From assembly GCA_014379405.1 (NCBI GenBank), contig JACMLU010000010.1, positions 186,001 to 250,000 on the forward strand: a stretch of 64,000 nt of DNA, read 5' to 3'. The first letter of the stretch is position 1. The number at the start of each line of letters is the position of its first letter. Positions 1 through 64,000 of this stretch are shown here, piece after piece. A program made the translations under genes and the position numbers. The notes beneath the pieces are model-generated. The model did not search any database. It worked only from the letters and a program-made list of their open reading frames with translations, and was not told where the DNA came from. The DNA is from Flavobacterium sp. GTDB taxonomy: Bacteria; Bacteroidota; Bacteroidia; Flavobacteriales; Flavobacteriaceae.

Positions 1-1
1 G

Positions 2-304
2 ATAAATTATGGTTTTTTGGTGCTGCTTTTGACTTACACGGTTTTCAAGGTTCCCCATATTTTGAACACGTTTTTCATCACTTTTCTAATCATATTGATT
101 CCATTTGCCTTAGTCAACGGGATTTTGACAGGCAGTTTTATTGACGAACCGGTTGTCATTTATAACAATGCAGAAAATTTGGGAATTAGACTGGGAACTA
201 TCCCAATTGAAGATATCGGTTATGCCTTTTCGATGTTGTTGATGAGTTTGGTTTTGATTAAAAAAATAGAAAAAATTGGACAAGGAATTGATAGATTTTT
301 TTGA
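2..304 (+). CDS. Lycopene cyclase domain protein, C-terminal part (5' end lies outside window)
   Basis: Translation ...[63 protein letters not shown] resembles heterodimeric-type carotenoid/lycopene cyclase domain; frame open to window edge. Confidence 0.8.
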
Positions 305-377
305 ATGAGAAAACATAATCTACAAGATTTGCATTAAAAAACCAATGCACAAAGCATAGAATCATAAAAACAAAAAT

Positions 378-839
378 ATGAAAGTATATAAAAAAGAAAC
401 CGTCCAGCACATCAATGCAAGTATCGAAGAATGTTGGGCTTTCTTCTCTAGTCCAAGAAATTTGCAAAAGATTACTCCTGAAACTATGGGTTTCAATATC
501 ACGGATTTCGATGGTAAAAATATGTATGCCGGACAAATTATCCAGTATAAAGTGTCGCCGCTTGCCGGATTGAAATTAAGTTGGACAACGGAAATCACTT
601 TCGTGAAAGATAATAGCTATTTCATTGACGAACAACGTTTTGGTCCTTATGCGCTTTGGCATCACAAACATTTTTTTGAACCAACCGAGAACGGAACAAA
701 AATGACCGATGTGGTGCATTATGCCTTGCCTTTGGGTTTCATTGGGAGAATTATGAATACCTTGGTGGTGAAAAATAAATTAAAAACCATCTTTGATTAC
801 AGAATTGTAAAAGTGAACGAGATTTTCAATTCCAAATAA
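378..839 (+). CDS. SRPBCC family (ligand-binding/cyclase-like) protein
   Basis: 153 aa ORF with SRPBCC-like N-terminus (INASIEECWAFFSSPRNLQKITPE); commonly adjacent to photolyase in Bacteroidota. Confidence 0.8.
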   Translation: MKVYKKETVQHINASIEECWAFFSSPRNLQKITPETMGFNITDFDGKNMYAGQIIQYKVSPLAGLKLSWTTEITFVKDNSYFIDEQRFGPYALWHHKHFFEPTENGTKMTDVVHYALPLGFIGRIMNTLVVKNKLKTIFDYRIVKVNEIFNSK

Positions 840-2134
840 TGAATAAACAGGCAGTAACCTTTTTTTGGTTTCGTAGAGATTTGCGATTAGAAGATAACGT
901 TGGTTTGTTTCACGCTTTGGAATCTCAATATCCAGTTATTCCCTTGTTTATTTTCGATGAGGCTATTTTAGAAAGTTTGCCAAAAAATGACGCCAGAGTA
1001 GGTTTTATTCACGATTCACTTTCGAAAATAAATCAAAAACTACAGGAATTGGGAAGTTCTCTTTTGGTAAAAAAGGGAAAAACCCAGGGAGTTTGGCAAG
1101 AACTCCTTGAAGAATTCGAAGTAAAGGAAGTTTTTTTCAACAAAGATTACGAGCCTTACGCCATCAAAAGAGATTTGGCCATTTGCGTACTATTGGAAGC
1201 CAATAAAACAGTGCATTTTTCATTCAAAGACCAAGTGATTTTCGAAGAAAAAGAAATCACGAAAGCCGACGGATTGCCTTATACGGTTTACACACCTTAT
1301 AAAAATAAATGGTTGGATAAATACAATTCCATAGCTCCAGTTCAAGAATATGATGCTACAAAATTGTTTTTCAATTTTCATAAAAGCAATTTTATTTTTC
1401 CAACTTTGGAACAAATAGGCTTCGAAGAAAATTCGATAAAAGTGATTCCTCATAATCTGAAAAATGTATCCAATTACCACGAAACTCGTGATTTTCCTGC
1501 TTTGGACAGCACGACACATCTCTCGCCACATCTGCGTTTTGGGACGGTCAGTGTTCGGAAATTGGTGAATTGGGCTGCCAATAAAAACCAAGTGTTTTTG
1601 AGTGAACTGATTTGGAGGGAATTCTTTATGCAAATTTTGTTCAGTTTTCCAAAAGTCGTCACACACAATTTTAAATCGGCTTATGATGGGATTCAATGGC
1701 GGAATGATGAGGAAGATTTCAAACGCTGGTGTTCCGGAACCACGGGTTATCCGATGGTTGATGCTGGAATGCGAGAACTGAATGAAACTGGGTATATGCA
1801 CAACAGAGTTCGAATGGTGGTGGCGAGTTTTCTGTGCAAACATTTGTTGATTAACTGGCAATGGGGCGAAGCTTATTTTGCCGAAAAGTTACTGGATTTT
1901 GAATTGTCTGCCAACGTTGGAAACTGGCAATGGGCTGCGGGAACGGGTTGCGATGCCGCGCCCTATTTTCGAGTTTTCAATCCTGAAATTCAGCTCAAGA
2001 AATTCGACGAAAAAGGGATTTATATTCGAAAGTGGATTCCTGAATTTGATTTGGGTTACGGTCTGCCAATGATAGATCACGCTTTTGCAAGAGATAGATC
2101 CATTGCGACTTATAAAGCTGGAATTTTGAAGTGA
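839..2134 (+). CDS. phrB: Deoxyribodipyrimidine photolyase / cryptochrome family
   Basis: 431 aa; WFRRDLRLEDN N-terminus, FAD-binding C-terminal motifs (SELIWREFFMQILF, GYPMVDAGMRELNETGYMHNRVRMVVASFLCKHLLINWQWGEAYF). Confidence 0.95.
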   Translation: MNKQAVTFFWFRRDLRLEDNVGLFHALESQYPVIPLFIFDEAILESLPKNDARVGFIHDSLSKINQKLQELGSSLLVKKGKTQGVWQELLEEFEVKEVFFNKDYEPYAIKRDLAICVLLEANKTVHFSFKDQVIFEEKEITKADGLPYTVYTPYKNKWLDKYNSIAPVQEYDATKLFFNFHKSNFIFPTLEQIGFEENSIKVIPHNLKNVSNYHETRDFPALDSTTHLSPHLRFGTVSVRKLVNWAANKNQVFLSELIWREFFMQILFSFPKVVTHNFKSAYDGIQWRNDEEDFKRWCSGTTGYPMVDAGMRELNETGYMHNRVRMVVASFLCKHLLINWQWGEAYFAEKLLDFELSANVGNWQWAAGTGCDAAPYFRVFNPEIQLKKFDEKGIYIRKWIPEFDLGYGLPMIDHAFARDRSIATYKAGILK

Positions 2135-2140
2135 TTTTTT

Positions 2141-2254
2141 TAAACCATTAAGAAAGTTAAGATAAATTAAGTTTTGTGTATTTAAACCATTGAGAATATT
2201 AAGATAAATTAGTTTTTTTATTTCTTAATGATCCTTAACTTTCTTAATGGTTTT
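2141..2254. repeat. Intergenic repeat: two direct copies of AAACCATT(A/G)AGAA.GTTAAGATAAATTA plus an inverted copy (CTTAACTTTCTTAATGGTTTT); may act as bidirectional terminator
   Basis: Read directly between two convergent genes. Confidence 0.7.
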
Positions 2255-2291
2255 ACTTTTTTTACTTTAAAAACTTATATGTTTCAATAGT

Positions 2292-3710
2292 TTATTTTAT
2301 CAATTTATTCAACATTCCCTGAAATATAAACCCGTGGAAAGGCCAAACGGAATACCAATACAATTTTCCCCAAACGCCTTTTGGTCTAAAAGTTGCGGAT
2401 TGATACAAAGTATTATTGATGATTTTGAATTCGAGCCAAGCTTCGCCAGGGAGTTTCATTTCGGCATATAAAATTAATTTTCCTTCCTCTCTGTTGGCAT
2501 ATAAAACGCGCCAAAAATCCAGTGCATCTCCCGAATGAATGTCGTGTTTGTTGGTTCGCCCTCTTCTAGAACCCACGCCGCCAAATAATTGGTCGATGAA
2601 GCCGCGTAAATTCCACAGCCAATCGCCACAATACCAGCCTGTTTCTCCGCCAATTGACCAAATTCTATCGATGGTGAAATCTCGGTTTTCTATTTCTTTT
2701 TTTCGTCGGTCGATAAAGCAATCTTTCTTGGGAACTTTTCGAAATGCAGAAATATTGCTGCTAAACCGCCCGCTCACCAAAGAATCTTTCCAACTAGAAA
2801 CGACTTTGTCTTCATCGACTTTTATTAGCGCTCTAGACAAAGCTTGTTCGTAGGACATCGGTTTAACTCCCAATAACTCATTTATTTTGTTGTCCCTGCA
2901 AATCACTTCCACTTTCATACTGCTCACCAAAGCCGAGGCCAATTTATAAGAAGTCGAGGTCACGAAATACAACCAATAAGACGATAGTTTTGGTGTCATT
3001 ATTGGAACCGTATAAATCCACCTTTTTAAATTTTTTGCTTTGGCAAAACCCAAAAGCATTTCTTTATACGTTAGAATATCTGGGCCGCCAATGTCAAAGC
3101 TTTTACCGTAAGTAACGGGATTCAAGAGTGATTTTGACAAAAATTCCAGAACGTCGTTGATGGCAATGGGCTGGCATTTGGTGTTAAGCCATTTTGGAGT
3201 GATCATGACCGGAAGTTTGTTGACCAAATCCCGAATAATTTCGAACGAAGCGCTGCCGGAACCCACAATGATTCCAGCTCTCAAAGTTGTTATGGCAAAA
3301 TTCGCATTATTCAAGACATCTTCTACTTTTTTTCTGGAGGATAAGTGTTTCGAAAGCGATTTGTCATTCACGATGCCGCTTAAATAAATGACTTGTTTTG
3401 TCTTTGTTTGGTCTATTCTATGAACAAAATTTTCTGCCGAAACCCGCTCTAATTCATCATAATTGTCATCAGAACCCGACATAGAATGTATTAAATAATA
3501 GGCAACATCTATGTCTGCAGGAATGGTATTTAAAGTTTCAATTTTCAGAAAATCAACCTCAATGACTGATACATTTTTTTGAAATTCTTCGGGACAATAA
3601 AACCTATTTTTGTCTCTCACGCAACAAATTACTTCGTGATCTTGCGCCACTAAAATAGGCAAAAGTCGCTTGCCGATATAACCTGTTGCGCCTGTTAAGA
3701 GAATTTGCAT
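2292..3710 (-). CDS. NAD(P)-binding SDR/epimerase with C-terminal DUF2867-like domain
   Basis: 472 aa; GATGYIGKRLLPIL Rossmann motif; long C-terminal extension ending in LYWYSVWPFHGFIFQGMLNKLIK. Confidence 0.8.
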   Translation of the reverse strand: MQILLTGATGYIGKRLLPILVAQDHEVICCVRDKNRFYCPEEFQKNVSVIEVDFLKIETLNTIPADIDVAYYLIHSMSGSDDNYDELERVSAENFVHRIDQTKTKQVIYLSGIVNDKSLSKHLSSRKKVEDVLNNANFAITTLRAGIIVGSGSASFEIIRDLVNKLPVMITPKWLNTKCQPIAINDVLEFLSKSLLNPVTYGKSFDIGGPDILTYKEMLLGFAKAKNLKRWIYTVPIMTPKLSSYWLYFVTSTSYKLASALVSSMKVEVICRDNKINELLGVKPMSYEQALSRALIKVDEDKVVSSWKDSLVSGRFSSNISAFRKVPKKDCFIDRRKKEIENRDFTIDRIWSIGGETGWYCGDWLWNLRGFIDQLFGGVGSRRGRTNKHDIHSGDALDFWRVLYANREEGKLILYAEMKLPGEAWLEFKIINNTLYQSATFRPKGVWGKLYWYSVWPFHGFIFQGMLNKLIK

Positions 3711-3732
3711 AGTTTTTATTTGTGAATCAAAT

Positions 3733-4344
3733 TTAGCTTAATTTATTGGAAACTAAACTGATAAATTCTTTTCTAGTTTTGTCTTTTTCGAAAGCACCAG
3801 TGAAAGATGAAGTTGTTGTTACTGAATTCTGCTTTTGAATCCCGCGCATTTGCATACACATGTGTTGCGCTTCGATTACAACTGCCACTCCTAGTGGATT
3901 TAAGGCTTCTTGAATGCAGTTTTTTATTTGGTCTGTCAATCTTTCTTGTACTTGCATTCGTCGAGCAAAAGCATCTACAATTCTTGGAATTTTGCTCAAT
4001 CCCACAATTTTTCCGTTGGGAATATAGGCGACATGTGCTTTTCCAAAAAACGGCAACATGTGGTGTTCACACATCGAATACACTTCAATGTCTTTTACCA
4101 CAATCATCTGCTTGTGATCTTCTGTGAATAGTGCCGATTTCAATATTTCCAATGGATCCAGTCCGTAACCGTGTGTGAGGAATTGCATCGCTTTGGCTAC
4201 TCTTTCAGGTGTTTTTTCTAAACCTTCTCTATAGATGTCTTCGCCCAGATTTTCAATGATTGTTCTGTAATTATCGGCTAATACTTCTGTTATCTCCTCG
4301 TCGTATTGTTCCACTTTTTCGTAACTTCTTATTTCTTTTATCAT
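3733..4344 (-). CDS. folE: GTP cyclohydrolase I
   Basis: 203 aa; signature [49 protein letters not shown]. Confidence 0.95.
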
Positions 4345-4363
4345 TTTGGTTTTTGGTGTGTTT

Positions 4364-5047
4364 TTATAATTTGAATGTCACTATTCCATAATCCATTTCG
4401 AAAATCTGTCCCGAGATTGATTTGGCGTGATCCGAAATCAAGTAATTAGCCATACTCGCCACTTCTTCCGGTTTTAAGTAATTTTTCATAGGATGGCGTT
4501 CCATCATGTTTTCTTTCATTCGGTCATTTCGTAAAATTCCTGCCGAAAGCGAAGTCTCGGTAATGGTAGGAGCGATGGCATTGATGCGAACCACCGAAGC
4601 CAATTCAGCTCCAAGTGATTTTACCAATCCTTCAACTCCCGCTTTTGCCGTGGCGATGCTGGCGTGAAAAGGCATTCCCAGTTTTGCCGCCACCGTACTG
4701 AATAAAATAATGGATGGATTCGTTCCTTTTTTTAGTGCTGGCAAATATTTCTGAATCGCTTTTACTGCTCCAATCACATTGATTTCGAAATCATTCCTGA
4801 AATCATCGATGCTCAAACTGCCAATAGGTTTCAAATTTATTGAACCCGGACAATAAATCAAAACGTCAATGTTTTCAATGTCTGGAAGCGCATCTTGCAA
4901 TACATCCAATGAATAATGTTTCAGGTTGGGATTCGAAATTTCAGGAGTATTTCTGCTAATGTTATAGATTTTGTTGTTTTCCAATTGTTGCAACAAAATA
5001 GCGTTTCCAATTCCTTTGCTGCCGCCAATGATTACAATGTTTTTCAT
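4364..5047 (-). CDS. SDR family oxidoreductase
   Basis: 227 aa; [10 protein letters not shown] Rossmann motif; classical-SDR-like fold. Confidence 0.85.
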
Positions 5048-5052
5048 AAATT

Positions 5053-5331
5053 CTATCGCTTCGAAATTTTGTTGTTGTTAATTTGTCTTTGCCTCGTGCA
5101 TTTGAATCTACCTTCTCTAAAATCCCTGAGTTTTTCGTGTTTTGTTTTTCGGCCTTGCACTCTTTCGCGCCACATTCTAAAACTAGAAGCTTTCATTTCG
5201 TTTCGCATCATGTCAATAACTTCTTGTTCTTTCAGTCCAAATTGCAGCAAAATGGCATCGAATGTCGTTCGGTCTTCCCAAGCCATTTCAATGATTCTGT
5301 CTTTATCAATGTCGGAGAATTCTTTTTTCAA
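5053..5331 (-). CDS. TIGR03643 family protein
   Basis: 92 aa; RIIEMAWEDRTTFDAILLQFGLKEQEVIDMMR; linked to photolyase cluster. Confidence 0.8.
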   Translation of the reverse strand: MKKEFSDIDKDRIIEMAWEDRTTFDAILLQFGLKEQEVIDMMRNEMKASSFRMWRERVQGRKTKHEKLRDFREGRFKCTRQRQINNNKISKR

Positions 5332-6638
5332 CCTTGGTATTTTAGATATTCATTCACCACGATTTTCGCTTTCAAATCAAACATCAAATTGTACAAGCCA
5401 AAGAACGTTCGGTTCATGTAAATGAAATGTTTTGACCCACGATTACCGTTCATTTTCTTGAGATTGGTATCTTTCGAAAAGCGTTCGCCCAATTGCGCTA
5501 TGTTTGCGAAAAATTCTTCATCCGAAAAATCAAAGGTTTCCGATTGAAAGGGTTGGGTAAACAACGATAACAAATCATAAAACATTTGAGAAAAATATTC
5601 GATTTCTTCCTTGGAATCATCCACTCTGAGTATTTCCAACTCGAATAGTTTGTCTTCAAATAGTTTTTTATTGTCGATGACTTCCTTGTTTATTAACTCA
5701 AAATAAGGAATGTAGAATTCGTTTGGAATTTGTTTCATACAACCAAAATCGAGTGCTATCAATTTGTTTTCTATGTTTACCAAGAAATTTCCAGGATGCG
5801 GATCAGCGTGTACTTTTCTTAAAATATGAATTTGGTACATATAAAAATCCCAAAGCGCTTGGCCGATTTTGTTGCTAACTTCCTGTTTTGGGGTTTTATT
5901 GGTAAACTCCGAAAGATGAATTCCCGTCATCCAATCCATCGTGATAATTTTCGCTGAAGAATACTCGGGATAATAGTTCGGAAAAACCAGATTGTCTATT
6001 TTTTGGCAGGCTTCGACCACTTCCTGGCTTTGTTTCAGTTCCAATAAATAGTTGGTTTCCTCAATCAATTTGTCTTCGACTTCCTTGAAATATTTATCAG
6101 AATCCTTGCCTTGAAGGTTAAACATTCTGATGGCAATGGGTTTCACCAAAGCCAAGTCAGATGAAATACTGTTGGCAACTCCGGGATATTGGATTTTTAC
6201 GGCCAGTTTTTTGTTGTCTTTCATGGCTAAATGCACTTGTCCAATACTGGCGGCATTAACGGAATTGGCATTGAATTCGTCAAAGATTTCATAAGGCGTT
6301 TTGCCAAAATTAGTCTTGAAAGTTTTCAAAACCAATGGACCAGAAAGTGGTGGAACAGAGAACTGCGACAACGAAAATTTCTCCACATAAGCCTGCGGCA
6401 AGAAACTTTTGTCCATACTCAACATCTGTGCTACTTTCAACGCACTTCCTTTGAGGCTTTTGAGTCCGTCATAAATGTCTTCGGCATTGTTTTCGTTGAG
6501 TTTGTCACGGGTTAAATCGCTGTTGACCATTTTTTCGCCGTAATATTTCAGGTAATTTACGCCCACTTTCGCACCGGTTTGAACGAGTTTTGTGGCTCTT
6601 TCAATTTTTGAAGTAGGGATGTAGTCTATGGTTTTCAT
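5328..6638 (-). CDS. AarF/ABC1/UbiB kinase family protein
   Basis: 436 aa; LKGSALKVAQMLSMD, SIGQVH, HADPHPGNFLV, LDFGCMK motifs. Confidence 0.9.
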   Translation of the reverse strand: MKTIDYIPTSKIERATKLVQTGAKVGVNYLKYYGEKMVNSDLTRDKLNENNAEDIYDGLKSLKGSALKVAQMLSMDKSFLPQAYVEKFSLSQFSVPPLSGPLVLKTFKTNFGKTPYEIFDEFNANSVNAASIGQVHLAMKDNKKLAVKIQYPGVANSISSDLALVKPIAIRMFNLQGKDSDKYFKEVEDKLIEETNYLLELKQSQEVVEACQKIDNLVFPNYYPEYSSAKIITMDWMTGIHLSEFTNKTPKQEVSNKIGQALWDFYMYQIHILRKVHADPHPGNFLVNIENKLIALDFGCMKQIPNEFYIPYFELINKEVIDNKKLFEDKLFELEILRVDDSKEEIEYFSQMFYDLLSLFTQPFQSETFDFSDEEFFANIAQLGERFSKDTNLKKMNGNRGSKHFIYMNRTFFGLYNLMFDLKAKIVVNEYLKYQG

Positions 6639-7297
6639 TATTTGGTGTGTATTTTTTCTTTGAAAATAAATTTTCCAAAATCGATTAGGCTGTCTATGGG
6701 CGCGATGTTCATCAATTCAAATGATAATTTTACCGATTTTTCGATATAAATATCTGTTTTTTCAAAAGCGGCTGATTCGTCTTCCAACCAGAATTTCATT
6801 GTCAGCAAAAACTGAATCCAGGAACTTTCCTGAATTGCTTTTTCTTGAAAATTTTGAAATTTCTCGTGTTGGGTTCTCACTTCATCCGTCATTATTTCGG
6901 TGATGTAATTTTTGAATCCAATTCTCAGGCTCGAAAGTTGCATCAGGTTTTTCAGTTGGTTCTGGTGTTCTTTCAAACTCATCACGACATAACTTCTGTT
7001 GGCTGACAACAATTCGAAAAAGGTGAAATAGAAACTCAACATTTTGCTTTCCATATCGTAGGCTTCATAACCTGGTGCTTTTTGAATTAACTCGACAGTT
7101 TTTTCCAGGAACATCTTGAAAATTTCTTTTTCAATGCTTTCCAGAGTGCCAAAAAAGGAATAGAATTCCGTTTCGTCAAAACCATTTGTTTTGGCAAACT
7201 GATATACTGATTTAGGTTTTTCATTATTTTCCAATCTATAGTTCATATACATTGAAACAATTTTGTCTTTTGTTATAGGGGATTTTTTAGTAGCCAT
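6638..7297 (-). CDS. TetR/AcrR family transcriptional regulator
   Basis: 219 aa; N-terminal HTH-like region (VYQFAKTNGFDETEFYSFFGTLESIEKEIF); first gene of a tightly overlapping minus-strand operon. Confidence 0.75.
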   Translation of the reverse strand: MATKKSPITKDKIVSMYMNYRLENNEKPKSVYQFAKTNGFDETEFYSFFGTLESIEKEIFKMFLEKTVELIQKAPGYEAYDMESKMLSFYFTFFELLSANRSYVVMSLKEHQNQLKNLMQLSSLRIGFKNYITEIMTDEVRTQHEKFQNFQEKAIQESSWIQFLLTMKFWLEDESAAFEKTDIYIEKSVKLSFELMNIAPIDSLIDFGKFIFKEKIHTK

Positions 7298-7419
7298 TTT
7301 TTTGGGTATTTTAAATTAGAGCATGAAGATACAAAATGTTTAATCATATTAAATAAAAGTTAAACAAAAATATTTGTTAATGTTTCTTTGTCATTTTAAA
7401 TGCCTAGATTTGTAACCTT

Positions 7420-8334
7420 ATGAAAAAAAACGTATTAATAAGTGGAGGTACTGGATTTATAGGGAAACGATTGACTAGTTTGTTAATTGAGAAAGGCTAC
7501 TCCGTTTCCATTTTAAGCAGAAGCAAGAAACAAGATACTACCGATATCAGTTATTATCAATGGGATATTTCTAATCAATCTATTGATGAAGAATCGGTAC
7601 TGAAGGCTGATTTTATAATTCATTTGGCTGGAGAAAACATTGCCGAAAAGAGATGGACTCAAGACAGGAAAGAAGCAATTGTGCAGAGCAGAGAACAATC
7701 TGTCCAGTTGATTTATGACGTTTTAAAAAAGAACAATAAAAAAATAGATGCCTTTGTTTCAGCATCAGGAATTGGGATTTATGGAGCGATAAACGGATCG
7801 AAAATTTGCGACGAAAATACTTCTCCAGCCAATGATTTCTTGGGGACTACTTGTCAAAAATGGGAAGCTGCCGCAGATACTATTGCCAGTTTGGGAATTC
7901 GGGTAGTTAAAATCCGCACAGGTTTGGTTCTGGGTAAAGATGATGGTTTTTTGAAGAAATTAGCGCCAATTTTTAAATATAGATTGGGTTCTGCTTTAGG
8001 TTCTGGTAAGCAATACATGCCTTGGATTCACGTCGAGGATTTGTGTGCGATTTACTTCGAAGCTTTATATAATAGTACTATGAATGGTGCTTATAATGCT
8101 GCTGTTTATGATAATACCACGAATGCTAGTTTTTCAAAAACATTGGCAAAAATCTTTGGATATTCTATTTGGCTTCCCAATGTTCCAGCTTTTTTGCTGA
8201 AAATAATCTTGGGAGAAATGGCTCAAATCGTCCTCACCGGACAAAGAACTTCTTCAGAAAAAATAGAAAATGCAGGATTTCAATTTCAATATAAAGTTAT
8301 AGAAAATGCACTCAGGGATTGTTTGCAAAAGTAG
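7420..8334 (+). CDS. TIGR01777 family NAD-dependent epimerase
   Basis: 304 aa; ISGGTGFIGKRL, HLAGENIAEKRWT, PWIHVEDL motifs. Confidence 0.9.
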   Translation: MKKNVLISGGTGFIGKRLTSLLIEKGYSVSILSRSKKQDTTDISYYQWDISNQSIDEESVLKADFIIHLAGENIAEKRWTQDRKEAIVQSREQSVQLIYDVLKKNNKKIDAFVSASGIGIYGAINGSKICDENTSPANDFLGTTCQKWEAAADTIASLGIRVVKIRTGLVLGKDDGFLKKLAPIFKYRLGSALGSGKQYMPWIHVEDLCAIYFEALYNSTMNGAYNAAVYDNTTNASFSKTLAKIFGYSIWLPNVPAFLLKIILGEMAQIVLTGQRTSSEKIENAGFQFQYKVIENALRDCLQK

Positions 8335-8875
8335 GTTTGTTGAATAAAAAAAGTGTTTTGATGTTCACGGTTTCTGCCACTTTTGCACTCAATATTTCTG
8401 GAATCTTTATATTGAAATCCTTGCTGTTTACAACGAAATCTGAGATAATTTCCAATCCGTCATTTGTTTTTTTTAGGATGGTAATGGTGTTGATTTTTTT
8501 TGATTTTCCGTGCAATTTCAATGTCCCTTTGATGTTGAATTCTTTTGGGGAAGGTCCAATAATATTCAAGTTAAAACCTACTATTATTCCTTTAAAAGTA
8601 GCTTTTGGATAGCTTTCACTTTCCAAATAATTTTCGTTAAAATGCTTTTCCATTAAAGGAATCTTGAAGTGAAAATCCTTGATGAAAACGATACTCAAAA
8701 TTTCCCCGGTTTCTATATTTAGTGTACAAGTTGCATTTTCATTTTTAGCTTTTACTTCTTCAAATAAAGGTACCGATGCCTCAAAATTAATGATTCCTTT
8801 ATGAGCAATCATCATTTCTTGAGCCATTGTTATATTGACCAAACACACCAGAAAAAGTAAGGTAATTGTTTTCAT
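8312..8875 (-). CDS. YceI-like secreted protein
   Basis: 187 aa with signal peptide; HFNENYLESESYPKATFKGI pattern. Confidence 0.75.
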   Translation of the reverse strand: MKTITLLFLVCLVNITMAQEMMIAHKGIINFEASVPLFEEVKAKNENATCTLNIETGEILSIVFIKDFHFKIPLMEKHFNENYLESESYPKATFKGIIVGFNLNIIGPSPKEFNIKGTLKLHGKSKKINTITILKKTNDGLEIISDFVVNSKDFNIKIPEILSAKVAETVNIKTLFLFNKPTFANNP

Positions 8876-9414
8876 CTTGATAAGAATGATTTGATTTCTA
8901 AAGTTACAAAATTCAGTTGGTATTTTCTTGAATTTATTAAGAAAAATTACCTCTTTTAAATTTTTTTTTGATTCAAATTAATTCTCGTTCTTGAAACTGA
9001 TTTTGAATTTGATTTTCTGAATTAAAATTCTATTCTGCAAACAGTTCTTTTAGTTTTAGCAATTAATTTTTAAACTCAAAAAAGAATTGTTTTTCAATAC
9101 ATAATCTGCTTTGGTCTTTATAAATTACCCATAAACACATATTGCAATAATCTAAACCTATACAGATGAGGAATTTCTCTGATTTCGTTATTCGGATAAA
9201 TTTGTCTTTTTATTGACAATATGATAAATATCAGGTATTAAAATTTATAATTTTATCAAAAAATCAAGTATAAATATCAAAAATGCATTCTAGGTTATCT
9301 GTTTTAAAAATACATTTGTTCGAGGTTATTCATTAAACGAAAAAAACAGTCTTGTAAACAATAACCGATTAAACTTTATTTCTTACTCATTTTTAGACTA
9401 AACAATACAATCGG

Positions 9415-10917
9415 ATGAAAAATAAATCATTCTTGGCTTTCGACCTTGGCGCAACTAGCGGACGTACCATTTTGGGAACTATTGAAAACGGTCGCCTTCA
9501 AATGAAGGAACTTACTCGTTTTTCAAATCAAATACTTCAAATTGGGAATCACATCCATTGGAATATCTATTCTTTGTTCGAACATCTAAAAGAAGGACTC
9601 GTTGCCGCCAAAAGGGAAGGGGTGGAAATTGCTTCTATCGGCATCGATACTTGGGGTGTCGATTTTGTGTTACTTGCCGAAGACGGTTCCATACTTGGCG
9701 CTCCGTATGCTTATCGTGACCCGCATACTATTGATATGCCCGAGAAATATTTTGAATTAATTTCCCGCGAAAAAGTATATGAACTAACTGGAATTCAGGT
9801 AATGAATTTTAACAGCTTGTATCAGCTTTTTGCCTTGAGTCAAGCCAATAATTCCTTGCTTAAAAGTGCCAAGGATATGTTGTTCATTCCTGATGCCTTG
9901 GCCTATATGCTTACCGGAAACAAAGTAGTGGAATACACTGTGGCGTCCACTTCTCAAATATTAAATCCTCGCACCAAGAAATTTGAAGCTGAATTGCTTG
10001 AAAAAGCAGGAGTTTCACCTTCCATTCTGGGAGAAATCGTGATGCCGGGTCATTTGATAGGTACTCTTAAAGAGGATTTGGCAGCAGAAAGCGAATTAGG
10101 AAAAGTGAATGTAATTGCGGTGGCAGGACACGACACAGGTGCTGCAGTGGCTGCCGTTCCTGCAACAAGCGAAAATTTTGCTTACCTGAGTTCAGGAACT
10201 TGGTCCTTGATGGGGATTGAAGTGAAAGACCCCATTATCAACGCAGAAACCTTTGCTTTAAATTTTACCAACGAAGGCGGAATTGAAGGAACCACCCGTT
10301 TCTTGAAAAATATAACGGGAATGTGGCTGTTGGAACAATGCTTGAAAGATTGGAAAAACGAAGGGATTACTTATGCTTACGAAAAACTGGTTCAAATGAC
10401 AGCTTCCGTTCCTGCTTTTCAATCCCTGATTGATCCCGACCACGTTTCATTTGCCAATCCAGTTTGTATGCCAACCGCAATTGCCAATTATTGTCGGTCT
10501 ACTTATCAAATTGTGCCTTCCACACATGCCGAGTTTGTTCGCTGTATTTTTGAAAGTCTTTCCCTTAAATACAATTATGTATTGGGAAAACTCAAAGATT
10601 TGGCACCCTTTCCAATAGATAAATTACATGTAATTGGAGGCGGATCAAAAAACCCTTTATTGAATCAATGGACTGCCAATGCCACGGGGATTGAGGTAAT
10701 TGCTGGTCCTTCTGAAGCAACTGCCATCGGGAATATAATGATTCAGGCAAAGGCTGCCAGTTGCGTAAGCTCCTTGCAAGAAATGCGCAAGATTATTGGC
10801 AATTCAGTACAATTGGATGAATTCACGCCGGAAGATCGAATTGTTTGGTATGAAGCCTATCAAAAATTCTTGAGTGTAACCCAGTTGAAAAAAGAAACCT
10901 ACGCACACTATGTCTAG
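9415..10917 (+). CDS. rhaB: Rhamnulokinase
   Basis: 500 aa; FGGY kinase motifs (FDLGATSGRTILG, IGIDTWGVDFVLL, HVIGGGSKNPLLNQWTANATG). Confidence 0.93.
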   Translation: MKNKSFLAFDLGATSGRTILGTIENGRLQMKELTRFSNQILQIGNHIHWNIYSLFEHLKEGLVAAKREGVEIASIGIDTWGVDFVLLAEDGSILGAPYAYRDPHTIDMPEKYFELISREKVYELTGIQVMNFNSLYQLFALSQANNSLLKSAKDMLFIPDALAYMLTGNKVVEYTVASTSQILNPRTKKFEAELLEKAGVSPSILGEIVMPGHLIGTLKEDLAAESELGKVNVIAVAGHDTGAAVAAVPATSENFAYLSSGTWSLMGIEVKDPIINAETFALNFTNEGGIEGTTRFLKNITGMWLLEQCLKDWKNEGITYAYEKLVQMTASVPAFQSLIDPDHVSFANPVCMPTAIANYCRSTYQIVPSTHAEFVRCIFESLSLKYNYVLGKLKDLAPFPIDKLHVIGGGSKNPLLNQWTANATGIEVIAGPSEATAIGNIMIQAKAASCVSSLQEMRKIIGNSVQLDEFTPEDRIVWYEAYQKFLSVTQLKKETYAHYV

Positions 10918-10956
10918 GTTGAAAAAATAATATACAATAAAATAAATAATAGAAGA

Positions 10957-12261
10957 ATGAAAAAGTTAGATGTTAAATTAATGCACCCGGTTGAGCAGAT
11001 CAACATGGTCATTGGAAGAATTTATGAAAAAGGAATGACTACTACATCAGGGGGTAATATTTCAATAAGAGATAAAAATGGAGATATTTGGATTACACCT
11101 TCCGCTGTAGATAAAGGAGATTTGACTCCAAAAGATATTGTTTGTATTAAAAAAGATGGAAATATTGTTGGCTTGCATAAGCCATCGTCAGAATATCCTT
11201 TTCATAAAGCGATTTACGAGGCACGCCCAGAAATTAATGCCATTATTCATGCGCATCCTCCAGGATTGGTTGCTTTTAGTATCACTCGCCAAGTTCCCAA
11301 TACCAATATTACTCCTCATTTCCGTTCTGTTTGCGGTAAAGTAGGTTATGCGCCTTATGGTTGCCCTGGAAGTGAGGAATTAGGCCAGAAAATTGCGGAT
11401 CAATTTATTGGTACTGAAAGTAAAGCAGTAATTATGGAAAACCACGGAGTTGTATTGGGAGGATCTGACATTCTGGATGCCTACCAACGATTTGAAACTT
11501 TGGAATTATGCTGTTGCACCATCGTAAATGCCGGAAAACTGGGAAAAGTAAACGCATTGACCGATGAACAAATTCAACAATACAGAACACAAATTCCTTC
11601 AAAAGCCACTCGTTTCTCAGATCCGGGATATCCATCAGATGAATTGGCCATCAGAAGAGATATGGTAAATATCATTCACCGTGCCTGTGAACAGGGATTA
11701 ATGATTTCAACTTTTGGAACAGTGTCAGCTCGTTGGAGTGGAAATGACTTCTTGATTACGCCGCACAATGTCTCTCGTTGGAACATTTCTGCCGACAATA
11801 TCATTCAGGTTAAAAACGGAATGACCGAAGACAATAAAAACCCAAGTTATCAAGTGCCATTGCACCAACGCATTTATGAGCAAAATCCGCACATCAATTC
11901 CATCATCATGACACAGTCTCCTAATCTGATGGCTCACTCAATCAGCGGAACCAAATTTGATGTTCGAACTATTCCAGAAAGCTGGATTTTCTTGCAGGAT
12001 GTACCTTCAGTTCCTTTCGGTTCTTTATTCGATGATATAGATGGTATGGCAAACATGTTTGACAAAAACCGTGTTGTCTTAATCGAAAATGACTGTGCTG
12101 TTGTTACAGGCGACAAACTGCTGAACACTTTCGACTATTTGGAAGTAGCCGAATTTAGTGCCAATTCATTGGTAATGGCTGCCTCTGTTGGACCGTTATG
12201 TCCAATGGGAGATGCTGAAATTGAGGAATTGCGAGTGGCTTTTAGCGCAATTATTAGATAA
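10957..12261 (+). CDS. Class II aldolase/adducin tandem-domain protein, probable rhamnulose-1-phosphate aldolase
   Basis: 434 aa; two aldolase II domains; only domain 1 keeps HAHP and ENHG metal-ligand motifs; located within rha operon. Confidence 0.85.
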   Translation: MKKLDVKLMHPVEQINMVIGRIYEKGMTTTSGGNISIRDKNGDIWITPSAVDKGDLTPKDIVCIKKDGNIVGLHKPSSEYPFHKAIYEARPEINAIIHAHPPGLVAFSITRQVPNTNITPHFRSVCGKVGYAPYGCPGSEELGQKIADQFIGTESKAVIMENHGVVLGGSDILDAYQRFETLELCCCTIVNAGKLGKVNALTDEQIQQYRTQIPSKATRFSDPGYPSDELAIRRDMVNIIHRACEQGLMISTFGTVSARWSGNDFLITPHNVSRWNISADNIIQVKNGMTEDNKNPSYQVPLHQRIYEQNPHINSIIMTQSPNLMAHSISGTKFDVRTIPESWIFLQDVPSVPFGSLFDDIDGMANMFDKNRVVLIENDCAVVTGDKLLNTFDYLEVAEFSANSLVMAASVGPLCPMGDAEIEELRVAFSAIIR

Positions 12262-12280
12262 TATAAAATATAACAATAGT

Positions 12281-13441
12281 ATGAGTTCCATTAAACGAAT
12301 TATTTTAAACGAAATGTCCTATTACGGGGCAGGAAGTCGTTCTGTGCTTGCAGACGAAATAAAAAAAAGAGGTTTTAAGAAAGTTTTTATCGTAACCGAC
12401 AAAGATTTATTGAAATTTGGAGTTGTCGAAAAAGTAACCAGTGTTTTAGATGCAGCAAAAATTGAATACACCATTTTTTCCAATGTAAAACAAAACCCAA
12501 CGGTTGCCCAAGTAAAAGAAGGTGTTGTCGATTTCAGTACCTCTGGAGCCGATGTGATTGTGGCTATTGGTGGAGGTTCACCAATTGATACTGCGAAAGG
12601 AATTGGGATTATATCCAACAATCCTGAATTTGCAGATGTCGTTTCATTGGAAGGGGTGGCCAATACCAAAAACAAATCTGTTCCCATCATCGCCTTGCCG
12701 ACCACAGCTGGAGCCGCTGCCGAAGTAACCATCAATTACGTGATTACCGACGAGGAAAATGTGAAGAAAATGGTTTGTGTTGACCCGAATGTTATTCCAA
12801 TTCTTTCCATTGTGGATGCTGAATTAATGTTGAGCTTGCCGCCAAGTTTGACTGCAGCAACCGGAATGGATGCCTTGACTCACGCCATCGAAGGGTATAT
12901 TACCAGAGGAGCTTGGGAAATGTCGGATATGTTTGAATTGAAAGCCATCGAAATGATTGCCAAACATTTGCCTGTAGTAGTGAAAAATCCTTCGGATGTT
13001 GTGGCTCGTGACGGTATGGCCGTTGCCCAATACATTGCAGGAATGGGATTTTCGAATGTTGGATTAGGATTGGTACACGGAATGGCGCATCCATTGGGAG
13101 CTTATTATGATATTCCTCACGGTGTTGCCAATGCCTTATTATTGCCAATTGTTATGGAATACAATACCGAATCTTCGATTGCCAAATATGTTGATATTGC
13201 CCGAGCCATGGGAATAAAAGTGGATCATTTATCACTTTCAGATGCTGCAAAAGCTGCGGTTGATGCCGTTAAAAACCTCGCCATAGAAGTAGGCATTCCA
13301 GAAAAACTTCGCTTATTGAATGTTAAGGAAGAAGATTTGGAGCGACTATCCCAGTCCGCTTTAGAAGATGTTTGTACCCCTGGAAATCCTCGCGAAGTAA
13401 AATTGAGCGACATTTTGGAATTGTATAAAAAAGCATTTTAA
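12281..13441 (+). CDS. fucO: Iron-containing alcohol dehydrogenase (lactaldehyde reductase-like)
   Basis: ORF track begins at 12188 but in-frame ATG at 12281 follows the upstream stop; GGGSPIDTAKGI, GMDALTHAIEGY, GLGLVHGMAHPLGAYYDIPHG motifs. Confidence 0.85.
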   Translation: MSSIKRIILNEMSYYGAGSRSVLADEIKKRGFKKVFIVTDKDLLKFGVVEKVTSVLDAAKIEYTIFSNVKQNPTVAQVKEGVVDFSTSGADVIVAIGGGSPIDTAKGIGIISNNPEFADVVSLEGVANTKNKSVPIIALPTTAGAAAEVTINYVITDEENVKKMVCVDPNVIPILSIVDAELMLSLPPSLTAATGMDALTHAIEGYITRGAWEMSDMFELKAIEMIAKHLPVVVKNPSDVVARDGMAVAQYIAGMGFSNVGLGLVHGMAHPLGAYYDIPHGVANALLLPIVMEYNTESSIAKYVDIARAMGIKVDHLSLSDAAKAAVDAVKNLAIEVGIPEKLRLLNVKEEDLERLSQSALEDVCTPGNPREVKLSDILELYKKAF

Positions 13442-13459
13442 CCAACCTTAATATAAATA

Positions 13460-14722
13460 ATGAAAACAGAACAAATTAATCAGGCGTTCGAATATGCAAA
13501 AGCACGATACGCCGGACTTGGAATCGACGTGGAAAAAGCAATTGCCGAAATGGATAAATTATCCATCTCGCTACACTGTTGGCAAGCCGATGATGTAACG
13601 GGTTTTGAAGCCGGTAACGATGAATTGACAGGCGGAATTCAAGTAACTGGAAATTATCCAGGCAAAGCGAGAAACATTGCCGAACTTCGTGCCGATATTG
13701 ACAAAGCGATGTCCTTAATTCCGGGAGAACACCGCGTAAATTTACACGCTTTGTATGGCGATTTTGGTGGAGAAAAAGTAGATCGCAACCAAATTGAAGT
13801 GAAACATTTCCAAAGCTGGATTGATTGGGCCAAAGAAAAAGGCTATAAATTAGATTTTAATGCTACTTGTTTCTCTCACGAAAAATCGGCTGATGGATTT
13901 ACATTGTCACACCGTGATCCAGCTATTCGTCAGTTTTGGGTAGAACACGTTATTCGTTGTCGTAAAATTGCTGAAGAAATCGGACGTCAATTGGGTTCAA
14001 AATGTATTCACAACATTTGGATTCCAGATGGTTCTAAAGATTTAATTGTAGATCGTTCGTTGTATCGTCAATACTTAAAAAATTCATTAGACAAGATTTT
14101 CGAATACAAATCGAATGACGAATTGATGTTGGATAGTATCGAATGTAAATTGTTTGGTATTGGAAGCGAAAGTTTTGTAGTGGGTTCCCACGAATTTTAT
14201 ATGGGTTATGGCATTGCCAATAACAAAATGATTACTTTGGATGCGGGACATTTTCACCCTACAGAAGTAATCTCCGATAAAATTTCTTCTTTATTATTAT
14301 TTACTCCCGAAATCTTGCTTCACGTGAGTCGCGGTGTTCGTTGGGATAGCGATCACGTCGTGATTTTGAACGATGAATTGCAAGCTATTGCTCAAGAAAT
14401 TATTCGTGCCAAAGCTTTGGATAGAGTTCACGTAGGATTGGATTTCTTCGATGCGTCTATCAACAGAATTGGTGCTTATGTAATTGGTGTTCGCGCCACT
14501 CAAAAAGCATTTTTACAAGCCTTATTGGAACCAAGTGCGCAATTGAATTCTTTCGAAGCCAATGGTCAAAACTTCGAACGTTTGGCCTTGTTGGAAGAAG
14601 CTAAGTCATTGCCTTGGGCTGCCGTATATGATTACTATTGTTCAACAAAAGGAATCACTCCCGCCGAAGATTATATTTCAGACATTCAAGAATATGAAAG
14701 AAATGTAACTTCAAAAAGATAA
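13460..14722 (+). CDS. rhaA: L-rhamnose isomerase
   Basis: 420 aa; SLHCWQADDVTGFE, FNATCFSHEKSADGFTLSH, IWIPDGSKD motifs typical of RhaA. Confidence 0.95.
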   Translation: MKTEQINQAFEYAKARYAGLGIDVEKAIAEMDKLSISLHCWQADDVTGFEAGNDELTGGIQVTGNYPGKARNIAELRADIDKAMSLIPGEHRVNLHALYGDFGGEKVDRNQIEVKHFQSWIDWAKEKGYKLDFNATCFSHEKSADGFTLSHRDPAIRQFWVEHVIRCRKIAEEIGRQLGSKCIHNIWIPDGSKDLIVDRSLYRQYLKNSLDKIFEYKSNDELMLDSIECKLFGIGSESFVVGSHEFYMGYGIANNKMITLDAGHFHPTEVISDKISSLLLFTPEILLHVSRGVRWDSDHVVILNDELQAIAQEIIRAKALDRVHVGLDFFDASINRIGAYVIGVRATQKAFLQALLEPSAQLNSFEANGQNFERLALLEEAKSLPWAAVYDYYCSTKGITPAEDYISDIQEYERNVTSKR

Positions 14723-14728
14723 ATTTAC

Positions 14729-14772
14729 AACTCCTCAATTTCTTGTAAAAAAGAGGTTGGGGAGTTTTTTAT
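14729..14772 (+). terminator. Rho-independent terminator-like hairpin after rhaA
   Basis: AACTCCTCAA...GAGGTTGGGGAGTTTTTT stem followed by T run. Confidence 0.65.
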
Positions 14773-14853
14773 CTTGAAATAGTCTATTTATTAACCAATT
14801 AATTGTCCGCTAATGCTATCCTGAAACAGGATAATAGGGCGGATTTAAATAAA

Positions 14854-15927
14854 ATGAATGCACTTTTAGGATTACTTTTTCATTCTATCGGAGGTTTTGC
14901 TTCGGGTAGTTTTTATATGCCTTACAACAAGGTAAAAGGATGGGCTTGGGAAAGCTTTTGGATTATTGGCGGTTTGTTTTCGTGGCTCATTGTACCACCA
15001 CTTGCAGCCTATCTTACCATTCCGGGATTTGCTGATGTTATTTCCAATTGTTCTACTCAAATTTTGACCATAACATTTGTAATGGGGCTTTTATGGGGGA
15101 TTGGTGGATTGACTTACGGTCTAGGCGTCCGTTATTTGGGAATGTCTTTGGGGAATTCAGTAGTGTTGGGATTCTGTGCTGCTTTTGGAGCAGTGGTTCC
15201 TTCTGTATATTACTCCATTTATCCAACAGCTGGTAAGGTTTCATTTACTGATATGATATCGACTAGCGGAGGACAATTGGTACTTCTTGGTGTTTTGGTT
15301 TGCCTTCTGGGTATCGGTATTTCTGGTAAGGCCGGAATTATGAAAGAACGCGAACTTACCAAGGAACAACAAAAAGCCAGTGTTGCCGAATTCAGTATGG
15401 TAAAAGGATTGATTATTGCGGTGATTTCGGGCATTTTAAGTTCATTTTTCAATTTTGGAATCGAAGCAGGAAAACCAATGGCCGAGGTTGCCAATGAAGC
15501 TTGGAAAGCTTTGAATCCCAATCAAGGCGAATTTCTTTTTCAAAACAACGTGATTTTTGTAGTTATCCTTTGGGGTGGATTGACGACGAATTTGATTTGG
15601 ACCACCATTCTGAGTTTAAAAAATAAATCCTATAAAAACTTCACTGATAAAACGACCCCAATTACTCGTAATGTCTTGTTTTGTGCTTTGGCTGGAACAA
15701 CCTGGTTTTTACAGTTTTTCTTTTATGGAATGGGCGAAAGCAAATTAGGAAACGGTGCCAGCTCGTGGATTCTTCATATGTCGACCATTATATTGACCGC
15801 CAATATGTGGGGAATTTATCGAAAAGAATGGTCTGGAGTTGCCGCAGAAACCAAATGGACAATCGCAACTGGAATTGCGGTAATTTTATTGTCGGTGGTA
15901 TTAGTGGGCATCGGGAATTCGATGTGA
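14854..15927 (+). CDS. rhaT: L-rhamnose/proton symporter RhaT
   Basis: Hydrophobic; GGFASGSFYMPYNKVKGWAWESFWI; ATG at 14854 is a more likely start than the track start at 14803. Confidence 0.9.
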   Translation: MNALLGLLFHSIGGFASGSFYMPYNKVKGWAWESFWIIGGLFSWLIVPPLAAYLTIPGFADVISNCSTQILTITFVMGLLWGIGGLTYGLGVRYLGMSLGNSVVLGFCAAFGAVVPSVYYSIYPTAGKVSFTDMISTSGGQLVLLGVLVCLLGIGISGKAGIMKERELTKEQQKASVAEFSMVKGLIIAVISGILSSFFNFGIEAGKPMAEVANEAWKALNPNQGEFLFQNNVIFVVILWGGLTTNLIWTTILSLKNKSYKNFTDKTTPITRNVLFCALAGTTWFLQFFFYGMGESKLGNGASSWILHMSTIILTANMWGIYRKEWSGVAAETKWTIATGIAVILLSVVLVGIGNSM

Positions 15928-15979
15928 TGATTATTCTTTATATTTGTAGTGAAATGCCCCAAAAGGAATTAGAATTGAG

Positions 15980-16888
15980 ATGATTTACAAAGACATAAAT
16001 ACTAGTGTTAATTACCCTATAACTTCGGAGGAAGACGAGTTATGGGGATTGACCATTACCACTGTTGGTCGTCAAAAGATTACCGAAAAAGAAAATTATC
16101 CTCCCGAGAAACACCCCGTTGGCTATTATTTTAATGTGGATAAAGGCCGAATATTGAATGAATATCAATTGCTGTATATCACGAACGGAAATGGGGTTTT
16201 TACTTTTGGGCATTCCAAGCAATCTTGTTTTATTACCGAAGGGAAAATGTTTTTTCTAATGCCGGGAGTTTGGCATACTTATAAACCTTTGGAAAATTCA
16301 GGATGGAATGAATACTGGATTGGTTTTAAAGGAGAAATCATCGAAAAAATTGTCAAAGAAGGCTTTTTCTTGAACAGACCGCCGGTGTTTAACATCGGGA
16401 TGAATGAAGAAATCATCGATTTGTATTACAAGGCCATAGAAATTGCGAACGAAGAACGCGCCGGGTTTCAGCAAGCACTTTCCGGTATCGTGATGAATAT
16501 TTTGGGTTTGATGTATTACCGGGACAAAACCAAGGATTTTGAAGATGAAGAACTCATCAATAAAATCAACAAAGCCAAAGTGATGATGCGGGAAGACATC
16601 TATAAAAACACCACTGCCGAAGACATTGCCAAAAACCTTGGCATCAGCTATTCGGGATTCCGGAGGGCATTCAAGGAGTTGACGGGAACTTCTCCTTCCA
16701 AATACATGATGGAATTGAAATTGAACGAAGCCAAGCTTCTATTGTACAATACCAACTTGCCCATCAAGGAAATATCGTATAGTTTGAACTTCGAAAACCC
16801 CGATTATTTTCCTATTTTCTTCAAAAAAAGAACCGGTAAAACGCCTAGCGAATATAGAAGTTTTGCTGTTTCCAACAATAATTTGTAA
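15980..16888 (+). CDS. AraC family transcriptional regulator (rhamnose operon)
   Basis: 302 aa; AraC cupin plus two HTHs (AEDIAKNLGISYSGFRRAFKELTGTSPSKYMMELKLNEAKLLL...). Confidence 0.88.
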   Translation: MIYKDINTSVNYPITSEEDELWGLTITTVGRQKITEKENYPPEKHPVGYYFNVDKGRILNEYQLLYITNGNGVFTFGHSKQSCFITEGKMFFLMPGVWHTYKPLENSGWNEYWIGFKGEIIEKIVKEGFFLNRPPVFNIGMNEEIIDLYYKAIEIANEERAGFQQALSGIVMNILGLMYYRDKTKDFEDEELINKINKAKVMMREDIYKNTTAEDIAKNLGISYSGFRRAFKELTGTSPSKYMMELKLNEAKLLLYNTNLPIKEISYSLNFENPDYFPIFFKKRTGKTPSEYRSFAVSNNNL

Positions 16889-16915
16889 ATCTTCTTTTAA
16901 AGCGAAATAATTGTT

Positions 16916-18271
16916 TTATTCCTGATCTGCATTCGCACGATTCAGGATGTTGTCAGGCAATGCTTTTTTGGCTTTGGCTCCCATTTTCTTCAATTTTTCG
17001 ACACTCGTGATGAGGTTTCCTTTTCCATCCACCAATTTATTCATTGCGCCTTGATATTCGACTTTGCTTTCGTCAATTTTCTTTCCAATTTTGATTAAAT
17101 CGGCTACAAAGCCTTCAAATTTATCATACAAAGCACCGGCTTGACGTGCAATTTCAAAGGCATTTTCCTGTTGTTTTTGGTTCGCCCACATACTGTCAAT
17201 CGTGCGCAGGGTTGCCAATAGGGTAGAAGGAGTCACGATTATGATGTTCTTCTCGAAAGCCCTGTTATATAAAATGGTGTCTTCGTTCAATGCCAAGGCA
17301 AAAGCGGGTTCCATTGGGATGAAAAGCAACACAAAATCAGGACTTTCAATCTGGTACAAATCGTGGTAATTTTTATCGCCCAATTGCTCCACGTGGCGTT
17401 TTATGGAATTGACGTGTTCTTTTAAAAAGCTGTTTTTTAAGCTGTCGTCTTCCTCGTTGATGTATTTTTCATAAGCAGTCAGCGACACTTTCGAATCGAC
17501 AATCATCTTTTTGCCGTCGGGCAGATTGATGACCACGTCAGGAAAAACTCGGTTGCCTTCCGCATTGGTGTGGGATTGTTGCACAAAATATTCCCGGTCT
17601 TTTTCCAAACCTGATTTTTCCAACACGCGTTCCAGGATTAACTCGCCCCAATTTCCCTGCATTTTGCTATCGCCTTTCAAGGCTTTGGTCAGGTTCAGGG
17701 TTTCCTTGCTCATTTGAAGATTCATTTCACGCAACCCCAATATTTGTTGACGTAAAGCCGCGTGATAATCAATGCTTTCTTTGTGGGTGTCTTCGACTTT
17801 CTTTTCAAACAATTGAATCTTGTCTTGCAATGGCGACAAGATGTTTTTCATGTTCTCCTTGTTTTGTTCGGTAAACTTGCTTGATTTTTCGTCCAAGATT
17901 TTATTGGCCAAATTCTCGAATTCCTTGGTGAATTTTTCCTGTAGTTTTTCTACTTCCTCTTTTTGTTCCTTGTTGCGTTCCCAAAGATTTTCAAAATCGA
18001 CTTCTTTCTTGGTCAACTGGATGTTGATGGCTTCTTTTTCGTTGCGAATGCTTTCTTTTTCTTGAACAGTTTGAAGTAGTTGTTTTTCCAAGGCAGTTTT
18101 ATCCAGTTTAAATTGTTCTTTTTGTTGATCGAATTGAGTATTTAAGGCAATTAACTTTTCTTCCAGACTTGTTTTTTCGGATTGAAAGCGAGTTAAAAAC
18201 AGGAATTTACCAGTAAAAATTCCAATGGCTACACCAATAAAAAGCAATAAAAACGGGAGTATATCTGACAT
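16916..18271 (-). CDS. rmuC: DNA recombination protein RmuC
   Basis: 451 aa; coiled coil then MQGNWGELILERVLEKSGLEKDREY, RVFPDVVINLPDGKKMIVDSKVSL. Confidence 0.93.
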   Translation of the reverse strand: MSDILPFLLLFIGVAIGIFTGKFLFLTRFQSEKTSLEEKLIALNTQFDQQKEQFKLDKTALEKQLLQTVQEKESIRNEKEAINIQLTKKEVDFENLWERNKEQKEEVEKLQEKFTKEFENLANKILDEKSSKFTEQNKENMKNILSPLQDKIQLFEKKVEDTHKESIDYHAALRQQILGLREMNLQMSKETLNLTKALKGDSKMQGNWGELILERVLEKSGLEKDREYFVQQSHTNAEGNRVFPDVVINLPDGKKMIVDSKVSLTAYEKYINEEDDSLKNSFLKEHVNSIKRHVEQLGDKNYHDLYQIESPDFVLLFIPMEPAFALALNEDTILYNRAFEKNIIIVTPSTLLATLRTIDSMWANQKQQENAFEIARQAGALYDKFEGFVADLIKIGKKIDESKVEYQGAMNKLVDGKGNLITSVEKLKKMGAKAKKALPDNILNRANADQE

Positions 18272-18400
18272 AAATTTTCTTTTTGTAAGTTTGTAAAATT
18301 AAGCAAAAGATTTGGGCTTTTTACTTCAAATACAGGGCATTTGTAATTCTTGATTTATTTTTTTTTGAGTTAAATTTAGTGAAACCAATAAGCAGTAGTT

Positions 18401-19033
18401 ATGAATATAAAAATAAAAAAGCTTTTAATTCCGATTATTTCTGTTCTGGCTTCTTTTGCGGTTTTGTTGCAATTTTATCTTATTATAGTTAATCGAGCCG
18501 ATTCAATTTCAGAAACTTTTGTACGTTTTTTTAGTTTTTTTACCATTCAAACTAATATTCTGGTAGCAGTAAGTTTTGGTTTTCTTTGGTTGCAGCCAAA
18601 ATCAAAAGCAGGAGTTTTCTTTTCGAATCCTAAAAATAGTACTGCAATTACTTTATATATAACTATTGTTGGATTGGTTTATAATGAAATCCTACGCTAT
18701 TTGTGGGCTCCAACGGGTTTGCAAAAAATAGCCGATGAAATTTTACATCTAATTGTTCCAGTATTGGTTTTGGCTTATTGGTATTTGTACGTTTCTCAAA
18801 ACAAATTAGCCTATAAAGTTATTCTTTCTTGGCTAGCTTTTCCTTTCGGATATTTAGTTTATATTTTAATTCGAGGTGCTATTGCAATGGAATATCCATA
18901 TCCCTTTCTGGAAGTTACAGCTTTAGGTTACAGCCAAGTTTTTATTAATTGTTTTATGATGCTGATTGCATTTTTGGTAATCGGTGTTTTGCTGATAGGA
19001 ATTTGTAAAATGAGAAATAAAAAAGCCAACTAG
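18401..19033 (+). CDS. Pr6Pr family membrane protein
   Basis: 210 aa, about six hydrophobic segments; FVRFFSFFTIQTNILVA, NEILRYLWAPTG. Confidence 0.75.
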   Translation: MNIKIKKLLIPIISVLASFAVLLQFYLIIVNRADSISETFVRFFSFFTIQTNILVAVSFGFLWLQPKSKAGVFFSNPKNSTAITLYITIVGLVYNEILRYLWAPTGLQKIADEILHLIVPVLVLAYWYLYVSQNKLAYKVILSWLAFPFGYLVYILIRGAIAMEYPYPFLEVTALGYSQVFINCFMMLIAFLVIGVLLIGICKMRNKKAN

Positions 19034-19056
19034 GAATTTTTTCTAGTTGGCTTCTC
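19021..19056 (+). terminator. Terminator-like hairpin overlapping the stop codon of the Pr6Pr gene
   Basis: AAGCCAACTAG gaattttttt CTAGTTGGCTT. Confidence 0.65.
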
Positions 19057-19073
19057 GTTAATTAAAATTGATT

Positions 19074-19439
19074 TTACTCGTCTAATTTTATATTCCCCCT
19101 GTCTTCGTGATTATCGGGATCCGAATTGGGATATCTGTGTGCCGTAATATCCGAGTTGTGGTCTTTGTTTTCAATCATTCTTTGGGTTTCTTTATCCGTA
19201 AAGATTTCGATACTAGAACTCGGACTTTCTTTATCTTCACTATTGCTTTGTTCCGGATTGGCATCAACATTTCGAGCCCTGTGAACAATCTTTTGACCTC
19301 CGCTACTGTTGGTTTCTACTTCTGCTACAAGTTTTGTTGCTGTAGGATCATGATTTTCAGGAAGATTTTCGGTGCTGAATTCTTCCGAGGTATTTTGCTT
19401 ATTGTTCATCTTTTTTGAACCTAAATCAGTATTTTCCAT
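19074..19439 (-). CDS. Hypothetical hydrophilic, low-complexity protein
   Basis: 121 aa, acidic and Asn/Ser-rich, no recognised domain. Confidence 0.5.
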   Translation of the reverse strand: MENTDLGSKKMNNKQNTSEEFSTENLPENHDPTATKLVAEVETNSSGGQKIVHRARNVDANPEQSNSEDKESPSSSIEIFTDKETQRMIENKDHNSDITAHRYPNSDPDNHEDRGNIKLDE

Positions 19440-19610
19440 AGTGCTTGTTTTAGTATTTATAGTGTCAACTTTTATAAAGATATTCTATTTGGCTATGGTA
19501 ATTCAATCATTTAACATAGCTTTTGGTTTGTGATAATGAATTGTATCGCCGTTCTATTTTAAATGTTACTAAAACAAAACTATCTTTGCGTTCACAAAAT
19601 TAAAGTTCAA

Positions 19611-20180
19611 ATGTCGCACCGCCATTTCATCCTCCACAAGCCATACGGTTACTTAAGTCAATTTATATATGAATTGAAACGAAAGAAGAAACTCTTGGGC
19701 GAATTGCACGATTTTCCAGCAGGAACTATGGCTATTGGTCGTCTTGACGAGGATTCGGAAGGCTTGTTATTGCTTACCACCGACGGGAAAATGAGTGAAA
19801 TTGTCCGAAGCAAAAAAGTCGACAAGGAATATTACGTTCAAGTCGACGGTATTATCACGCAAGAAGCCATTGATGAAATCAAAATGGGAGTAGAAATAGG
19901 TTTCAATGGCACGAAATACATTACTAAACCCTGTGAGTCTTTTATAGTAAATGAAATTCCGGCTTTTGGCCCCAGAGGAAAAAAAATCAGGGATGAACGT
20001 CACGGACCAACTTCTTGGGCTTCTATAACAGTCAACGAGGGGAAGTTTCGTCAAGTTCGTAAAATGACGGCAGCAGTTGGTTTTCCAACTCTGCGTTTAG
20101 TGAGAGTTCGAATAGGAAACGTATATTTGAATAATGTGCAAGCGGGAGAAGTGAGAGAAGTTATGAATTTTGAGTTATGA
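19611..20180 (+). CDS. rluE: 23S rRNA pseudouridine synthase RluE-like
   Basis: FILHKPYGYLSQF, AIGRLDEDSEGLLLLTTDG, GKFRQVRKMTAAVGFPTLRLVR; ATG at 19611 preferred over track start 19563. Confidence 0.9.
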   Translation: MSHRHFILHKPYGYLSQFIYELKRKKKLLGELHDFPAGTMAIGRLDEDSEGLLLLTTDGKMSEIVRSKKVDKEYYVQVDGIITQEAIDEIKMGVEIGFNGTKYITKPCESFIVNEIPAFGPRGKKIRDERHGPTSWASITVNEGKFRQVRKMTAAVGFPTLRLVRVRIGNVYLNNVQAGEVREVMNFEL

Positions 20181-20249
20181 GTTATGAATTGTCGTGTTTA
20201 TAATTTTCAATTAAACGAATATACAAATCACAGAATAAACAAATAAACT

Positions 20250-20705
20250 ATGTTAAACATCGTTTTAGTAGAACCCGAAATCCCCAACAACACTGGAAAT
20301 ATTGGCCGTTTGTGTGTGGGCACCGAAAGTCGTTTGCACCTGATTCATCCATTTGGATTTGTCATTAATGACAAAAACCTGAAACGATCCGGACTCGATT
20401 ATTGGGTACATCTCGATGTGACCGAATATCAAAACATAGAGGAATGGATTGCAAAAATACCAGACTTATCGCGCGTTTTCCTGATGAGTTCCCACGCCGA
20501 AAAATCCTATTTGGAAAACAATTTTCAGGATGGAGATTGGTTGGTTTTCGGAAAAGAAAGCGTTGGTTTGAGCGAAGCAGTTTTGGCTCGTTTCGAAAAT
20601 CATTTGACTATCCCGATGTCGAATTTGATTAGAAGTTTTAATATTGCCAATTCGGTTGCGTTTGTCGTTGGTGAAGCAAAAAGGCAGATTGGGAATAAGA
20701 TTTAA
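20250..20705 (+). CDS. trmL: tRNA (cytidine(34)-2'-O)-methyltransferase
   Basis: 151 aa; VEPEIPNNTGNIGRLC, DWLVFGKESVGLSE, IRSFNIANSVAFVVGEAKRQ (SPOUT/TrmL). Confidence 0.93.
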   Translation: MLNIVLVEPEIPNNTGNIGRLCVGTESRLHLIHPFGFVINDKNLKRSGLDYWVHLDVTEYQNIEEWIAKIPDLSRVFLMSSHAEKSYLENNFQDGDWLVFGKESVGLSEAVLARFENHLTIPMSNLIRSFNIANSVAFVVGEAKRQIGNKI

Positions 20706-20740
20706 AGTATGTAAATTCTGGTAACATAATCAAATAAAAA

Positions 20741-20770
20741 AATGAGGAAGCTGGTTCGGCTTCCTCATTT
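20741..20770. terminator. Bidirectional terminator between convergent genes
   Basis: AATGAGGAAGC TGGTTCG GCTTCCTCATT, flanked by A run and T run. Confidence 0.8.
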
Positions 20771-20775
20771 TCAAT

Positions 20776-21633
20776 TTAATTTTGAGTAACAAAACCACTT
20801 AGTGTTACATAAGTATTTCCCGTTGTGGCATCATGATAGATGTTGTATTTTGTTGGATAATTTCCAGCTTTTGCAAAAAGTTCCGGTTGGGAATAATCCA
20901 TACTAAAATCGACATTGGAAAGCAGATAGTCCAAAGTAATCATTGGTTCAACAAAAATTAATTTTCCATTATAAGAACCGTAAATCATAATTTTAGAAAA
21001 AGGCAAATAAGGCCCCAAGTTGTTTGGCAACCAGTGTTTTCCCATTTGAGGCTCGGCAGTTGCTGGACCTGGAGGAGTTCCATAATCTGCCGGCATATAA
21101 CCCATTGGAGGATAGAGATTAAAAGCGGCATCTGTTTCTGGTGACCATGCAGGAATTGCCATTTGTTCTTCGACCGATATCATATAAAAATGTATGTCAA
21201 AATGAGGTACATCAAAAACGCCTTGAGGCACATGTCCATTTGGATTCCAGTTGAGCCCAATGTGATCAAAAGGAGTTGATTGTTTAGCTTTAAGATGTAA
21301 TGGGACAACAATTGTTTTATGATCAGGAGGAATAGTCTTATTGTTTTCTGTTGTCAGATTTTTGAAAGCCTCAGGAGTTATTTCGAGACCTATTTCACTA
21401 GGGAGACCATTTTTTTGATTCAAGCTAATCCAAGAACGTACTTTTCCGTAACCAAGAGCAACTTGTGGGCCTTTAAACACATTAACTTTGTCAGAACTCA
21501 TCTTCGCTGTAAACGACAAGGGAGCGCTTTCTTGCAAATCATTATTTACCATTTCGTCCTGACTGCAAGAAAATAGGAACAATAGGGACCCCAACACAAT
21601 AATTTTTTTCGGCATTCTAAACAAATTTTCCAT
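20776..21633 (-). CDS. Hypothetical lipoprotein (DUF5602-like, metal/lipid ligand unknown)
   Basis: 285 aa; lipobox LFLFSCSQDE; LGYGKVRSWISLNQKNGLPSEIGLEITPEA. Confidence 0.65.
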   Translation of the reverse strand: MENLFRMPKKIIVLGSLLFLFSCSQDEMVNNDLQESAPLSFTAKMSSDKVNVFKGPQVALGYGKVRSWISLNQKNGLPSEIGLEITPEAFKNLTTENNKTIPPDHKTIVVPLHLKAKQSTPFDHIGLNWNPNGHVPQGVFDVPHFDIHFYMISVEEQMAIPAWSPETDAAFNLYPPMGYMPADYGTPPGPATAEPQMGKHWLPNNLGPYLPFSKIMIYGSYNGKLIFVEPMITLDYLLSNVDFSMDYSQPELFAKAGNYPTKYNIYHDATTGNTYVTLSGFVTQN

Positions 21634-21846
21634 AATTAAAAAGTTTTAAAGATTGTTTTTTAATAATGTAGATAAGTTAAGATTTGGGAAAAAAATAGGA
21701 GAGTAAAAATACAATAATTTTTTTAATCAATTGACAGTCAGTTTGTAAAAAAAATATATAAAAAATTTTGTAATTTTATTTGTTAAAAAAAGACAAAGGA
21801 ATTTAATGTGAAAAAATGGTATAATTCGAAGCTATTTATAATACTG

Positions 21847-22629
21847 CTATGTGAAAAAGAATCTTCCCTTTTCGCTGTCAAAAACAATATGTTCGTCTTT
21901 GAACAAAGTGTTGAAACTTCCTTTCATAATCAAATTACAAGGTTGGTCTTGCACAGTGGTTTCTGGAGTCATAATAATCATTTCATCGCTCAATTGAATC
22001 GCCATATCGATGTCGTGAGTCGAAAAGAGAATGCACTTTCCCGTTTCTTGGGTTAGTTTTTTTAAAAGTCTTAACAGAGCAGCTTTGTGCAACAAATCCA
22101 AATGAGTAGTTGGTTCGTCAAGAATTATCAAAGGAGTGTCTTGTGCCAAAGCTCTTGCAATCAAGACAATTTGCAATTGACCATCGCTGATTTCGTAATG
22201 TTTTTTTTGTATCAAATGACCGATTTGTGTCAGTTCGATGGCTTCATTAATTTTACTAATATCATTCTCGGTTAATTTTCCAATCCAATTCGTATAAGGC
22301 TGTCTTCCTAATGCGATGAGTTCCCAAACGGTCAAGTTGCTTGGAGGTAACTTTTCGGTTAAAACAACACTTAAATTTTGTGCCAAGGTTAAAGCATCCA
22401 ATTCGTGAATGTTCTTTTCATTAAGTAAAACAGTTCCTGAAAGTGGTTTTTGGATTCCCGTAATGGTTCTTAAAAGAGTTGATTTCCCAATGCCATTGGC
22501 ACCAATTAAAGCGATTAGTTTTCCTTCCTGTAAATTCAAGTTAAGATTTTTGGCAATAGTTGTTGTTGCGCTTTTGGTTTTGTAGCCAATGCTTAAATTT
22601 GAAGTCGAAAGGATATTTTTATTGTTCAT
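21847..22629 (-). CDS. btuD: ABC transporter ATP-binding protein (cobalamin/iron-siderophore type)
   Basis: 260 aa; GANGIGKSTLLRTI Walker A, ISDGQLQIVLIARALAQDTPLIILDEPTTHLDL. Confidence 0.88.
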   Translation of the reverse strand: MNNKNILSTSNLSIGYKTKSATTTIAKNLNLNLQEGKLIALIGANGIGKSTLLRTITGIQKPLSGTVLLNEKNIHELDALTLAQNLSVVLTEKLPPSNLTVWELIALGRQPYTNWIGKLTENDISKINEAIELTQIGHLIQKKHYEISDGQLQIVLIARALAQDTPLIILDEPTTHLDLLHKAALLRLLKKLTQETGKCILFSTHDIDMAIQLSDEMIIMTPETTVQDQPCNLIMKGSFNTLFKDEHIVFDSEKGRFFFT

Positions 22630-22645
22630 TATTTACAAGTTAATG

Positions 22646-23382
22646 TTTTTTAAACGCATAGAATCATAGTTGTCTGGAATCTATAAAAGAGTTTATAGTT
22701 GAAACTCGTTTCAAACATAGAGAAATTGTTTATTTTTCGGGTAAGTTTTTAAAATATTCGTTTACAAAAGTTTTCTGCCCATCTTTAAAAATATTGAAAC
22801 AATTGAAATTTATCAAAATGCCTTTTGGCGCTTTTAAAAGTTTCATATAGGTAAGAAGTTGAGCTTCAAATATAGGATTTGGTTGTAATACGGATTTTAA
22901 TTCTACAACTAAACAATTTTCAATAAATAAATCACATTTAAAATCTAATTTTAGTTCTTTCGTTTTATAAACTAAAGGAACTTTCATCTCTGTAGAAAAG
23001 TTTATTTTTCTATGAACTAATTCTTCTTTCATACACTGATGATAAACACTTTCGAGTAAACCTCTACCCATTATTTTATGCACTTCAATAGCAGAGCCAA
23101 TAACTTCATAAGTTAACTCGTCTAAATATTTTTGTGTTATCATAGTGGTTTTTTTAATTTTAAACGCATAGATTCATAGAAAAAAGATTTTGATAGGCCA
23201 ATTGCTTCGCCCGTTCGCTAACGCTCGGGTCATGGATTTTCGCATAGAATATGTGTTCTGAAATAAAGTGAAACGTCTTTTACTCTCTATAAAAACTATG
23301 TTTCTATGCGTTTAAAAAAATATAAGTTTAATTACTTCAACGTTAAATTTAATGAAAACTATGTTTCTATGCGTTTAAAAAA
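22646..23382. mobile_element. Putative TIR-bounded cassette carrying the GxxExxY gene
   Basis: TTTTTTAAACGCATAGAATCATAG (22646-22669) vs inverted CTATGTTTCTATGCGTTTAAAAAA (23359-23382), one mismatch in 24; two further internal copies (23158-23179 and 23296-23319). Confidence 0.6.
22730..23143 (-). CDS. GxxExxY family protein
   Basis: 137 aa; GSAIEVHKIMGRGLLESVYHQCMKEEL, VELKSVLQ, LLTYMKLLKAPKGILINF. Confidence 0.9.
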   Translation of the reverse strand: MITQKYLDELTYEVIGSAIEVHKIMGRGLLESVYHQCMKEELVHRKINFSTEMKVPLVYKTKELKLDFKCDLFIENCLVVELKSVLQPNPIFEAQLLTYMKLLKAPKGILINFNCFNIFKDGQKTFVNEYFKNLPEK

Positions 23383-24414
23383 TTAGTTCATCATTTTGCG
23401 TTTTCGAATTAACAACCAAATTACGATTGGCGCACCAAACATAGAAGTTACTGCATTTATTGGTAAAGTAATATCACTTCCCGGAAGTTGCGAAATACTA
23501 TCACAAATAAGCATAATAATGGCTCCCAAAAGCAAAGTACTCCAAAATAAAATAGTATGATTACTCGTTTGAAAAATTAACTTGGCGATATGTGGCACGG
23601 CCAATCCAATAAAGGCAATTGGTCCTGCAAAAGCCGTTATGCTTCCCGTCAAAAGACTAGTGGCCATTATGATAAACAATCGCGTTTTTTTGTAATTCAT
23701 TCCCAAACTTCTTGCATAGTTTTCTCCTAAAAGTAAAGCATTCAAAGGTTTGATACTGACTAGACTTAGAAGCAAACCAATGAATAGGCAAATGGATAAA
23801 ATTACAATCGATGACCAAGACAAATTACCCAGATTTCCCAAAGACCAAAAAGTAAATTTTTGCAATTGTTCAGCCGTGCTAAAATAGGTTAAGGTTCCAA
23901 CAATGGCACTGGTTAAACTTCCAAACATCAAGCCGATAATCAAGATGGCCATTGTGTCACGCAATCTTTGGGAAACCGCTAAAACCGCCAATAAAACCAA
24001 GAAACTTCCCAAACTTGAGGCTAAGATAATTCCATAGGAAGAAAGTAAAAACGAAGCTAAAAATGGGGGTAAAAACCCAGCTCCCAGAATAATAGTTGCC
24101 ACGCCCAAACTCGCACCAGAACTTAATCCCAAAACATCGGGGCCAGCCAATGGATTTCTGAACAAAGTTTGCATCAATAATCCGCTGATAGATAATCCCA
24201 TTCCAACGAGAATGGCTGTGATAGCTTTCGGAAGGCGGTAATTGATGATGATGTAATCCCAAGTTTCCTTGCTTGAATTTCCTCCTGTCAGGCTGTAGAA
24301 AACGTCTTTTATAGGAATAGAAACCGAACCCAAACTGATATTCAACAGCAATAGCAATATTAATGACAATGTCAAAAGGGTGAATAATGCAATATTTCGA
24401 TTGGTGTTGGTCAA
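23383..24414 (-). CDS. btuC: FecCD/BtuC family ABC transporter permease
   Basis: 343 aa; multi-TM; NYRLPKAITAILVGMGLSISGLLMQTLFRNPLAGPDVLGLSSGASLG. Confidence 0.9.
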   Translation of the reverse strand: MTNTNRNIALFTLLTLSLILLLLLNISLGSVSIPIKDVFYSLTGGNSSKETWDYIIINYRLPKAITAILVGMGLSISGLLMQTLFRNPLAGPDVLGLSSGASLGVATIILGAGFLPPFLASFLLSSYGIILASSLGSFLVLLAVLAVSQRLRDTMAILIIGLMFGSLTSAIVGTLTYFSTAEQLQKFTFWSLGNLGNLSWSSIVILSICLFIGLLLSLVSIKPLNALLLGENYARSLGMNYKKTRLFIIMATSLLTGSITAFAGPIAFIGLAVPHIAKLIFQTSNHTILFWSTLLLGAIIMLICDSISQLPGSDITLPINAVTSMFGAPIVIWLLIRKRKMMN

Positions 24415-24415
24415 T

Positions 24416-25558
24416 TTATTCTAATTTCTGAAAGAAAAAAAGTTTGTGATTTGGCAATAATTCTGGATGGAAAATCTTAATTAAATCTTTCAAAACCCAG
24501 TCGGGGCGAGTAGGAGACCATTCGAAATAAATGATGCCACCTTTTGCACCTTTGTTTACGGCATACGAATATACTTTTTTATTTTTAAATGAAGTAAATT
24601 GACTGTAATGCGGATTGTTATCGCTCATTTGTTTTAGGCTTGAAAAATCTCCAGGAGCAATCCAGAAATCGGAGTTTTGTGCTTTTTCTAGAATAACTTC
24701 AAAAGGCACTGATAAACTTCCAGTTCCTTTGGTTTCTGCCCATAAATACTGGGATTGGGCATCTTTTAAAAATAGTGCAGCCCAACTTTCGCCTTGCGGA
24801 ACGTACCATTGTTCTTGGTACATTGCGCCGCTCAAAACGGTTGGTTTAGTTGTTGCTTTTTTGGCTAATTCCAAAGTGGCATTGTATTCCTTTTTAATTT
24901 CTGAAAAGATAGAATTTGCTTTGGAATCCAATCCGTATAATGCACCAAAAAACTTAATCCATTCGGCTTTTCCCAATGGAGATTGCTCTGTCCAATCGCC
25001 ATTGAGCATTACTTTTAAACCGCTTTTTTGAAGATTGTCCAAAGTAGGATTACTGCTGTTCAAACCAAAACTCACGATTACATCGGGTTTCATATCGATT
25101 AAAACTTCGGTGTTCAAGTTTTCATTGACTCCAACCTCCCGAACTTTTCCGGCATCAATCCGTTTTCGAGTTTTAACAGAAGAAATATAATCAGTATTCG
25201 GGAAACCCACCAAAGTATTTTCGACACCCAATAATTCCAATGCTGGAATGTGTGTTGTTGAGGTTACGACAATCGATTTTAGGGGAATTGGGATAACCGT
25301 AAATTGTTTTAAACTATCTGGAATAATTCCGTTTTTTTCTTGAAGAATATAGGTAAAGTTTTCTTTGGCATTTGGCCAAGGGTTGGTGATTTTTAGGATT
25401 GAAAATCCTTTGTGTTTGTAGATTTCCAGTCCTTTGGCATATTGGATTTCATTTTTTGAAGAGGTAATTGTACTGCCAGAAAGACTATTGTTTTGTTTGC
25501 ATCCAGCAAAGGAAATCAGCAACAAAAACAGGATGATTCGTAAGGAAATAGATTTCAT
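24416..25558 (-). CDS. btuF: ABC transporter substrate-binding lipoprotein (cobalamin/iron type)
   Basis: Periplasmic binding fold; likely start at in-frame ATG 25558 giving MKSISLRIILFLLLISFAGCKQN lipoprotein signal. Confidence 0.85.
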   Translation of the reverse strand: MKSISLRIILFLLLISFAGCKQNNSLSGSTITSSKNEIQYAKGLEIYKHKGFSILKITNPWPNAKENFTYILQEKNGIIPDSLKQFTVIPIPLKSIVVTSTTHIPALELLGVENTLVGFPNTDYISSVKTRKRIDAGKVREVGVNENLNTEVLIDMKPDVIVSFGLNSSNPTLDNLQKSGLKVMLNGDWTEQSPLGKAEWIKFFGALYGLDSKANSIFSEIKKEYNATLELAKKATTKPTVLSGAMYQEQWYVPQGESWAALFLKDAQSQYLWAETKGTGSLSVPFEVILEKAQNSDFWIAPGDFSSLKQMSDNNPHYSQFTSFKNKKVYSYAVNKGAKGGIIYFEWSPTRPDWVLKDLIKIFHPELLPNHKLFFFQKLE

Positions 25559-25657
25559 AAAAACACTTTTGAAAGAAGTGCAAAGGTATATGTATTCCTT
25601 TTTAAAAATCAATTTTATTTTTTTATTCGAATGTTAGAACCTACCTTTGCCGCCGTA

Positions 25658-25970
25658 TTGAGGTTGCTGTTTTGTTTTTCGAAACCGCATTAAAAGGGAA
25701 GAGAGTGATTGAAGATTGCAGATTAACGATTTTTGATTTCAGATTTTAAATCCGAAATCATTATTCAAAATTCAAAATTCAAAAATCTCACGCTGTACCC
25801 GCAACTGTAAGCTATCAAGCTTGTTGTTATCTACAAAACCACTGTTTAGTAAGTGGGAAGTAGGAAGAGGGAAGTTGGAAGTTAAATACTTCTGACCTCT
25901 AACTTCGGACTTCTAACTTTGAATGGGAAGGTAAACAACAAGACGCAAGCCAGGAGACCTGCCTATTACA
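25658..25970 (+). promoter_or_regulatory. Cobalamin riboswitch upstream of TonB receptor gene
   Basis: Core segments AAAAGGGAA, CGCTGTACCCGCAACTGTAA and AAGCCAGGAGACCTGCC (B12 box) in order; peripheral arms enlarged by repeat-like sequence. Confidence 0.88.
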
Positions 25971-26059
25971 TCGAGTATCAAACTTTCGGGAAAAAAGGTT
26001 TGGGTATGGGTCATTCTATGCTTTTCTCCCATTTTTATTATTAAAAATGTTTTATTAAA

Positions 26060-28000
26060 ATGAACAACAAAATCGTTTGTATCAGTGCGTTATTCGTATT
26101 GATGACCAACTGTGTTTTTGCACAACAAAAAGACAGCAATGCATCCAAAACTGAATTGGATGAAGTAGTGATTTCTGATTCTAAATTTGCTTTGCCAAAA
26201 GAAAAATCAGGAAAAGTGATTACCAAAATCACTTCCGAAGATTTAAAAATGAAGGAAGGGCAAAGTGTAGCGACCATTCTTAATTCGGTTACAGGTGTCG
26301 AAATCAACGGGAGTCAAAGTGCTGCCGGAAAAAATTTGGGTTACTACATTCGTGGAGGAAAGAGCAATCAAGTGCTTATTCTTATTGACGGAATCCCGGT
26401 TACCGATGCATCGGGAATTAGTCTAGAATATGATTTGCGTTTACTTCCTGCCGAGCAAGTGGAAAGCATCGAAATTATGAAAGGCGCTTCGAGTACCTTG
26501 TACGGAACTGGTGCTGCCACAGGGGTAATCAATATCACGTTAAAAAAAGCGGGCAAGAAAGCGATTCAAGGAAATGGGTATTTGAACGCCGGTACTTATA
26601 ACACGGCATTCACTTCTAAGAAAAGTCCACAGGATTACAATCAAGGATTTTCTGTAAATGGAAATCTGAAAAAGTTTAATTATTTTGCGTCGTTGAATAG
26701 TAGCGAAACGACAGGGATGTCACAAATTGCTTCTCCAAATGAGAATGTAGTTTATGAAGAAGACCGTTTTTCGAGAATCAACTATTTGGCTAAGTTAGGT
26801 TATAAAGCCAGCGATAAATTGACCCTGGATTTCTTTGGAAATTACGACAAAGTTGACAATGATTATGATGGAGGTTTCGACAATACAGGTACAAACGATA
26901 TTAGCCAAAATCATTCGAAATCAGAACAATCTCGATTTGGTTTTTTGCCAAAGTACAAATACAACAAAGGAGAATTTGTATTGAATTCAAGCTTTAATCA
27001 AATTGCACGTTCTTACGACGAATTGGATACTTATTCTGGAACGGTTGGGTTTTCGAAATACGATTCCAGAAATGTGAATGTTGATGCATTTAATAAATAT
27101 GAAATTACACAATCTTTGTTTGTTGTGGCTGGTGCTCAATATCAGTTTTTTGATATGAACAGTGTAACGCCTTATGGTGATATTGCCAAGGAAAGTGCCA
27201 AATTTAATATGATTGATCCCTACATTACGGGAGTTTACACTTCGGATTTTGGGTTGAACGTCAATGCTGGAGCACGATTGAATATTCATAGCGAATACGG
27301 GAATCAGTTAGTTTATAATGTGAATCCATCGTATGATTTCAAATCGTTTCCATTGAAAGTTTTGGCTTCATACAGTACGGCTTTCGTGACGCCAAGTTTG
27401 TACCAATTGTATTCTCCATACGGAAATACAGCTTTGACACCAGAGAAAAACACCACCGTTGAAGCAGGTTTTGAAACGAAACTATTAGATAAGAAAATTA
27501 TATTTTCTGCGGTAGGATTTTATCGTGAGCAAACTGATTTTATAGGGTTTTCATCAGCCTATAAATACATCAATATTGAAGGAACGAATAAGGCCAAAGG
27601 GGTTGAGACTGAAATCACCTTTGCCGTGAGCGAAAAATTAAAATGGATTTCTAATTATACTTTCACCCAAGTAGACAAAGCTTTGGATCGATTGATTCCG
27701 AAGCATAAAGTGAATTCATCATTGGATTTTCAAATTTGCCCAAGAACTACTTTTAACGTAAATTATCAATATGTTGATGGTAGAAATGATGCTTTCTTTG
27801 ATGGAAATACTTTTGCTACTCAAAATATAGTTCTAGGTTCTTACCAATTGGTAAATGCTTCCTTGAACTATGAATTGGTAAAAAATAGATTAAGCATTTT
27901 TGGTGCAGCTACCAATATTTTGAATGAAGAATTCGTTGAAAATGTTGGGTACAACACTAAAGGTAGAAACTATAAATTGGGGTTGAATATTAAATTATAA
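26060..28000 (+). CDS. btuB: TonB-dependent receptor, BtuB-like
   Basis: 646 aa; signal peptide, plug domain, beta-barrel, downstream of B12 riboswitch. Confidence 0.88.
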   Translation: MNNKIVCISALFVLMTNCVFAQQKDSNASKTELDEVVISDSKFALPKEKSGKVITKITSEDLKMKEGQSVATILNSVTGVEINGSQSAAGKNLGYYIRGGKSNQVLILIDGIPVTDASGISLEYDLRLLPAEQVESIEIMKGASSTLYGTGAATGVINITLKKAGKKAIQGNGYLNAGTYNTAFTSKKSPQDYNQGFSVNGNLKKFNYFASLNSSETTGMSQIASPNENVVYEEDRFSRINYLAKLGYKASDKLTLDFFGNYDKVDNDYDGGFDNTGTNDISQNHSKSEQSRFGFLPKYKYNKGEFVLNSSFNQIARSYDELDTYSGTVGFSKYDSRNVNVDAFNKYEITQSLFVVAGAQYQFFDMNSVTPYGDIAKESAKFNMIDPYITGVYTSDFGLNVNAGARLNIHSEYGNQLVYNVNPSYDFKSFPLKVLASYSTAFVTPSLYQLYSPYGNTALTPEKNTTVEAGFETKLLDKKIIFSAVGFYREQTDFIGFSSAYKYINIEGTNKAKGVETEITFAVSEKLKWISNYTFTQVDKALDRLIPKHKVNSSLDFQICPRTTFNVNYQYVDGRNDAFFDGNTFATQNIVLGSYQLVNASLNYELVKNRLSIFGAATNILNEEFVENVGYNTKGRNYKLGLNIKL

Positions 28001-28020
28001 GTCCAAAATTTAGTAATAAA

Positions 28021-28052
28021 AAAGAGGCTTCTAGTGATGAGAGCCTCTTTTT
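28021..28052 (+). terminator. Terminator after btuB-like gene
   Basis: AAAGAGGCTtctagtgatgaGAGCCTCTTTTT. Confidence 0.75.
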
Positions 28053-28068
28053 GCGTTTTATGTTTTTT

Positions 28069-28688
28069 TTATTTTATATTCGAAACAAATTTTAGAATGC
28101 TTTCGGCAATTTTGTCTTGTTCCTTGTCATCGGTTAGTTTTTTTTGTCTTTATCATTGGACAAATAGCCAATTTCAATGAGTACAACTGGAACAGTTGAT
28201 TTTTTTATAATAAAAAAGGGAGCATTTTTTATTTCTCCCACTTTAAAGCTATCATTTTTGGACATTTCATTGCTTAATTTCATTGCATAATCGTTTGACA
28301 TTTCATACAACTCAGAATCTTTATTTACATACAATTCAATTCCAGATTTGTCTTGGTTTTTTGAAGCATTTACGTGTAAAGATAAAACTAAATCTGGCTT
28401 GATTGCATTGATAATATCGACTCTTTTTTGTAAAGATATTGACTCATCTGAATTTCTGGTAAAATGAAGCACTACATTTTCATTCTTGTTTAACGCCTTG
28501 ATTTTATTGGCAATTTGTTCTACAATTTGTTTTTCGTTAATCGAGTTATAAATCGCTCCAAAATCATCGCCTCCGTGAGCAACGTCAATAACCACATTTA
28601 TCTGTTTCGGTTCAGAATGTTTTGGATTTACAAACGCGAAAGAAATAAATGCAGTAAAAAGCAAAAATAATTGTGTTGGTTTTTTCAT
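28069..28688 (-). CDS. N-acetylmuramoyl-L-alanine amidase (amidase_3), zero-frame ORF ends at 28134; -1 frame continues to 28069
   Basis: VVIDVAHGGDDFGA, SLHVNAS, VVLIEIGYLSND; A8 tract at 28138-28145 precedes stop; -1 frame encodes LTDDKEQDKIAESILKFVSNIK. Confidence 0.8.
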
Positions 28689-28763
28689 AAGATTTAGGTT
28701 TGATTAATAATGTTTATTAAGGATTAATTGATTAAATCTTATTTTATTGTGTTGATTTTTAAC

Positions 28764-30239
28764 TTATTCCAAAGCTTTCAATAAACCTTCTGGAGCTTTG
28801 TTAAGATACATTTGGTTTTGCATACTATTTATGGATTTTGAATCTTTAAAATTTTCAAATTGAAGTCCAGGTGTGCTTTGTTTCGTTTTTGCAGTTCCAG
28901 TGATTTTGCCAATAGCGAGATTCAACAAAGGTTCTGTCGAGCTGCCAAGAACATCAAGAGTACTTAAGGTTTCTTTCAATTTAAAAGTAGGTTCTAATCC
29001 ACTTTGATAATCGCCAAAACCTACCGAGTTGACTATTTTCAAAACAAGTGGCTGCATCGCATAACGGTGGTTTGGGTTTCTATTTTCTTTTCCGAATGTT
29101 GGCGAATCATACAAAGTTACTGAACCCACATTTTTACCAGTAGTTACATCTCCAATTTGAACAACAGCAATGTGTGGTTTCAATCCGTTAATCACCAATT
29201 CGCTCGCTGAAGCTGAACTTGCAGAAGTTAAAATATAAACTTTGGTCATACCAACACTTTTAATGGATGCAGTTCCCATTTTGTCGGTAAATAAATTTTT
29301 CAATGATTCGGGATCGTTGGCAGCAAAATAGGATTCAATTTTGGCATTCCATTGTTGTTTTGCGAACACCTGTCCGGTAAATTGTCCAGTAATCATACTT
29401 GCTAGTCTTGTTGCAGTTTGAATAGAGCCACCACCATTGTAACGTAAATCAAGAACCAAATCAGTGATTCCTTGTGATTTAAATACTCCAAAAGCATCGT
29501 TAAGTTGGGTGTCGTAATTGGCATAAAAACCATTATACATCAAGTAACCAATTTTATGGGAGCCAGCAACAATTACTTTGTTTACCAAAATAGGATTTTC
29601 GTCTAAAACGGTTTTTGTCAAAGCAACAGATTTTCCGTTTGGAGTGAATGCTCCACCGTTTATGTCGGCCATATTTAGAGTATAGTCGTTATTTGAACCG
29701 AGCAATAATGCTTGGTAATTGCTTAGAGTAAGTTGGGTTCCATTTACACCATAAAAAACATCGCCACGTTTGATGTTTTTTGTAGCTGCATCCGAATTGG
29801 GGATAATATAGCGCACCCAACCAATTAGTTCTGATGAATTTTGTGATTTGTAGCTTAAGCCAAATTCCACACCGTTATTGTTGGTCGTTCCTTGAAGTTG
29901 TCCTTCTAATTCTAAATAATCATCTACAATCCAGCTGAATCTATCCACGGCTTCAGTAGCAGGATATAGACTTTCGGGCTTGTATAATAAGCTTTCGAAC
30001 AAGTTTTCTGGTTTTGGATATCCAGTTAAAAAATTATTCAGTTTGGCTTGTGTTTCGAATTTATTATCAGATAAATTAGGAACATCGGCTTGCCATAAAT
30101 AGTAAAGATTCAGTCCTTTCCAAATAAAGTCGTTTACTTCTAGATTTACGGGTGCGGCAACATCGTCATTGTCCTGGCAACTTTGTAATCCAAGTGCAAC
30201 TAAAAAGAATATGATTATGAGTTTGAATTTTGTTGTCAT
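28764..30239 (-). CDS. S41 family (C-terminal processing) peptidase lipoprotein
   Basis: 491 aa; lipobox LGLQSCQDN; PDZ-like region; DLRYNGGGSIQTATRLASMI, TSASSASASELVINGLKPH. Confidence 0.88.
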   Translation of the reverse strand: MTTKFKLIIIFFLVALGLQSCQDNDDVAAPVNLEVNDFIWKGLNLYYLWQADVPNLSDNKFETQAKLNNFLTGYPKPENLFESLLYKPESLYPATEAVDRFSWIVDDYLELEGQLQGTTNNNGVEFGLSYKSQNSSELIGWVRYIIPNSDAATKNIKRGDVFYGVNGTQLTLSNYQALLLGSNNDYTLNMADINGGAFTPNGKSVALTKTVLDENPILVNKVIVAGSHKIGYLMYNGFYANYDTQLNDAFGVFKSQGITDLVLDLRYNGGGSIQTATRLASMITGQFTGQVFAKQQWNAKIESYFAANDPESLKNLFTDKMGTASIKSVGMTKVYILTSASSASASELVINGLKPHIAVVQIGDVTTGKNVGSVTLYDSPTFGKENRNPNHRYAMQPLVLKIVNSVGFGDYQSGLEPTFKLKETLSTLDVLGSSTEPLLNLAIGKITGTAKTKQSTPGLQFENFKDSKSINSMQNQMYLNKAPEGLLKALE

Positions 30240-30416
30240 ATTTGGGGTTTTAATATAAGTAACGTAAAAATATTAACTTTAGTTTTATTTTATGGTCTTT
30301 GTAACAAAAAATAAGTTAGATTCGTTATAGTTTTAGACTGTTTAATAAACGTCTAAATGCGCCAGGATAATTATGTGAAATTTATAGCTTTTACTAAAAC
30401 AAAATCTTTTTGGGAA

Positions 30417-30725
30417 ATGGAAGTAGAAAATGGTACTCAAGAAAAAGCATTAAAATCTAAAACGTTGAATTTGGGATGGGTTTCCATTGGCACTTTGGTC
30501 ATTGTTTTGTCGGGAATTGGGGCGTATGGCTATTTTAATTATCGTGATGTTGACCAAATGCAAAACCTTGGAACTTATGATGATCCCGAAGTTGCTTTCA
30601 GGGAAACACAAAAAGCATTGTCAATTTTGTCAACTCATTTAAAAATTGGCATAGAAAGTGTACAGTATGTTCAAGAATACGACAATTCAAAAAATTTAAT
30701 TTTTAAAAAACAAAAATCAAAATGA
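30417..30725 (+). CDS. Hypothetical single-TM protein
   Basis: Small ORF upstream of DUF4252 gene; TM LGWVSIGTLVIVLSGIGAYGYF; start 30357 or 30417. Confidence 0.55.
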   Translation: MEVENGTQEKALKSKTLNLGWVSIGTLVIVLSGIGAYGYFNYRDVDQMQNLGTYDDPEVAFRETQKALSILSTHLKIGIESVQYVQEYDNSKNLIFKKQKSK

Positions 30726-31252
30726 GAAAATTTATATTGACAGTAATATTGTTATTTGTTTCCAATGTGTTTTTTGCGCAGTCTGGCTTTGAAAAATATG
30801 ATGGACAAGAAGGAGTAACTTCTATAATCGTCAACAAGAAAATGTTCCAAATGATGGGGAGTGTCAAGGTTGATGCCAATGATAAGGAAACTCAACAGTA
30901 TTTGAGCCTGATGAAAAAATTGGATAACCTGAAAGTATTTACAACCTCTAGCACAAAGATTGCCGCCGATATGAAATTGTCTGCCGATAAATATATGAAA
31001 ACATCTGGTTTGGAAGAATTGATGCGTGTAAACGATAGCGGAAAAAATGTGAAAATATGGGTAAAATCAGGATCTACAGATACTCAAGTCAAGGAGCTTT
31101 TGATGTTTATCGAAGATGGGAGCAAGAAAGATGAAACGGTATTGATGTCGTTGACCGGAGATTTTGCTTTAAGTGAAATCGCTATCCTGACTGATAAAAT
31201 GAAGATTCCCGGCGGAGAAGATTTGAAGAAAGCCACAAAAGGGAAGAAATAA
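30722..31252 (+). CDS. DUF4252 domain-containing secreted protein
   Basis: 176 aa; signal peptide; MKKLDNLKVFTTSS.. LEELMRVNDSGKNVKIW. Confidence 0.8.
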   Translation: MRKFILTVILLFVSNVFFAQSGFEKYDGQEGVTSIIVNKKMFQMMGSVKVDANDKETQQYLSLMKKLDNLKVFTTSSTKIAADMKLSADKYMKTSGLEELMRVNDSGKNVKIWVKSGSTDTQVKELLMFIEDGSKKDETVLMSLTGDFALSEIAILTDKMKIPGGEDLKKATKGKK

Positions 31253-31270
31253 TGAAATTACTTTTTGTAG

Positions 31271-31307
31271 AAAAAAAATACCTCAATGTGAATTGAGGTA
31301 TTTTTTT
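31271..31307 (+). terminator. Terminator after DUF4252 gene
   Basis: AAATACCTCAATgtgAATTGAGGTATTTTTTT. Confidence 0.8.
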
Positions 31308-31329
31308 GGTTTAAAGGTTGTTTTTTGGT

Positions 31330-31674
31330 TTAAATTCTGCCATTCAGCAATTTGTTGTATAAATCAATGCTTTTTGTTGAAATTTGTGTCAAATTGTATT
31401 TTTTGAAAAGCATATCAAAGTATAGTTTTGATTTTTGAAAATCTTTGTCCTTGTAATAATAATTTCCCAAGTATTCCAGCATTTCAATAGATTCATATCC
31501 TTTTTGAATAACTCTTTCGTATGTGGCGTGCACATCGATCTTAGCATATTTTTTCTTGTTGATTGAATCGTAAAAAACGGTTTGGGAAAAAACATCAGAT
31601 ACGCCAAATAATAAAAATAAAAGGATAAAGAATCCTGATAATTTAAAATTTGATTTAGCTGCCTTTTTTCTCAT
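31330..31674 (-). CDS. Hypothetical secreted small protein (TPR-like)
   Basis: 114 aa with hydrophobic N-terminus; YLGNYYYKDKDFQKSKLYFDMLFKKY resembles one TPR. Confidence 0.5.
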   Translation of the reverse strand: MRKKAAKSNFKLSGFFILLFLLFGVSDVFSQTVFYDSINKKKYAKIDVHATYERVIQKGYESIEMLEYLGNYYYKDKDFQKSKLYFDMLFKKYNLTQISTKSIDLYNKLLNGRI

Positions 31675-31928
31675 ATTTATACTACTTAATTAATAGTGGG
31701 TAGCTAATTTACATTTTTTAAATTAATATGCAAATTATACTGTATATTTTTTACGGATAATTCATTTATTTTTAGATTGTTCTTGAATATTGTAAGTGTT
31801 TTTTTTCTTAATTTGGTTTGTCTATTTTCATTGCTTAAGAGCAGAACTTTTATGATTGATTCAAATTTTCGTACTCGATTCAGTAAATGGAGCATTAGTA
31901 ATACGCTCATTGAAGTCTCATTTAATAA

Positions 31929-31960
31929 AAAGGACTTGAGTATAAAACTTAAGTCCTTGA
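31929..31960. terminator. Terminator-like hairpin downstream of the GH-A gene pair
   Basis: AAGGACTTgagtataaaacttAAGTCCTTGATTTTT. Confidence 0.6.
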
Positions 31961-31998
31961 TTTTTATGATTATAAAAATATTTTAAAAATCACAAATT

Positions 31999-33372
31999 CT
32001 AGAGTTTAGACTCATCTGGAGCTTTCTCGTTAATGAAATGTTGGTTGGTATAAACTGTTCTGTATATTTCATTATTTTTAAAAACATAGGTATGTGTTGC
32101 CAATGCTTCGATTGCACCTGTATAAACTATAGTACTGCTGGCATCTATATTTAATTGGACATTTCCATTTGCAGTTGTTGCGGTTTTATTTAGATGCAAG
32201 GTAAATGTAGCTGGTGTATTTGCTCTGTTCATAACCATCACACTTATTGTATTTCCATCTACTGAACCAAAAGTAATTATATCAACTAATGATGATTTTC
32301 CATCTGCATAAATACCTTTAAAGTTTTTGGCAATCATTTGCATGTGGCGATAACTTGGTCTAGGGGTTTTATTTAGTCCATCAATAAAACTAAAATCAGA
32401 ACCAGTCCTGCTTCCACTATTCTCATACATACTCCAAGTTGTGGCATAAGTAGCTCCATATTTCATACATAAATCTAACACTCCCGCAAACATTTGTCCG
32501 TTTTTCCAGGAATGAACACGAGATCCATCTTTAGCATTAAATTCTCCAATAGCCCATCCTAAGGCATCATCTCCGGTACGCCCCAACTGAATATTTACGG
32601 CATCAATTTTTGTTTTACATTTAATAATTGATCCTTTAAAATCTTCAATACCTGCATACGCCAAATCAATATTTCCGTCTTGTGGATACCTGTGCCAAGA
32701 CAATCCATCACAATAATAATAATTTTTGCCAGTGACTTTTCCAGCAATATTATTTTTACCTCCAAACAAATCGTTCATAGCATCTTCCATATAGTAACAT
32801 TCGTCTGGGCCATATATTTTTATAGTAGGATCTACCGCTTTCATAGCCGCCGCAAGTGGTTTAAAATAAGCTTCTACTAATGCACCCATAGTTGAAGTGG
32901 CTGGCTGGTTTAATTTTAACCAAGGCTCATTTCCAATATTCCAATATTTAATTGCTTTACCACTTGCTAAATCAACGTTAAAATATTTAACATAATCTGC
33001 GACCGCAGCTGTCGTTGCAAATTGAGATACTTGTAAAATTGGTTCGGCACCCATTGCTTGAATTCTTTTAACCCAGTCTAATAACTCTGCCTTGGTAGGC
33101 ATATTGTCATTATAACCATTCCCTCCTATACGTAGTGACCCAAGACCGCATGCAGCAGTTATAGTCCAAATTTGATCTGTTGGATTTTTATACCATACAT
33201 TGTTTCCTACCAGCATTGGACTTATTTTGGTTCCTACCACTGTAGTAGGTGGAACTACTGGTGGCGGAACAACAGCTGGTGGATTATTTCCACTACCATT
33301 TGCGGAATCTTTGCTACAAGAAAAGTTTAGCAAAATAATGAACGCTCCAAAAAAGATACTTTTTTTAATCAT
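31999..33372 (-). CDS. Clan GH-A-like glycoside hydrolase lipoprotein, copy A
   Basis: 457 aa; lipobox NFSCSKD, Pro-rich linker; TIM-barrel motifs WNIGNEPW (acid/base) and WAIGEFNA (candidate nucleophile). Confidence 0.7.
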   Translation of the reverse strand: MIKKSIFFGAFIILLNFSCSKDSANGSGNNPPAVVPPPVVPPTTVVGTKISPMLVGNNVWYKNPTDQIWTITAACGLGSLRIGGNGYNDNMPTKAELLDWVKRIQAMGAEPILQVSQFATTAAVADYVKYFNVDLASGKAIKYWNIGNEPWLKLNQPATSTMGALVEAYFKPLAAAMKAVDPTIKIYGPDECYYMEDAMNDLFGGKNNIAGKVTGKNYYYCDGLSWHRYPQDGNIDLAYAGIEDFKGSIIKCKTKIDAVNIQLGRTGDDALGWAIGEFNAKDGSRVHSWKNGQMFAGVLDLCMKYGATYATTWSMYENSGSRTGSDFSFIDGLNKTPRPSYRHMQMIAKNFKGIYADGKSSLVDIITFGSVDGNTISVMVMNRANTPATFTLHLNKTATTANGNVQLNIDASSTIVYTGAIEALATHTYVFKNNEIYRTVYTNQHFINEKAPDESKL

Positions 33373-33527
33373 TTTTTAATTTTTTAATATTAATACTAAT
33401 TTTTATTGTTGCTATTTGAGGATATAAAAAGCCCTCTTTTTAAAAAATTGCACTCAATTTTTCGGGAATTTAAAAGGATATCATTCCAAAGGTTTTTCTG
33501 GATTGAATGTGATTTGGTATTAATAAA

Positions 33528-34886
33528 TTAAAGTTTAGATTCATCTGGTGCTTTTTCATTAATGAAATGTTGGTTGGTGTATACTGTCCTTAATATTTCA
33601 TTGTTTTTAAAAACATAGATATAGGTGGCCAATGCTTCAATATTGCCCTTATAAACTATCGCACTATTTGCATCTATATTCAATGTTGCATTAGTTTGGT
33701 CAGCTACTTCGGTTTTGTTTAGATGCAATGTGAAAGAAGCGGGTTTGTTTGCCCTATTCATAATCATTACACTTATTTTGTTTCCATCTACTGAACCGAA
33801 AGTGATTATGTCTGATAATGAGGACTTTCCTTCTGCATAAATGCCTTTAAAGTTTTTAGCAATCATTTGCATATGGCGATAACTTGGTCTAGGAGTCATA
33901 TTTGCTCCATCAATAGAACTAAAATCAGTCCCTTTTCTGTTGCCATTATTTTCAAACATACTCCATGTTGTGGCATAAGTTGCGCCATATTTCATGCATA
34001 AATCCAACACTCCTCCAAACATTTGCCCGTTTTGCCATGTGTGAACTTGTGGTCCACCTTTTGCATTGTATTCTCCAATTCCCCATCCAAGAGCATTGTC
34101 ACCTGAACGGTTGTGCTTAGCATTAACAAAATCAACTTTGGCTTTGCATTTTATAATGGATTTTTTAAAATCCTCAATTCCTTCGTAGGCAAGATTTATA
34201 TTGGTGTCTTGAGGATAACGGTGCCAAGATATACCATCGCAATAATAATAGTCTTTGCCAGGAATTTTTCCAGAAATATCATTTTTACCGCCAAACAAAT
34301 CGTTCATTGCCTCATCCATAAAATAACATTCGTCAGGGCCATATATTTTAATAGTTGGGTCAACTAGTTTCATCGCAGCCGAACAAGGTTTGAAATAAGC
34401 TTCGACCATTGCTCCAACAGTTGAAAGAGCTGGTTTACCGTTTTGCAACCAAGGTTCGTTACCAATATTCCAATATTTAATTGCTTTACCGCTCGCTAAA
34501 TCCACATTGAAATACTTCACTAAATCCGCGGCTGCAGTAGCAGGAGAATATTGTGAAACTTGCATAATAGGCTCAGCGCCCATAGCTTGAATGCGTTTAA
34601 CCCAGTCTAATAATTCTGCTTTAGAAGGCATTTTTTTATCAAAAGAGTGACCGCCAATGCGAATGGAAGTTACGCCAGATTGAGCGGTTAAATCCCATAT
34701 TTGATTCGTTGGATTTATGAACCAAACATTGTTTCCTACCAGAAGGGGGCTTATTTGAGTTCCTGAAACTGCATTTGTATGTGCTTTGTAAGTAGCACTT
34801 TCTTTTATAAATACGGTTGATTTGTTGGAACATGAAGTGTTTAGCGCGAATGCCAGCACTCCATAAAATAGATATTTATTAATCAT
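33528..34886 (-). CDS. Clan GH-A-like glycoside hydrolase lipoprotein, copy B (paralogue of copy A)
   Basis: 452 aa; collinear with copy A; WNIGNEPW and WGIGEYNA; identical 20-residue C-terminal tail. Confidence 0.7.
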   Translation of the reverse strand: MINKYLFYGVLAFALNTSCSNKSTVFIKESATYKAHTNAVSGTQISPLLVGNNVWFINPTNQIWDLTAQSGVTSIRIGGHSFDKKMPSKAELLDWVKRIQAMGAEPIMQVSQYSPATAAADLVKYFNVDLASGKAIKYWNIGNEPWLQNGKPALSTVGAMVEAYFKPCSAAMKLVDPTIKIYGPDECYFMDEAMNDLFGGKNDISGKIPGKDYYYCDGISWHRYPQDTNINLAYEGIEDFKKSIIKCKAKVDFVNAKHNRSGDNALGWGIGEYNAKGGPQVHTWQNGQMFGGVLDLCMKYGATYATTWSMFENNGNRKGTDFSSIDGANMTPRPSYRHMQMIAKNFKGIYAEGKSSLSDIITFGSVDGNKISVMIMNRANKPASFTLHLNKTEVADQTNATLNIDANSAIVYKGNIEALATYIYVFKNNEILRTVYTNQHFINEKAPDESKL

Positions 34887-35062
34887 AGTCGATTATTTCA
34901 TATAAATAGTGATTAAAAACAAGGAATTAGATGAGTAAAAGGTGACATCACAAATAGTTTGAATGAAACTATTCATGTGCTTTGTTGGAAAAAAAAGAGA
35001 TAAAAGAGGTCAGAAAAAATCTAACCTCAATTACCTCAATCAACTTACTAACCAAAAATATT

Positions 35063-36655
35063 TTAATAACCTGCGTTGAAGCCAGGAGGATTTCCCATCA
35101 AATTAATTTGACTTTGAGGAATTGGCATATTTACCATATGTGGTTTCATATCTAAATGCACTTGTCCTGCTTCAGTTCCAGAAGTACTTGAACGGAAATA
35201 TAAATTTTGTCTTTCAACCAATAGCCCCAATCTTTTCAACAAGAACCATCTGTTGTGTTCGAAACAAAGTTCTCTTGCAGACTCATCAAGATATGTGTTT
35301 AAAGTCCAAGTAGTAATATCGTTAACACTTGCAATATTTGCAGTAGTTCCAGTATAACCTCTTCTTCTTACTTTATTAAGATATGCAAGCGCCTTAACAT
35401 CATTTCCAAGATAATGTTGTGCCTCAGATGCCAATAACAAAGTTTCAGCAAAACGATAATACACAATATCTTTGTAGCTGTCGTTTGTACCAATCAATTT
35501 TTCTAAATCATGGTATTTTTTCAAACTCCAGTGGAATCTTCTTGCATTATCCTCAGGTTTAGTGATAGGCAGTCCGAATCTAGGATGTTTAGGATTATTT
35601 ACGGCATACTCTAAATAATTATCTGGATAAAAATAGGTTTTGAATCTTAAATCTTTAGCTTGATCGTAAAGTGATTTCAAATAATTATTTGGGAAAAACC
35701 ATCCCAATGACTGCCCACCAAAATTCACATCATTGATTACTTCAAATTGACTACCCACTGCACCTGATTGTTTTTCATAAAGTCTTTGCGTAAAAACTCC
35801 TGTTAACCAAGAACCTCCACCACCTGCAAGTTCATTGCTAGCTCCTAACAAGAAGTCTTTCTGATAGCTAAAAAGTGATTCAATGTGATTACCATTTTGT
35901 CCAAAAACATCCACAAGAGGAACTAGATTATGTGTACCTTCAGTAATAATTGCTTCAAACTGAGCTGCAGCACCTACATAATCTTTTTGCCACATCGCTG
36001 CTTTACCACGTATGTGTCTTGCCACACCTTGTCCATAACGACCAGGCAGTACTTTATAATCCAAATTAGCAACAGCATAATCAAGATCGTCGTTGATTAA
36101 TTTCCATACATCAGCATCATTTGCAGCTTTATATTCTACAGGATCATTAAGGTTTTCTGGAGTTGTTGGAATAGTATCGATTAATATAGTATTGTACTGT
36201 TCTTTTAAATCCAAATAAACTTCACCTCTAATTACTCTTGCCTGAGCCACCAATTTTTTCTTGGCAGTGGCATCCATATTAATAGATCTTGCTGCAGAAA
36301 TAATAGCCGAACATCTATCGATAATTCTATACCCATTAGTCCATTTTGAACCCGTAAAATTGGCAGGTGTATGAACTGTACTATAAGGCGTGTTCCAGGT
36401 TCTATGTAATCCTAAATCGGTACATGCCATAAAGAACACATTGGCCCATAAATCAGCATTATCGCCTGCAGGCAAATTGTATTGTCTCATGCGGTTGTAA
36501 AGTGCATTGACACCAACTTCTAGTCCAGCTGGAGAGCTGTATATGTAATCTGTTGAAATCCTATCTTTCACGGGTTCCGCTAGGTAATCTTCACAAGAAG
36601 AAAACGCAACAGGAAAGATGAGAGCCAAAACAAATAAAAAATTTCTATTTTTCAT
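35063..36655 (-). CDS. susD: RagB/SusD family nutrient-uptake outer membrane lipoprotein
   Basis: 530 aa; SSCEDYLAEPV lipobox, SusD-like TPR helices, directly downstream of SusC. Confidence 0.93.
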   Translation of the reverse strand: MKNRNFLFVLALIFPVAFSSCEDYLAEPVKDRISTDYIYSSPAGLEVGVNALYNRMRQYNLPAGDNADLWANVFFMACTDLGLHRTWNTPYSTVHTPANFTGSKWTNGYRIIDRCSAIISAARSINMDATAKKKLVAQARVIRGEVYLDLKEQYNTILIDTIPTTPENLNDPVEYKAANDADVWKLINDDLDYAVANLDYKVLPGRYGQGVARHIRGKAAMWQKDYVGAAAQFEAIITEGTHNLVPLVDVFGQNGNHIESLFSYQKDFLLGASNELAGGGGSWLTGVFTQRLYEKQSGAVGSQFEVINDVNFGGQSLGWFFPNNYLKSLYDQAKDLRFKTYFYPDNYLEYAVNNPKHPRFGLPITKPEDNARRFHWSLKKYHDLEKLIGTNDSYKDIVYYRFAETLLLASEAQHYLGNDVKALAYLNKVRRRGYTGTTANIASVNDITTWTLNTYLDESARELCFEHNRWFLLKRLGLLVERQNLYFRSSTSGTEAGQVHLDMKPHMVNMPIPQSQINLMGNPPGFNAGY

Positions 36656-36699
36656 AATCTTGTTATTTTATTAATTGATTAAACGTTTTAAACTAAGTA

Positions 36700-39600
36700 T
36701 TAAAAACCAACTTGTAATCCAAAAACGTAAGAAACGGGTTCAGGATAATCGGAAGCATTTTTTTCTGGGCTATACGATTGAAAATCTGTAATTGTAATTA
36801 AGTTGCTTCCTGTTACATACATTCTAAAGTTACCTAGTCCTAATTTTTTAATTAAATCTGCTGGCAGGGTGTATCCTAAAGATATATTTTGCAATCTGAT
36901 ATAAGAAGCGTCTTGCAATCCTATGGTATTAAAGTTTGGGGGGTCATTTCCTACTCTTGGTCTTGGCCAGTTTCCTGTTGGGTTTTCTGGCGTCCAGTAA
37001 TCTTGTTTCAATCCATTTTTAATCCCACGTAAAGAACCTCCTTCGTTAAAACCGTATAAATAAGGATTGTCTTTAGTTATACCTTGAACGGTGTAAACAT
37101 CAGCTGAGAAATCAAAATTTTTGTATTCCATGCTTAATGAAACGGTTCCGTACCATTCAGGATATTTTGATGAGATAATTCTATCCGCATCTTCTGGCTT
37201 AGCACCATTGGCAGGGTTAGCGTCATATAGTTTGATGTCCCCAGGAAGTAAACCAGTACCTGCATCTGCAGGAATAGTTTCTCCTATTTGATAAATGCCA
37301 ATGCCCTTCCATTGCCAGTACACATCGATAGGTTGTCCTATAAACCACCTGTTGGCAACTTCATCATCCTGTATACCGTCACCATTTTTATCACCGTAAA
37401 GAGATACAATTTTATTTTTATTTTTGGTAAAACTTGCTCCTAAATTTAATTTGAAATCTTTGTTTCTAATTATTTCAGAATTTAAAGTAACCTCAATACC
37501 TTGATTGTTAACCTCACCTATGTTTTGATATTGTTCAGAAAAACCAGTTGTTTCATTGATTTTTGCTTTAACAATCATATCGGTTGTTTTAGTGTCATAC
37601 ACCTCTACAGTTCCGCTAAGTCTGTTTTTGAACAATCCAAAATCAACAGCAAGATTTAATTGCGTAGACGTTTCCCATCTTAAATCTGGAGTAGATAAAA
37701 CACCACCAGGAATATAACCCGATACTTTAACTCCATTGATAATATAATCTCTCTGATCTGCAGTAGCCTGACTCAAGTAAGGGTCTTGAGGTCTGTTTCC
37801 TACTTGACCATAACTGGCTCTTAGTTTCAAGTTGTTAACAACTGGTACATATTCTTTCATAAATCCTTCCTTGTGAACATTCCAAGCCGCATTTGCAGCA
37901 GGGAAAAATCCCCATTTATTTTCTATACCAAATCTTGAACAACCATCGGCTCTTCCTGATAGTGTGAAATAATATTTATTATCATAATCGTATTCTAACT
38001 TTGCAACACCAGACATTAAAGTTTCTTCTGTTGCATCAATGATAGGTGTATTCAAAAAAGCAGCCTCTAAACCATAAATTCCAAGAATATCATTAGGTAT
38101 TCTACTGGCATTATTTTGAAATCTAGTATAGGATGAAGAAACCATTTCTTGAACAGCAACAATACCAAAGTGGTTTTTTTTAGCAACTGCGAAGTTGTAA
38201 TTGAATATATTACTCAAAGTATATTCAACATTGTCCTTAAATTCTATTTCACCAGAACCTTGACCAGCATTGGCTACACCAGAAACTGATTTACTACTGT
38301 TAAAAGATAATCTTTTATAATTCCAAGATCTTCTGTTGGTATTCAATTTATAGGTAAATCCTTTTGCAAGATTAACATCTATATATAAATTGATGTTGTC
38401 ATTTCTATTTAGCGAAACTTTATTTGTCTCATAAAGATCAATCAACGGGTTTGGTGTTTCTTGAATTCCTCCTGGGTTTAGACGAAATGAGCCGTCTTCA
38501 TTATATATTTGACCTAGTGGTGATGTAGTGATTGAATTAATCAAAATACCATTATCATCTTTGTTTGGATCATGTGATTCATCAAACTGAATAGAAGTAT
38601 TCAACCCTATTTTTAACCAATTATTAATTTTTTGATCTACATTGACTCTCAAGGACACTTTTTCAAAATCAGAGTTAGGTATCATTCCTTTGACATCGAT
38701 ATAGTTAAGACTGGTATAAATACTTGAGTTTTCGGTTGCAGAAGATACTGTTACACTATGGTTGTTGGTAAGACCTGTTTTTATCATGTATTTTTCCCAA
38801 TCAATATACTCGCCTGTTTGAACAGATGGCAATTCTAAACTAGAAAAAACTACATTGTCAGGTTGGTAAACTCCATTATTACTTGTTCTGGCAGCTTCTC
38901 TTTTTAATTGTGCAAATTCGTCCCCACTGTATGTGTCAAAATTTCTATTCATAGTTTGAATCCCAGAGAAACCGCTGTAGGAAACTTTTGCTTTTCCTAT
39001 TTTCCCTTTTTTGGTAGTAATCAAAATTACTCCATTTGATGCTCTTGCTCCATAAATAGACTGGGCAGCTGCATCTTTTAAAATTTCTAGGGAAGCAATA
39101 TCATTAGCATTTACATCATTGATACTCCCTATAACAACACCATCTGCAATTATAATAGGGTCATCATTACCGCTTAAGGTTCTATCTCCTCTAATTCTAA
39201 TAGTGGAAGAAGTTCCTGGTCCGCCACTGTTTGTTGTAACTTGAACCCCGGCTGCTTTTCCTCTTAGCATTTCACCTACATCTGAAGTAGCGACTTTCAA
39301 CATATCCTTAGGTTTCACTGAAGCTACGGAACTGATTACGTCACTTTTCTTTTTTGAGGTGTAACCTACAACTACTACTTCTTCCAATGATTGAGATGTA
39401 GCTTGAAGCACTATGTTTAGGTTTTTTTTACTTCCTACTTGAACTGTAGCATCATCCATTCCTATAAAGGAAACAATTAAAGTGTTGTTTGGTGTAGCCT
39501 GAATACTAAACTTACCGTCAAAATCCGTTTGCACTCCTTTAGTGCTTCCTTTGATGATGACATTCGCACCCGGTAAAGGTAATCCTGCATCATCAACCAC

Positions 39601-39726
39601 TTTTCCAGAAATCAAATTTTGTTGTGCACTCGCATTGAATGAGAGGATGCACATTAGCAAAATCAAGCTCAGTCTTAAGTAGTTTCCACCAAGAAAAAGC
39701 ATGTTTACATCTTTGTTGTTTTTCAT
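36700..39726 (-). CDS. susC: SusC/RagA family TonB-linked outer membrane protein
   Basis: CarboxypepD_reg domain (ISGKVVDDAGLPLPGANVIIKGSTKGVQTDFDGKFSI), plug, barrel; ATG 39726 (MKNNKD) preferred over track start 39789. Confidence 0.95.
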   Translation of the reverse strand: MKNNKDVNMLFLGGNYLRLSLILLMCILSFNASAQQNLISGKVVDDAGLPLPGANVIIKGSTKGVQTDFDGKFSIQATPNNTLIVSFIGMDDATVQVGSKKNLNIVLQATSQSLEEVVVVGYTSKKKSDVISSVASVKPKDMLKVATSDVGEMLRGKAAGVQVTTNSGGPGTSSTIRIRGDRTLSGNDDPIIIADGVVIGSINDVNANDIASLEILKDAAAQSIYGARASNGVILITTKKGKIGKAKVSYSGFSGIQTMNRNFDTYSGDEFAQLKREAARTSNNGVYQPDNVVFSSLELPSVQTGEYIDWEKYMIKTGLTNNHSVTVSSATENSSIYTSLNYIDVKGMIPNSDFEKVSLRVNVDQKINNWLKIGLNTSIQFDESHDPNKDDNGILINSITTSPLGQIYNEDGSFRLNPGGIQETPNPLIDLYETNKVSLNRNDNINLYIDVNLAKGFTYKLNTNRRSWNYKRLSFNSSKSVSGVANAGQGSGEIEFKDNVEYTLSNIFNYNFAVAKKNHFGIVAVQEMVSSSYTRFQNNASRIPNDILGIYGLEAAFLNTPIIDATEETLMSGVAKLEYDYDNKYYFTLSGRADGCSRFGIENKWGFFPAANAAWNVHKEGFMKEYVPVVNNLKLRASYGQVGNRPQDPYLSQATADQRDYIINGVKVSGYIPGGVLSTPDLRWETSTQLNLAVDFGLFKNRLSGTVEVYDTKTTDMIVKAKINETTGFSEQYQNIGEVNNQGIEVTLNSEIIRNKDFKLNLGASFTKNKNKIVSLYGDKNGDGIQDDEVANRWFIGQPIDVYWQWKGIGIYQIGETIPADAGTGLLPGDIKLYDANPANGAKPEDADRIISSKYPEWYGTVSLSMEYKNFDFSADVYTVQGITKDNPYLYGFNEGGSLRGIKNGLKQDYWTPENPTGNWPRPRVGNDPPNFNTIGLQDASYIRLQNISLGYTLPADLIKKLGLGNFRMYVTGSNLITITDFQSYSPEKNASDYPEPVSYVFGLQVGF

Positions 39727-39786
39727 TGTTAAAATTTTTTTGTTATTAATTAGTTTGGTTATATAAATCGGTGATGATTTACATTG

Positions 39787-39842
39787 CAAAAATGACTAAT
39801 TACAGAAGATAGCAGGGGAGAAATATATTCGTTTTTAGGGGT
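39787..39842 (-). promoter_or_regulatory. Candidate activator-dependent promoter of susC: CCCCT-23 bp-CCCCT then TTTG 27 bp downstream
   Basis: Minus strand CACACCCCTAAAAACGAATATATTTCTCCCCTGCTATCTTCTGTAATTAGTCATTTTTGCAATG; matches promoters at 54586 and 63326. Confidence 0.55.
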
Positions 39843-40232
39843 GTGAACGTCTTTAGTTGTGTAATTGCTTGCTTTTAAGGCTTTAAAAAGCAGGATTCAA
39901 AAAAAATATTAATAAAAATTACACTCCAAGCAATAAAATAATTTTCAATTTAATTTAATATATTTTTGAAGCAGATGGTACAACAAAAACTTTACTCAAA
40001 AAGGCCTCATTTGAGACTTTATTTAGATGCAATTTTATAGTAATAGAATACAATTCTAATCCGTTGGATGCAATTATTTAAAATTAAGTATTTCCAAAAA
40101 AATAACACAATAACAAATGCAGATCCACTTTCTATAATTTGGGCTTGGGTCTTGAAAAATATGATTCCAACAGACCAGTTCTTGAGTTGGCAAGAATATA
40201 ACTTTCTATAACAAAGTCTGAAGAATCGTTAA

Positions 40233-40271
40233 AACATATAGAAACATATTTTTTATATGTTTCTATATGTT
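40233..40271. repeat. Perfect 17-bp inverted repeat (hairpin) between HTCS and susC
   Basis: AACATATAGAAACATAT ttttt ATATGTTTCTATATGTT. Confidence 0.9.
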
Positions 40272-40454
40272 AAAAAAAAATGGAAGTTTGAATTAAACAA
40301 TGGCCAATTCTCAAGAGTTAGTGAGAATTGTTTTAATTCGGAATGGGTAAATAAAGCAGAAAGCAAGTAAAATGCTCAACTTTGATAAAACAATCGTATA
40401 ATGTGTAATACGAGTAGTAGTAAACTAGATATTGTGAGTGTCTATTTGAATAAT

Positions 40455-43400
40455 TTATTCCTTTGCAGTTTGTGAACTTTTATAAACCGTTGGCGATAAG
40501 TTGTAAAGTTTCTTGAATTCTCGGCTAAAGTGCTTTCTATCGTTGAAACCTACCATATAGGTAATTTCAGATACGGGATAATTAGAGTTCATCAATAAAT
40601 TGGCCGCTTTTTTTAGTCTCATATTTTTTATAAAGCCAGCCACAGATTGGTTTGTAAGTGTTTGTACTTTTTTGTAAAGTACAGTCCTGCTCATTCCTAT
40701 TTCTTTGACCAAATCATTCACGTCAAAATTTGAATTGTCAATATTTAATTCGATTATTTGAGTTAGTTTTTTTACGAATATACCTTCGGGTGTAGTGATG
40801 TTTTCAACTTCAGAATTTTTAATGAACCCTTCACTATATTTTTGACGCATTATTTCTTTAGCCGATAACAGGTTTATTATTTTAAGTTTCAATTCTTCAA
40901 TACTGAAAGGTTTTGAAATATAAGAATCCGCACCGGTAGAAAGACCTTCAATTCTATTTAAAGTAGATGATTTTGCAGTTAATAAAATAACAGGGATGTG
41001 ATTTGTATTTTGACTCGTTTTTAAAATCTTGCACAATTCAAACCCATCCATTTCAGGCATCATAACGTCACTTATGATTAGATCTGGAATTTCTTTTTCC
41101 ATATAATCAAGTGCATCAATGCCATTAGTGAATTTTAAAATTCTATAATCTTCATGTAAAATACCAAAAACAAATGACAAGACTTCTGTATTGTCATCAA
41201 TGATAATTATGGTCTTTTTACCATCAATTTCTTCAAAGCTCTCTATTTCTTGAGGAATAATTTCTGTTTTTATATCAGAAATTGGGCTTGGAAGATCACT
41301 TCCGTCGATTTCATTTTCAACAATTTGTGATTTTTTAAAATGGTCTTTCCCTTTTTTTAATGTAATTGTAAAAATTGTGGTGAAATTAGCATCCGTTTCT
41401 GTTTCCACTTTAATCTCTCCATGATGCAGTTCTACAATACTTTTGCTCAAAGCCAAACCAATTCCACTTCCCAGGTTTTTACTACCACGATCATCTAATT
41501 GAAAAAAGTTTTTAAATATTTTCTTTTTTCTGTTTTCAGGAATTCCAATACCGTTATCCTTAATTCTAATGTTTATTGATTCAGCATCATCACTTTTTTG
41601 TTCTACAGACAAGGTAATTCGGCCATTTTTACTGGTAAATTTAAAGGCGTTGGAAAGCAGGTTGTAAATTACCTTTTCCATTTGATTTTTATCAAAATAG
41701 ATCAAAACAGAATTGATATTGAGAACAAACTTGTAGTCGATTTTTTTCTCGACTGCAATTCCTCGAAAGGATTCGTAGATATCGAAGCAAAAAGCCACTA
41801 TGTCTTGTTGTTCGCAATAAATTTTCATACTGCCTTTTTCGGCTTTTCTAAAATCCATTAATTCATTGACCAATTTTAACAATCGATCAGAGTTGTTTTT
41901 TATGGTCTTTAATTTTTCTTCAAGATTAGAGTTTTTTTCTGCACCCTTAAGAAGTTCTTCAACTGGACCGCTAATAAGAGTTAGTGGAGTTCTGATTTCA
42001 TGGGAAACATTTGTAAAAAAGTCCAATTTCATTTTGTATAATTCCTCTTGTCTTTCTTTTTCAATCTGCTCTAAATATAAGGCTTGTTTCAGTATTTCTC
42101 TATTTCTGATAAAACGGATCAAGTAAATTGAGATTGTTGCCAATAAACAAATGTAAAATAGATATGCCCACCATGTTTTCCACCAAGGTGGCAGCATTGT
42201 TATTTTTAAGGTTTTAATGTTGGGATTCCATAAACCATCTTCATTTGATGTTTTAATCTGTAATAAATAGGTCCCTGAACTTAAATTTGTCAAGTTTACC
42301 ATATGTTGGGAGCCTATATTATGCCAGTCATCTTTATTAAAGGAACTTTCTAATTTATAGGCGTATTCATTATTTTGTGAATTAACAAAATTCAGTGCGC
42401 TAAACTCGAGCCCAATATACCCTTGACCATAACTTAAGGTAATTTCGGAGGTCTCGGTTATGTAATTATCCAAAGGAATCTTTTTGTTACCTGGTTTTAT
42501 CTCTTCATTATTAACTATAAGTTTAGTAAATACTATTTCGTTTTTATTTTGAGTTTTTATTAATTTTAAAGGATTAAAAATCACCAATCCTTTTGAGGAC
42601 CCGAATACGAGATTATTGTTGTTCAATTTTAAACTGCAATTATTTGAAAATTGCTTCACTTTTAAGCCATCTTTTGCAGAAAAGGAAGTTATTTCAAAAT
42701 CTGAAATGTTAAAAGTGGGTTTAAAATTCTTTGTTTTTATCTTATACAATATATCATTGTCACTAATCCAAAGGTTTCCCTGTGAATCTTCAGAGATACT
42801 TTTTATCGTTTCGTCTGTAAATCCCATAGCCTTATTAATAACATAAAACCGTCCTGATTTTTCATCAAAAAGGTTCATTCCTCCACTTTCGGTGGCTACC
42901 CAAAATCTTTTTTTAGAATCGGTGAACAGTATAGTTAGACTATTGTTGGACAACTTATTTTTTCCTCCGGATTGGTAAACTTTTGTAACCCTTTTTAATT
43001 TTTTATCAAAAAAGTTTAATCCATATTGTGTTGCTACCCATAATCCATTATTTCTATTGGCGATATCTGTAATAAAGTTGTCACTAATGGTATTTAATGT
43101 GCCATCTGTCATATAGCTTTCAACAGTTCCATCTTGCATAACTCTTTTAAGTCCACTTCCGTTTGTACCAACCCAAAGATCCCCATTGTCCATTAATAAT
43201 GAAGTTATGGGTCTTTCTCCATTTTTTGAATTCTTTGGCGAAAGTGGAATGTTGCTAAAATTTTTACTCTTTTTGTTGAATTTAAACAATCCGTTGAATG
43301 TACCGCAAAACAAATTTCCCTCATTTTGGAATACCAATGAAGTTATCATGTTGACGGTCTTTTCAGTATCAAAATGGTCTATTGAATAGGAATTGCTTTT

Positions 43401-44588
43401 ATTGTTTTTAAAGTCTAGATGATTCAAACCACCCCCATTTGTTCCAACCCATAAAGATCCATCGGCATCTTTTAATATGGCATTTACTAATTCGTTGTTT
43501 AATCCAAAATTGGGTTTAATAGTTTCTCTTATATTGATAAAATTAGCATTGGCTTTTTGAAAAAAGTTCACGCCACCACCTGTCGTTCCTACCCAAATGT
43601 CTTTATGACGGTCTTTCAGGAAACATTTCACGTCATTGTCAGAAAGACTGTAAAAGGTTAATGGATTGTGTTTGTACTTGGTAAATTCATTTTTATCTTT
43701 CTTATACACACACAAACCATTCTTAGTGGCAAACCAAATGGTGTTGTCATCAACAGATACGATATCATTTACCCAATTAGAAGACAAGCCTTTCCCATTT
43801 TGAAAATTATGCAGATAATTGGTAAGTGTGTTTTTTGCTATTGAATACCTAAATACTCCGTTTGTCTCTGTGGCAAACCATAAATCGCCATTTTTTTCTT
43901 TAATGACTTTCCAAACCTTTGCTTTAAGAAAAGTATCATTGCTTCTGAAAATTTCAGGTAAATTTTTGCTGGCTCCATTTTTTGGATCAAAACAGTGTAG
44001 TCCTTTAGAAGTTCCTACTAAAACCCCATATCTGCTGTCATAAAATAAAGAAAGAACCCTGCTTTTTTTAAATATTGAATTGGGGTTATTAGAAATATAT
44101 TCCAGTAAATGTTTTTCTTTATTGAGGCGTTTGACTCCGCCAAAAGTTCCAACCCATATTCTATTTTGATCATCTTGGATTATGGATGAGATATAATTTC
44201 TGCCCCCTTTAATTGGAGGTATGTCAATTCGTATAAAATTATCTCCTTTTTTGTCAAAAAGGTTTAAACCGTTATTGGTACCAACCCATAGTTTCTTTTC
44301 ATTATCTTCTAAAACAACATTGATGTGATTGTTGCTTATGCTGCTCGGAATGTCTTTGTCAAAGACATATCTTGTAAAATTATAACCATCATAATTAATC
44401 AAGCCATTGGCAGTTCCTATCCAAATAAATCCTTTTTCAGTTTGATGAATACTTGAAATCATACTTTGCGAAAAACCCTCATCATAATTTATATGATCAA
44501 AATACAAATCACTTCCTTGGGCAATTGAATGTAAAGGATTTAAAATAAATAAAAATAGACTTAAGATATATGTATTGATGTTTTTCAT
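40455..44588 (-). CDS. Hybrid two-component system sensor/regulator (HTCS)
   Basis: Periplasmic reg_prop propeller repeats, Y_Y_Y, TM, HisKA (NVSHEIRTPLTLI), HATPase, receiver (DLIISDVMMPEMDGFELC), AraC HTH; Met at 44588 gives better signal peptide than 44612. Confidence 0.95.
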   Translation of the reverse strand: MKNINTYILSLFLFILNPLHSIAQGSDLYFDHINYDEGFSQSMISSIHQTEKGFIWIGTANGLINYDGYNFTRYVFDKDIPSSISNNHINVVLEDNEKKLWVGTNNGLNLFDKKGDNFIRIDIPPIKGGRNYISSIIQDDQNRIWVGTFGGVKRLNKEKHLLEYISNNPNSIFKKSRVLSLFYDSRYGVLVGTSKGLHCFDPKNGASKNLPEIFRSNDTFLKAKVWKVIKEKNGDLWFATETNGVFRYSIAKNTLTNYLHNFQNGKGLSSNWVNDIVSVDDNTIWFATKNGLCVYKKDKNEFTKYKHNPLTFYSLSDNDVKCFLKDRHKDIWVGTTGGGVNFFQKANANFINIRETIKPNFGLNNELVNAILKDADGSLWVGTNGGGLNHLDFKNNKSNSYSIDHFDTEKTVNMITSLVFQNEGNLFCGTFNGLFKFNKKSKNFSNIPLSPKNSKNGERPITSLLMDNGDLWVGTNGSGLKRVMQDGTVESYMTDGTLNTISDNFITDIANRNNGLWVATQYGLNFFDKKLKRVTKVYQSGGKNKLSNNSLTILFTDSKKRFWVATESGGMNLFDEKSGRFYVINKAMGFTDETIKSISEDSQGNLWISDNDILYKIKTKNFKPTFNISDFEITSFSAKDGLKVKQFSNNCSLKLNNNNLVFGSSKGLVIFNPLKLIKTQNKNEIVFTKLIVNNEEIKPGNKKIPLDNYITETSEITLSYGQGYIGLEFSALNFVNSQNNEYAYKLESSFNKDDWHNIGSQHMVNLTNLSSGTYLLQIKTSNEDGLWNPNIKTLKITMLPPWWKTWWAYLFYICLLATISIYLIRFIRNREILKQALYLEQIEKERQEELYKMKLDFFTNVSHEIRTPLTLISGPVEELLKGAEKNSNLEEKLKTIKNNSDRLLKLVNELMDFRKAEKGSMKIYCEQQDIVAFCFDIYESFRGIAVEKKIDYKFVLNINSVLIYFDKNQMEKVIYNLLSNAFKFTSKNGRITLSVEQKSDDAESINIRIKDNGIGIPENRKKKIFKNFFQLDDRGSKNLGSGIGLALSKSIVELHHGEIKVETETDANFTTIFTITLKKGKDHFKKSQIVENEIDGSDLPSPISDIKTEIIPQEIESFEEIDGKKTIIIIDDNTEVLSFVFGILHEDYRILKFTNGIDALDYMEKEIPDLIISDVMMPEMDGFELCKILKTSQNTNHIPVILLTAKSSTLNRIEGLSTGADSYISKPFSIEELKLKIINLLSAKEIMRQKYSEGFIKNSEVENITTPEGIFVKKLTQIIELNIDNSNFDVNDLVKEIGMSRTVLYKKVQTLTNQSVAGFIKNMRLKKAANLLMNSNYPVSEITYMVGFNDRKHFSREFKKLYNLSPTVYKSSQTAKE

Positions 44589-44683
44589 AAAACGAATTGA
44601 ATTTAGAGACACTGAAAAATTTAATTTTAACTTGATTTAAATGTTTTTAAAACGAATATCATGAAAAATAAATTTAACCTGAT

Positions 44684-44738
44684 GCAAGGTAAATCTAATA
44701 TAAAAGAAACAAAGTCTCTATTTTTCCTTTTAAAGGGG
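44684..44738 (-). promoter_or_regulatory. Candidate HTCS promoter with partial copy of the PUL motif
   Basis: + strand AGGGGTGTATTTGTCTTTA here vs AGGGGTGTGAACGTCTTTA upstream of susC; second half-site poorly conserved. Confidence 0.35.
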
Positions 44739-44993
44739 TGTATTTGTCTTTATTAATAAATAACATAAGTATTGTATTATATAGTTTATAAATTTACAAT
44801 CCACATTCGGAACTCATCAAAATAAACTGATATCCTAATATGCTTTTGAATGATTTCATCAGATAGTCAAAATAGCACTTTTTCTATACAAGGATCGCTA
44901 TATATACTAAATAAAATGACCTTTATTAAACTCGCTAAAGAAACATAAAAATATAGAAACTAGAATAAAAAACAACCTAAAATTAATTTTAAA

Positions 44994-47261
44994 ATGAAAA
45001 AAAACCATGTGCTTTTGTTTTTATTTATATTCCATTACATTGGTTCTTGGAGTCAAAACTCATTATCTCAAAAAACAGAAATCGACAAGAAAGTATCCGA
45101 ATTGCTTTCTAAAATGACAATCGAAGAAAAGATTGGGCAAATGACCAACATAGCTGTTACTCTTTTTGAATACAAAGATAAACCAGGTGTTTATGATTTA
45201 AAAAAATTAAGCGAGGCAATACAAAAATACCATATTGGTTCTTTGCAAAATATTCCAAATGCAGGTGCGCCAACGATAACCAAATGGAATGAATTTATTA
45301 CTACAATAAGCAACGAAGCCAGCAAAACAAGGCTTAAAATTCCTGTGTTGTATGGCATTGATGCCATTCATGGGGCTAATTACTCGGCTGGTGGAACTTT
45401 GTTTCCTCAACAAATAGGAATGGCAGCCACTTTTAATACTGAAATTACAAGAAAAGGGGCTGAAATCTCTGCTTATGAAACCAGAGCATCCTCCATACCT
45501 TGGGTTTTTTCGCCAGATTTAGACTTGCCTCGAAATCCAGCCTGGTCAAGAATATGGGAGTCTTTTGGTGAAGACTCGTATTTGACTTCTCAAATGGGAG
45601 TCGCTTTTATTAAAGGATTTGAAGGAAACGATGTGGGAAGTAAATATAATGTTGCCACTTGTATTAAACATTACATTGGATATGGCAGTACAACAACTGG
45701 TAAAGACAGAACACCAAGTCTTATCCCGGAACGTGTTTTAAGACAATATGATTTGACCATTTATGAAGCTGCTGTAAAAGGAGGAGCCAAAAGCGTAATG
45801 ATTAATTCTGGTGAAGTTAATGGCACGCCAGTTCACGCCAGTAAATACTTAATTACCGATGTTTTGAAAAAGGAATTGGGCTTTCAAGGATTTGTGGTTA
45901 CCGATTGGAAAGACATCATTTATTTATATACCCGTCACAAAGTGGCCGAGAACAATAGAGATGCTGTTAAATTAGCAGTGTTGGCAGGAATCGATATGAG
46001 TATGGTTCCAGAAAATTATACTTTTTATGATGATTTATTGGATTTGGTAAACAACGGTGAAGTCCCATTGTCAAGAATTGATGATGCCGTAACTAGAATT
46101 CTAAAAGTGAAATTTGAGTTGAATTTATTTCAATCCCCAGTGTCCAATTTAAAAGACTATCCAAAATATGGTTCTCAAGAATTTATAGATGTAGCCTACA
46201 ATGCCGCAGCCGAATCCATTACTTTATTGAAAAACAACAATGCCGTTTTACCTTTAAACAAAAATGAAAAAGTATTGCTGACAGGGCCAACAGCCAACAG
46301 CATGAAATACCTCAACGGAGGTTGGTCTTACAACTGGCAAGGAGATATTTCAGACACCTTTGCAGCCCATAAAATGACGATTCTTGAAGCCTTGCAAAAC
46401 AAAATAGGGAAGGAGAACCTACTTTATACAATTGGTGCAGATTTGGCTAATTTTGATGATGCCGAAATTGCTAAAGCGGTTGAAATGGCCAAAGGGGTTT
46501 CGAAAATTATTTTGTGTCTTGGAGAAAAAAACTATACTGAAACTCCTGGTGACATAAGTAATTTATACATTACGGCATCGCAATCTAAATTAGCTTTGGC
46601 TTTGTCTAAACTAAACAAACCCATTGTTTTGGTTTTGAACGAAGGAAGACCAAGGTTAATCAGTGATTTTGAAGAAAATATGGCTGCAGTAGTACAATGT
46701 TATTTGCCCGGAAACGAAGGGGGAAGAGCATTGGCAGATATTCTTTATGGCGATGTAAATCCTAGTGGAAGACTACCCTACAACTATCCTAGATATCCAA
46801 ATTCATTGGAAAAATACAACCGAAAATACACGGAGAGTTTAGGAGATGAAGAACAAAATAATGATGCAAAATATGAGAAAAGTTATTCCCCGCAATTCGA
46901 GTTTGGAACAGGATTATCGTATACCACTTTTGCTTATTCTAATCTAAAAATAGACAAATCCGAAATAAACAATTCCGATTCCTTGACCATAACCGTTGAT
47001 GTTAAAAATACCGGGAAAATGTCCGGAAAAGAGGCCGTTTTACTTTATTTATCAGACAAGGTAGCCAGCATTACTCCGGAAGTAAAGGCTTTGAAACGTT
47101 TCGAAAAAATTAATTTGGCACCGGGTGAAAGCAAAACCGTAACCTTCACTTTGAATCAAAAAGATTTGCAATTTGTAAACAACGACTTGAAATGGATTTC
47201 TGAAAAAGGAGCCTTCAAAATTCAAATCGCTAATCTAACACAAGAGTTTTTATTGAAGTAA
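44994..47261 (+). CDS. GH3 beta-glucosidase-type glycoside hydrolase
   Basis: 755 aa; signal peptide; GFVVTDWKDI nucleophile region; GH3 C domain and fibronectin III-like end. Confidence 0.93.
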   Translation: MKKNHVLLFLFIFHYIGSWSQNSLSQKTEIDKKVSELLSKMTIEEKIGQMTNIAVTLFEYKDKPGVYDLKKLSEAIQKYHIGSLQNIPNAGAPTITKWNEFITTISNEASKTRLKIPVLYGIDAIHGANYSAGGTLFPQQIGMAATFNTEITRKGAEISAYETRASSIPWVFSPDLDLPRNPAWSRIWESFGEDSYLTSQMGVAFIKGFEGNDVGSKYNVATCIKHYIGYGSTTTGKDRTPSLIPERVLRQYDLTIYEAAVKGGAKSVMINSGEVNGTPVHASKYLITDVLKKELGFQGFVVTDWKDIIYLYTRHKVAENNRDAVKLAVLAGIDMSMVPENYTFYDDLLDLVNNGEVPLSRIDDAVTRILKVKFELNLFQSPVSNLKDYPKYGSQEFIDVAYNAAAESITLLKNNNAVLPLNKNEKVLLTGPTANSMKYLNGGWSYNWQGDISDTFAAHKMTILEALQNKIGKENLLYTIGADLANFDDAEIAKAVEMAKGVSKIILCLGEKNYTETPGDISNLYITASQSKLALALSKLNKPIVLVLNEGRPRLISDFEENMAAVVQCYLPGNEGGRALADILYGDVNPSGRLPYNYPRYPNSLEKYNRKYTESLGDEEQNNDAKYEKSYSPQFEFGTGLSYTTFAYSNLKIDKSEINNSDSLTITVDVKNTGKMSGKEAVLLYLSDKVASITPEVKALKRFEKINLAPGESKTVTFTLNQKDLQFVNNDLKWISEKGAFKIQIANLTQEFLLK

Positions 47262-47276
47262 TTTTCATTTAAAAAG

Positions 47277-47318
47277 TAAAAGCTGCTACTGTATTCAAAC
47301 ACAGCTAGCAGCTTTTTT
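47277..47318. terminator. Terminator between convergent GH3 and Gfo/Idh genes
   Basis: AAAAGCTGCTAct...acAGCTAGCAGCTTTTTT. Confidence 0.75.
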
Positions 47319-47340
47319 AATAAATGATAATTATAAATTA

Positions 47341-48687
47341 TTAAACCGATTTTATTTCCCAGCCTGGCTCATAGCTTCTAGACCATAATTTCATTGCCTC
47401 TCTATTGAATATGATTCCTGTTTTTTCATCAACCTCAAAAGAGTTATTGATTCTGGAGGAGATATTGGCATAATGCGTCAACATTTGGCTAATTGCACCT
47501 TCTTCAATGGGAGATCGCAAGGTGTCTTTGCCTCTAATGGTGTCAAAAAAGTTGGTTGTGTGTAGCGTGGAAAGAACTCCTTCGCCTCCCAAAGCATTCC
47601 CGCTTTCGATTCCTTTAGAAATATTTTCCCGGATTAATTTTCCCTTCAAATCATATAATTTATATCCGCTTCTGTCAACAAACACCGATCCTTTAGAACC
47701 ATAAATTAATGTTCCTCTATCGGCTCCATATTTATTATATCCGTTTCTACTTTGACAGTCCCACTGAATGGTTTTGTTATTCGAAAAACGAAAAGTGGCT
47801 TCCATCGTATCATACACATTCCATCCATCTTCCTTATGCTGAAATTTTCCAGAATAAACCTCTACTTTTTCGGGATATTTAACATTCAAAGCCCAACGGG
47901 CAATGTCCAATTCGTGAGTGCCATTATTCCCGGATTCAGCGGTTCCATAATCCCATCCATACCAATGCCAATTGTAATTCCAAGTGTCGTGTGTATATTC
48001 TTTTCTGGGAGCTGGTCCTTGAAAAAGTTCCCAATCCAGACCTTCAGGAGGATTTGCCTTTACAGCAATAGGAACAGCGCCTCTCGAGTTTACATAAAAA
48101 GCAATGGCTTTATAAACATCGCCAATAACACCACCGTGGATTTCGTTAATTATCTCTATGGTTTGTGGTGAAGAACGTTGCTGGTTTCCCATTTGTACTA
48201 CCTTGTTGTACTTTTTTTGATAGGCTACCAAGAGTTTACCTTCTTCCGGATTATGACTACACGGCTTTTCCAAATAAACATGTTTCCCGGCCTGCATCGC
48301 CATACAAGCTCCGGGAGCGTGCCAATGATCTGGAGTTGCCATAAAAATGGCATCTACATTCTTGTTGTCTATTACTTTTCTAATATCGTTTTCTAGTACA
48401 GCTTTGTGATTGATGGTTTTTGAAACTTCTACTGCCGCTTTATCGCGTTGACTTTTCATAACATCGCACAAATATAGAATCTCGACATTATTCTCTTTAG
48501 CCGCTATTGCAGGTAAAAAAGCACCATACCTTCTACCAAGTCCCTGGATTGCAATTTGCAACCTGTCATTTGATCCAATAATTCTACTATAACTTTTTGC
48601 AGAAACACTTGTAATGCCTCCGGTAAACGCCAAACCTACAGATCCTATTGCCGCTTTTTTAAGAAAATCTCTTCTGTTTGAACTCAT
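47341..48687 (-). CDS. Gfo/Idh/MocA family oxidoreductase with Tat-like signal
   Basis: 448 aa; MSSNRRDFLKKAAIGSVGLAF twin-arginine leader; ATPDHWHAPGACMAMQAGKHVYLEKPCSH. Confidence 0.93.
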   Translation of the reverse strand: MSSNRRDFLKKAAIGSVGLAFTGGITSVSAKSYSRIIGSNDRLQIAIQGLGRRYGAFLPAIAAKENNVEILYLCDVMKSQRDKAAVEVSKTINHKAVLENDIRKVIDNKNVDAIFMATPDHWHAPGACMAMQAGKHVYLEKPCSHNPEEGKLLVAYQKKYNKVVQMGNQQRSSPQTIEIINEIHGGVIGDVYKAIAFYVNSRGAVPIAVKANPPEGLDWELFQGPAPRKEYTHDTWNYNWHWYGWDYGTAESGNNGTHELDIARWALNVKYPEKVEVYSGKFQHKEDGWNVYDTMEATFRFSNNKTIQWDCQSRNGYNKYGADRGTLIYGSKGSVFVDRSGYKLYDLKGKLIRENISKGIESGNALGGEGVLSTLHTTNFFDTIRGKDTLRSPIEEGAISQMLTHYANISSRINNSFEVDEKTGIIFNREAMKLWSRSYEPGWEIKSV

Positions 48688-48695
48688 CTTAATAG

Positions 48696-49691
48696 TTATT
48701 TTAATATGTTGTTTATTCTGTTGAGTTCTTCATTTGTGAACGAATAATTTTCAATACAACGAATCGAGTCTAATAATTGTTCCGATTTGCTTACACCTAC
48801 AAGTACAGAAGTAATTCGTTGGTCTTTCAATATCCAGGCAAGTGCCATTTGTGCCAGATTTTGTCCACGTTCTTCAGCGATTTCATTTAATTGGAGCACT
48901 TTTTTTATTTTTTCATCAGATACTTGGTCTTCATCAATGGCTCCGTTACCACGATGGCTGGATGCTCTTGAACCTTCAGGAATTCCCTTTAAATATTTGT
49001 TGGTCAACATCCCTTGTGCAAGTGGCGAAAACGGAATGCATCCTACTTTTTCTTCTTGTAGTAAATCTAGCAAGCCGTCTTCTATCCAACGGTCAAACAT
49101 CGAATATCTGGGTTGATGAATTAAACAAGGTGTGCCTAATTGTTTTAATATTTCAAATGCTTTGGCTGCTTCTTCAGGCTCATAACTGGATATCCCAACA
49201 TAAAGTGCTTTGCCCTGACGCACCATTAAATCGAGTGCACCCATTGTTTCTTCAAGAGGTGTTTCTGGATCTGGGCGATGGTGGTAAAAAATATCCACAT
49301 AATCTAGCCCCATTCTTTTTAAACTTTGGTCAAGACTTGCCACCAAGTATTTTTTTGATCCCCAATCGCCATAAGGGCCATCCCACATTCCCCATCCTGC
49401 TTTTGTTGAAATAACCAATTCGTCACGGTAAGGAACAAAATCTTGTTTGAATATTTTTCCGAAGTTCTCTTCGGCAGAACCGGCTGGTGGGCCGTAATTA
49501 TTAGCCAAATCAAAATGGGTAATCCCATTATCGAAAGCGACTTGCAAAATGTTGCGCGCGTTTTCTAATGAGTCGATATGACCAAAGTTGTGCCATAAAC
49601 CAAGAGAAATGGCTGGTAATTTTAATCCACTGTTTCCACATCTGCGATATTCCATTTTTTGATATCGTTCTGGATTTGCTATGTATTGCAT
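48696..49691 (-). CDS. Aldo/keto reductase, YghZ/Gpr-like (L-glyceraldehyde 3-phosphate reductase family)
   Basis: 331 aa; ANPERYQKMEYRRCGNSGLKLPAISLGLWHNFG; THFDLANNYGPPAGSAEENFG. Confidence 0.92.
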   Translation of the reverse strand: MQYIANPERYQKMEYRRCGNSGLKLPAISLGLWHNFGHIDSLENARNILQVAFDNGITHFDLANNYGPPAGSAEENFGKIFKQDFVPYRDELVISTKAGWGMWDGPYGDWGSKKYLVASLDQSLKRMGLDYVDIFYHHRPDPETPLEETMGALDLMVRQGKALYVGISSYEPEEAAKAFEILKQLGTPCLIHQPRYSMFDRWIEDGLLDLLQEEKVGCIPFSPLAQGMLTNKYLKGIPEGSRASSHRGNGAIDEDQVSDEKIKKVLQLNEIAEERGQNLAQMALAWILKDQRITSVLVGVSKSEQLLDSIRCIENYSFTNEELNRINNILK

Positions 49692-49743
49692 TGTTATATT
49701 GTTTTAGAAATTAAAAATTTAGAGAAGATTATTGGCGACAGCA

Positions 49744-50193
49744 TTAAATCTGTTCAGCCAAAGTTAGTGCTTTTACCATTATTTCAAGATCAGTAGTACC
49801 CCTGAAACCGCTAAAACCAACAGAAAGTTTTTTTCCGTTTTTCATCACTAGAGGTTGTCCGCCTTCCCATCCTATGAGATCGGGAGCTTCAATGCCATTT
49901 CCATTTTCGTCCACTTCTTTTGTAAAAACCATTCTTTCATATTCTCCCGTTTTTACTCCAGTAAGCCACACTTGGCTGGCTTTTGTCCATGCAACTCTGT
50001 AGGATTCTCTTAGCCTTGGTTTGTTTGTTCCAAACATTTTTCCGTAAATATTTTCATTTTCATCGATGATACAGACCGCAAGATTCCCGTTTGAGATGTT
50101 TTTATCGTCGGGATTTTCCATATAGGATGGAATTAGTTTTTCAATTGCGCTGAATACATTGTTTATAATTACCAGTATTTCTTTATTTTCCAT
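49744..50193 (-). CDS. GlcG/HbpS-like heme-binding family protein
   Basis: 149 aa; no signal peptide; LAVCIIDENENIYGKMFGTNKPRLRESYRVAWTKASQVWLTG. Confidence 0.75.
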   Translation of the reverse strand: MENKEILVIINNVFSAIEKLIPSYMENPDDKNISNGNLAVCIIDENENIYGKMFGTNKPRLRESYRVAWTKASQVWLTGVKTGEYERMVFTKEVDENGNGIEAPDLIGWEGGQPLVMKNGKKLSVGFSGFRGTTDLEIMVKALTLAEQI

Positions 50194-50235
50194 TTTGTTT
50201 AAATTATTATTTGAGAATATATAAATCTACATTTT

Positions 50236-52485
50236 TTATTTTACCAATTCGAAAGTCGCATTCAAACGAATATCAGCCGAAGAAGATCCTATCATCAAAT
50301 CAAATTCTCCCGGTTCTGTTCCAAAAACTAAATCCTTGTTCCAAAAAGCCAATTCTTGGGAAGTAACATCAAAACTGATTTCTGTCGATTTTCCTGCCGC
50401 AATCATTACTTTTTTATATCCTTTTAGTTCCTTTACGGGTCTTGAGATACTGGCTGCCAAATCACGAATATAAAGTTGAACGATTTCTTCACCGTCTCTT
50501 TTGCCACTATTTTTTATTGTCATTTTGACTTTTAGCGTTTCATTGGCGCCAATTTTTGTTTTATCCAGCACAAGATTTGAATATTCGAAACTGGTATAGC
50601 TCAACCCGTAACCAAAAGGATATAAGGGATCGTTTGGAATGTCCAAGTATTTGCTGGAGTACTTCGCTTCGACATTCATTGGATTTCCCGTGTTTTTGTG
50701 ATTGTAATAAATTGGAATTTGACCTACGCTACGCGGGAAGGTCGCCGTTATTTTTCCGGAAGGGTTATAGTCACCAAACAAAACATCGGCTACGGCATTG
50801 CCGGCTTGAACTCCGCCATGCCAAGCTTCCAAAATGGCATCTGTGTGATCGTTTTCCCAGGTCAATGTTAATGGTCTGCCATTGGCTAATACGAGTACCA
50901 CAGGTTTTCCTGTTGCCAGCATTTCTTTTAGGAGTGTTTGCTGACACTCGGGAATACTAATATCGGAGCGGCTGGCTGCCTCACCAGACCAGTCTCTGGA
51001 TTCTCCCAGAACGACAACAATTACATCTGCTTTTATGGCAATATTTTTGGCCTCGTCCAATAGTTCTTTTTCTTTTTCAGGTGATGGCGTGATGTAGTCT
51101 GCTTTCTTCTTGCTTACATTCAATAAATAAGGGTCGGTTGTGTATGAAGAACCTTTGGCATACACTACTTCGGCTTTAGTTCCTGCCGCATTTTTTATCC
51201 CTTCCAGTATTGAAACCACATTTTCGGCTTTGCCTTTCCATGACCAAGTGCCCAACATATCGCTTTTGCTGTTGGCCAATGGACCAACCACGGCAATTTT
51301 CCCTGTTTTTTTAAGCGGAAGTAATTCTTTGTTGTTTTTTAGCAAAACAATGGAACGTGATGCAATTTCTCTGGCTGCATCGATATGTTCTTTGCAAAGT
51401 AATAACTCCTTTGCTTTTTTTTCATTAAAATATTTAAAGGGATCATCGAATAAGCCCAGCTTATATTTGGCTTCTAATATTCTTCTGCATGCTTGATCGA
51501 TTTCTTGTTGGGTAACTTTGCCTTCTTCAAGAGATTTGCTCAAAGTGCTTACATAAATTTGTCCCGCCAAATCCATATCTACTCCTGCTTTTAATGCTCT
51601 AGCTGCTCCTGTTTGTGATTCGCCCATTCCATGTGTTTTCATTGAATTAATGGATGCGTAATCAGTGACAACAAGCCCTTTAAATCCCCATTCTTTGCGA
51701 AGTAAATCATCGAGCAACCATTTGTTTCCGGTAGCAGGTATGCCATCAATTACGTTAAATGCTGTCATAAGGCTTCCAGCTCCTGCATCAATGGCTGCTT
51801 TGTAGGGTGGTAGGTAATCCTGATACATAGAAAGTCGGCTCATATCGACCGTGTTGTAATCGCGTCCAGCTTCGCTCGCTCCGTAAAGCGCAAAATGTTT
51901 GACACAGGCCAAAATGGTATTGCTAGCCGAAAGGTCATTTCCTTGGTATCCTTTTACATAAGCTTTAGCTACCAGTGAACCATACCAAGGATCTTCTCCA
52001 GCTCCTTCTGCAATTCTTCCCCAACGAGGATCACGACAAATATCGACCATAGGAGAGTAGGTCCAGCAAATACCACTAACACCAGCTTCAGTGGCAGCGA
52101 TATGGGCACTTTTTTCGATTAATTCCATATCCCAAGTACAGGACATTGCCAATGGTATAGGGAATATGGTGTTGTAGCCATGTATTACGTCCTCTCCTGC
52201 AATCAAAGGAATTTTTAATCGGGATTCATTAACCGCAACTTCTTGGTTTTTCCTGCCTCCAGTAGAGCCAATTAAACCTTTACGAATGAAATCTTCCATT
52301 CCAGTTCCTTCAGTTGCAACAGGTAAATTTCCAACACCTGATGAAAGGTTAAGTTGTCCCAATTTTTCCATTAGGGTCATTTTACTCATTAATTGGTTTA
52401 TAAATAAATCCATTTTAGTATCCTGGGCCGAGACATTGGCATAGAAAGATGTAAATAGAATAAAAGAATAAATAATTTTTTTCAT
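50236..52485 (-). CDS. bglX: GH3 beta-glucosidase (BglX-like)
   Basis: 749 aa; WTYSPMVDICRDPRWGRIAEGAGEDPWYGS, GLVVTDYASINSM. Confidence 0.93.
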   Translation of the reverse strand: MKKIIYSFILFTSFYANVSAQDTKMDLFINQLMSKMTLMEKLGQLNLSSGVGNLPVATEGTGMEDFIRKGLIGSTGGRKNQEVAVNESRLKIPLIAGEDVIHGYNTIFPIPLAMSCTWDMELIEKSAHIAATEAGVSGICWTYSPMVDICRDPRWGRIAEGAGEDPWYGSLVAKAYVKGYQGNDLSASNTILACVKHFALYGASEAGRDYNTVDMSRLSMYQDYLPPYKAAIDAGAGSLMTAFNVIDGIPATGNKWLLDDLLRKEWGFKGLVVTDYASINSMKTHGMGESQTGAARALKAGVDMDLAGQIYVSTLSKSLEEGKVTQQEIDQACRRILEAKYKLGLFDDPFKYFNEKKAKELLLCKEHIDAAREIASRSIVLLKNNKELLPLKKTGKIAVVGPLANSKSDMLGTWSWKGKAENVVSILEGIKNAAGTKAEVVYAKGSSYTTDPYLLNVSKKKADYITPSPEKEKELLDEAKNIAIKADVIVVVLGESRDWSGEAASRSDISIPECQQTLLKEMLATGKPVVLVLANGRPLTLTWENDHTDAILEAWHGGVQAGNAVADVLFGDYNPSGKITATFPRSVGQIPIYYNHKNTGNPMNVEAKYSSKYLDIPNDPLYPFGYGLSYTSFEYSNLVLDKTKIGANETLKVKMTIKNSGKRDGEEIVQLYIRDLAASISRPVKELKGYKKVMIAAGKSTEISFDVTSQELAFWNKDLVFGTEPGEFDLMIGSSSADIRLNATFELVK

Positions 52486-52610
52486 GATATGTATTCTGAA
52501 TTATGGGTTTGATGTCTTAATAGTTTTGTCTAAATAAAGGTTTGGAAACTAATGTTTTGACTAAATTCCTTTTGTAATAAATCAATTGTGTCATTAGAAA
52601 CAAAACGTAA

Positions 52611-52652
52611 TAAAAAAACACTTTTTGCCATTTAAAAAATAACAAAAAGTGT
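52611..52652 (-). terminator. Terminator-like hairpin downstream of the GH5 gene
   Basis: AACACTTTTTG...CAAAAAGTGTT with T run on minus strand. Confidence 0.55.
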
Positions 52653-52678
52653 TAGTGAGTTTTAATTTTAATTTGCCA

Positions 52679-54088
52679 TTATTTCATCATTTCAACTACA
52701 ATATTGTTTGTTGATAGTGTATAAGATACTTTATTGTCAGCAGATGATATTAGACCAAACCAACCTCTGTCATCCCAAACGGAGAAAGACATGTTGTTGG
52801 CCAAAGTAGTTGCTTTCACAGTACGATAGTATTCGTATACTACTGAAGTGTTTCTTGCTGCCGAAAGTCTTCCTACTCCAAACTCTCCATAATTAATAGG
52901 AACTCCAATAAGTGCGGAATGGGTAGCGACCTTGTTTATGGCAGAAGCAATGGAAGTGGCTCCAGGATAAGCAGCATCGGATCCTGTTTCTCCACAAAAC
53001 CCCCAAGGGTCATAAGTGTGAACCTGAATTACAAGATATTTATCGTTTCCTAGTCCAGGAAGTTCTGCTTTAGTTGGATATACTTCTTCAATCATACCTT
53101 GATTACCTTGACCGTTTGGTTCTATCATTATAATACGGGTTGTGTTTCCTCCTCCAGTGGCACGAATCGCGTCATAACCAACTTTGTTTATTTGTCTGGT
53201 AAAATTAATAGCAGTTGCATTTGTTGGTAGTGGAAATGAGAAACCAGCTTCAGCACCCCATTGTCCCATTGTTCCTTCTGGCTCGTTTAAAATATCAAAA
53301 ATCAACTTGTTAGAATAGCTTTTGTAGTAGGTTGCAATATCTGTCCATAAAGCTGAGAATTTATTGTTAAAGGTTGCTGAACCATCATAATAGTCTTTTA
53401 ACCAATGTTCGTGGTGCGAATTAATCACAACATACAAACCTTTGCTTATAGCATAATCAATTGCCGCTTTCAATTCAAGGAAACGAGAGTGAGTGAAGTC
53501 AACTTTACCTGTTGTTGTGTTTGCAAGTGTAGAACCACTAACACTTTGTATCCAACTAACAGGAATTCTTACGTGCTTCATTCCTGCGGCTGCATAAATA
53601 TCAATAATTGATTTAATTGAGGTAATAGAAGTTGGATTTCCACCATTGTCAAAAGTATTTCCTAAATTAAAACCAGGCCCCATCGCTTTGGTGATATCCG
53701 CTGCTGTTTGACCAGCTACAATTGTAAGCGATACGGATGTAGTTGTACTTATTGACTTTCCAGCATTATAAGCGGTTACAGTAGCTGTAAAAGTATTTGT
53801 TCCTGCAGTTGTAAAAGTATAAGTCAATTCTCCATTTGTCATTGCCAATGTTTTTCCCTCAACGAGAATTTGATACGTTACGGCATTAGTTGCAGTTGCT
53901 TTAAATTTTACGGCTCCACTACCATCACCATTTGGATTAGCAGTAGTTGCCCCAATAATCTCCGTGGTAATCTTCAGGTCAGATGGTGCTGAACTTCCGG
54001 TATCACCTGATGAATCGCTGCTGCAAGACTGGAATATGGCTAAAAAGCCAATTAATAAAAAGGTTAATCTCTGGACAATTTTTTTCAT
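52679..54088 (-). CDS. GH5-like cellulase/endoglucanase lipoprotein with N-terminal Ig/PKD-like domain
   Basis: 469 aa; lipobox FQSCSSD; GFNLGNTFDNGG, VRIPVSW, FDILNEPEG, NYGEFGVG. Confidence 0.92.
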   Translation of the reverse strand: MKKIVQRLTFLLIGFLAIFQSCSSDSSGDTGSSAPSDLKITTEIIGATTANPNGDGSGAVKFKATATNAVTYQILVEGKTLAMTNGELTYTFTTAGTNTFTATVTAYNAGKSISTTTSVSLTIVAGQTAADITKAMGPGFNLGNTFDNGGNPTSITSIKSIIDIYAAAGMKHVRIPVSWIQSVSGSTLANTTTGKVDFTHSRFLELKAAIDYAISKGLYVVINSHHEHWLKDYYDGSATFNNKFSALWTDIATYYKSYSNKLIFDILNEPEGTMGQWGAEAGFSFPLPTNATAINFTRQINKVGYDAIRATGGGNTTRIIMIEPNGQGNQGMIEEVYPTKAELPGLGNDKYLVIQVHTYDPWGFCGETGSDAAYPGATSIASAINKVATHSALIGVPINYGEFGVGRLSAARNTSVVYEYYRTVKATTLANNMSFSVWDDRGWFGLISSADNKVSYTLSTNNIVVEMMK

Positions 54089-54316
54089 TTTTTAATAGGT
54101 TTAGTTTTTAATAGTTTGATTAATTTTTGATACGCTGATAATTAAAATCCTGATTTATTTTGTTCTTCGAATCCTAAGTTTTACTTTTTCAGTAATTAAG
54201 AAACAGATTTTTTTGCCTTTTCAGTTCTTCATAATAGCTATAAGGACAAAAGAAATTTTTAATGCAATTACAAATTTATTCGGTTTTTAATTCCTCGAAA
54301 GAGCAAATTGCAAATA

Positions 54317-54359
54317 AGGACGTTTGGCGTATGAATTGAGGACGTTTGGTATATGAATT
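54317..54359. repeat. Tandem 22-bp-period direct repeat AGGACGTTTGG(CG/TA)TATGAATT x2, candidate operator
   Basis: Read directly in GH5/GH2 divergent intergenic region. Confidence 0.8.
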
Positions 54360-54585
54360 CGGATTTTAGGCCTACTTATTTTAGTTATAACAATATGTTT
54401 TTTCTTTAGGAAGTATTTTTTAAATTGAGTAACAACGTCAAAAAGAAGTATTTTGGATTTGAATTCTCGAAGTAATAAAAAAGTATATCAACTATTTTTT
54501 TTCAATTTGTAGTGGATTTAGAATGCCAATAAAAAAACAGAAATTATTTTTAATATTTTGAAAAATTCTCAAAAGAGTACATCTA

Positions 54586-54642
54586 AACCCCTAAAGAAAA
54601 ATTATAAGAACCCTTTCTGGACTTGTAATTTTTAAAATTTGT
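54586..54642 (+). promoter_or_regulatory. Candidate activator-dependent promoter of GH2/GH3 operon (CCCCT-22 bp-CCCT-27 bp-TTTG)
   Basis: AAACCCCTAAAGAAAAATTATAAGAACCCTTTCTGGACTTGTAATTTTTAAAATTTG. Confidence 0.55.
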
Positions 54643-54897
54643 ATTTTATTTAAAAGCTAATAATTAAATATGTTTATAATGCCGAAATGCAAATTCAAAA
54701 TTTCATCATTTCATCTGGAAGGAAATTTATTTACAAAAAATAAACGCTATCTTTCTGACGCTATTTTTGACGTCAAGTTTGATAGTCCGTAGATGGGTTT
54801 CGAACGCATTAATCTTAAATCAGACAAGTTTACAATGATGGTTGATGGAAATAGAAATGAATAAAAAAAAATACAGTTAGTCAATAAAAATTTCAAT

Positions 54898-56700
54898 ATG
54901 AAAAAAAATATTATTTTATGTCTTGCCTTTTTAATGGGAGGATTAATTATGGCGCAAGAAGTTCCATTAGTAGCGAATGTTTTTGCGAGAAACAATATCA
55001 GCTTAAACGGGAAATGGAATTATGTCATAGACCCATTAGAGAATGGATATTATGATTACCGGCTTATGCCCTTTCAAACAAATGGTTTTTTTGAAAATAA
55101 AAAGGCTGTAGGTCAGGAACTAGTAGAATACAATCTTGATACTTCACCCATTATGGATATTCCCTCAGACTGGAACAGCAAAGATAGCAGGTTGTTTTTT
55201 TATGAAGGAACTGTTTGGTTCAAGAAAGATTTTGTCTATAAAAAATCAGCTGCAACTAAAGGTATTCTTTATTTTGGAGCGGTTAATTATGATGCAAAAG
55301 TATATGTTAACGGCAAGTTTGTGGGCAATCATGTGGGCGGATATACTCCTTTTAATTTTGATGTCACTAAAGTTTTAGTGGATGGAGATAATTTTGTGGT
55401 GGTAAAAGTTGATAACAAACGTCATAAAGATAATGTTCCTACAGTTAATATGGATTGGTGGAATTATGGTGGAATCACTCGCGATGTGGTCCTTTCTCAA
55501 GTACCCAATACCTATATTGAAGATTATCTAGTTCAATTGGATAAAACTAAGGAAGGTGTTATTTCTGGTTGGGTAAAATTGAATGCAGCAGTTGCAAAAC
55601 AATCCGTGACTATCGCAATATCAGAACTCAAAATAAAGAAACAAATAGTTACCGATGCAAATGGGATGGCCTATTTTGAAGTAAAAGCTAAGCCTCTTTT
55701 ATGGTCTCCGGAATCTCCAAAATTGTACAATATTACTGTAAGCAAATCAGATGAGAATATTGCGGATGCCATTGGTTTTAGAACCATAAAAACTATTGGG
55801 AAAGAAATTTTCTTGAATGGAAAAAAAGTTTTCTTGAGAGGAATAAGTATTCACGAAGAAGCACCTTTCCGTCAAGGAAGGGCTTGGTCACGTGAAGACG
55901 CAACAACATTGTTAACCTGGGCTAAAGAATTAGGATGTAATTATGTACGTCTGGCTCATTATCCCCACAATGAAACAATGGTGCGTGAAGCGGAAAAAAT
56001 GGGGTTGATGGTTTGGTCAGAAGTTCCTGTGTATTGGACTATTTCTTGGACAAATAAGGATACTTATGCTAATGCAGAACGCCAATTGCATAATATGATT
56101 TATAGAGATAAAAATCGATGTGGAGTTATTATCTGGTCTATAGCAAACGAAACTCCTCATGGTGATGATCGTGATATATTCTTGAGTAAATTGGCAAAAT
56201 ATGCACGTGAACAAGATAATACACGTCTGATAAGTATGGCGATGGAAGTAACAAAAAGTAACAATAACATCAATACGCTTAATGACAACATGAATGAATT
56301 TGTTGATGTCATAAGTTTTAACTCGTATTTAGGTTGGTACAGAGGAACCAATGAATCATGCAAATTAATGCAGTGGGTTATTCCTTATAATAAACCAGTT
56401 ATTATTAGTGAGTTTGGAGGCGAGGCTTTACAAGGATTACACGGAGACAAAACAGAGCGTTGGACTGAGGAATATCAGGAAGAATTATACATTCAAAACA
56501 CTCAAATGTTTGATCGTATAGATGGATTGGCAGGTGTTTCTCCGTGGATATTAGTAGATTTTAGATCACCTCGACGCCAATTACCTAGAATCCAGGATTT
56601 CTTCAATCGCAAAGGATTAATTTCTAGCGGTGGAATAAAAAAGAAAGCTTTTTATGTCATGAAAGATTGGTATGCAAAGAAAGAAGTCGAATATAAATAA
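54898..56700 (+). CDS. GH2 family glycoside hydrolase (beta-galactosidase/glucuronidase-like)
   Basis: 600 aa; signal peptide; jelly-roll SLNGKWNYVIDPLENG, EIFLNGKKVFLRGISIHEEAP, WSIANETPHG, ISEFGGEAL. Confidence 0.9.
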   Translation: MKKNIILCLAFLMGGLIMAQEVPLVANVFARNNISLNGKWNYVIDPLENGYYDYRLMPFQTNGFFENKKAVGQELVEYNLDTSPIMDIPSDWNSKDSRLFFYEGTVWFKKDFVYKKSAATKGILYFGAVNYDAKVYVNGKFVGNHVGGYTPFNFDVTKVLVDGDNFVVVKVDNKRHKDNVPTVNMDWWNYGGITRDVVLSQVPNTYIEDYLVQLDKTKEGVISGWVKLNAAVAKQSVTIAISELKIKKQIVTDANGMAYFEVKAKPLLWSPESPKLYNITVSKSDENIADAIGFRTIKTIGKEIFLNGKKVFLRGISIHEEAPFRQGRAWSREDATTLLTWAKELGCNYVRLAHYPHNETMVREAEKMGLMVWSEVPVYWTISWTNKDTYANAERQLHNMIYRDKNRCGVIIWSIANETPHGDDRDIFLSKLAKYAREQDNTRLISMAMEVTKSNNNINTLNDNMNEFVDVISFNSYLGWYRGTNESCKLMQWVIPYNKPVIISEFGGEALQGLHGDKTERWTEEYQEELYIQNTQMFDRIDGLAGVSPWILVDFRSPRRQLPRIQDFFNRKGLISSGGIKKKAFYVMKDWYAKKEVEYK

Positions 56701-56739
56701 AGTAACAAAAAACTAAAATAAATTACTATTTAAACTTAA

Positions 56740-59172
56740 ATGATAAACATACAGATAAAATACATTGCATTGGCAATCACTTTAACAAGCCAATTGTCGA
56801 TTGCGCAACAGAAAGAGAATATCTATAAAAAAGGCTGGATAGATTTCAATAAAAATGGAACTATGGATGTCTATGAAAATCCAAAAGCACCTTTAGAAAA
56901 AAGAGTGGAAAATTTGATTTCCCAAATGAACGTGGATGAAAAAACATGTCAAATGGCGACGTTGTATGGCTATAAAAGGGTTTTGAAAGACTCTTTGCCA
57001 ACTCCAAATTGGAAAAATGAAATCTGGAAAGACGGAATTGCCAATATTGACGAACAATTAAATGGTGTTGGACTTTTAACATCAAACGGTCGAAATGCAG
57101 TTGTGTCAAAAAACCTTATTTTTCCTTTCAGCAACCACGCTTTAGCAATCAATAAAACCCAGAAATGGTTTATTGAAGAAACACGATTGGGAATTCCGGT
57201 AGATTTTACAAATGAAGGAATTCATGGTTTAAACCATACTAAAGCCACGCCACTTCCTGCGCCAATTGGAATTGGTTCCACTTGGAACAAAGACTTGGTT
57301 TTGAAAGCAGGTCAAATCGCAGGCCGTGAAGCAAAAGCTTTGGGATATACCAATGTTTATGCTCCAATTTTGGATTTGTCCAGAGATCCAAGATGGGGTC
57401 GTGTTTTAGAAACTTACGGAGAAGATCCTTTTCTGGTAGGTGCTTTGGGAACACAAATGGTTAAAGGAATTCAAAGTCAGGGTGTAGCTTCCACATTAAA
57501 ACATTATGCTATATACAGTGTCCCAAAAGGTGGTCGTGACGGAAATGCCAGAACTGATCCGCATGTTAATCCGCGTGAATTGCACGAAATACATCTTTAT
57601 CCGTTCAAAAAAGTGATACAAGAGGCGCAGCCTATGGGCGTGATGAGTAGTTATAACGATTGGAATGGTGAGCCGGTAACTGCCAGTCATTATTTCTTGA
57701 CCCAATTATTGCGTTGGGAATATGGTTTTAAAGGTTATGTGGTTAGTGATAGTGAAGCCGTTGAATTTATTTATACCAAGCACCAAATTGCTCCTACCTA
57801 TCAAGATGGAGTACGACAGGTTGTTGAAGCGGGATTGAATGTAAGAACCCATTTTACTCCGCCAAAAGATTATATTCTTCCTTTGCGTAATCTAATAAAT
57901 GAAGGAAAATTATCGATGAAGTTAGTTGATGAAAGAGTAGCTGAAGTCTTGAGAGTGAAATTTAGATTAGGACTTTTTGATACTCCTTATGTGGCAGATC
58001 CAAAAGCGGCCGATGCCATTGTAGGTGCCGATAAAAACAAAGATTTTGTATTGGACATTCAAAAACAATCCTTGGTTTTGCTTAAGAATGAAGGGAATTT
58101 ATTGCCATTGGATAAAACTAAAATCAAAAAAGTTTTAGTTACCGGACCGCTTGCTACCGAAGAAAATTATATGGTTAGTCGCTACGGACCTCAAGAGCTT
58201 AAAAACACTACCGTTCTTGATGGTGTCAAAGAATATTTAGGCAAGGATGTAACTGTTGATTATGCTAAAGGGTGTGACGCCGTTGATGCCAATTTTCCTG
58301 AAAGCGAATTGATTAATTTTCCATTAACAACCAAAGAACAAAGCGATATTGATCAAGCCGTGTTTTTAGCCAAACAAAATGACATCATTATTGTTGCTCT
58401 TGGCGAAGACGAGAAAACAACTGGAGAAAGCAAATCCAGAACAGGTTTAGATTTGCCGGGTCGTCAACAACAATTATTAGAAGCTTTGTATGCAACAGGA
58501 AAACCAGTGGTTTTGGTGTTGATAAACGGACAGCCGTTAACCATCAATTGGGCCAACAAGTTTGTGCCTTCAATTTTGGAGGCTTGGTTTCCAAGTCATT
58601 TAGGAGGTAAAGCCATCGCTGAAACATTGTTTGGAGATTATAATCCGGGAGGGAAATTGACGGTTACTTTTCCAAAATCAATGGGACAAATTGAATTAAA
58701 TTTTCCTTATAAATTAGGTTCTCACAACACACAAGGAAATGAAGGGCCCAACGGTTTTGGAAAAACAAGTGTTAATGGCGCACTTTATCCTTTTGGACAC
58801 GGATTGAGTTATACCACTTTTGGTTATTCTGATCTTAAAGTAACGCCTACTAAATCGAATTCCCAGGCAGAAATTAAGGTTTCCGTGAATGTTACCAACA
58901 CCGGAAAACGTTCAGGTGATGAGGTGGTGCAATTGTACATCAGCGATAAGAATGCTAGTGTGGTTACCTATGATTCTGTGTTGAGAGGATTCGAAAGAGT
59001 GTCTCTTCAAGCAGGGGAAACTAAAACAGTAAACTTCACTTTGCATCCATCGGACTTAATGCTATTGGATAAAAATATGAAATGGACAGTAGAACCTGGA
59101 GATTTTGAAATCAAGATTGGGTCTTCTTCCGAGGATATAAAAATGAAAGAAGTTATTACAATTTTACCCTAA
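56740..59172 (+). CDS. GH3 family glycoside hydrolase
   Basis: 810 aa; signal peptide; LDLSRDPRWGRVLETYGEDPFLVG, GYVVSDSEAVEF. Confidence 0.93.
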   Translation: MINIQIKYIALAITLTSQLSIAQQKENIYKKGWIDFNKNGTMDVYENPKAPLEKRVENLISQMNVDEKTCQMATLYGYKRVLKDSLPTPNWKNEIWKDGIANIDEQLNGVGLLTSNGRNAVVSKNLIFPFSNHALAINKTQKWFIEETRLGIPVDFTNEGIHGLNHTKATPLPAPIGIGSTWNKDLVLKAGQIAGREAKALGYTNVYAPILDLSRDPRWGRVLETYGEDPFLVGALGTQMVKGIQSQGVASTLKHYAIYSVPKGGRDGNARTDPHVNPRELHEIHLYPFKKVIQEAQPMGVMSSYNDWNGEPVTASHYFLTQLLRWEYGFKGYVVSDSEAVEFIYTKHQIAPTYQDGVRQVVEAGLNVRTHFTPPKDYILPLRNLINEGKLSMKLVDERVAEVLRVKFRLGLFDTPYVADPKAADAIVGADKNKDFVLDIQKQSLVLLKNEGNLLPLDKTKIKKVLVTGPLATEENYMVSRYGPQELKNTTVLDGVKEYLGKDVTVDYAKGCDAVDANFPESELINFPLTTKEQSDIDQAVFLAKQNDIIIVALGEDEKTTGESKSRTGLDLPGRQQQLLEALYATGKPVVLVLINGQPLTINWANKFVPSILEAWFPSHLGGKAIAETLFGDYNPGGKLTVTFPKSMGQIELNFPYKLGSHNTQGNEGPNGFGKTSVNGALYPFGHGLSYTTFGYSDLKVTPTKSNSQAEIKVSVNVTNTGKRSGDEVVQLYISDKNASVVTYDSVLRGFERVSLQAGETKTVNFTLHPSDLMLLDKNMKWTVEPGDFEIKIGSSSEDIKMKEVITILP

Positions 59173-59307
59173 AAAGCAGTGTTGCATAACTGTTAAATTA
59201 CACAATATGACAAATATTAAATAGTGGCAAATTATTTATTTTTAAAGAATCAAACAGAATAATTCATTTAAATCAATTAATATTGTAAATCATAAAATTA
59301 TATAACT

Positions 59308-60423
59308 ATGTTTAAAATAGGCTCTTTTTTAGCTTTGTTTTTTATTTTGAATTGTAAAGCACAAGTTAAACCAAATGACATCCCCATTCAAGATGAGGTT
59401 GTTAAATACACATTCGAACCGGTTGCTACAGGAATTATCATTCCATGGGGTATGGTTATCTTGCCAGACGGGACTTTATTGGTGACAGAAAAAAGTGGCA
59501 CTCTTTTTCATGTCAAGAATGACGTAAACACCGAAGTTAAAAATGTTCCTAAAGTCTATAAACGTGGACAAGGAGGATTGCTGGATATTGCATTGCATCC
59601 TAATTACGAAAAAAATGGATGGATTTATATGACTTTTTCCTCAGAAGGTGCTGAAGGGGAAGGTGGAAATACTAAACTAATTAGAGCAAAATTAGTTGAC
59701 GAAGGTTTGACCGAAATTCAAGAATTATACAAAGCGACACCAAATACTACTGGTCCCAATCATTTTGGTTCCCGAATAGCTTTTGATAATGAAGGATATT
59801 TGTATTTTAGTATTGGTGAGCGAGATAAGAAATTCGTAAATCCACAAGATATAACCCGTGATGGAGGAAAAGTATATCGATTGCATGACGATGGAAAGAT
59901 ACCGGCCGATAATCCATTTGTGGGGAAAGCGGGAGCAAAAGAAGCCATTTTTTCTTATGGACATCGCAATCCTCAAGGAATGATTAAAAATCCTATAACT
60001 GGCGAAATTTGGACTCACGAACACGGACCACAAGGTGGAGATGAAATTAATATTATCAAAAAGGGAGCTAATTATGGCTGGCCAGTAATCACTTATGGAA
60101 TAGATTATGATGGTAAAAGCATAAGTGATATAACTGAAAAAGAAGGGATGGAACAGCCTTTATATTATTGGCTTCCATCTATCGCTCCGGGTGGAATGGT
60201 TTTTGTCACAGGAGATCGTTATCCTGATTGGAAAGGTGGTTTGCTTGTTGGTGCCATGAAATTCAAATACTTGGAACTGCTTAAATTGAAAGACAATAAA
60301 GTAGTCAGCAGACAAAAAATTGCCACAGAAATTGGACGTGTAAGAAACGTATTTCAAGGTCGTGATGGGTATATTTATTTTGCTGTAGAACAAAAAGGAA
60401 TCTTTAAAATTATACCTAATTAA
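59308..60423 (+). CDS. PQQ-dependent sugar dehydrogenase (soluble aldose/sorbosone dehydrogenase, YliI-like)
   Basis: 371 aa; secreted; RGQGGLLDIALHPNY, IGERDKKFVNPQD, HRNPQGMIKNPITGEIWTHEHGPQGGDEINIIKKGANYGWP. Confidence 0.92.
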   Translation: MFKIGSFLALFFILNCKAQVKPNDIPIQDEVVKYTFEPVATGIIIPWGMVILPDGTLLVTEKSGTLFHVKNDVNTEVKNVPKVYKRGQGGLLDIALHPNYEKNGWIYMTFSSEGAEGEGGNTKLIRAKLVDEGLTEIQELYKATPNTTGPNHFGSRIAFDNEGYLYFSIGERDKKFVNPQDITRDGGKVYRLHDDGKIPADNPFVGKAGAKEAIFSYGHRNPQGMIKNPITGEIWTHEHGPQGGDEINIIKKGANYGWPVITYGIDYDGKSISDITEKEGMEQPLYYWLPSIAPGGMVFVTGDRYPDWKGGLLVGAMKFKYLELLKLKDNKVVSRQKIATEIGRVRNVFQGRDGYIYFAVEQKGIFKIIPN

Positions 60424-60426
60424 TCT

Positions 60427-60894
60427 ATGATATTCAATAAATTGTGTTTTTTGATGAGTCCATTTTTACTCGGTTTTGCTTATATTGGTTTATCGAGTTC
60501 AGTTTTTAAAGAAGAAGAAGCTGATAAATACTTAATTCCTGTTGTATCCCAAGATAAATCGAATTTGCAAAAAAGCATTAGCAGAGGCAAAGAGATTTAT
60601 ACTGATTTCTGTATACAATGCCATTTAGCAACCGGAAAAGGGGATTTAGTTAATTTCCCACCTCTTGATGGTTCGGATTGGCTAACCAAGAAGCGAAAAC
60701 AAAGTATACATTCCGTAAAGTTTGGACAAACGGGAGAAGTCATCGTTAAAGGCAAAAAGTTTAATAATGTAATGCCTCCATTGGGTCTTGAAAATCAAGA
60801 GGTGGCAGATGTGATGAATTACATTATGAATTCATGGTCTAACAAGCAAAAGAAAATGGTAACAGCGGAAGAAGTCAAAGCTGTTGTTAAATAA
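60427..60894 (+). CDS. Secreted c-type cytochrome
   Basis: 155 aa; CIQCH heme-binding motif, downstream Met (NVMPPLG) ligand. Confidence 0.9.
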   Translation: MIFNKLCFLMSPFLLGFAYIGLSSSVFKEEEADKYLIPVVSQDKSNLQKSISRGKEIYTDFCIQCHLATGKGDLVNFPPLDGSDWLTKKRKQSIHSVKFGQTGEVIVKGKKFNNVMPPLGLENQEVADVMNYIMNSWSNKQKKMVTAEEVKAVVK

Positions 60895-60955
60895 TAATTA
60901 GTAAATTATTTTTATAGAAGGAAATGTATTTCTTCTATTTAATAGTTAAAGCCAA

Positions 60956-61010
60956 CCGCAATATTAAGATTTTCAAAAGAAGTCTTTAATATTGCGGTTT
61001 TTATTTATTT
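60956..61010 (+). terminator. Terminator between cytochrome c and convergent TonB receptor
   Basis: CCGCAATATTAAgattttcaaaagaagtctTTAATATTGCGGTTTTTATTT. Confidence 0.8.
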
Positions 61011-63192
61011 AAAAAAGGTAGGTTAAAGTTATTCCGCCATAAATATTACTTGGATTTCCTGGATAGTAATAACGTGGAGGAGCAGAGCCAAAACCAACTG
61101 CATTAGGCAAAATACTTGATGAATATTTTTCGTTCAAGATGTTTTGCATTCCTGTATTTATTTCTGTTTTTAATTTTTTTAGTATGATAAAAGTGTACGT
61201 AACTTTTGCATCCAATAATTGGTAACTTTTTGTGTATTTTGAATTGGCATCATCCATTGGCATTTTACCAAAAAAGCCAAAGTTTGTGTTGAAGTTCAAA
61301 CCCAAATTAGTACTGAAATCAAAGCCTAAATTCCATTGAACATTGGATACTGCAGGAAGTTTATTTCCTGAAAAGTCAATGTCTTTATCGATAAAGTCGG
61401 TAAACTTAAAATTATTTATTGTACCAGAACAATAAGGTTGAATTTGGAAATTTAAATTTGGAATCCATTTATAATTCACTAAAAATTCTATGCCTCGATG
61501 CGAACTTTCACCAGCATTAATTCCCATATACTGGTCTTCGGCAATACGGCGAGCAACCAATAAGTTTTCTATAAGCATATTATAAAATGCTAGTTCTATG
61601 TAGAGTTTTGAGTCTATAAAATTTCCTTTGAAGCCTACCTCATAATTAATTCCTGTCTCAGGTTTTAAATCCGTGTTGATTTGTCCTTCGGGCGTTAATG
61701 TTTCAGCAACGGTAGGGGTTGAAAAACCTTTGCTAATTGAAGTGTATAGGTTTTTGCCATTTGATATTTTATAGGAAAGCCCTAAACGTGGTGACCAAAT
61801 CGATCCGAAGGTATAACTCTTTTTATCAGTTTTGTTTTCAACAAAAACATCACTTTGCTCATAATTCGTGGTGTTGTAAGCTAAGCCGGATTCTAAATAC
61901 AGTTTTTCTAGAAGTTGCATATTCATTAGCACAAAAATATTTGAGTTGTTCCTTTTTTGGTCAATTTCACTAAAACGATCTCCCTGAATACTTCCTTGAC
62001 CTGGTTGTGATTTATATAGATTTTTATAAAGTGAAAAATGATAATTTTCTGTTATGGTTTCTATTCCTAGGCTAAAAGTGGTAGGTATTTTAAACAGACT
62101 AGTTATATGGTTAATTTTGGATCGAAAGCTAAAAGCACCACTTTTATCTTCTAAAATATCAAAAGGACGAGCTTCATATCCATTTTTGAATGATGAGGAA
62201 ATACTCGTGTTTAACGACCATTTATTTGAAAAATGATGTTGATATCCCAACCCAATTAATAATTTGTCATAAGATTCATATCCTTGTGCAGCTTCCCAAG
62301 TCGCGGCAGCTTTTTCTGGAAAATTCTTGTAATCAATTTCACTTACAGAACTAGGGATATAGGCTTTTAGGTGGGTATTGATTACAAAAAGGGAAAGGAT
62401 GCCATTCTTGGAAAGATGTTGTTTCCCAAACAAGTTGAATGATTTCCGGTCATAGCTGCTATTTGATCGATAGCCTTCATTTTCTAAAGAGTTATAATTG
62501 GCGTAAATATTAGATTTTCCATCACTATATCCAGCAGTTATTGTCTGTTTTAATAGTTCAAAACTTCCTATGGTGGTTCCAGTTTTTGCAAAAGAATTTT
62601 CTTTAGGGGTTTTAGTTGCCAATAGATTGATTACACCACCAAGTCCAGCTCCAAAGCTAGTAGAATTCGGGCCTTTTATTATCTCAATACTTCCGATAGC
62701 TTCTAAATCGATGTCTTCTAACGATGTTTCACCTTCAGCACTAGTAAGCGGAATTTCTTCAAAGTAAGCCTTGATTCTAGTAGTGCTGTATTGTGATCTA
62801 GAACCAATGCCTCTAATAGTAATTTTGTTTGTATTCAGGGAGCCTTGTTGCATATATACACCCGGAATTTTGTTGAGAATTGGGGTTAGGATTACTCCAT
62901 CGGATTGTTTGATTTCTTTTTCTGTAATGATAGAAACTGATGCGGCCGAATTTTGAATTGTATTCTGGATGGGTAGACTTTTAATAATCAATTCGGAAAG
63001 TCCAATAGTATCTTTCTTTACCTGTCCATAAATGGGAAGATAATTTATAAGAATTAGAAGAATAGCGACAAAGACGGAATATTTTGTGTTCAATTTTTTT
63101 GATTTAAGATATTTGATTAGAAATTTCAATAAACTTAGTGTGTTTTTTTTGAATTTCAAAACCCAATAGTTGGATGCTAACATAGGCATCAA
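61009..63192 (-). CDS. TonB-dependent receptor, PqqU/YncD-like candidate
   Basis: Plug motif IRGIGSRSQYSTTRIKAYFEEIPLTSAEGETSLEDIDLEAIGSIEIIKGPNSTSFGAGLGGVINL; N-terminal start uncertain. Confidence 0.85.
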   Translation of the reverse strand: MMPMLASNYWVLKFKKNTLSLLKFLIKYLKSKKLNTKYSVFVAILLILINYLPIYGQVKKDTIGLSELIIKSLPIQNTIQNSAASVSIITEKEIKQSDGVILTPILNKIPGVYMQQGSLNTNKITIRGIGSRSQYSTTRIKAYFEEIPLTSAEGETSLEDIDLEAIGSIEIIKGPNSTSFGAGLGGVINLLATKTPKENSFAKTGTTIGSFELLKQTITAGYSDGKSNIYANYNSLENEGYRSNSSYDRKSFNLFGKQHLSKNGILSLFVINTHLKAYIPSSVSEIDYKNFPEKAAATWEAAQGYESYDKLLIGLGYQHHFSNKWSLNTSISSSFKNGYEARPFDILEDKSGAFSFRSKINHITSLFKIPTTFSLGIETITENYHFSLYKNLYKSQPGQGSIQGDRFSEIDQKRNNSNIFVLMNMQLLEKLYLESGLAYNTTNYEQSDVFVENKTDKKSYTFGSIWSPRLGLSYKISNGKNLYTSISKGFSTPTVAETLTPEGQINTDLKPETGINYEVGFKGNFIDSKLYIELAFYNMLIENLLVARRIAEDQYMGINAGESSHRGIEFLVNYKWIPNLNFQIQPYCSGTINNFKFTDFIDKDIDFSGNKLPAVSNVQWNLGFDFSTNLGLNFNTNFGFFGKMPMDDANSKYTKSYQLLDAKVTYTFIILKKLKTEINTGMQNILNEKYSSSILPNAVGFGSAPPRYYYPGNPSNIYGGITLTYLF

Positions 63193-63325
63193 AATACGAA
63201 TCTAAAGCTATTTGTTTTTTTTTAAATTAATATCTTCTGTAAACCATACTATACTTGACTTGATGCATTCATTTTTTTTGTCAAGACACTTTCGGTTTTA
63301 ATTTTCTGATCAAAGTGACACGGAT

Positions 63326-63383
63326 AAACCCCTAAACAAGAACTATTGAACCCCTTTTTAGTGTGCTAATTTTTCCAAATTTG
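63326..63383 (+). promoter_or_regulatory. Candidate activator-dependent promoter (CCCCT-22 bp-CCCCT-28 bp-TTTG)
   Basis: TAAACCCCTAAACAAGAACTATTGAACCCCTTTTTAGTGTGCTAATTTTTCCAAATTTG. Confidence 0.55.
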
Positions 63384-63425
63384 CTATTATTATCAACTTT
63401 TTGAATAACTCTAAAAAACAATAAA

Positions 63426-64000
63426 ATGAAAAAAAAATTACTTAGTCAAAGAATTTTATCAGGTCTTGGCTTGATAATATTGTGTTCCAATATTAGTTTT
63501 GGACAACAAGTTATAGGTGAGTTTGCTGTTATGGATGGCGGATTCGAAGGTCAAACTGCTGGAAATGTTACTGCTACAGCCGCAAGTACAAGTGCTTGGA
63601 CATTTAGCACCCCTAGTTCGGCCACAAAAGAAATTATTGACAATTCATCCCAATCACGTTCAGGAAACAAATATTTCTCCTTTACATCAACTGGAACTTC
63701 AAGAATGCAATCTCCGTTATCAAATCTTGCTATTAACACTAAATATACTGTACAGTATTATTTTAAAGCTGCATCAGATCCTACAAATAAATTAACTGGT
63801 GCTGTTTATCCCGGAGCTATTGCAGCCGATGTGGCTCCGCCAGCTGTATGGGTAAATGGTACAAGTTGGTATAAAGCTTATGCCACAGTAACAACGAACG
63901 GCACTGGAACAGCAGCTACAGCTTTTGCAGCAGTTAGATATGGTACTTCTACTTATTTAGGTGTTTTGAATGTAGATGATTTTGTTGTTTATGCAGGAGA
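63426..64000 (+). CDS. Secreted protein, N-terminal part, carbohydrate-binding-module-like; runs off window
   Basis: ATG 63426 frame open to window end: MKKKLLSQRILSGLGLIILCSNISFGQQVIGEFAVMDGGFEGQTAGN... Confidence 0.7.
   Translation, partial: MKKKLLSQRILSGLGLIILCSNISFGQQVIGEFAVMDGGFEGQTAGNVTATAASTSAWTFSTPSSATKEIIDNSSQSRSGNKYFSFTSTGTSRMQSPLSNLAINTKYTVQYYFKAASDPTNKLTGAVYPGAIAADVAPPAVWVNGTSWYKAYATVTTNGTGTAATAFAAVRYGTSTYLGVLNVDDFVVYAG

Follow-up and report, generated by a model that had tools for sequence, protein, structure and literature searches.

A divergent PqqU-like receptor beside quinoprotein and cytochrome c genes points to a PQQ-scavenging module in Flavobacteriaceae

Introduction

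What does a TonB-dependent receptor import when its gene stands convergent to genes for a sugar dehydrogenase and a c-type cytochrome? The question is raised by a three-gene locus of a Flavobacterium species, lying in the window, by which we mean the whole stretch of 64,000 nucleotides that was analysed. The original prediction for this locus held that the receptor scavenges PQQ, which then charges periplasmic quinoproteins, and that the receptor resembles YncD/PqqU of E. coli. PqqU carries a published signature of Y99 (or F/W), R304 and R365, and charge reversal at R304 or R365 in E. coli slowed PQQ-dependent growth (PMC12124388). Here, we compare the genes of the locus, their neighbourhoods and the predicted receptor pocket across Flavobacteriaceae and beyond.

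Results

A sugar dehydrogenase paired with a cytochrome c

The first gene of the locus (Table 1) encodes a 371-residue product that scores 433.6 bits against PF07995, above the Pfam cut-off, and whose best PDB matches are a glucose dehydrogenase of P. aeruginosa (7cdy, 4e-79) and YliI of E. coli (2g8s, 3e-77). Both matches extend over the full length and include common active-site and PQQ motifs, with NHFG at residue 151, GHRNPQG at 218, EHGPQGGDE at 238 and RVRNV at 344 lying in the same regions of 7cdy and 2g8s; the protein thus has the active-site and PQQ/Ca motifs of a PQQ-dependent sugar dehydrogenase of the GSDH family. It does not belong to the s-GDH subfamily (TIGR03606), against which it scored 121 with a cut-off of 434.55. 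The product of the second gene matches Cytochrom_C (PF00034) at 7.7e-13 and has the features of a class I cytochrome c, a CxxCH motif (CIQCH at residue 62) and a distal methionine in a downstream NVMPP. Just 3 bp separate the GSDH stop from the ATG of the cytochrome, as the original prediction had described. Unlike YliI and the P. aeruginosa enzyme, the GSDH in the window has a cytochrome c gene of its own and a receptor gene beside it.

Table 1. Positions of the three genes and of selected receptor codons in the window.
Feature	Position	Strand	Evidence
Probably exported aldose sugar dehydrogenase, PQQ-dependent (Asd/YliI type of the GSDH family)	59308..60423	+	Pfam PF07995, PDB matches, motifs
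Monohaem cytochrome c, probably accepting electrons from GSDH	60427..60894	+	Pfam Cytochrom_C, CIQCH
PqqU-like TonB-dependent receptor, Flavobacteriaceae variant	61009..63192	-	Plug and barrel Pfam domains; PDB; AlphaFold
Tyr135 codon, equivalent of PqqU Tyr99 (stacks on PQQ)	62788..62790	-	Alignments
Pocket segment K336...E340-x-R342, equivalents of PqqU R304, Q308 and Q310	62167..62187	-	Profile alignment
Phe386 codon, position of PqqU Arg365	62035..62037	-	Alignments
Arg414 codon, family-specific	61951..61953	-	73/74 family members; absent from PqqU and sister group
Arg549 codon, family-invariant	61546..61548	-	74/74 family members

The host genome (3.86 Mb, 86% complete) holds three GSDH-family genes, namely the copy in the window, one of the sorbosone type and one whose product ends in a type IX secretion sorting tail (locus L047, genome G000, contig 27), which suggests export of that protein to the cell surface or the medium. 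Neither PqqD nor PqqC was found in this genome, and the search for PqqE returned a remote radical SAM relative (68 bits, cut-off 381); local PQQ biosynthesis was rejected on these grounds, and the host is an apparent PQQ auxotroph by gene content. The original prediction had seen no pqq biosynthesis genes in the window, where we also found none, and the genome-wide search extends that reading to the host. A search for PqqC (TIGR02111) in 79 Flavobacteriaceae genomes with the receptor was likewise negative, and the control, S. meliloti pSymB, was matched at 5e-129.

The receptor has the fold of PqqU and belongs to a separate family

The third gene encodes a protein with plug and barrel domains (Pfam), in which the three peptides quoted in the original prediction were all located as written. 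Its true start is probably an internal TTG (63093) that lies 33 codons into the listed frame, giving a protein of about 693 residues with a signal peptide, because relatives have about 692–697 residues and the profile alignment begins at residue 34. The top PDB matches were PqqU/YncD structures (6v81, 9c4o; about 1e-39), with other receptors at 2e-11 or worse. An AlphaFold model (pLDDT 73, pTM 0.75) found its best fold match in 9c4o, PqqU with PQQ (TM 0.90, rmsd 2.6 Å), followed by FecA (0.83, 3.8 Å), making this a plug-and-barrel TonB-dependent receptor whose fold is closest to PqqU. The NCBIfam PqqU model NF041535 gave 190.3 bits, far below its equivalog cut-off of 1200, yet this was the best score of all models, and models and structures of haem and siderophore receptors scored lower. 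The receptor and E. coli PqqU are reciprocal best matches at about 23% identity.

We detected the receptor family in 133 of 301 Flavobacteriaceae genomes and in 111 of the 237 genera sampled. With E. coli PqqU as the query against 121 Flavobacterium genomes, the best match was a member of this family wherever the family exists; genomes lacking it yielded nothing at 1e-15, except for two weak matches near 1e-17. Within the genus, 15 genomes have the clade closest to the receptor in the window, and 31 have a second clade whose identity is about 41%. A literature search, whose scope left out most subscription journals, did not find the family described.

In a phylogenetic tree, the flavobacterial family formed a separate clade (support 1.0), apart from the signature-bearing PqqU clade, with 13 receptors from other Bacteroidota as its sister (support 0.97). 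The six E. coli siderophore and B12 receptors included (BtuB, FhuA, FepA, FecA, CirA and Fiu) formed one clade of their own; copper receptors were outside the tree. Since the tree is in effect unrooted, it shows separateness and not branching order. Together with the PDB and model scores, it rules out a siderophore or B12 receptor, in agreement with the original prediction.

Signature-bearing PqqU sequences (L084–L107 and others, phylum-wide), which the same E. coli query finds, have R304 and R365 in 29 of 29 cases and almost always Phe at position 99, and none was among the Flavobacteriaceae sequences examined. One of them (L109/L150) has a GSDH gene directly upstream, a likeness to the flavobacterial family. 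A further PqqU-related clade (L108, L111, L146 and L153) has Lys at 304 and Arg or Lys at 308, and lacks Arg365.

Receptor genes travel with quinoprotein genes

The arrangement of GSDH, cytochrome and convergent receptor genes recurs in 14 other Flavobacterium loci and is therefore not a product of chance. In the close Flavobacterium clade, GSDH and cytochrome genes face the receptor gene in 15 of 19 loci; in the second clade, 6 of 7 loci have a gene for a different quinoprotein, sorbosone-dehydrogenase-like (GSDH/DUF7133), immediately upstream of the receptor gene and in the same orientation; and in other genera, receptor, GSDH and cytochrome genes follow one another on one strand. The GSDH–cytochrome pair is kept in 15 Flavobacterium module loci as well as in these operons of other genera. 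The genes after the cytochrome in the other genera were considered as module parts and rejected, as they resemble housekeeping genes (uridine kinase-like, septum-formation-like).

At least 52 receptor genomes out of 133 hold a PQQ dehydrogenase gene beside that of the receptor, with two types of enzyme and three arrangements of the genes; the count is a lower bound, obtained by picking nearby coordinates by eye among the GSDH matches listed. In 36 of these genomes GSDH follows the receptor gene directly in the same orientation (mostly at 15–200 bp), in 15 the sorbosone type directly precedes it, again in the same orientation, and one case is convergent; by a rough estimate, chance would give fewer than one genome. 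Up to about 60% of the receptor genomes have no adjacent quinoprotein gene that we could see. Unlike pqqU at its locus in E. coli, the flavobacterial receptor gene often shares an operon with a quinoprotein gene.

Co-occurrence extends beyond adjacency. GSDH is present in 131 of the 133 receptor genomes vs 110 of the 168 receptor-free genomes of Flavobacteriaceae, and the two receptor genomes without it are 85–88% complete. The receptor is present in 28 of 29 genomes with the sorbosone-type quinoprotein, and in Flavobacterium the close GSDH clade is present in each of the 15 genomes that have the close receptor clade, and occurs alone in three others. Exact tests were run on these counts, but because the genomes share ancestry and the counts are not independent, the p-values are indicative only. 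GSDH without the receptor is common among Flavobacteriaceae, and diffusion may let PQQ in when its concentration is higher (PMC12124388).

Other genes also accompany GSDH. In many Flavobacterium loci (L051:11570-13456 and equivalents), a gene for a 342-residue lipoprotein-like protein without a Pfam match is followed by one for a polysaccharide deacetylase, and this pair stays beside GSDH even where the receptor gene has moved away. At two further loci (L064 and L065, in genomes G017 and G036), the GSDH gene is in the same place, with cytochrome and receptor genes both missing.

The predicted ligand pocket appears rebuilt

We compared pocket residues in 74 sequences of the flavobacterial family, 29 signature-bearing PqqU sequences (E. 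coli and matches of the phylum-wide search) and the 13 sister-group receptors. The aromatic residue at position 99 is retained, as Tyr or Phe, in 74 of 74 family members. Arg304 is replaced in the window by Lys336, a conservative change, and the family mostly has Lys, Arg or Leu at this position. Arg365, invariant in the signature-bearing sequences, occurs in 0 of 74 family members; misalignment was rejected as the cause, as sequence alignments and a profile–profile alignment all place Phe386 there and no conserved arginine lies nearby. The profile–profile columns further equate Q308 with E340, Q310 with R342, K274 with E306 and R536 with Q554. Glu replaces K274 in 69 of 74 family members and R536 is mostly Gln, whereas E340 (74/74) and R342 (72/74), which stand at two of the PQQ-contacting positions of E. 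coli PqqU, are absent from both PqqU and the sister group. W299 and N244 are near-invariant in the family and were likewise not found in the other two groups. The position of Arg549 is Gln, Glu or Ser in PqqU and Arg in 3 of 13 sister-group receptors. Placed in the pocket by alignment, Arg414 and Arg549 may face the ligand, and Glu306, Glu340 and Arg342 would touch PQQ.

With such a pocket, the receptor might import something other than PQQ, such as haem or a metal chelate, for the same respiratory chain, and this need would itself place its gene beside quinoprotein genes; the cytochrome or an oxidase could make use of haem or copper. Replacement of the essential PqqU arginines and the gain of two glutamates speak for this explanation, as does the sister group (L125–L133, L140–L142 and L145), whose pocket is uncharged at the PQQ-contact positions and whose ligand, given this pocket and a neighbourhood free of quinoprotein genes (0/13), is probably a different one, so that ligands change within the receptor superfamily. 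However, in operons of the sorbosone type the receptor gene stands with a quinoprotein gene and no cytochrome gene, leaving PQQ as the requirement that both quinoprotein types share; the stacking aromatic is retained, and PqqU outscores the haem and siderophore receptors. We therefore regard a different ligand as the strongest of the alternatives, and still an unlikely one.

It is far less probable that the protein is an ordinary PqqU binding PQQ exactly as in E. coli. The best-match relationship, the conserved equivalent of Tyr99 and the positive charge that Lys336 keeps at R304 would suit such a protein, but the changes at R365, R536 and K274 and the separation of the clade from all 29 signature-bearing sequences do not. 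The resemblance to PqqU put forward in the original prediction thus survives as the best sequence and fold match, and fails as canonical identity, the Y99/R304/R365 combination being incomplete.

No conserved link to a beta-glucan locus

Immediately upstream of the module, the window has GH3, GH5, GH2 and GH3 genes, and the original prediction accordingly placed the module at the end of a beta-glucan utilisation locus, with the dehydrogenase oxidising sugars released by the GH3/GH5 enzymes. Neither proposal was supported: in the closest relative (L003, Flavobacterium sp. A45; receptor 90% identical) the module has no glycosidase genes beside it, the next two genes being those found on the far side of the glycosidases in the window, and at the other Flavobacterium module loci the neighbours are unrelated, with no conserved linkage to glycosidases or SusCD. 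That the receptor imports glucan-derived sugars, or that the module mainly oxidises glucose from the glycosidases, is the least credible explanation of all, as the receptor is moreover of the PqqU type, with about 700 residues and no SusD partner; the substrate of the dehydrogenase need not derive from this locus.

Discussion

Our preferred reading, to which we assign a probability of roughly three in four, is a cofactor-scavenging module working like a PqqU-fed quinoprotein module. The TonB-dependent receptor would capture extracellular PQQ and pass it into the periplasm, where the exported GSDH-family enzyme would bind PQQ and calcium, oxidise aldose sugars and, once loaded, hand electrons to the adjacent cytochrome c. 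We infer PQQ to be the likeliest ligand from genome sequences, because GSDH accompanies the receptor in nearly all genomes and a PQQ dehydrogenase adjoins it in many, in several orders and with two enzyme types. The sister group serves as an internal control for this reading, having neither the charged pocket nor quinoprotein neighbours. Gene context, co-occurrence, fold and the apparent auxotrophy accordingly lend good support to the scavenging role given in the original prediction.

Under this PQQ-scavenging reading, the receptor would be a relative of PqqU specific to Flavobacteriaceae, its ligand pocket remodelled: stacking by Tyr135 is kept and Arg365 is lost, Glu306, Glu340 and Arg342 stand where E. 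coli PqqU has three of its PQQ contacts, and Arg414 and Arg549 may be further partners of the PQQ carboxylates. By the published definition it is not PqqU, but it probably works like PqqU as a divergent variant, with which it shares the fold, the plug tyrosine and a likely role beside quinoproteins in a host unable to make PQQ. Glu at position 274 may let PQQ bind together with a metal ion, according to modelling (PMC12124388), and the most fitting description of the receptors is a divergent family, spread across Flavobacteriaceae, that probably takes PQQ, or possibly PQQ with its metal.

More tentatively, and with somewhat less than even confidence, we propose a second class of PQQ importer in Flavobacteriaceae, in which Arg342, Arg414 and Arg549 take the place of the R304/R365/R536 triad and Glu306 and Glu340 are added, perhaps for taking up PQQ together with its metal ion; much of the family Flavobacteriaceae would then be PQQ scavengers uncounted by the published signature search. 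Such searches would miss the flavobacterial receptor because the pocket predicted for it is unlike that of E. coli PqqU. Bacteroidota without PqqU have been suggested to make PQQ or to rely on diffusion (PMC12124388), a picture that this receptor family, if confirmed, would change: a three-residue signature could then miss a functional class, and a large group would be added to the PQQ consumers of soils and waters.
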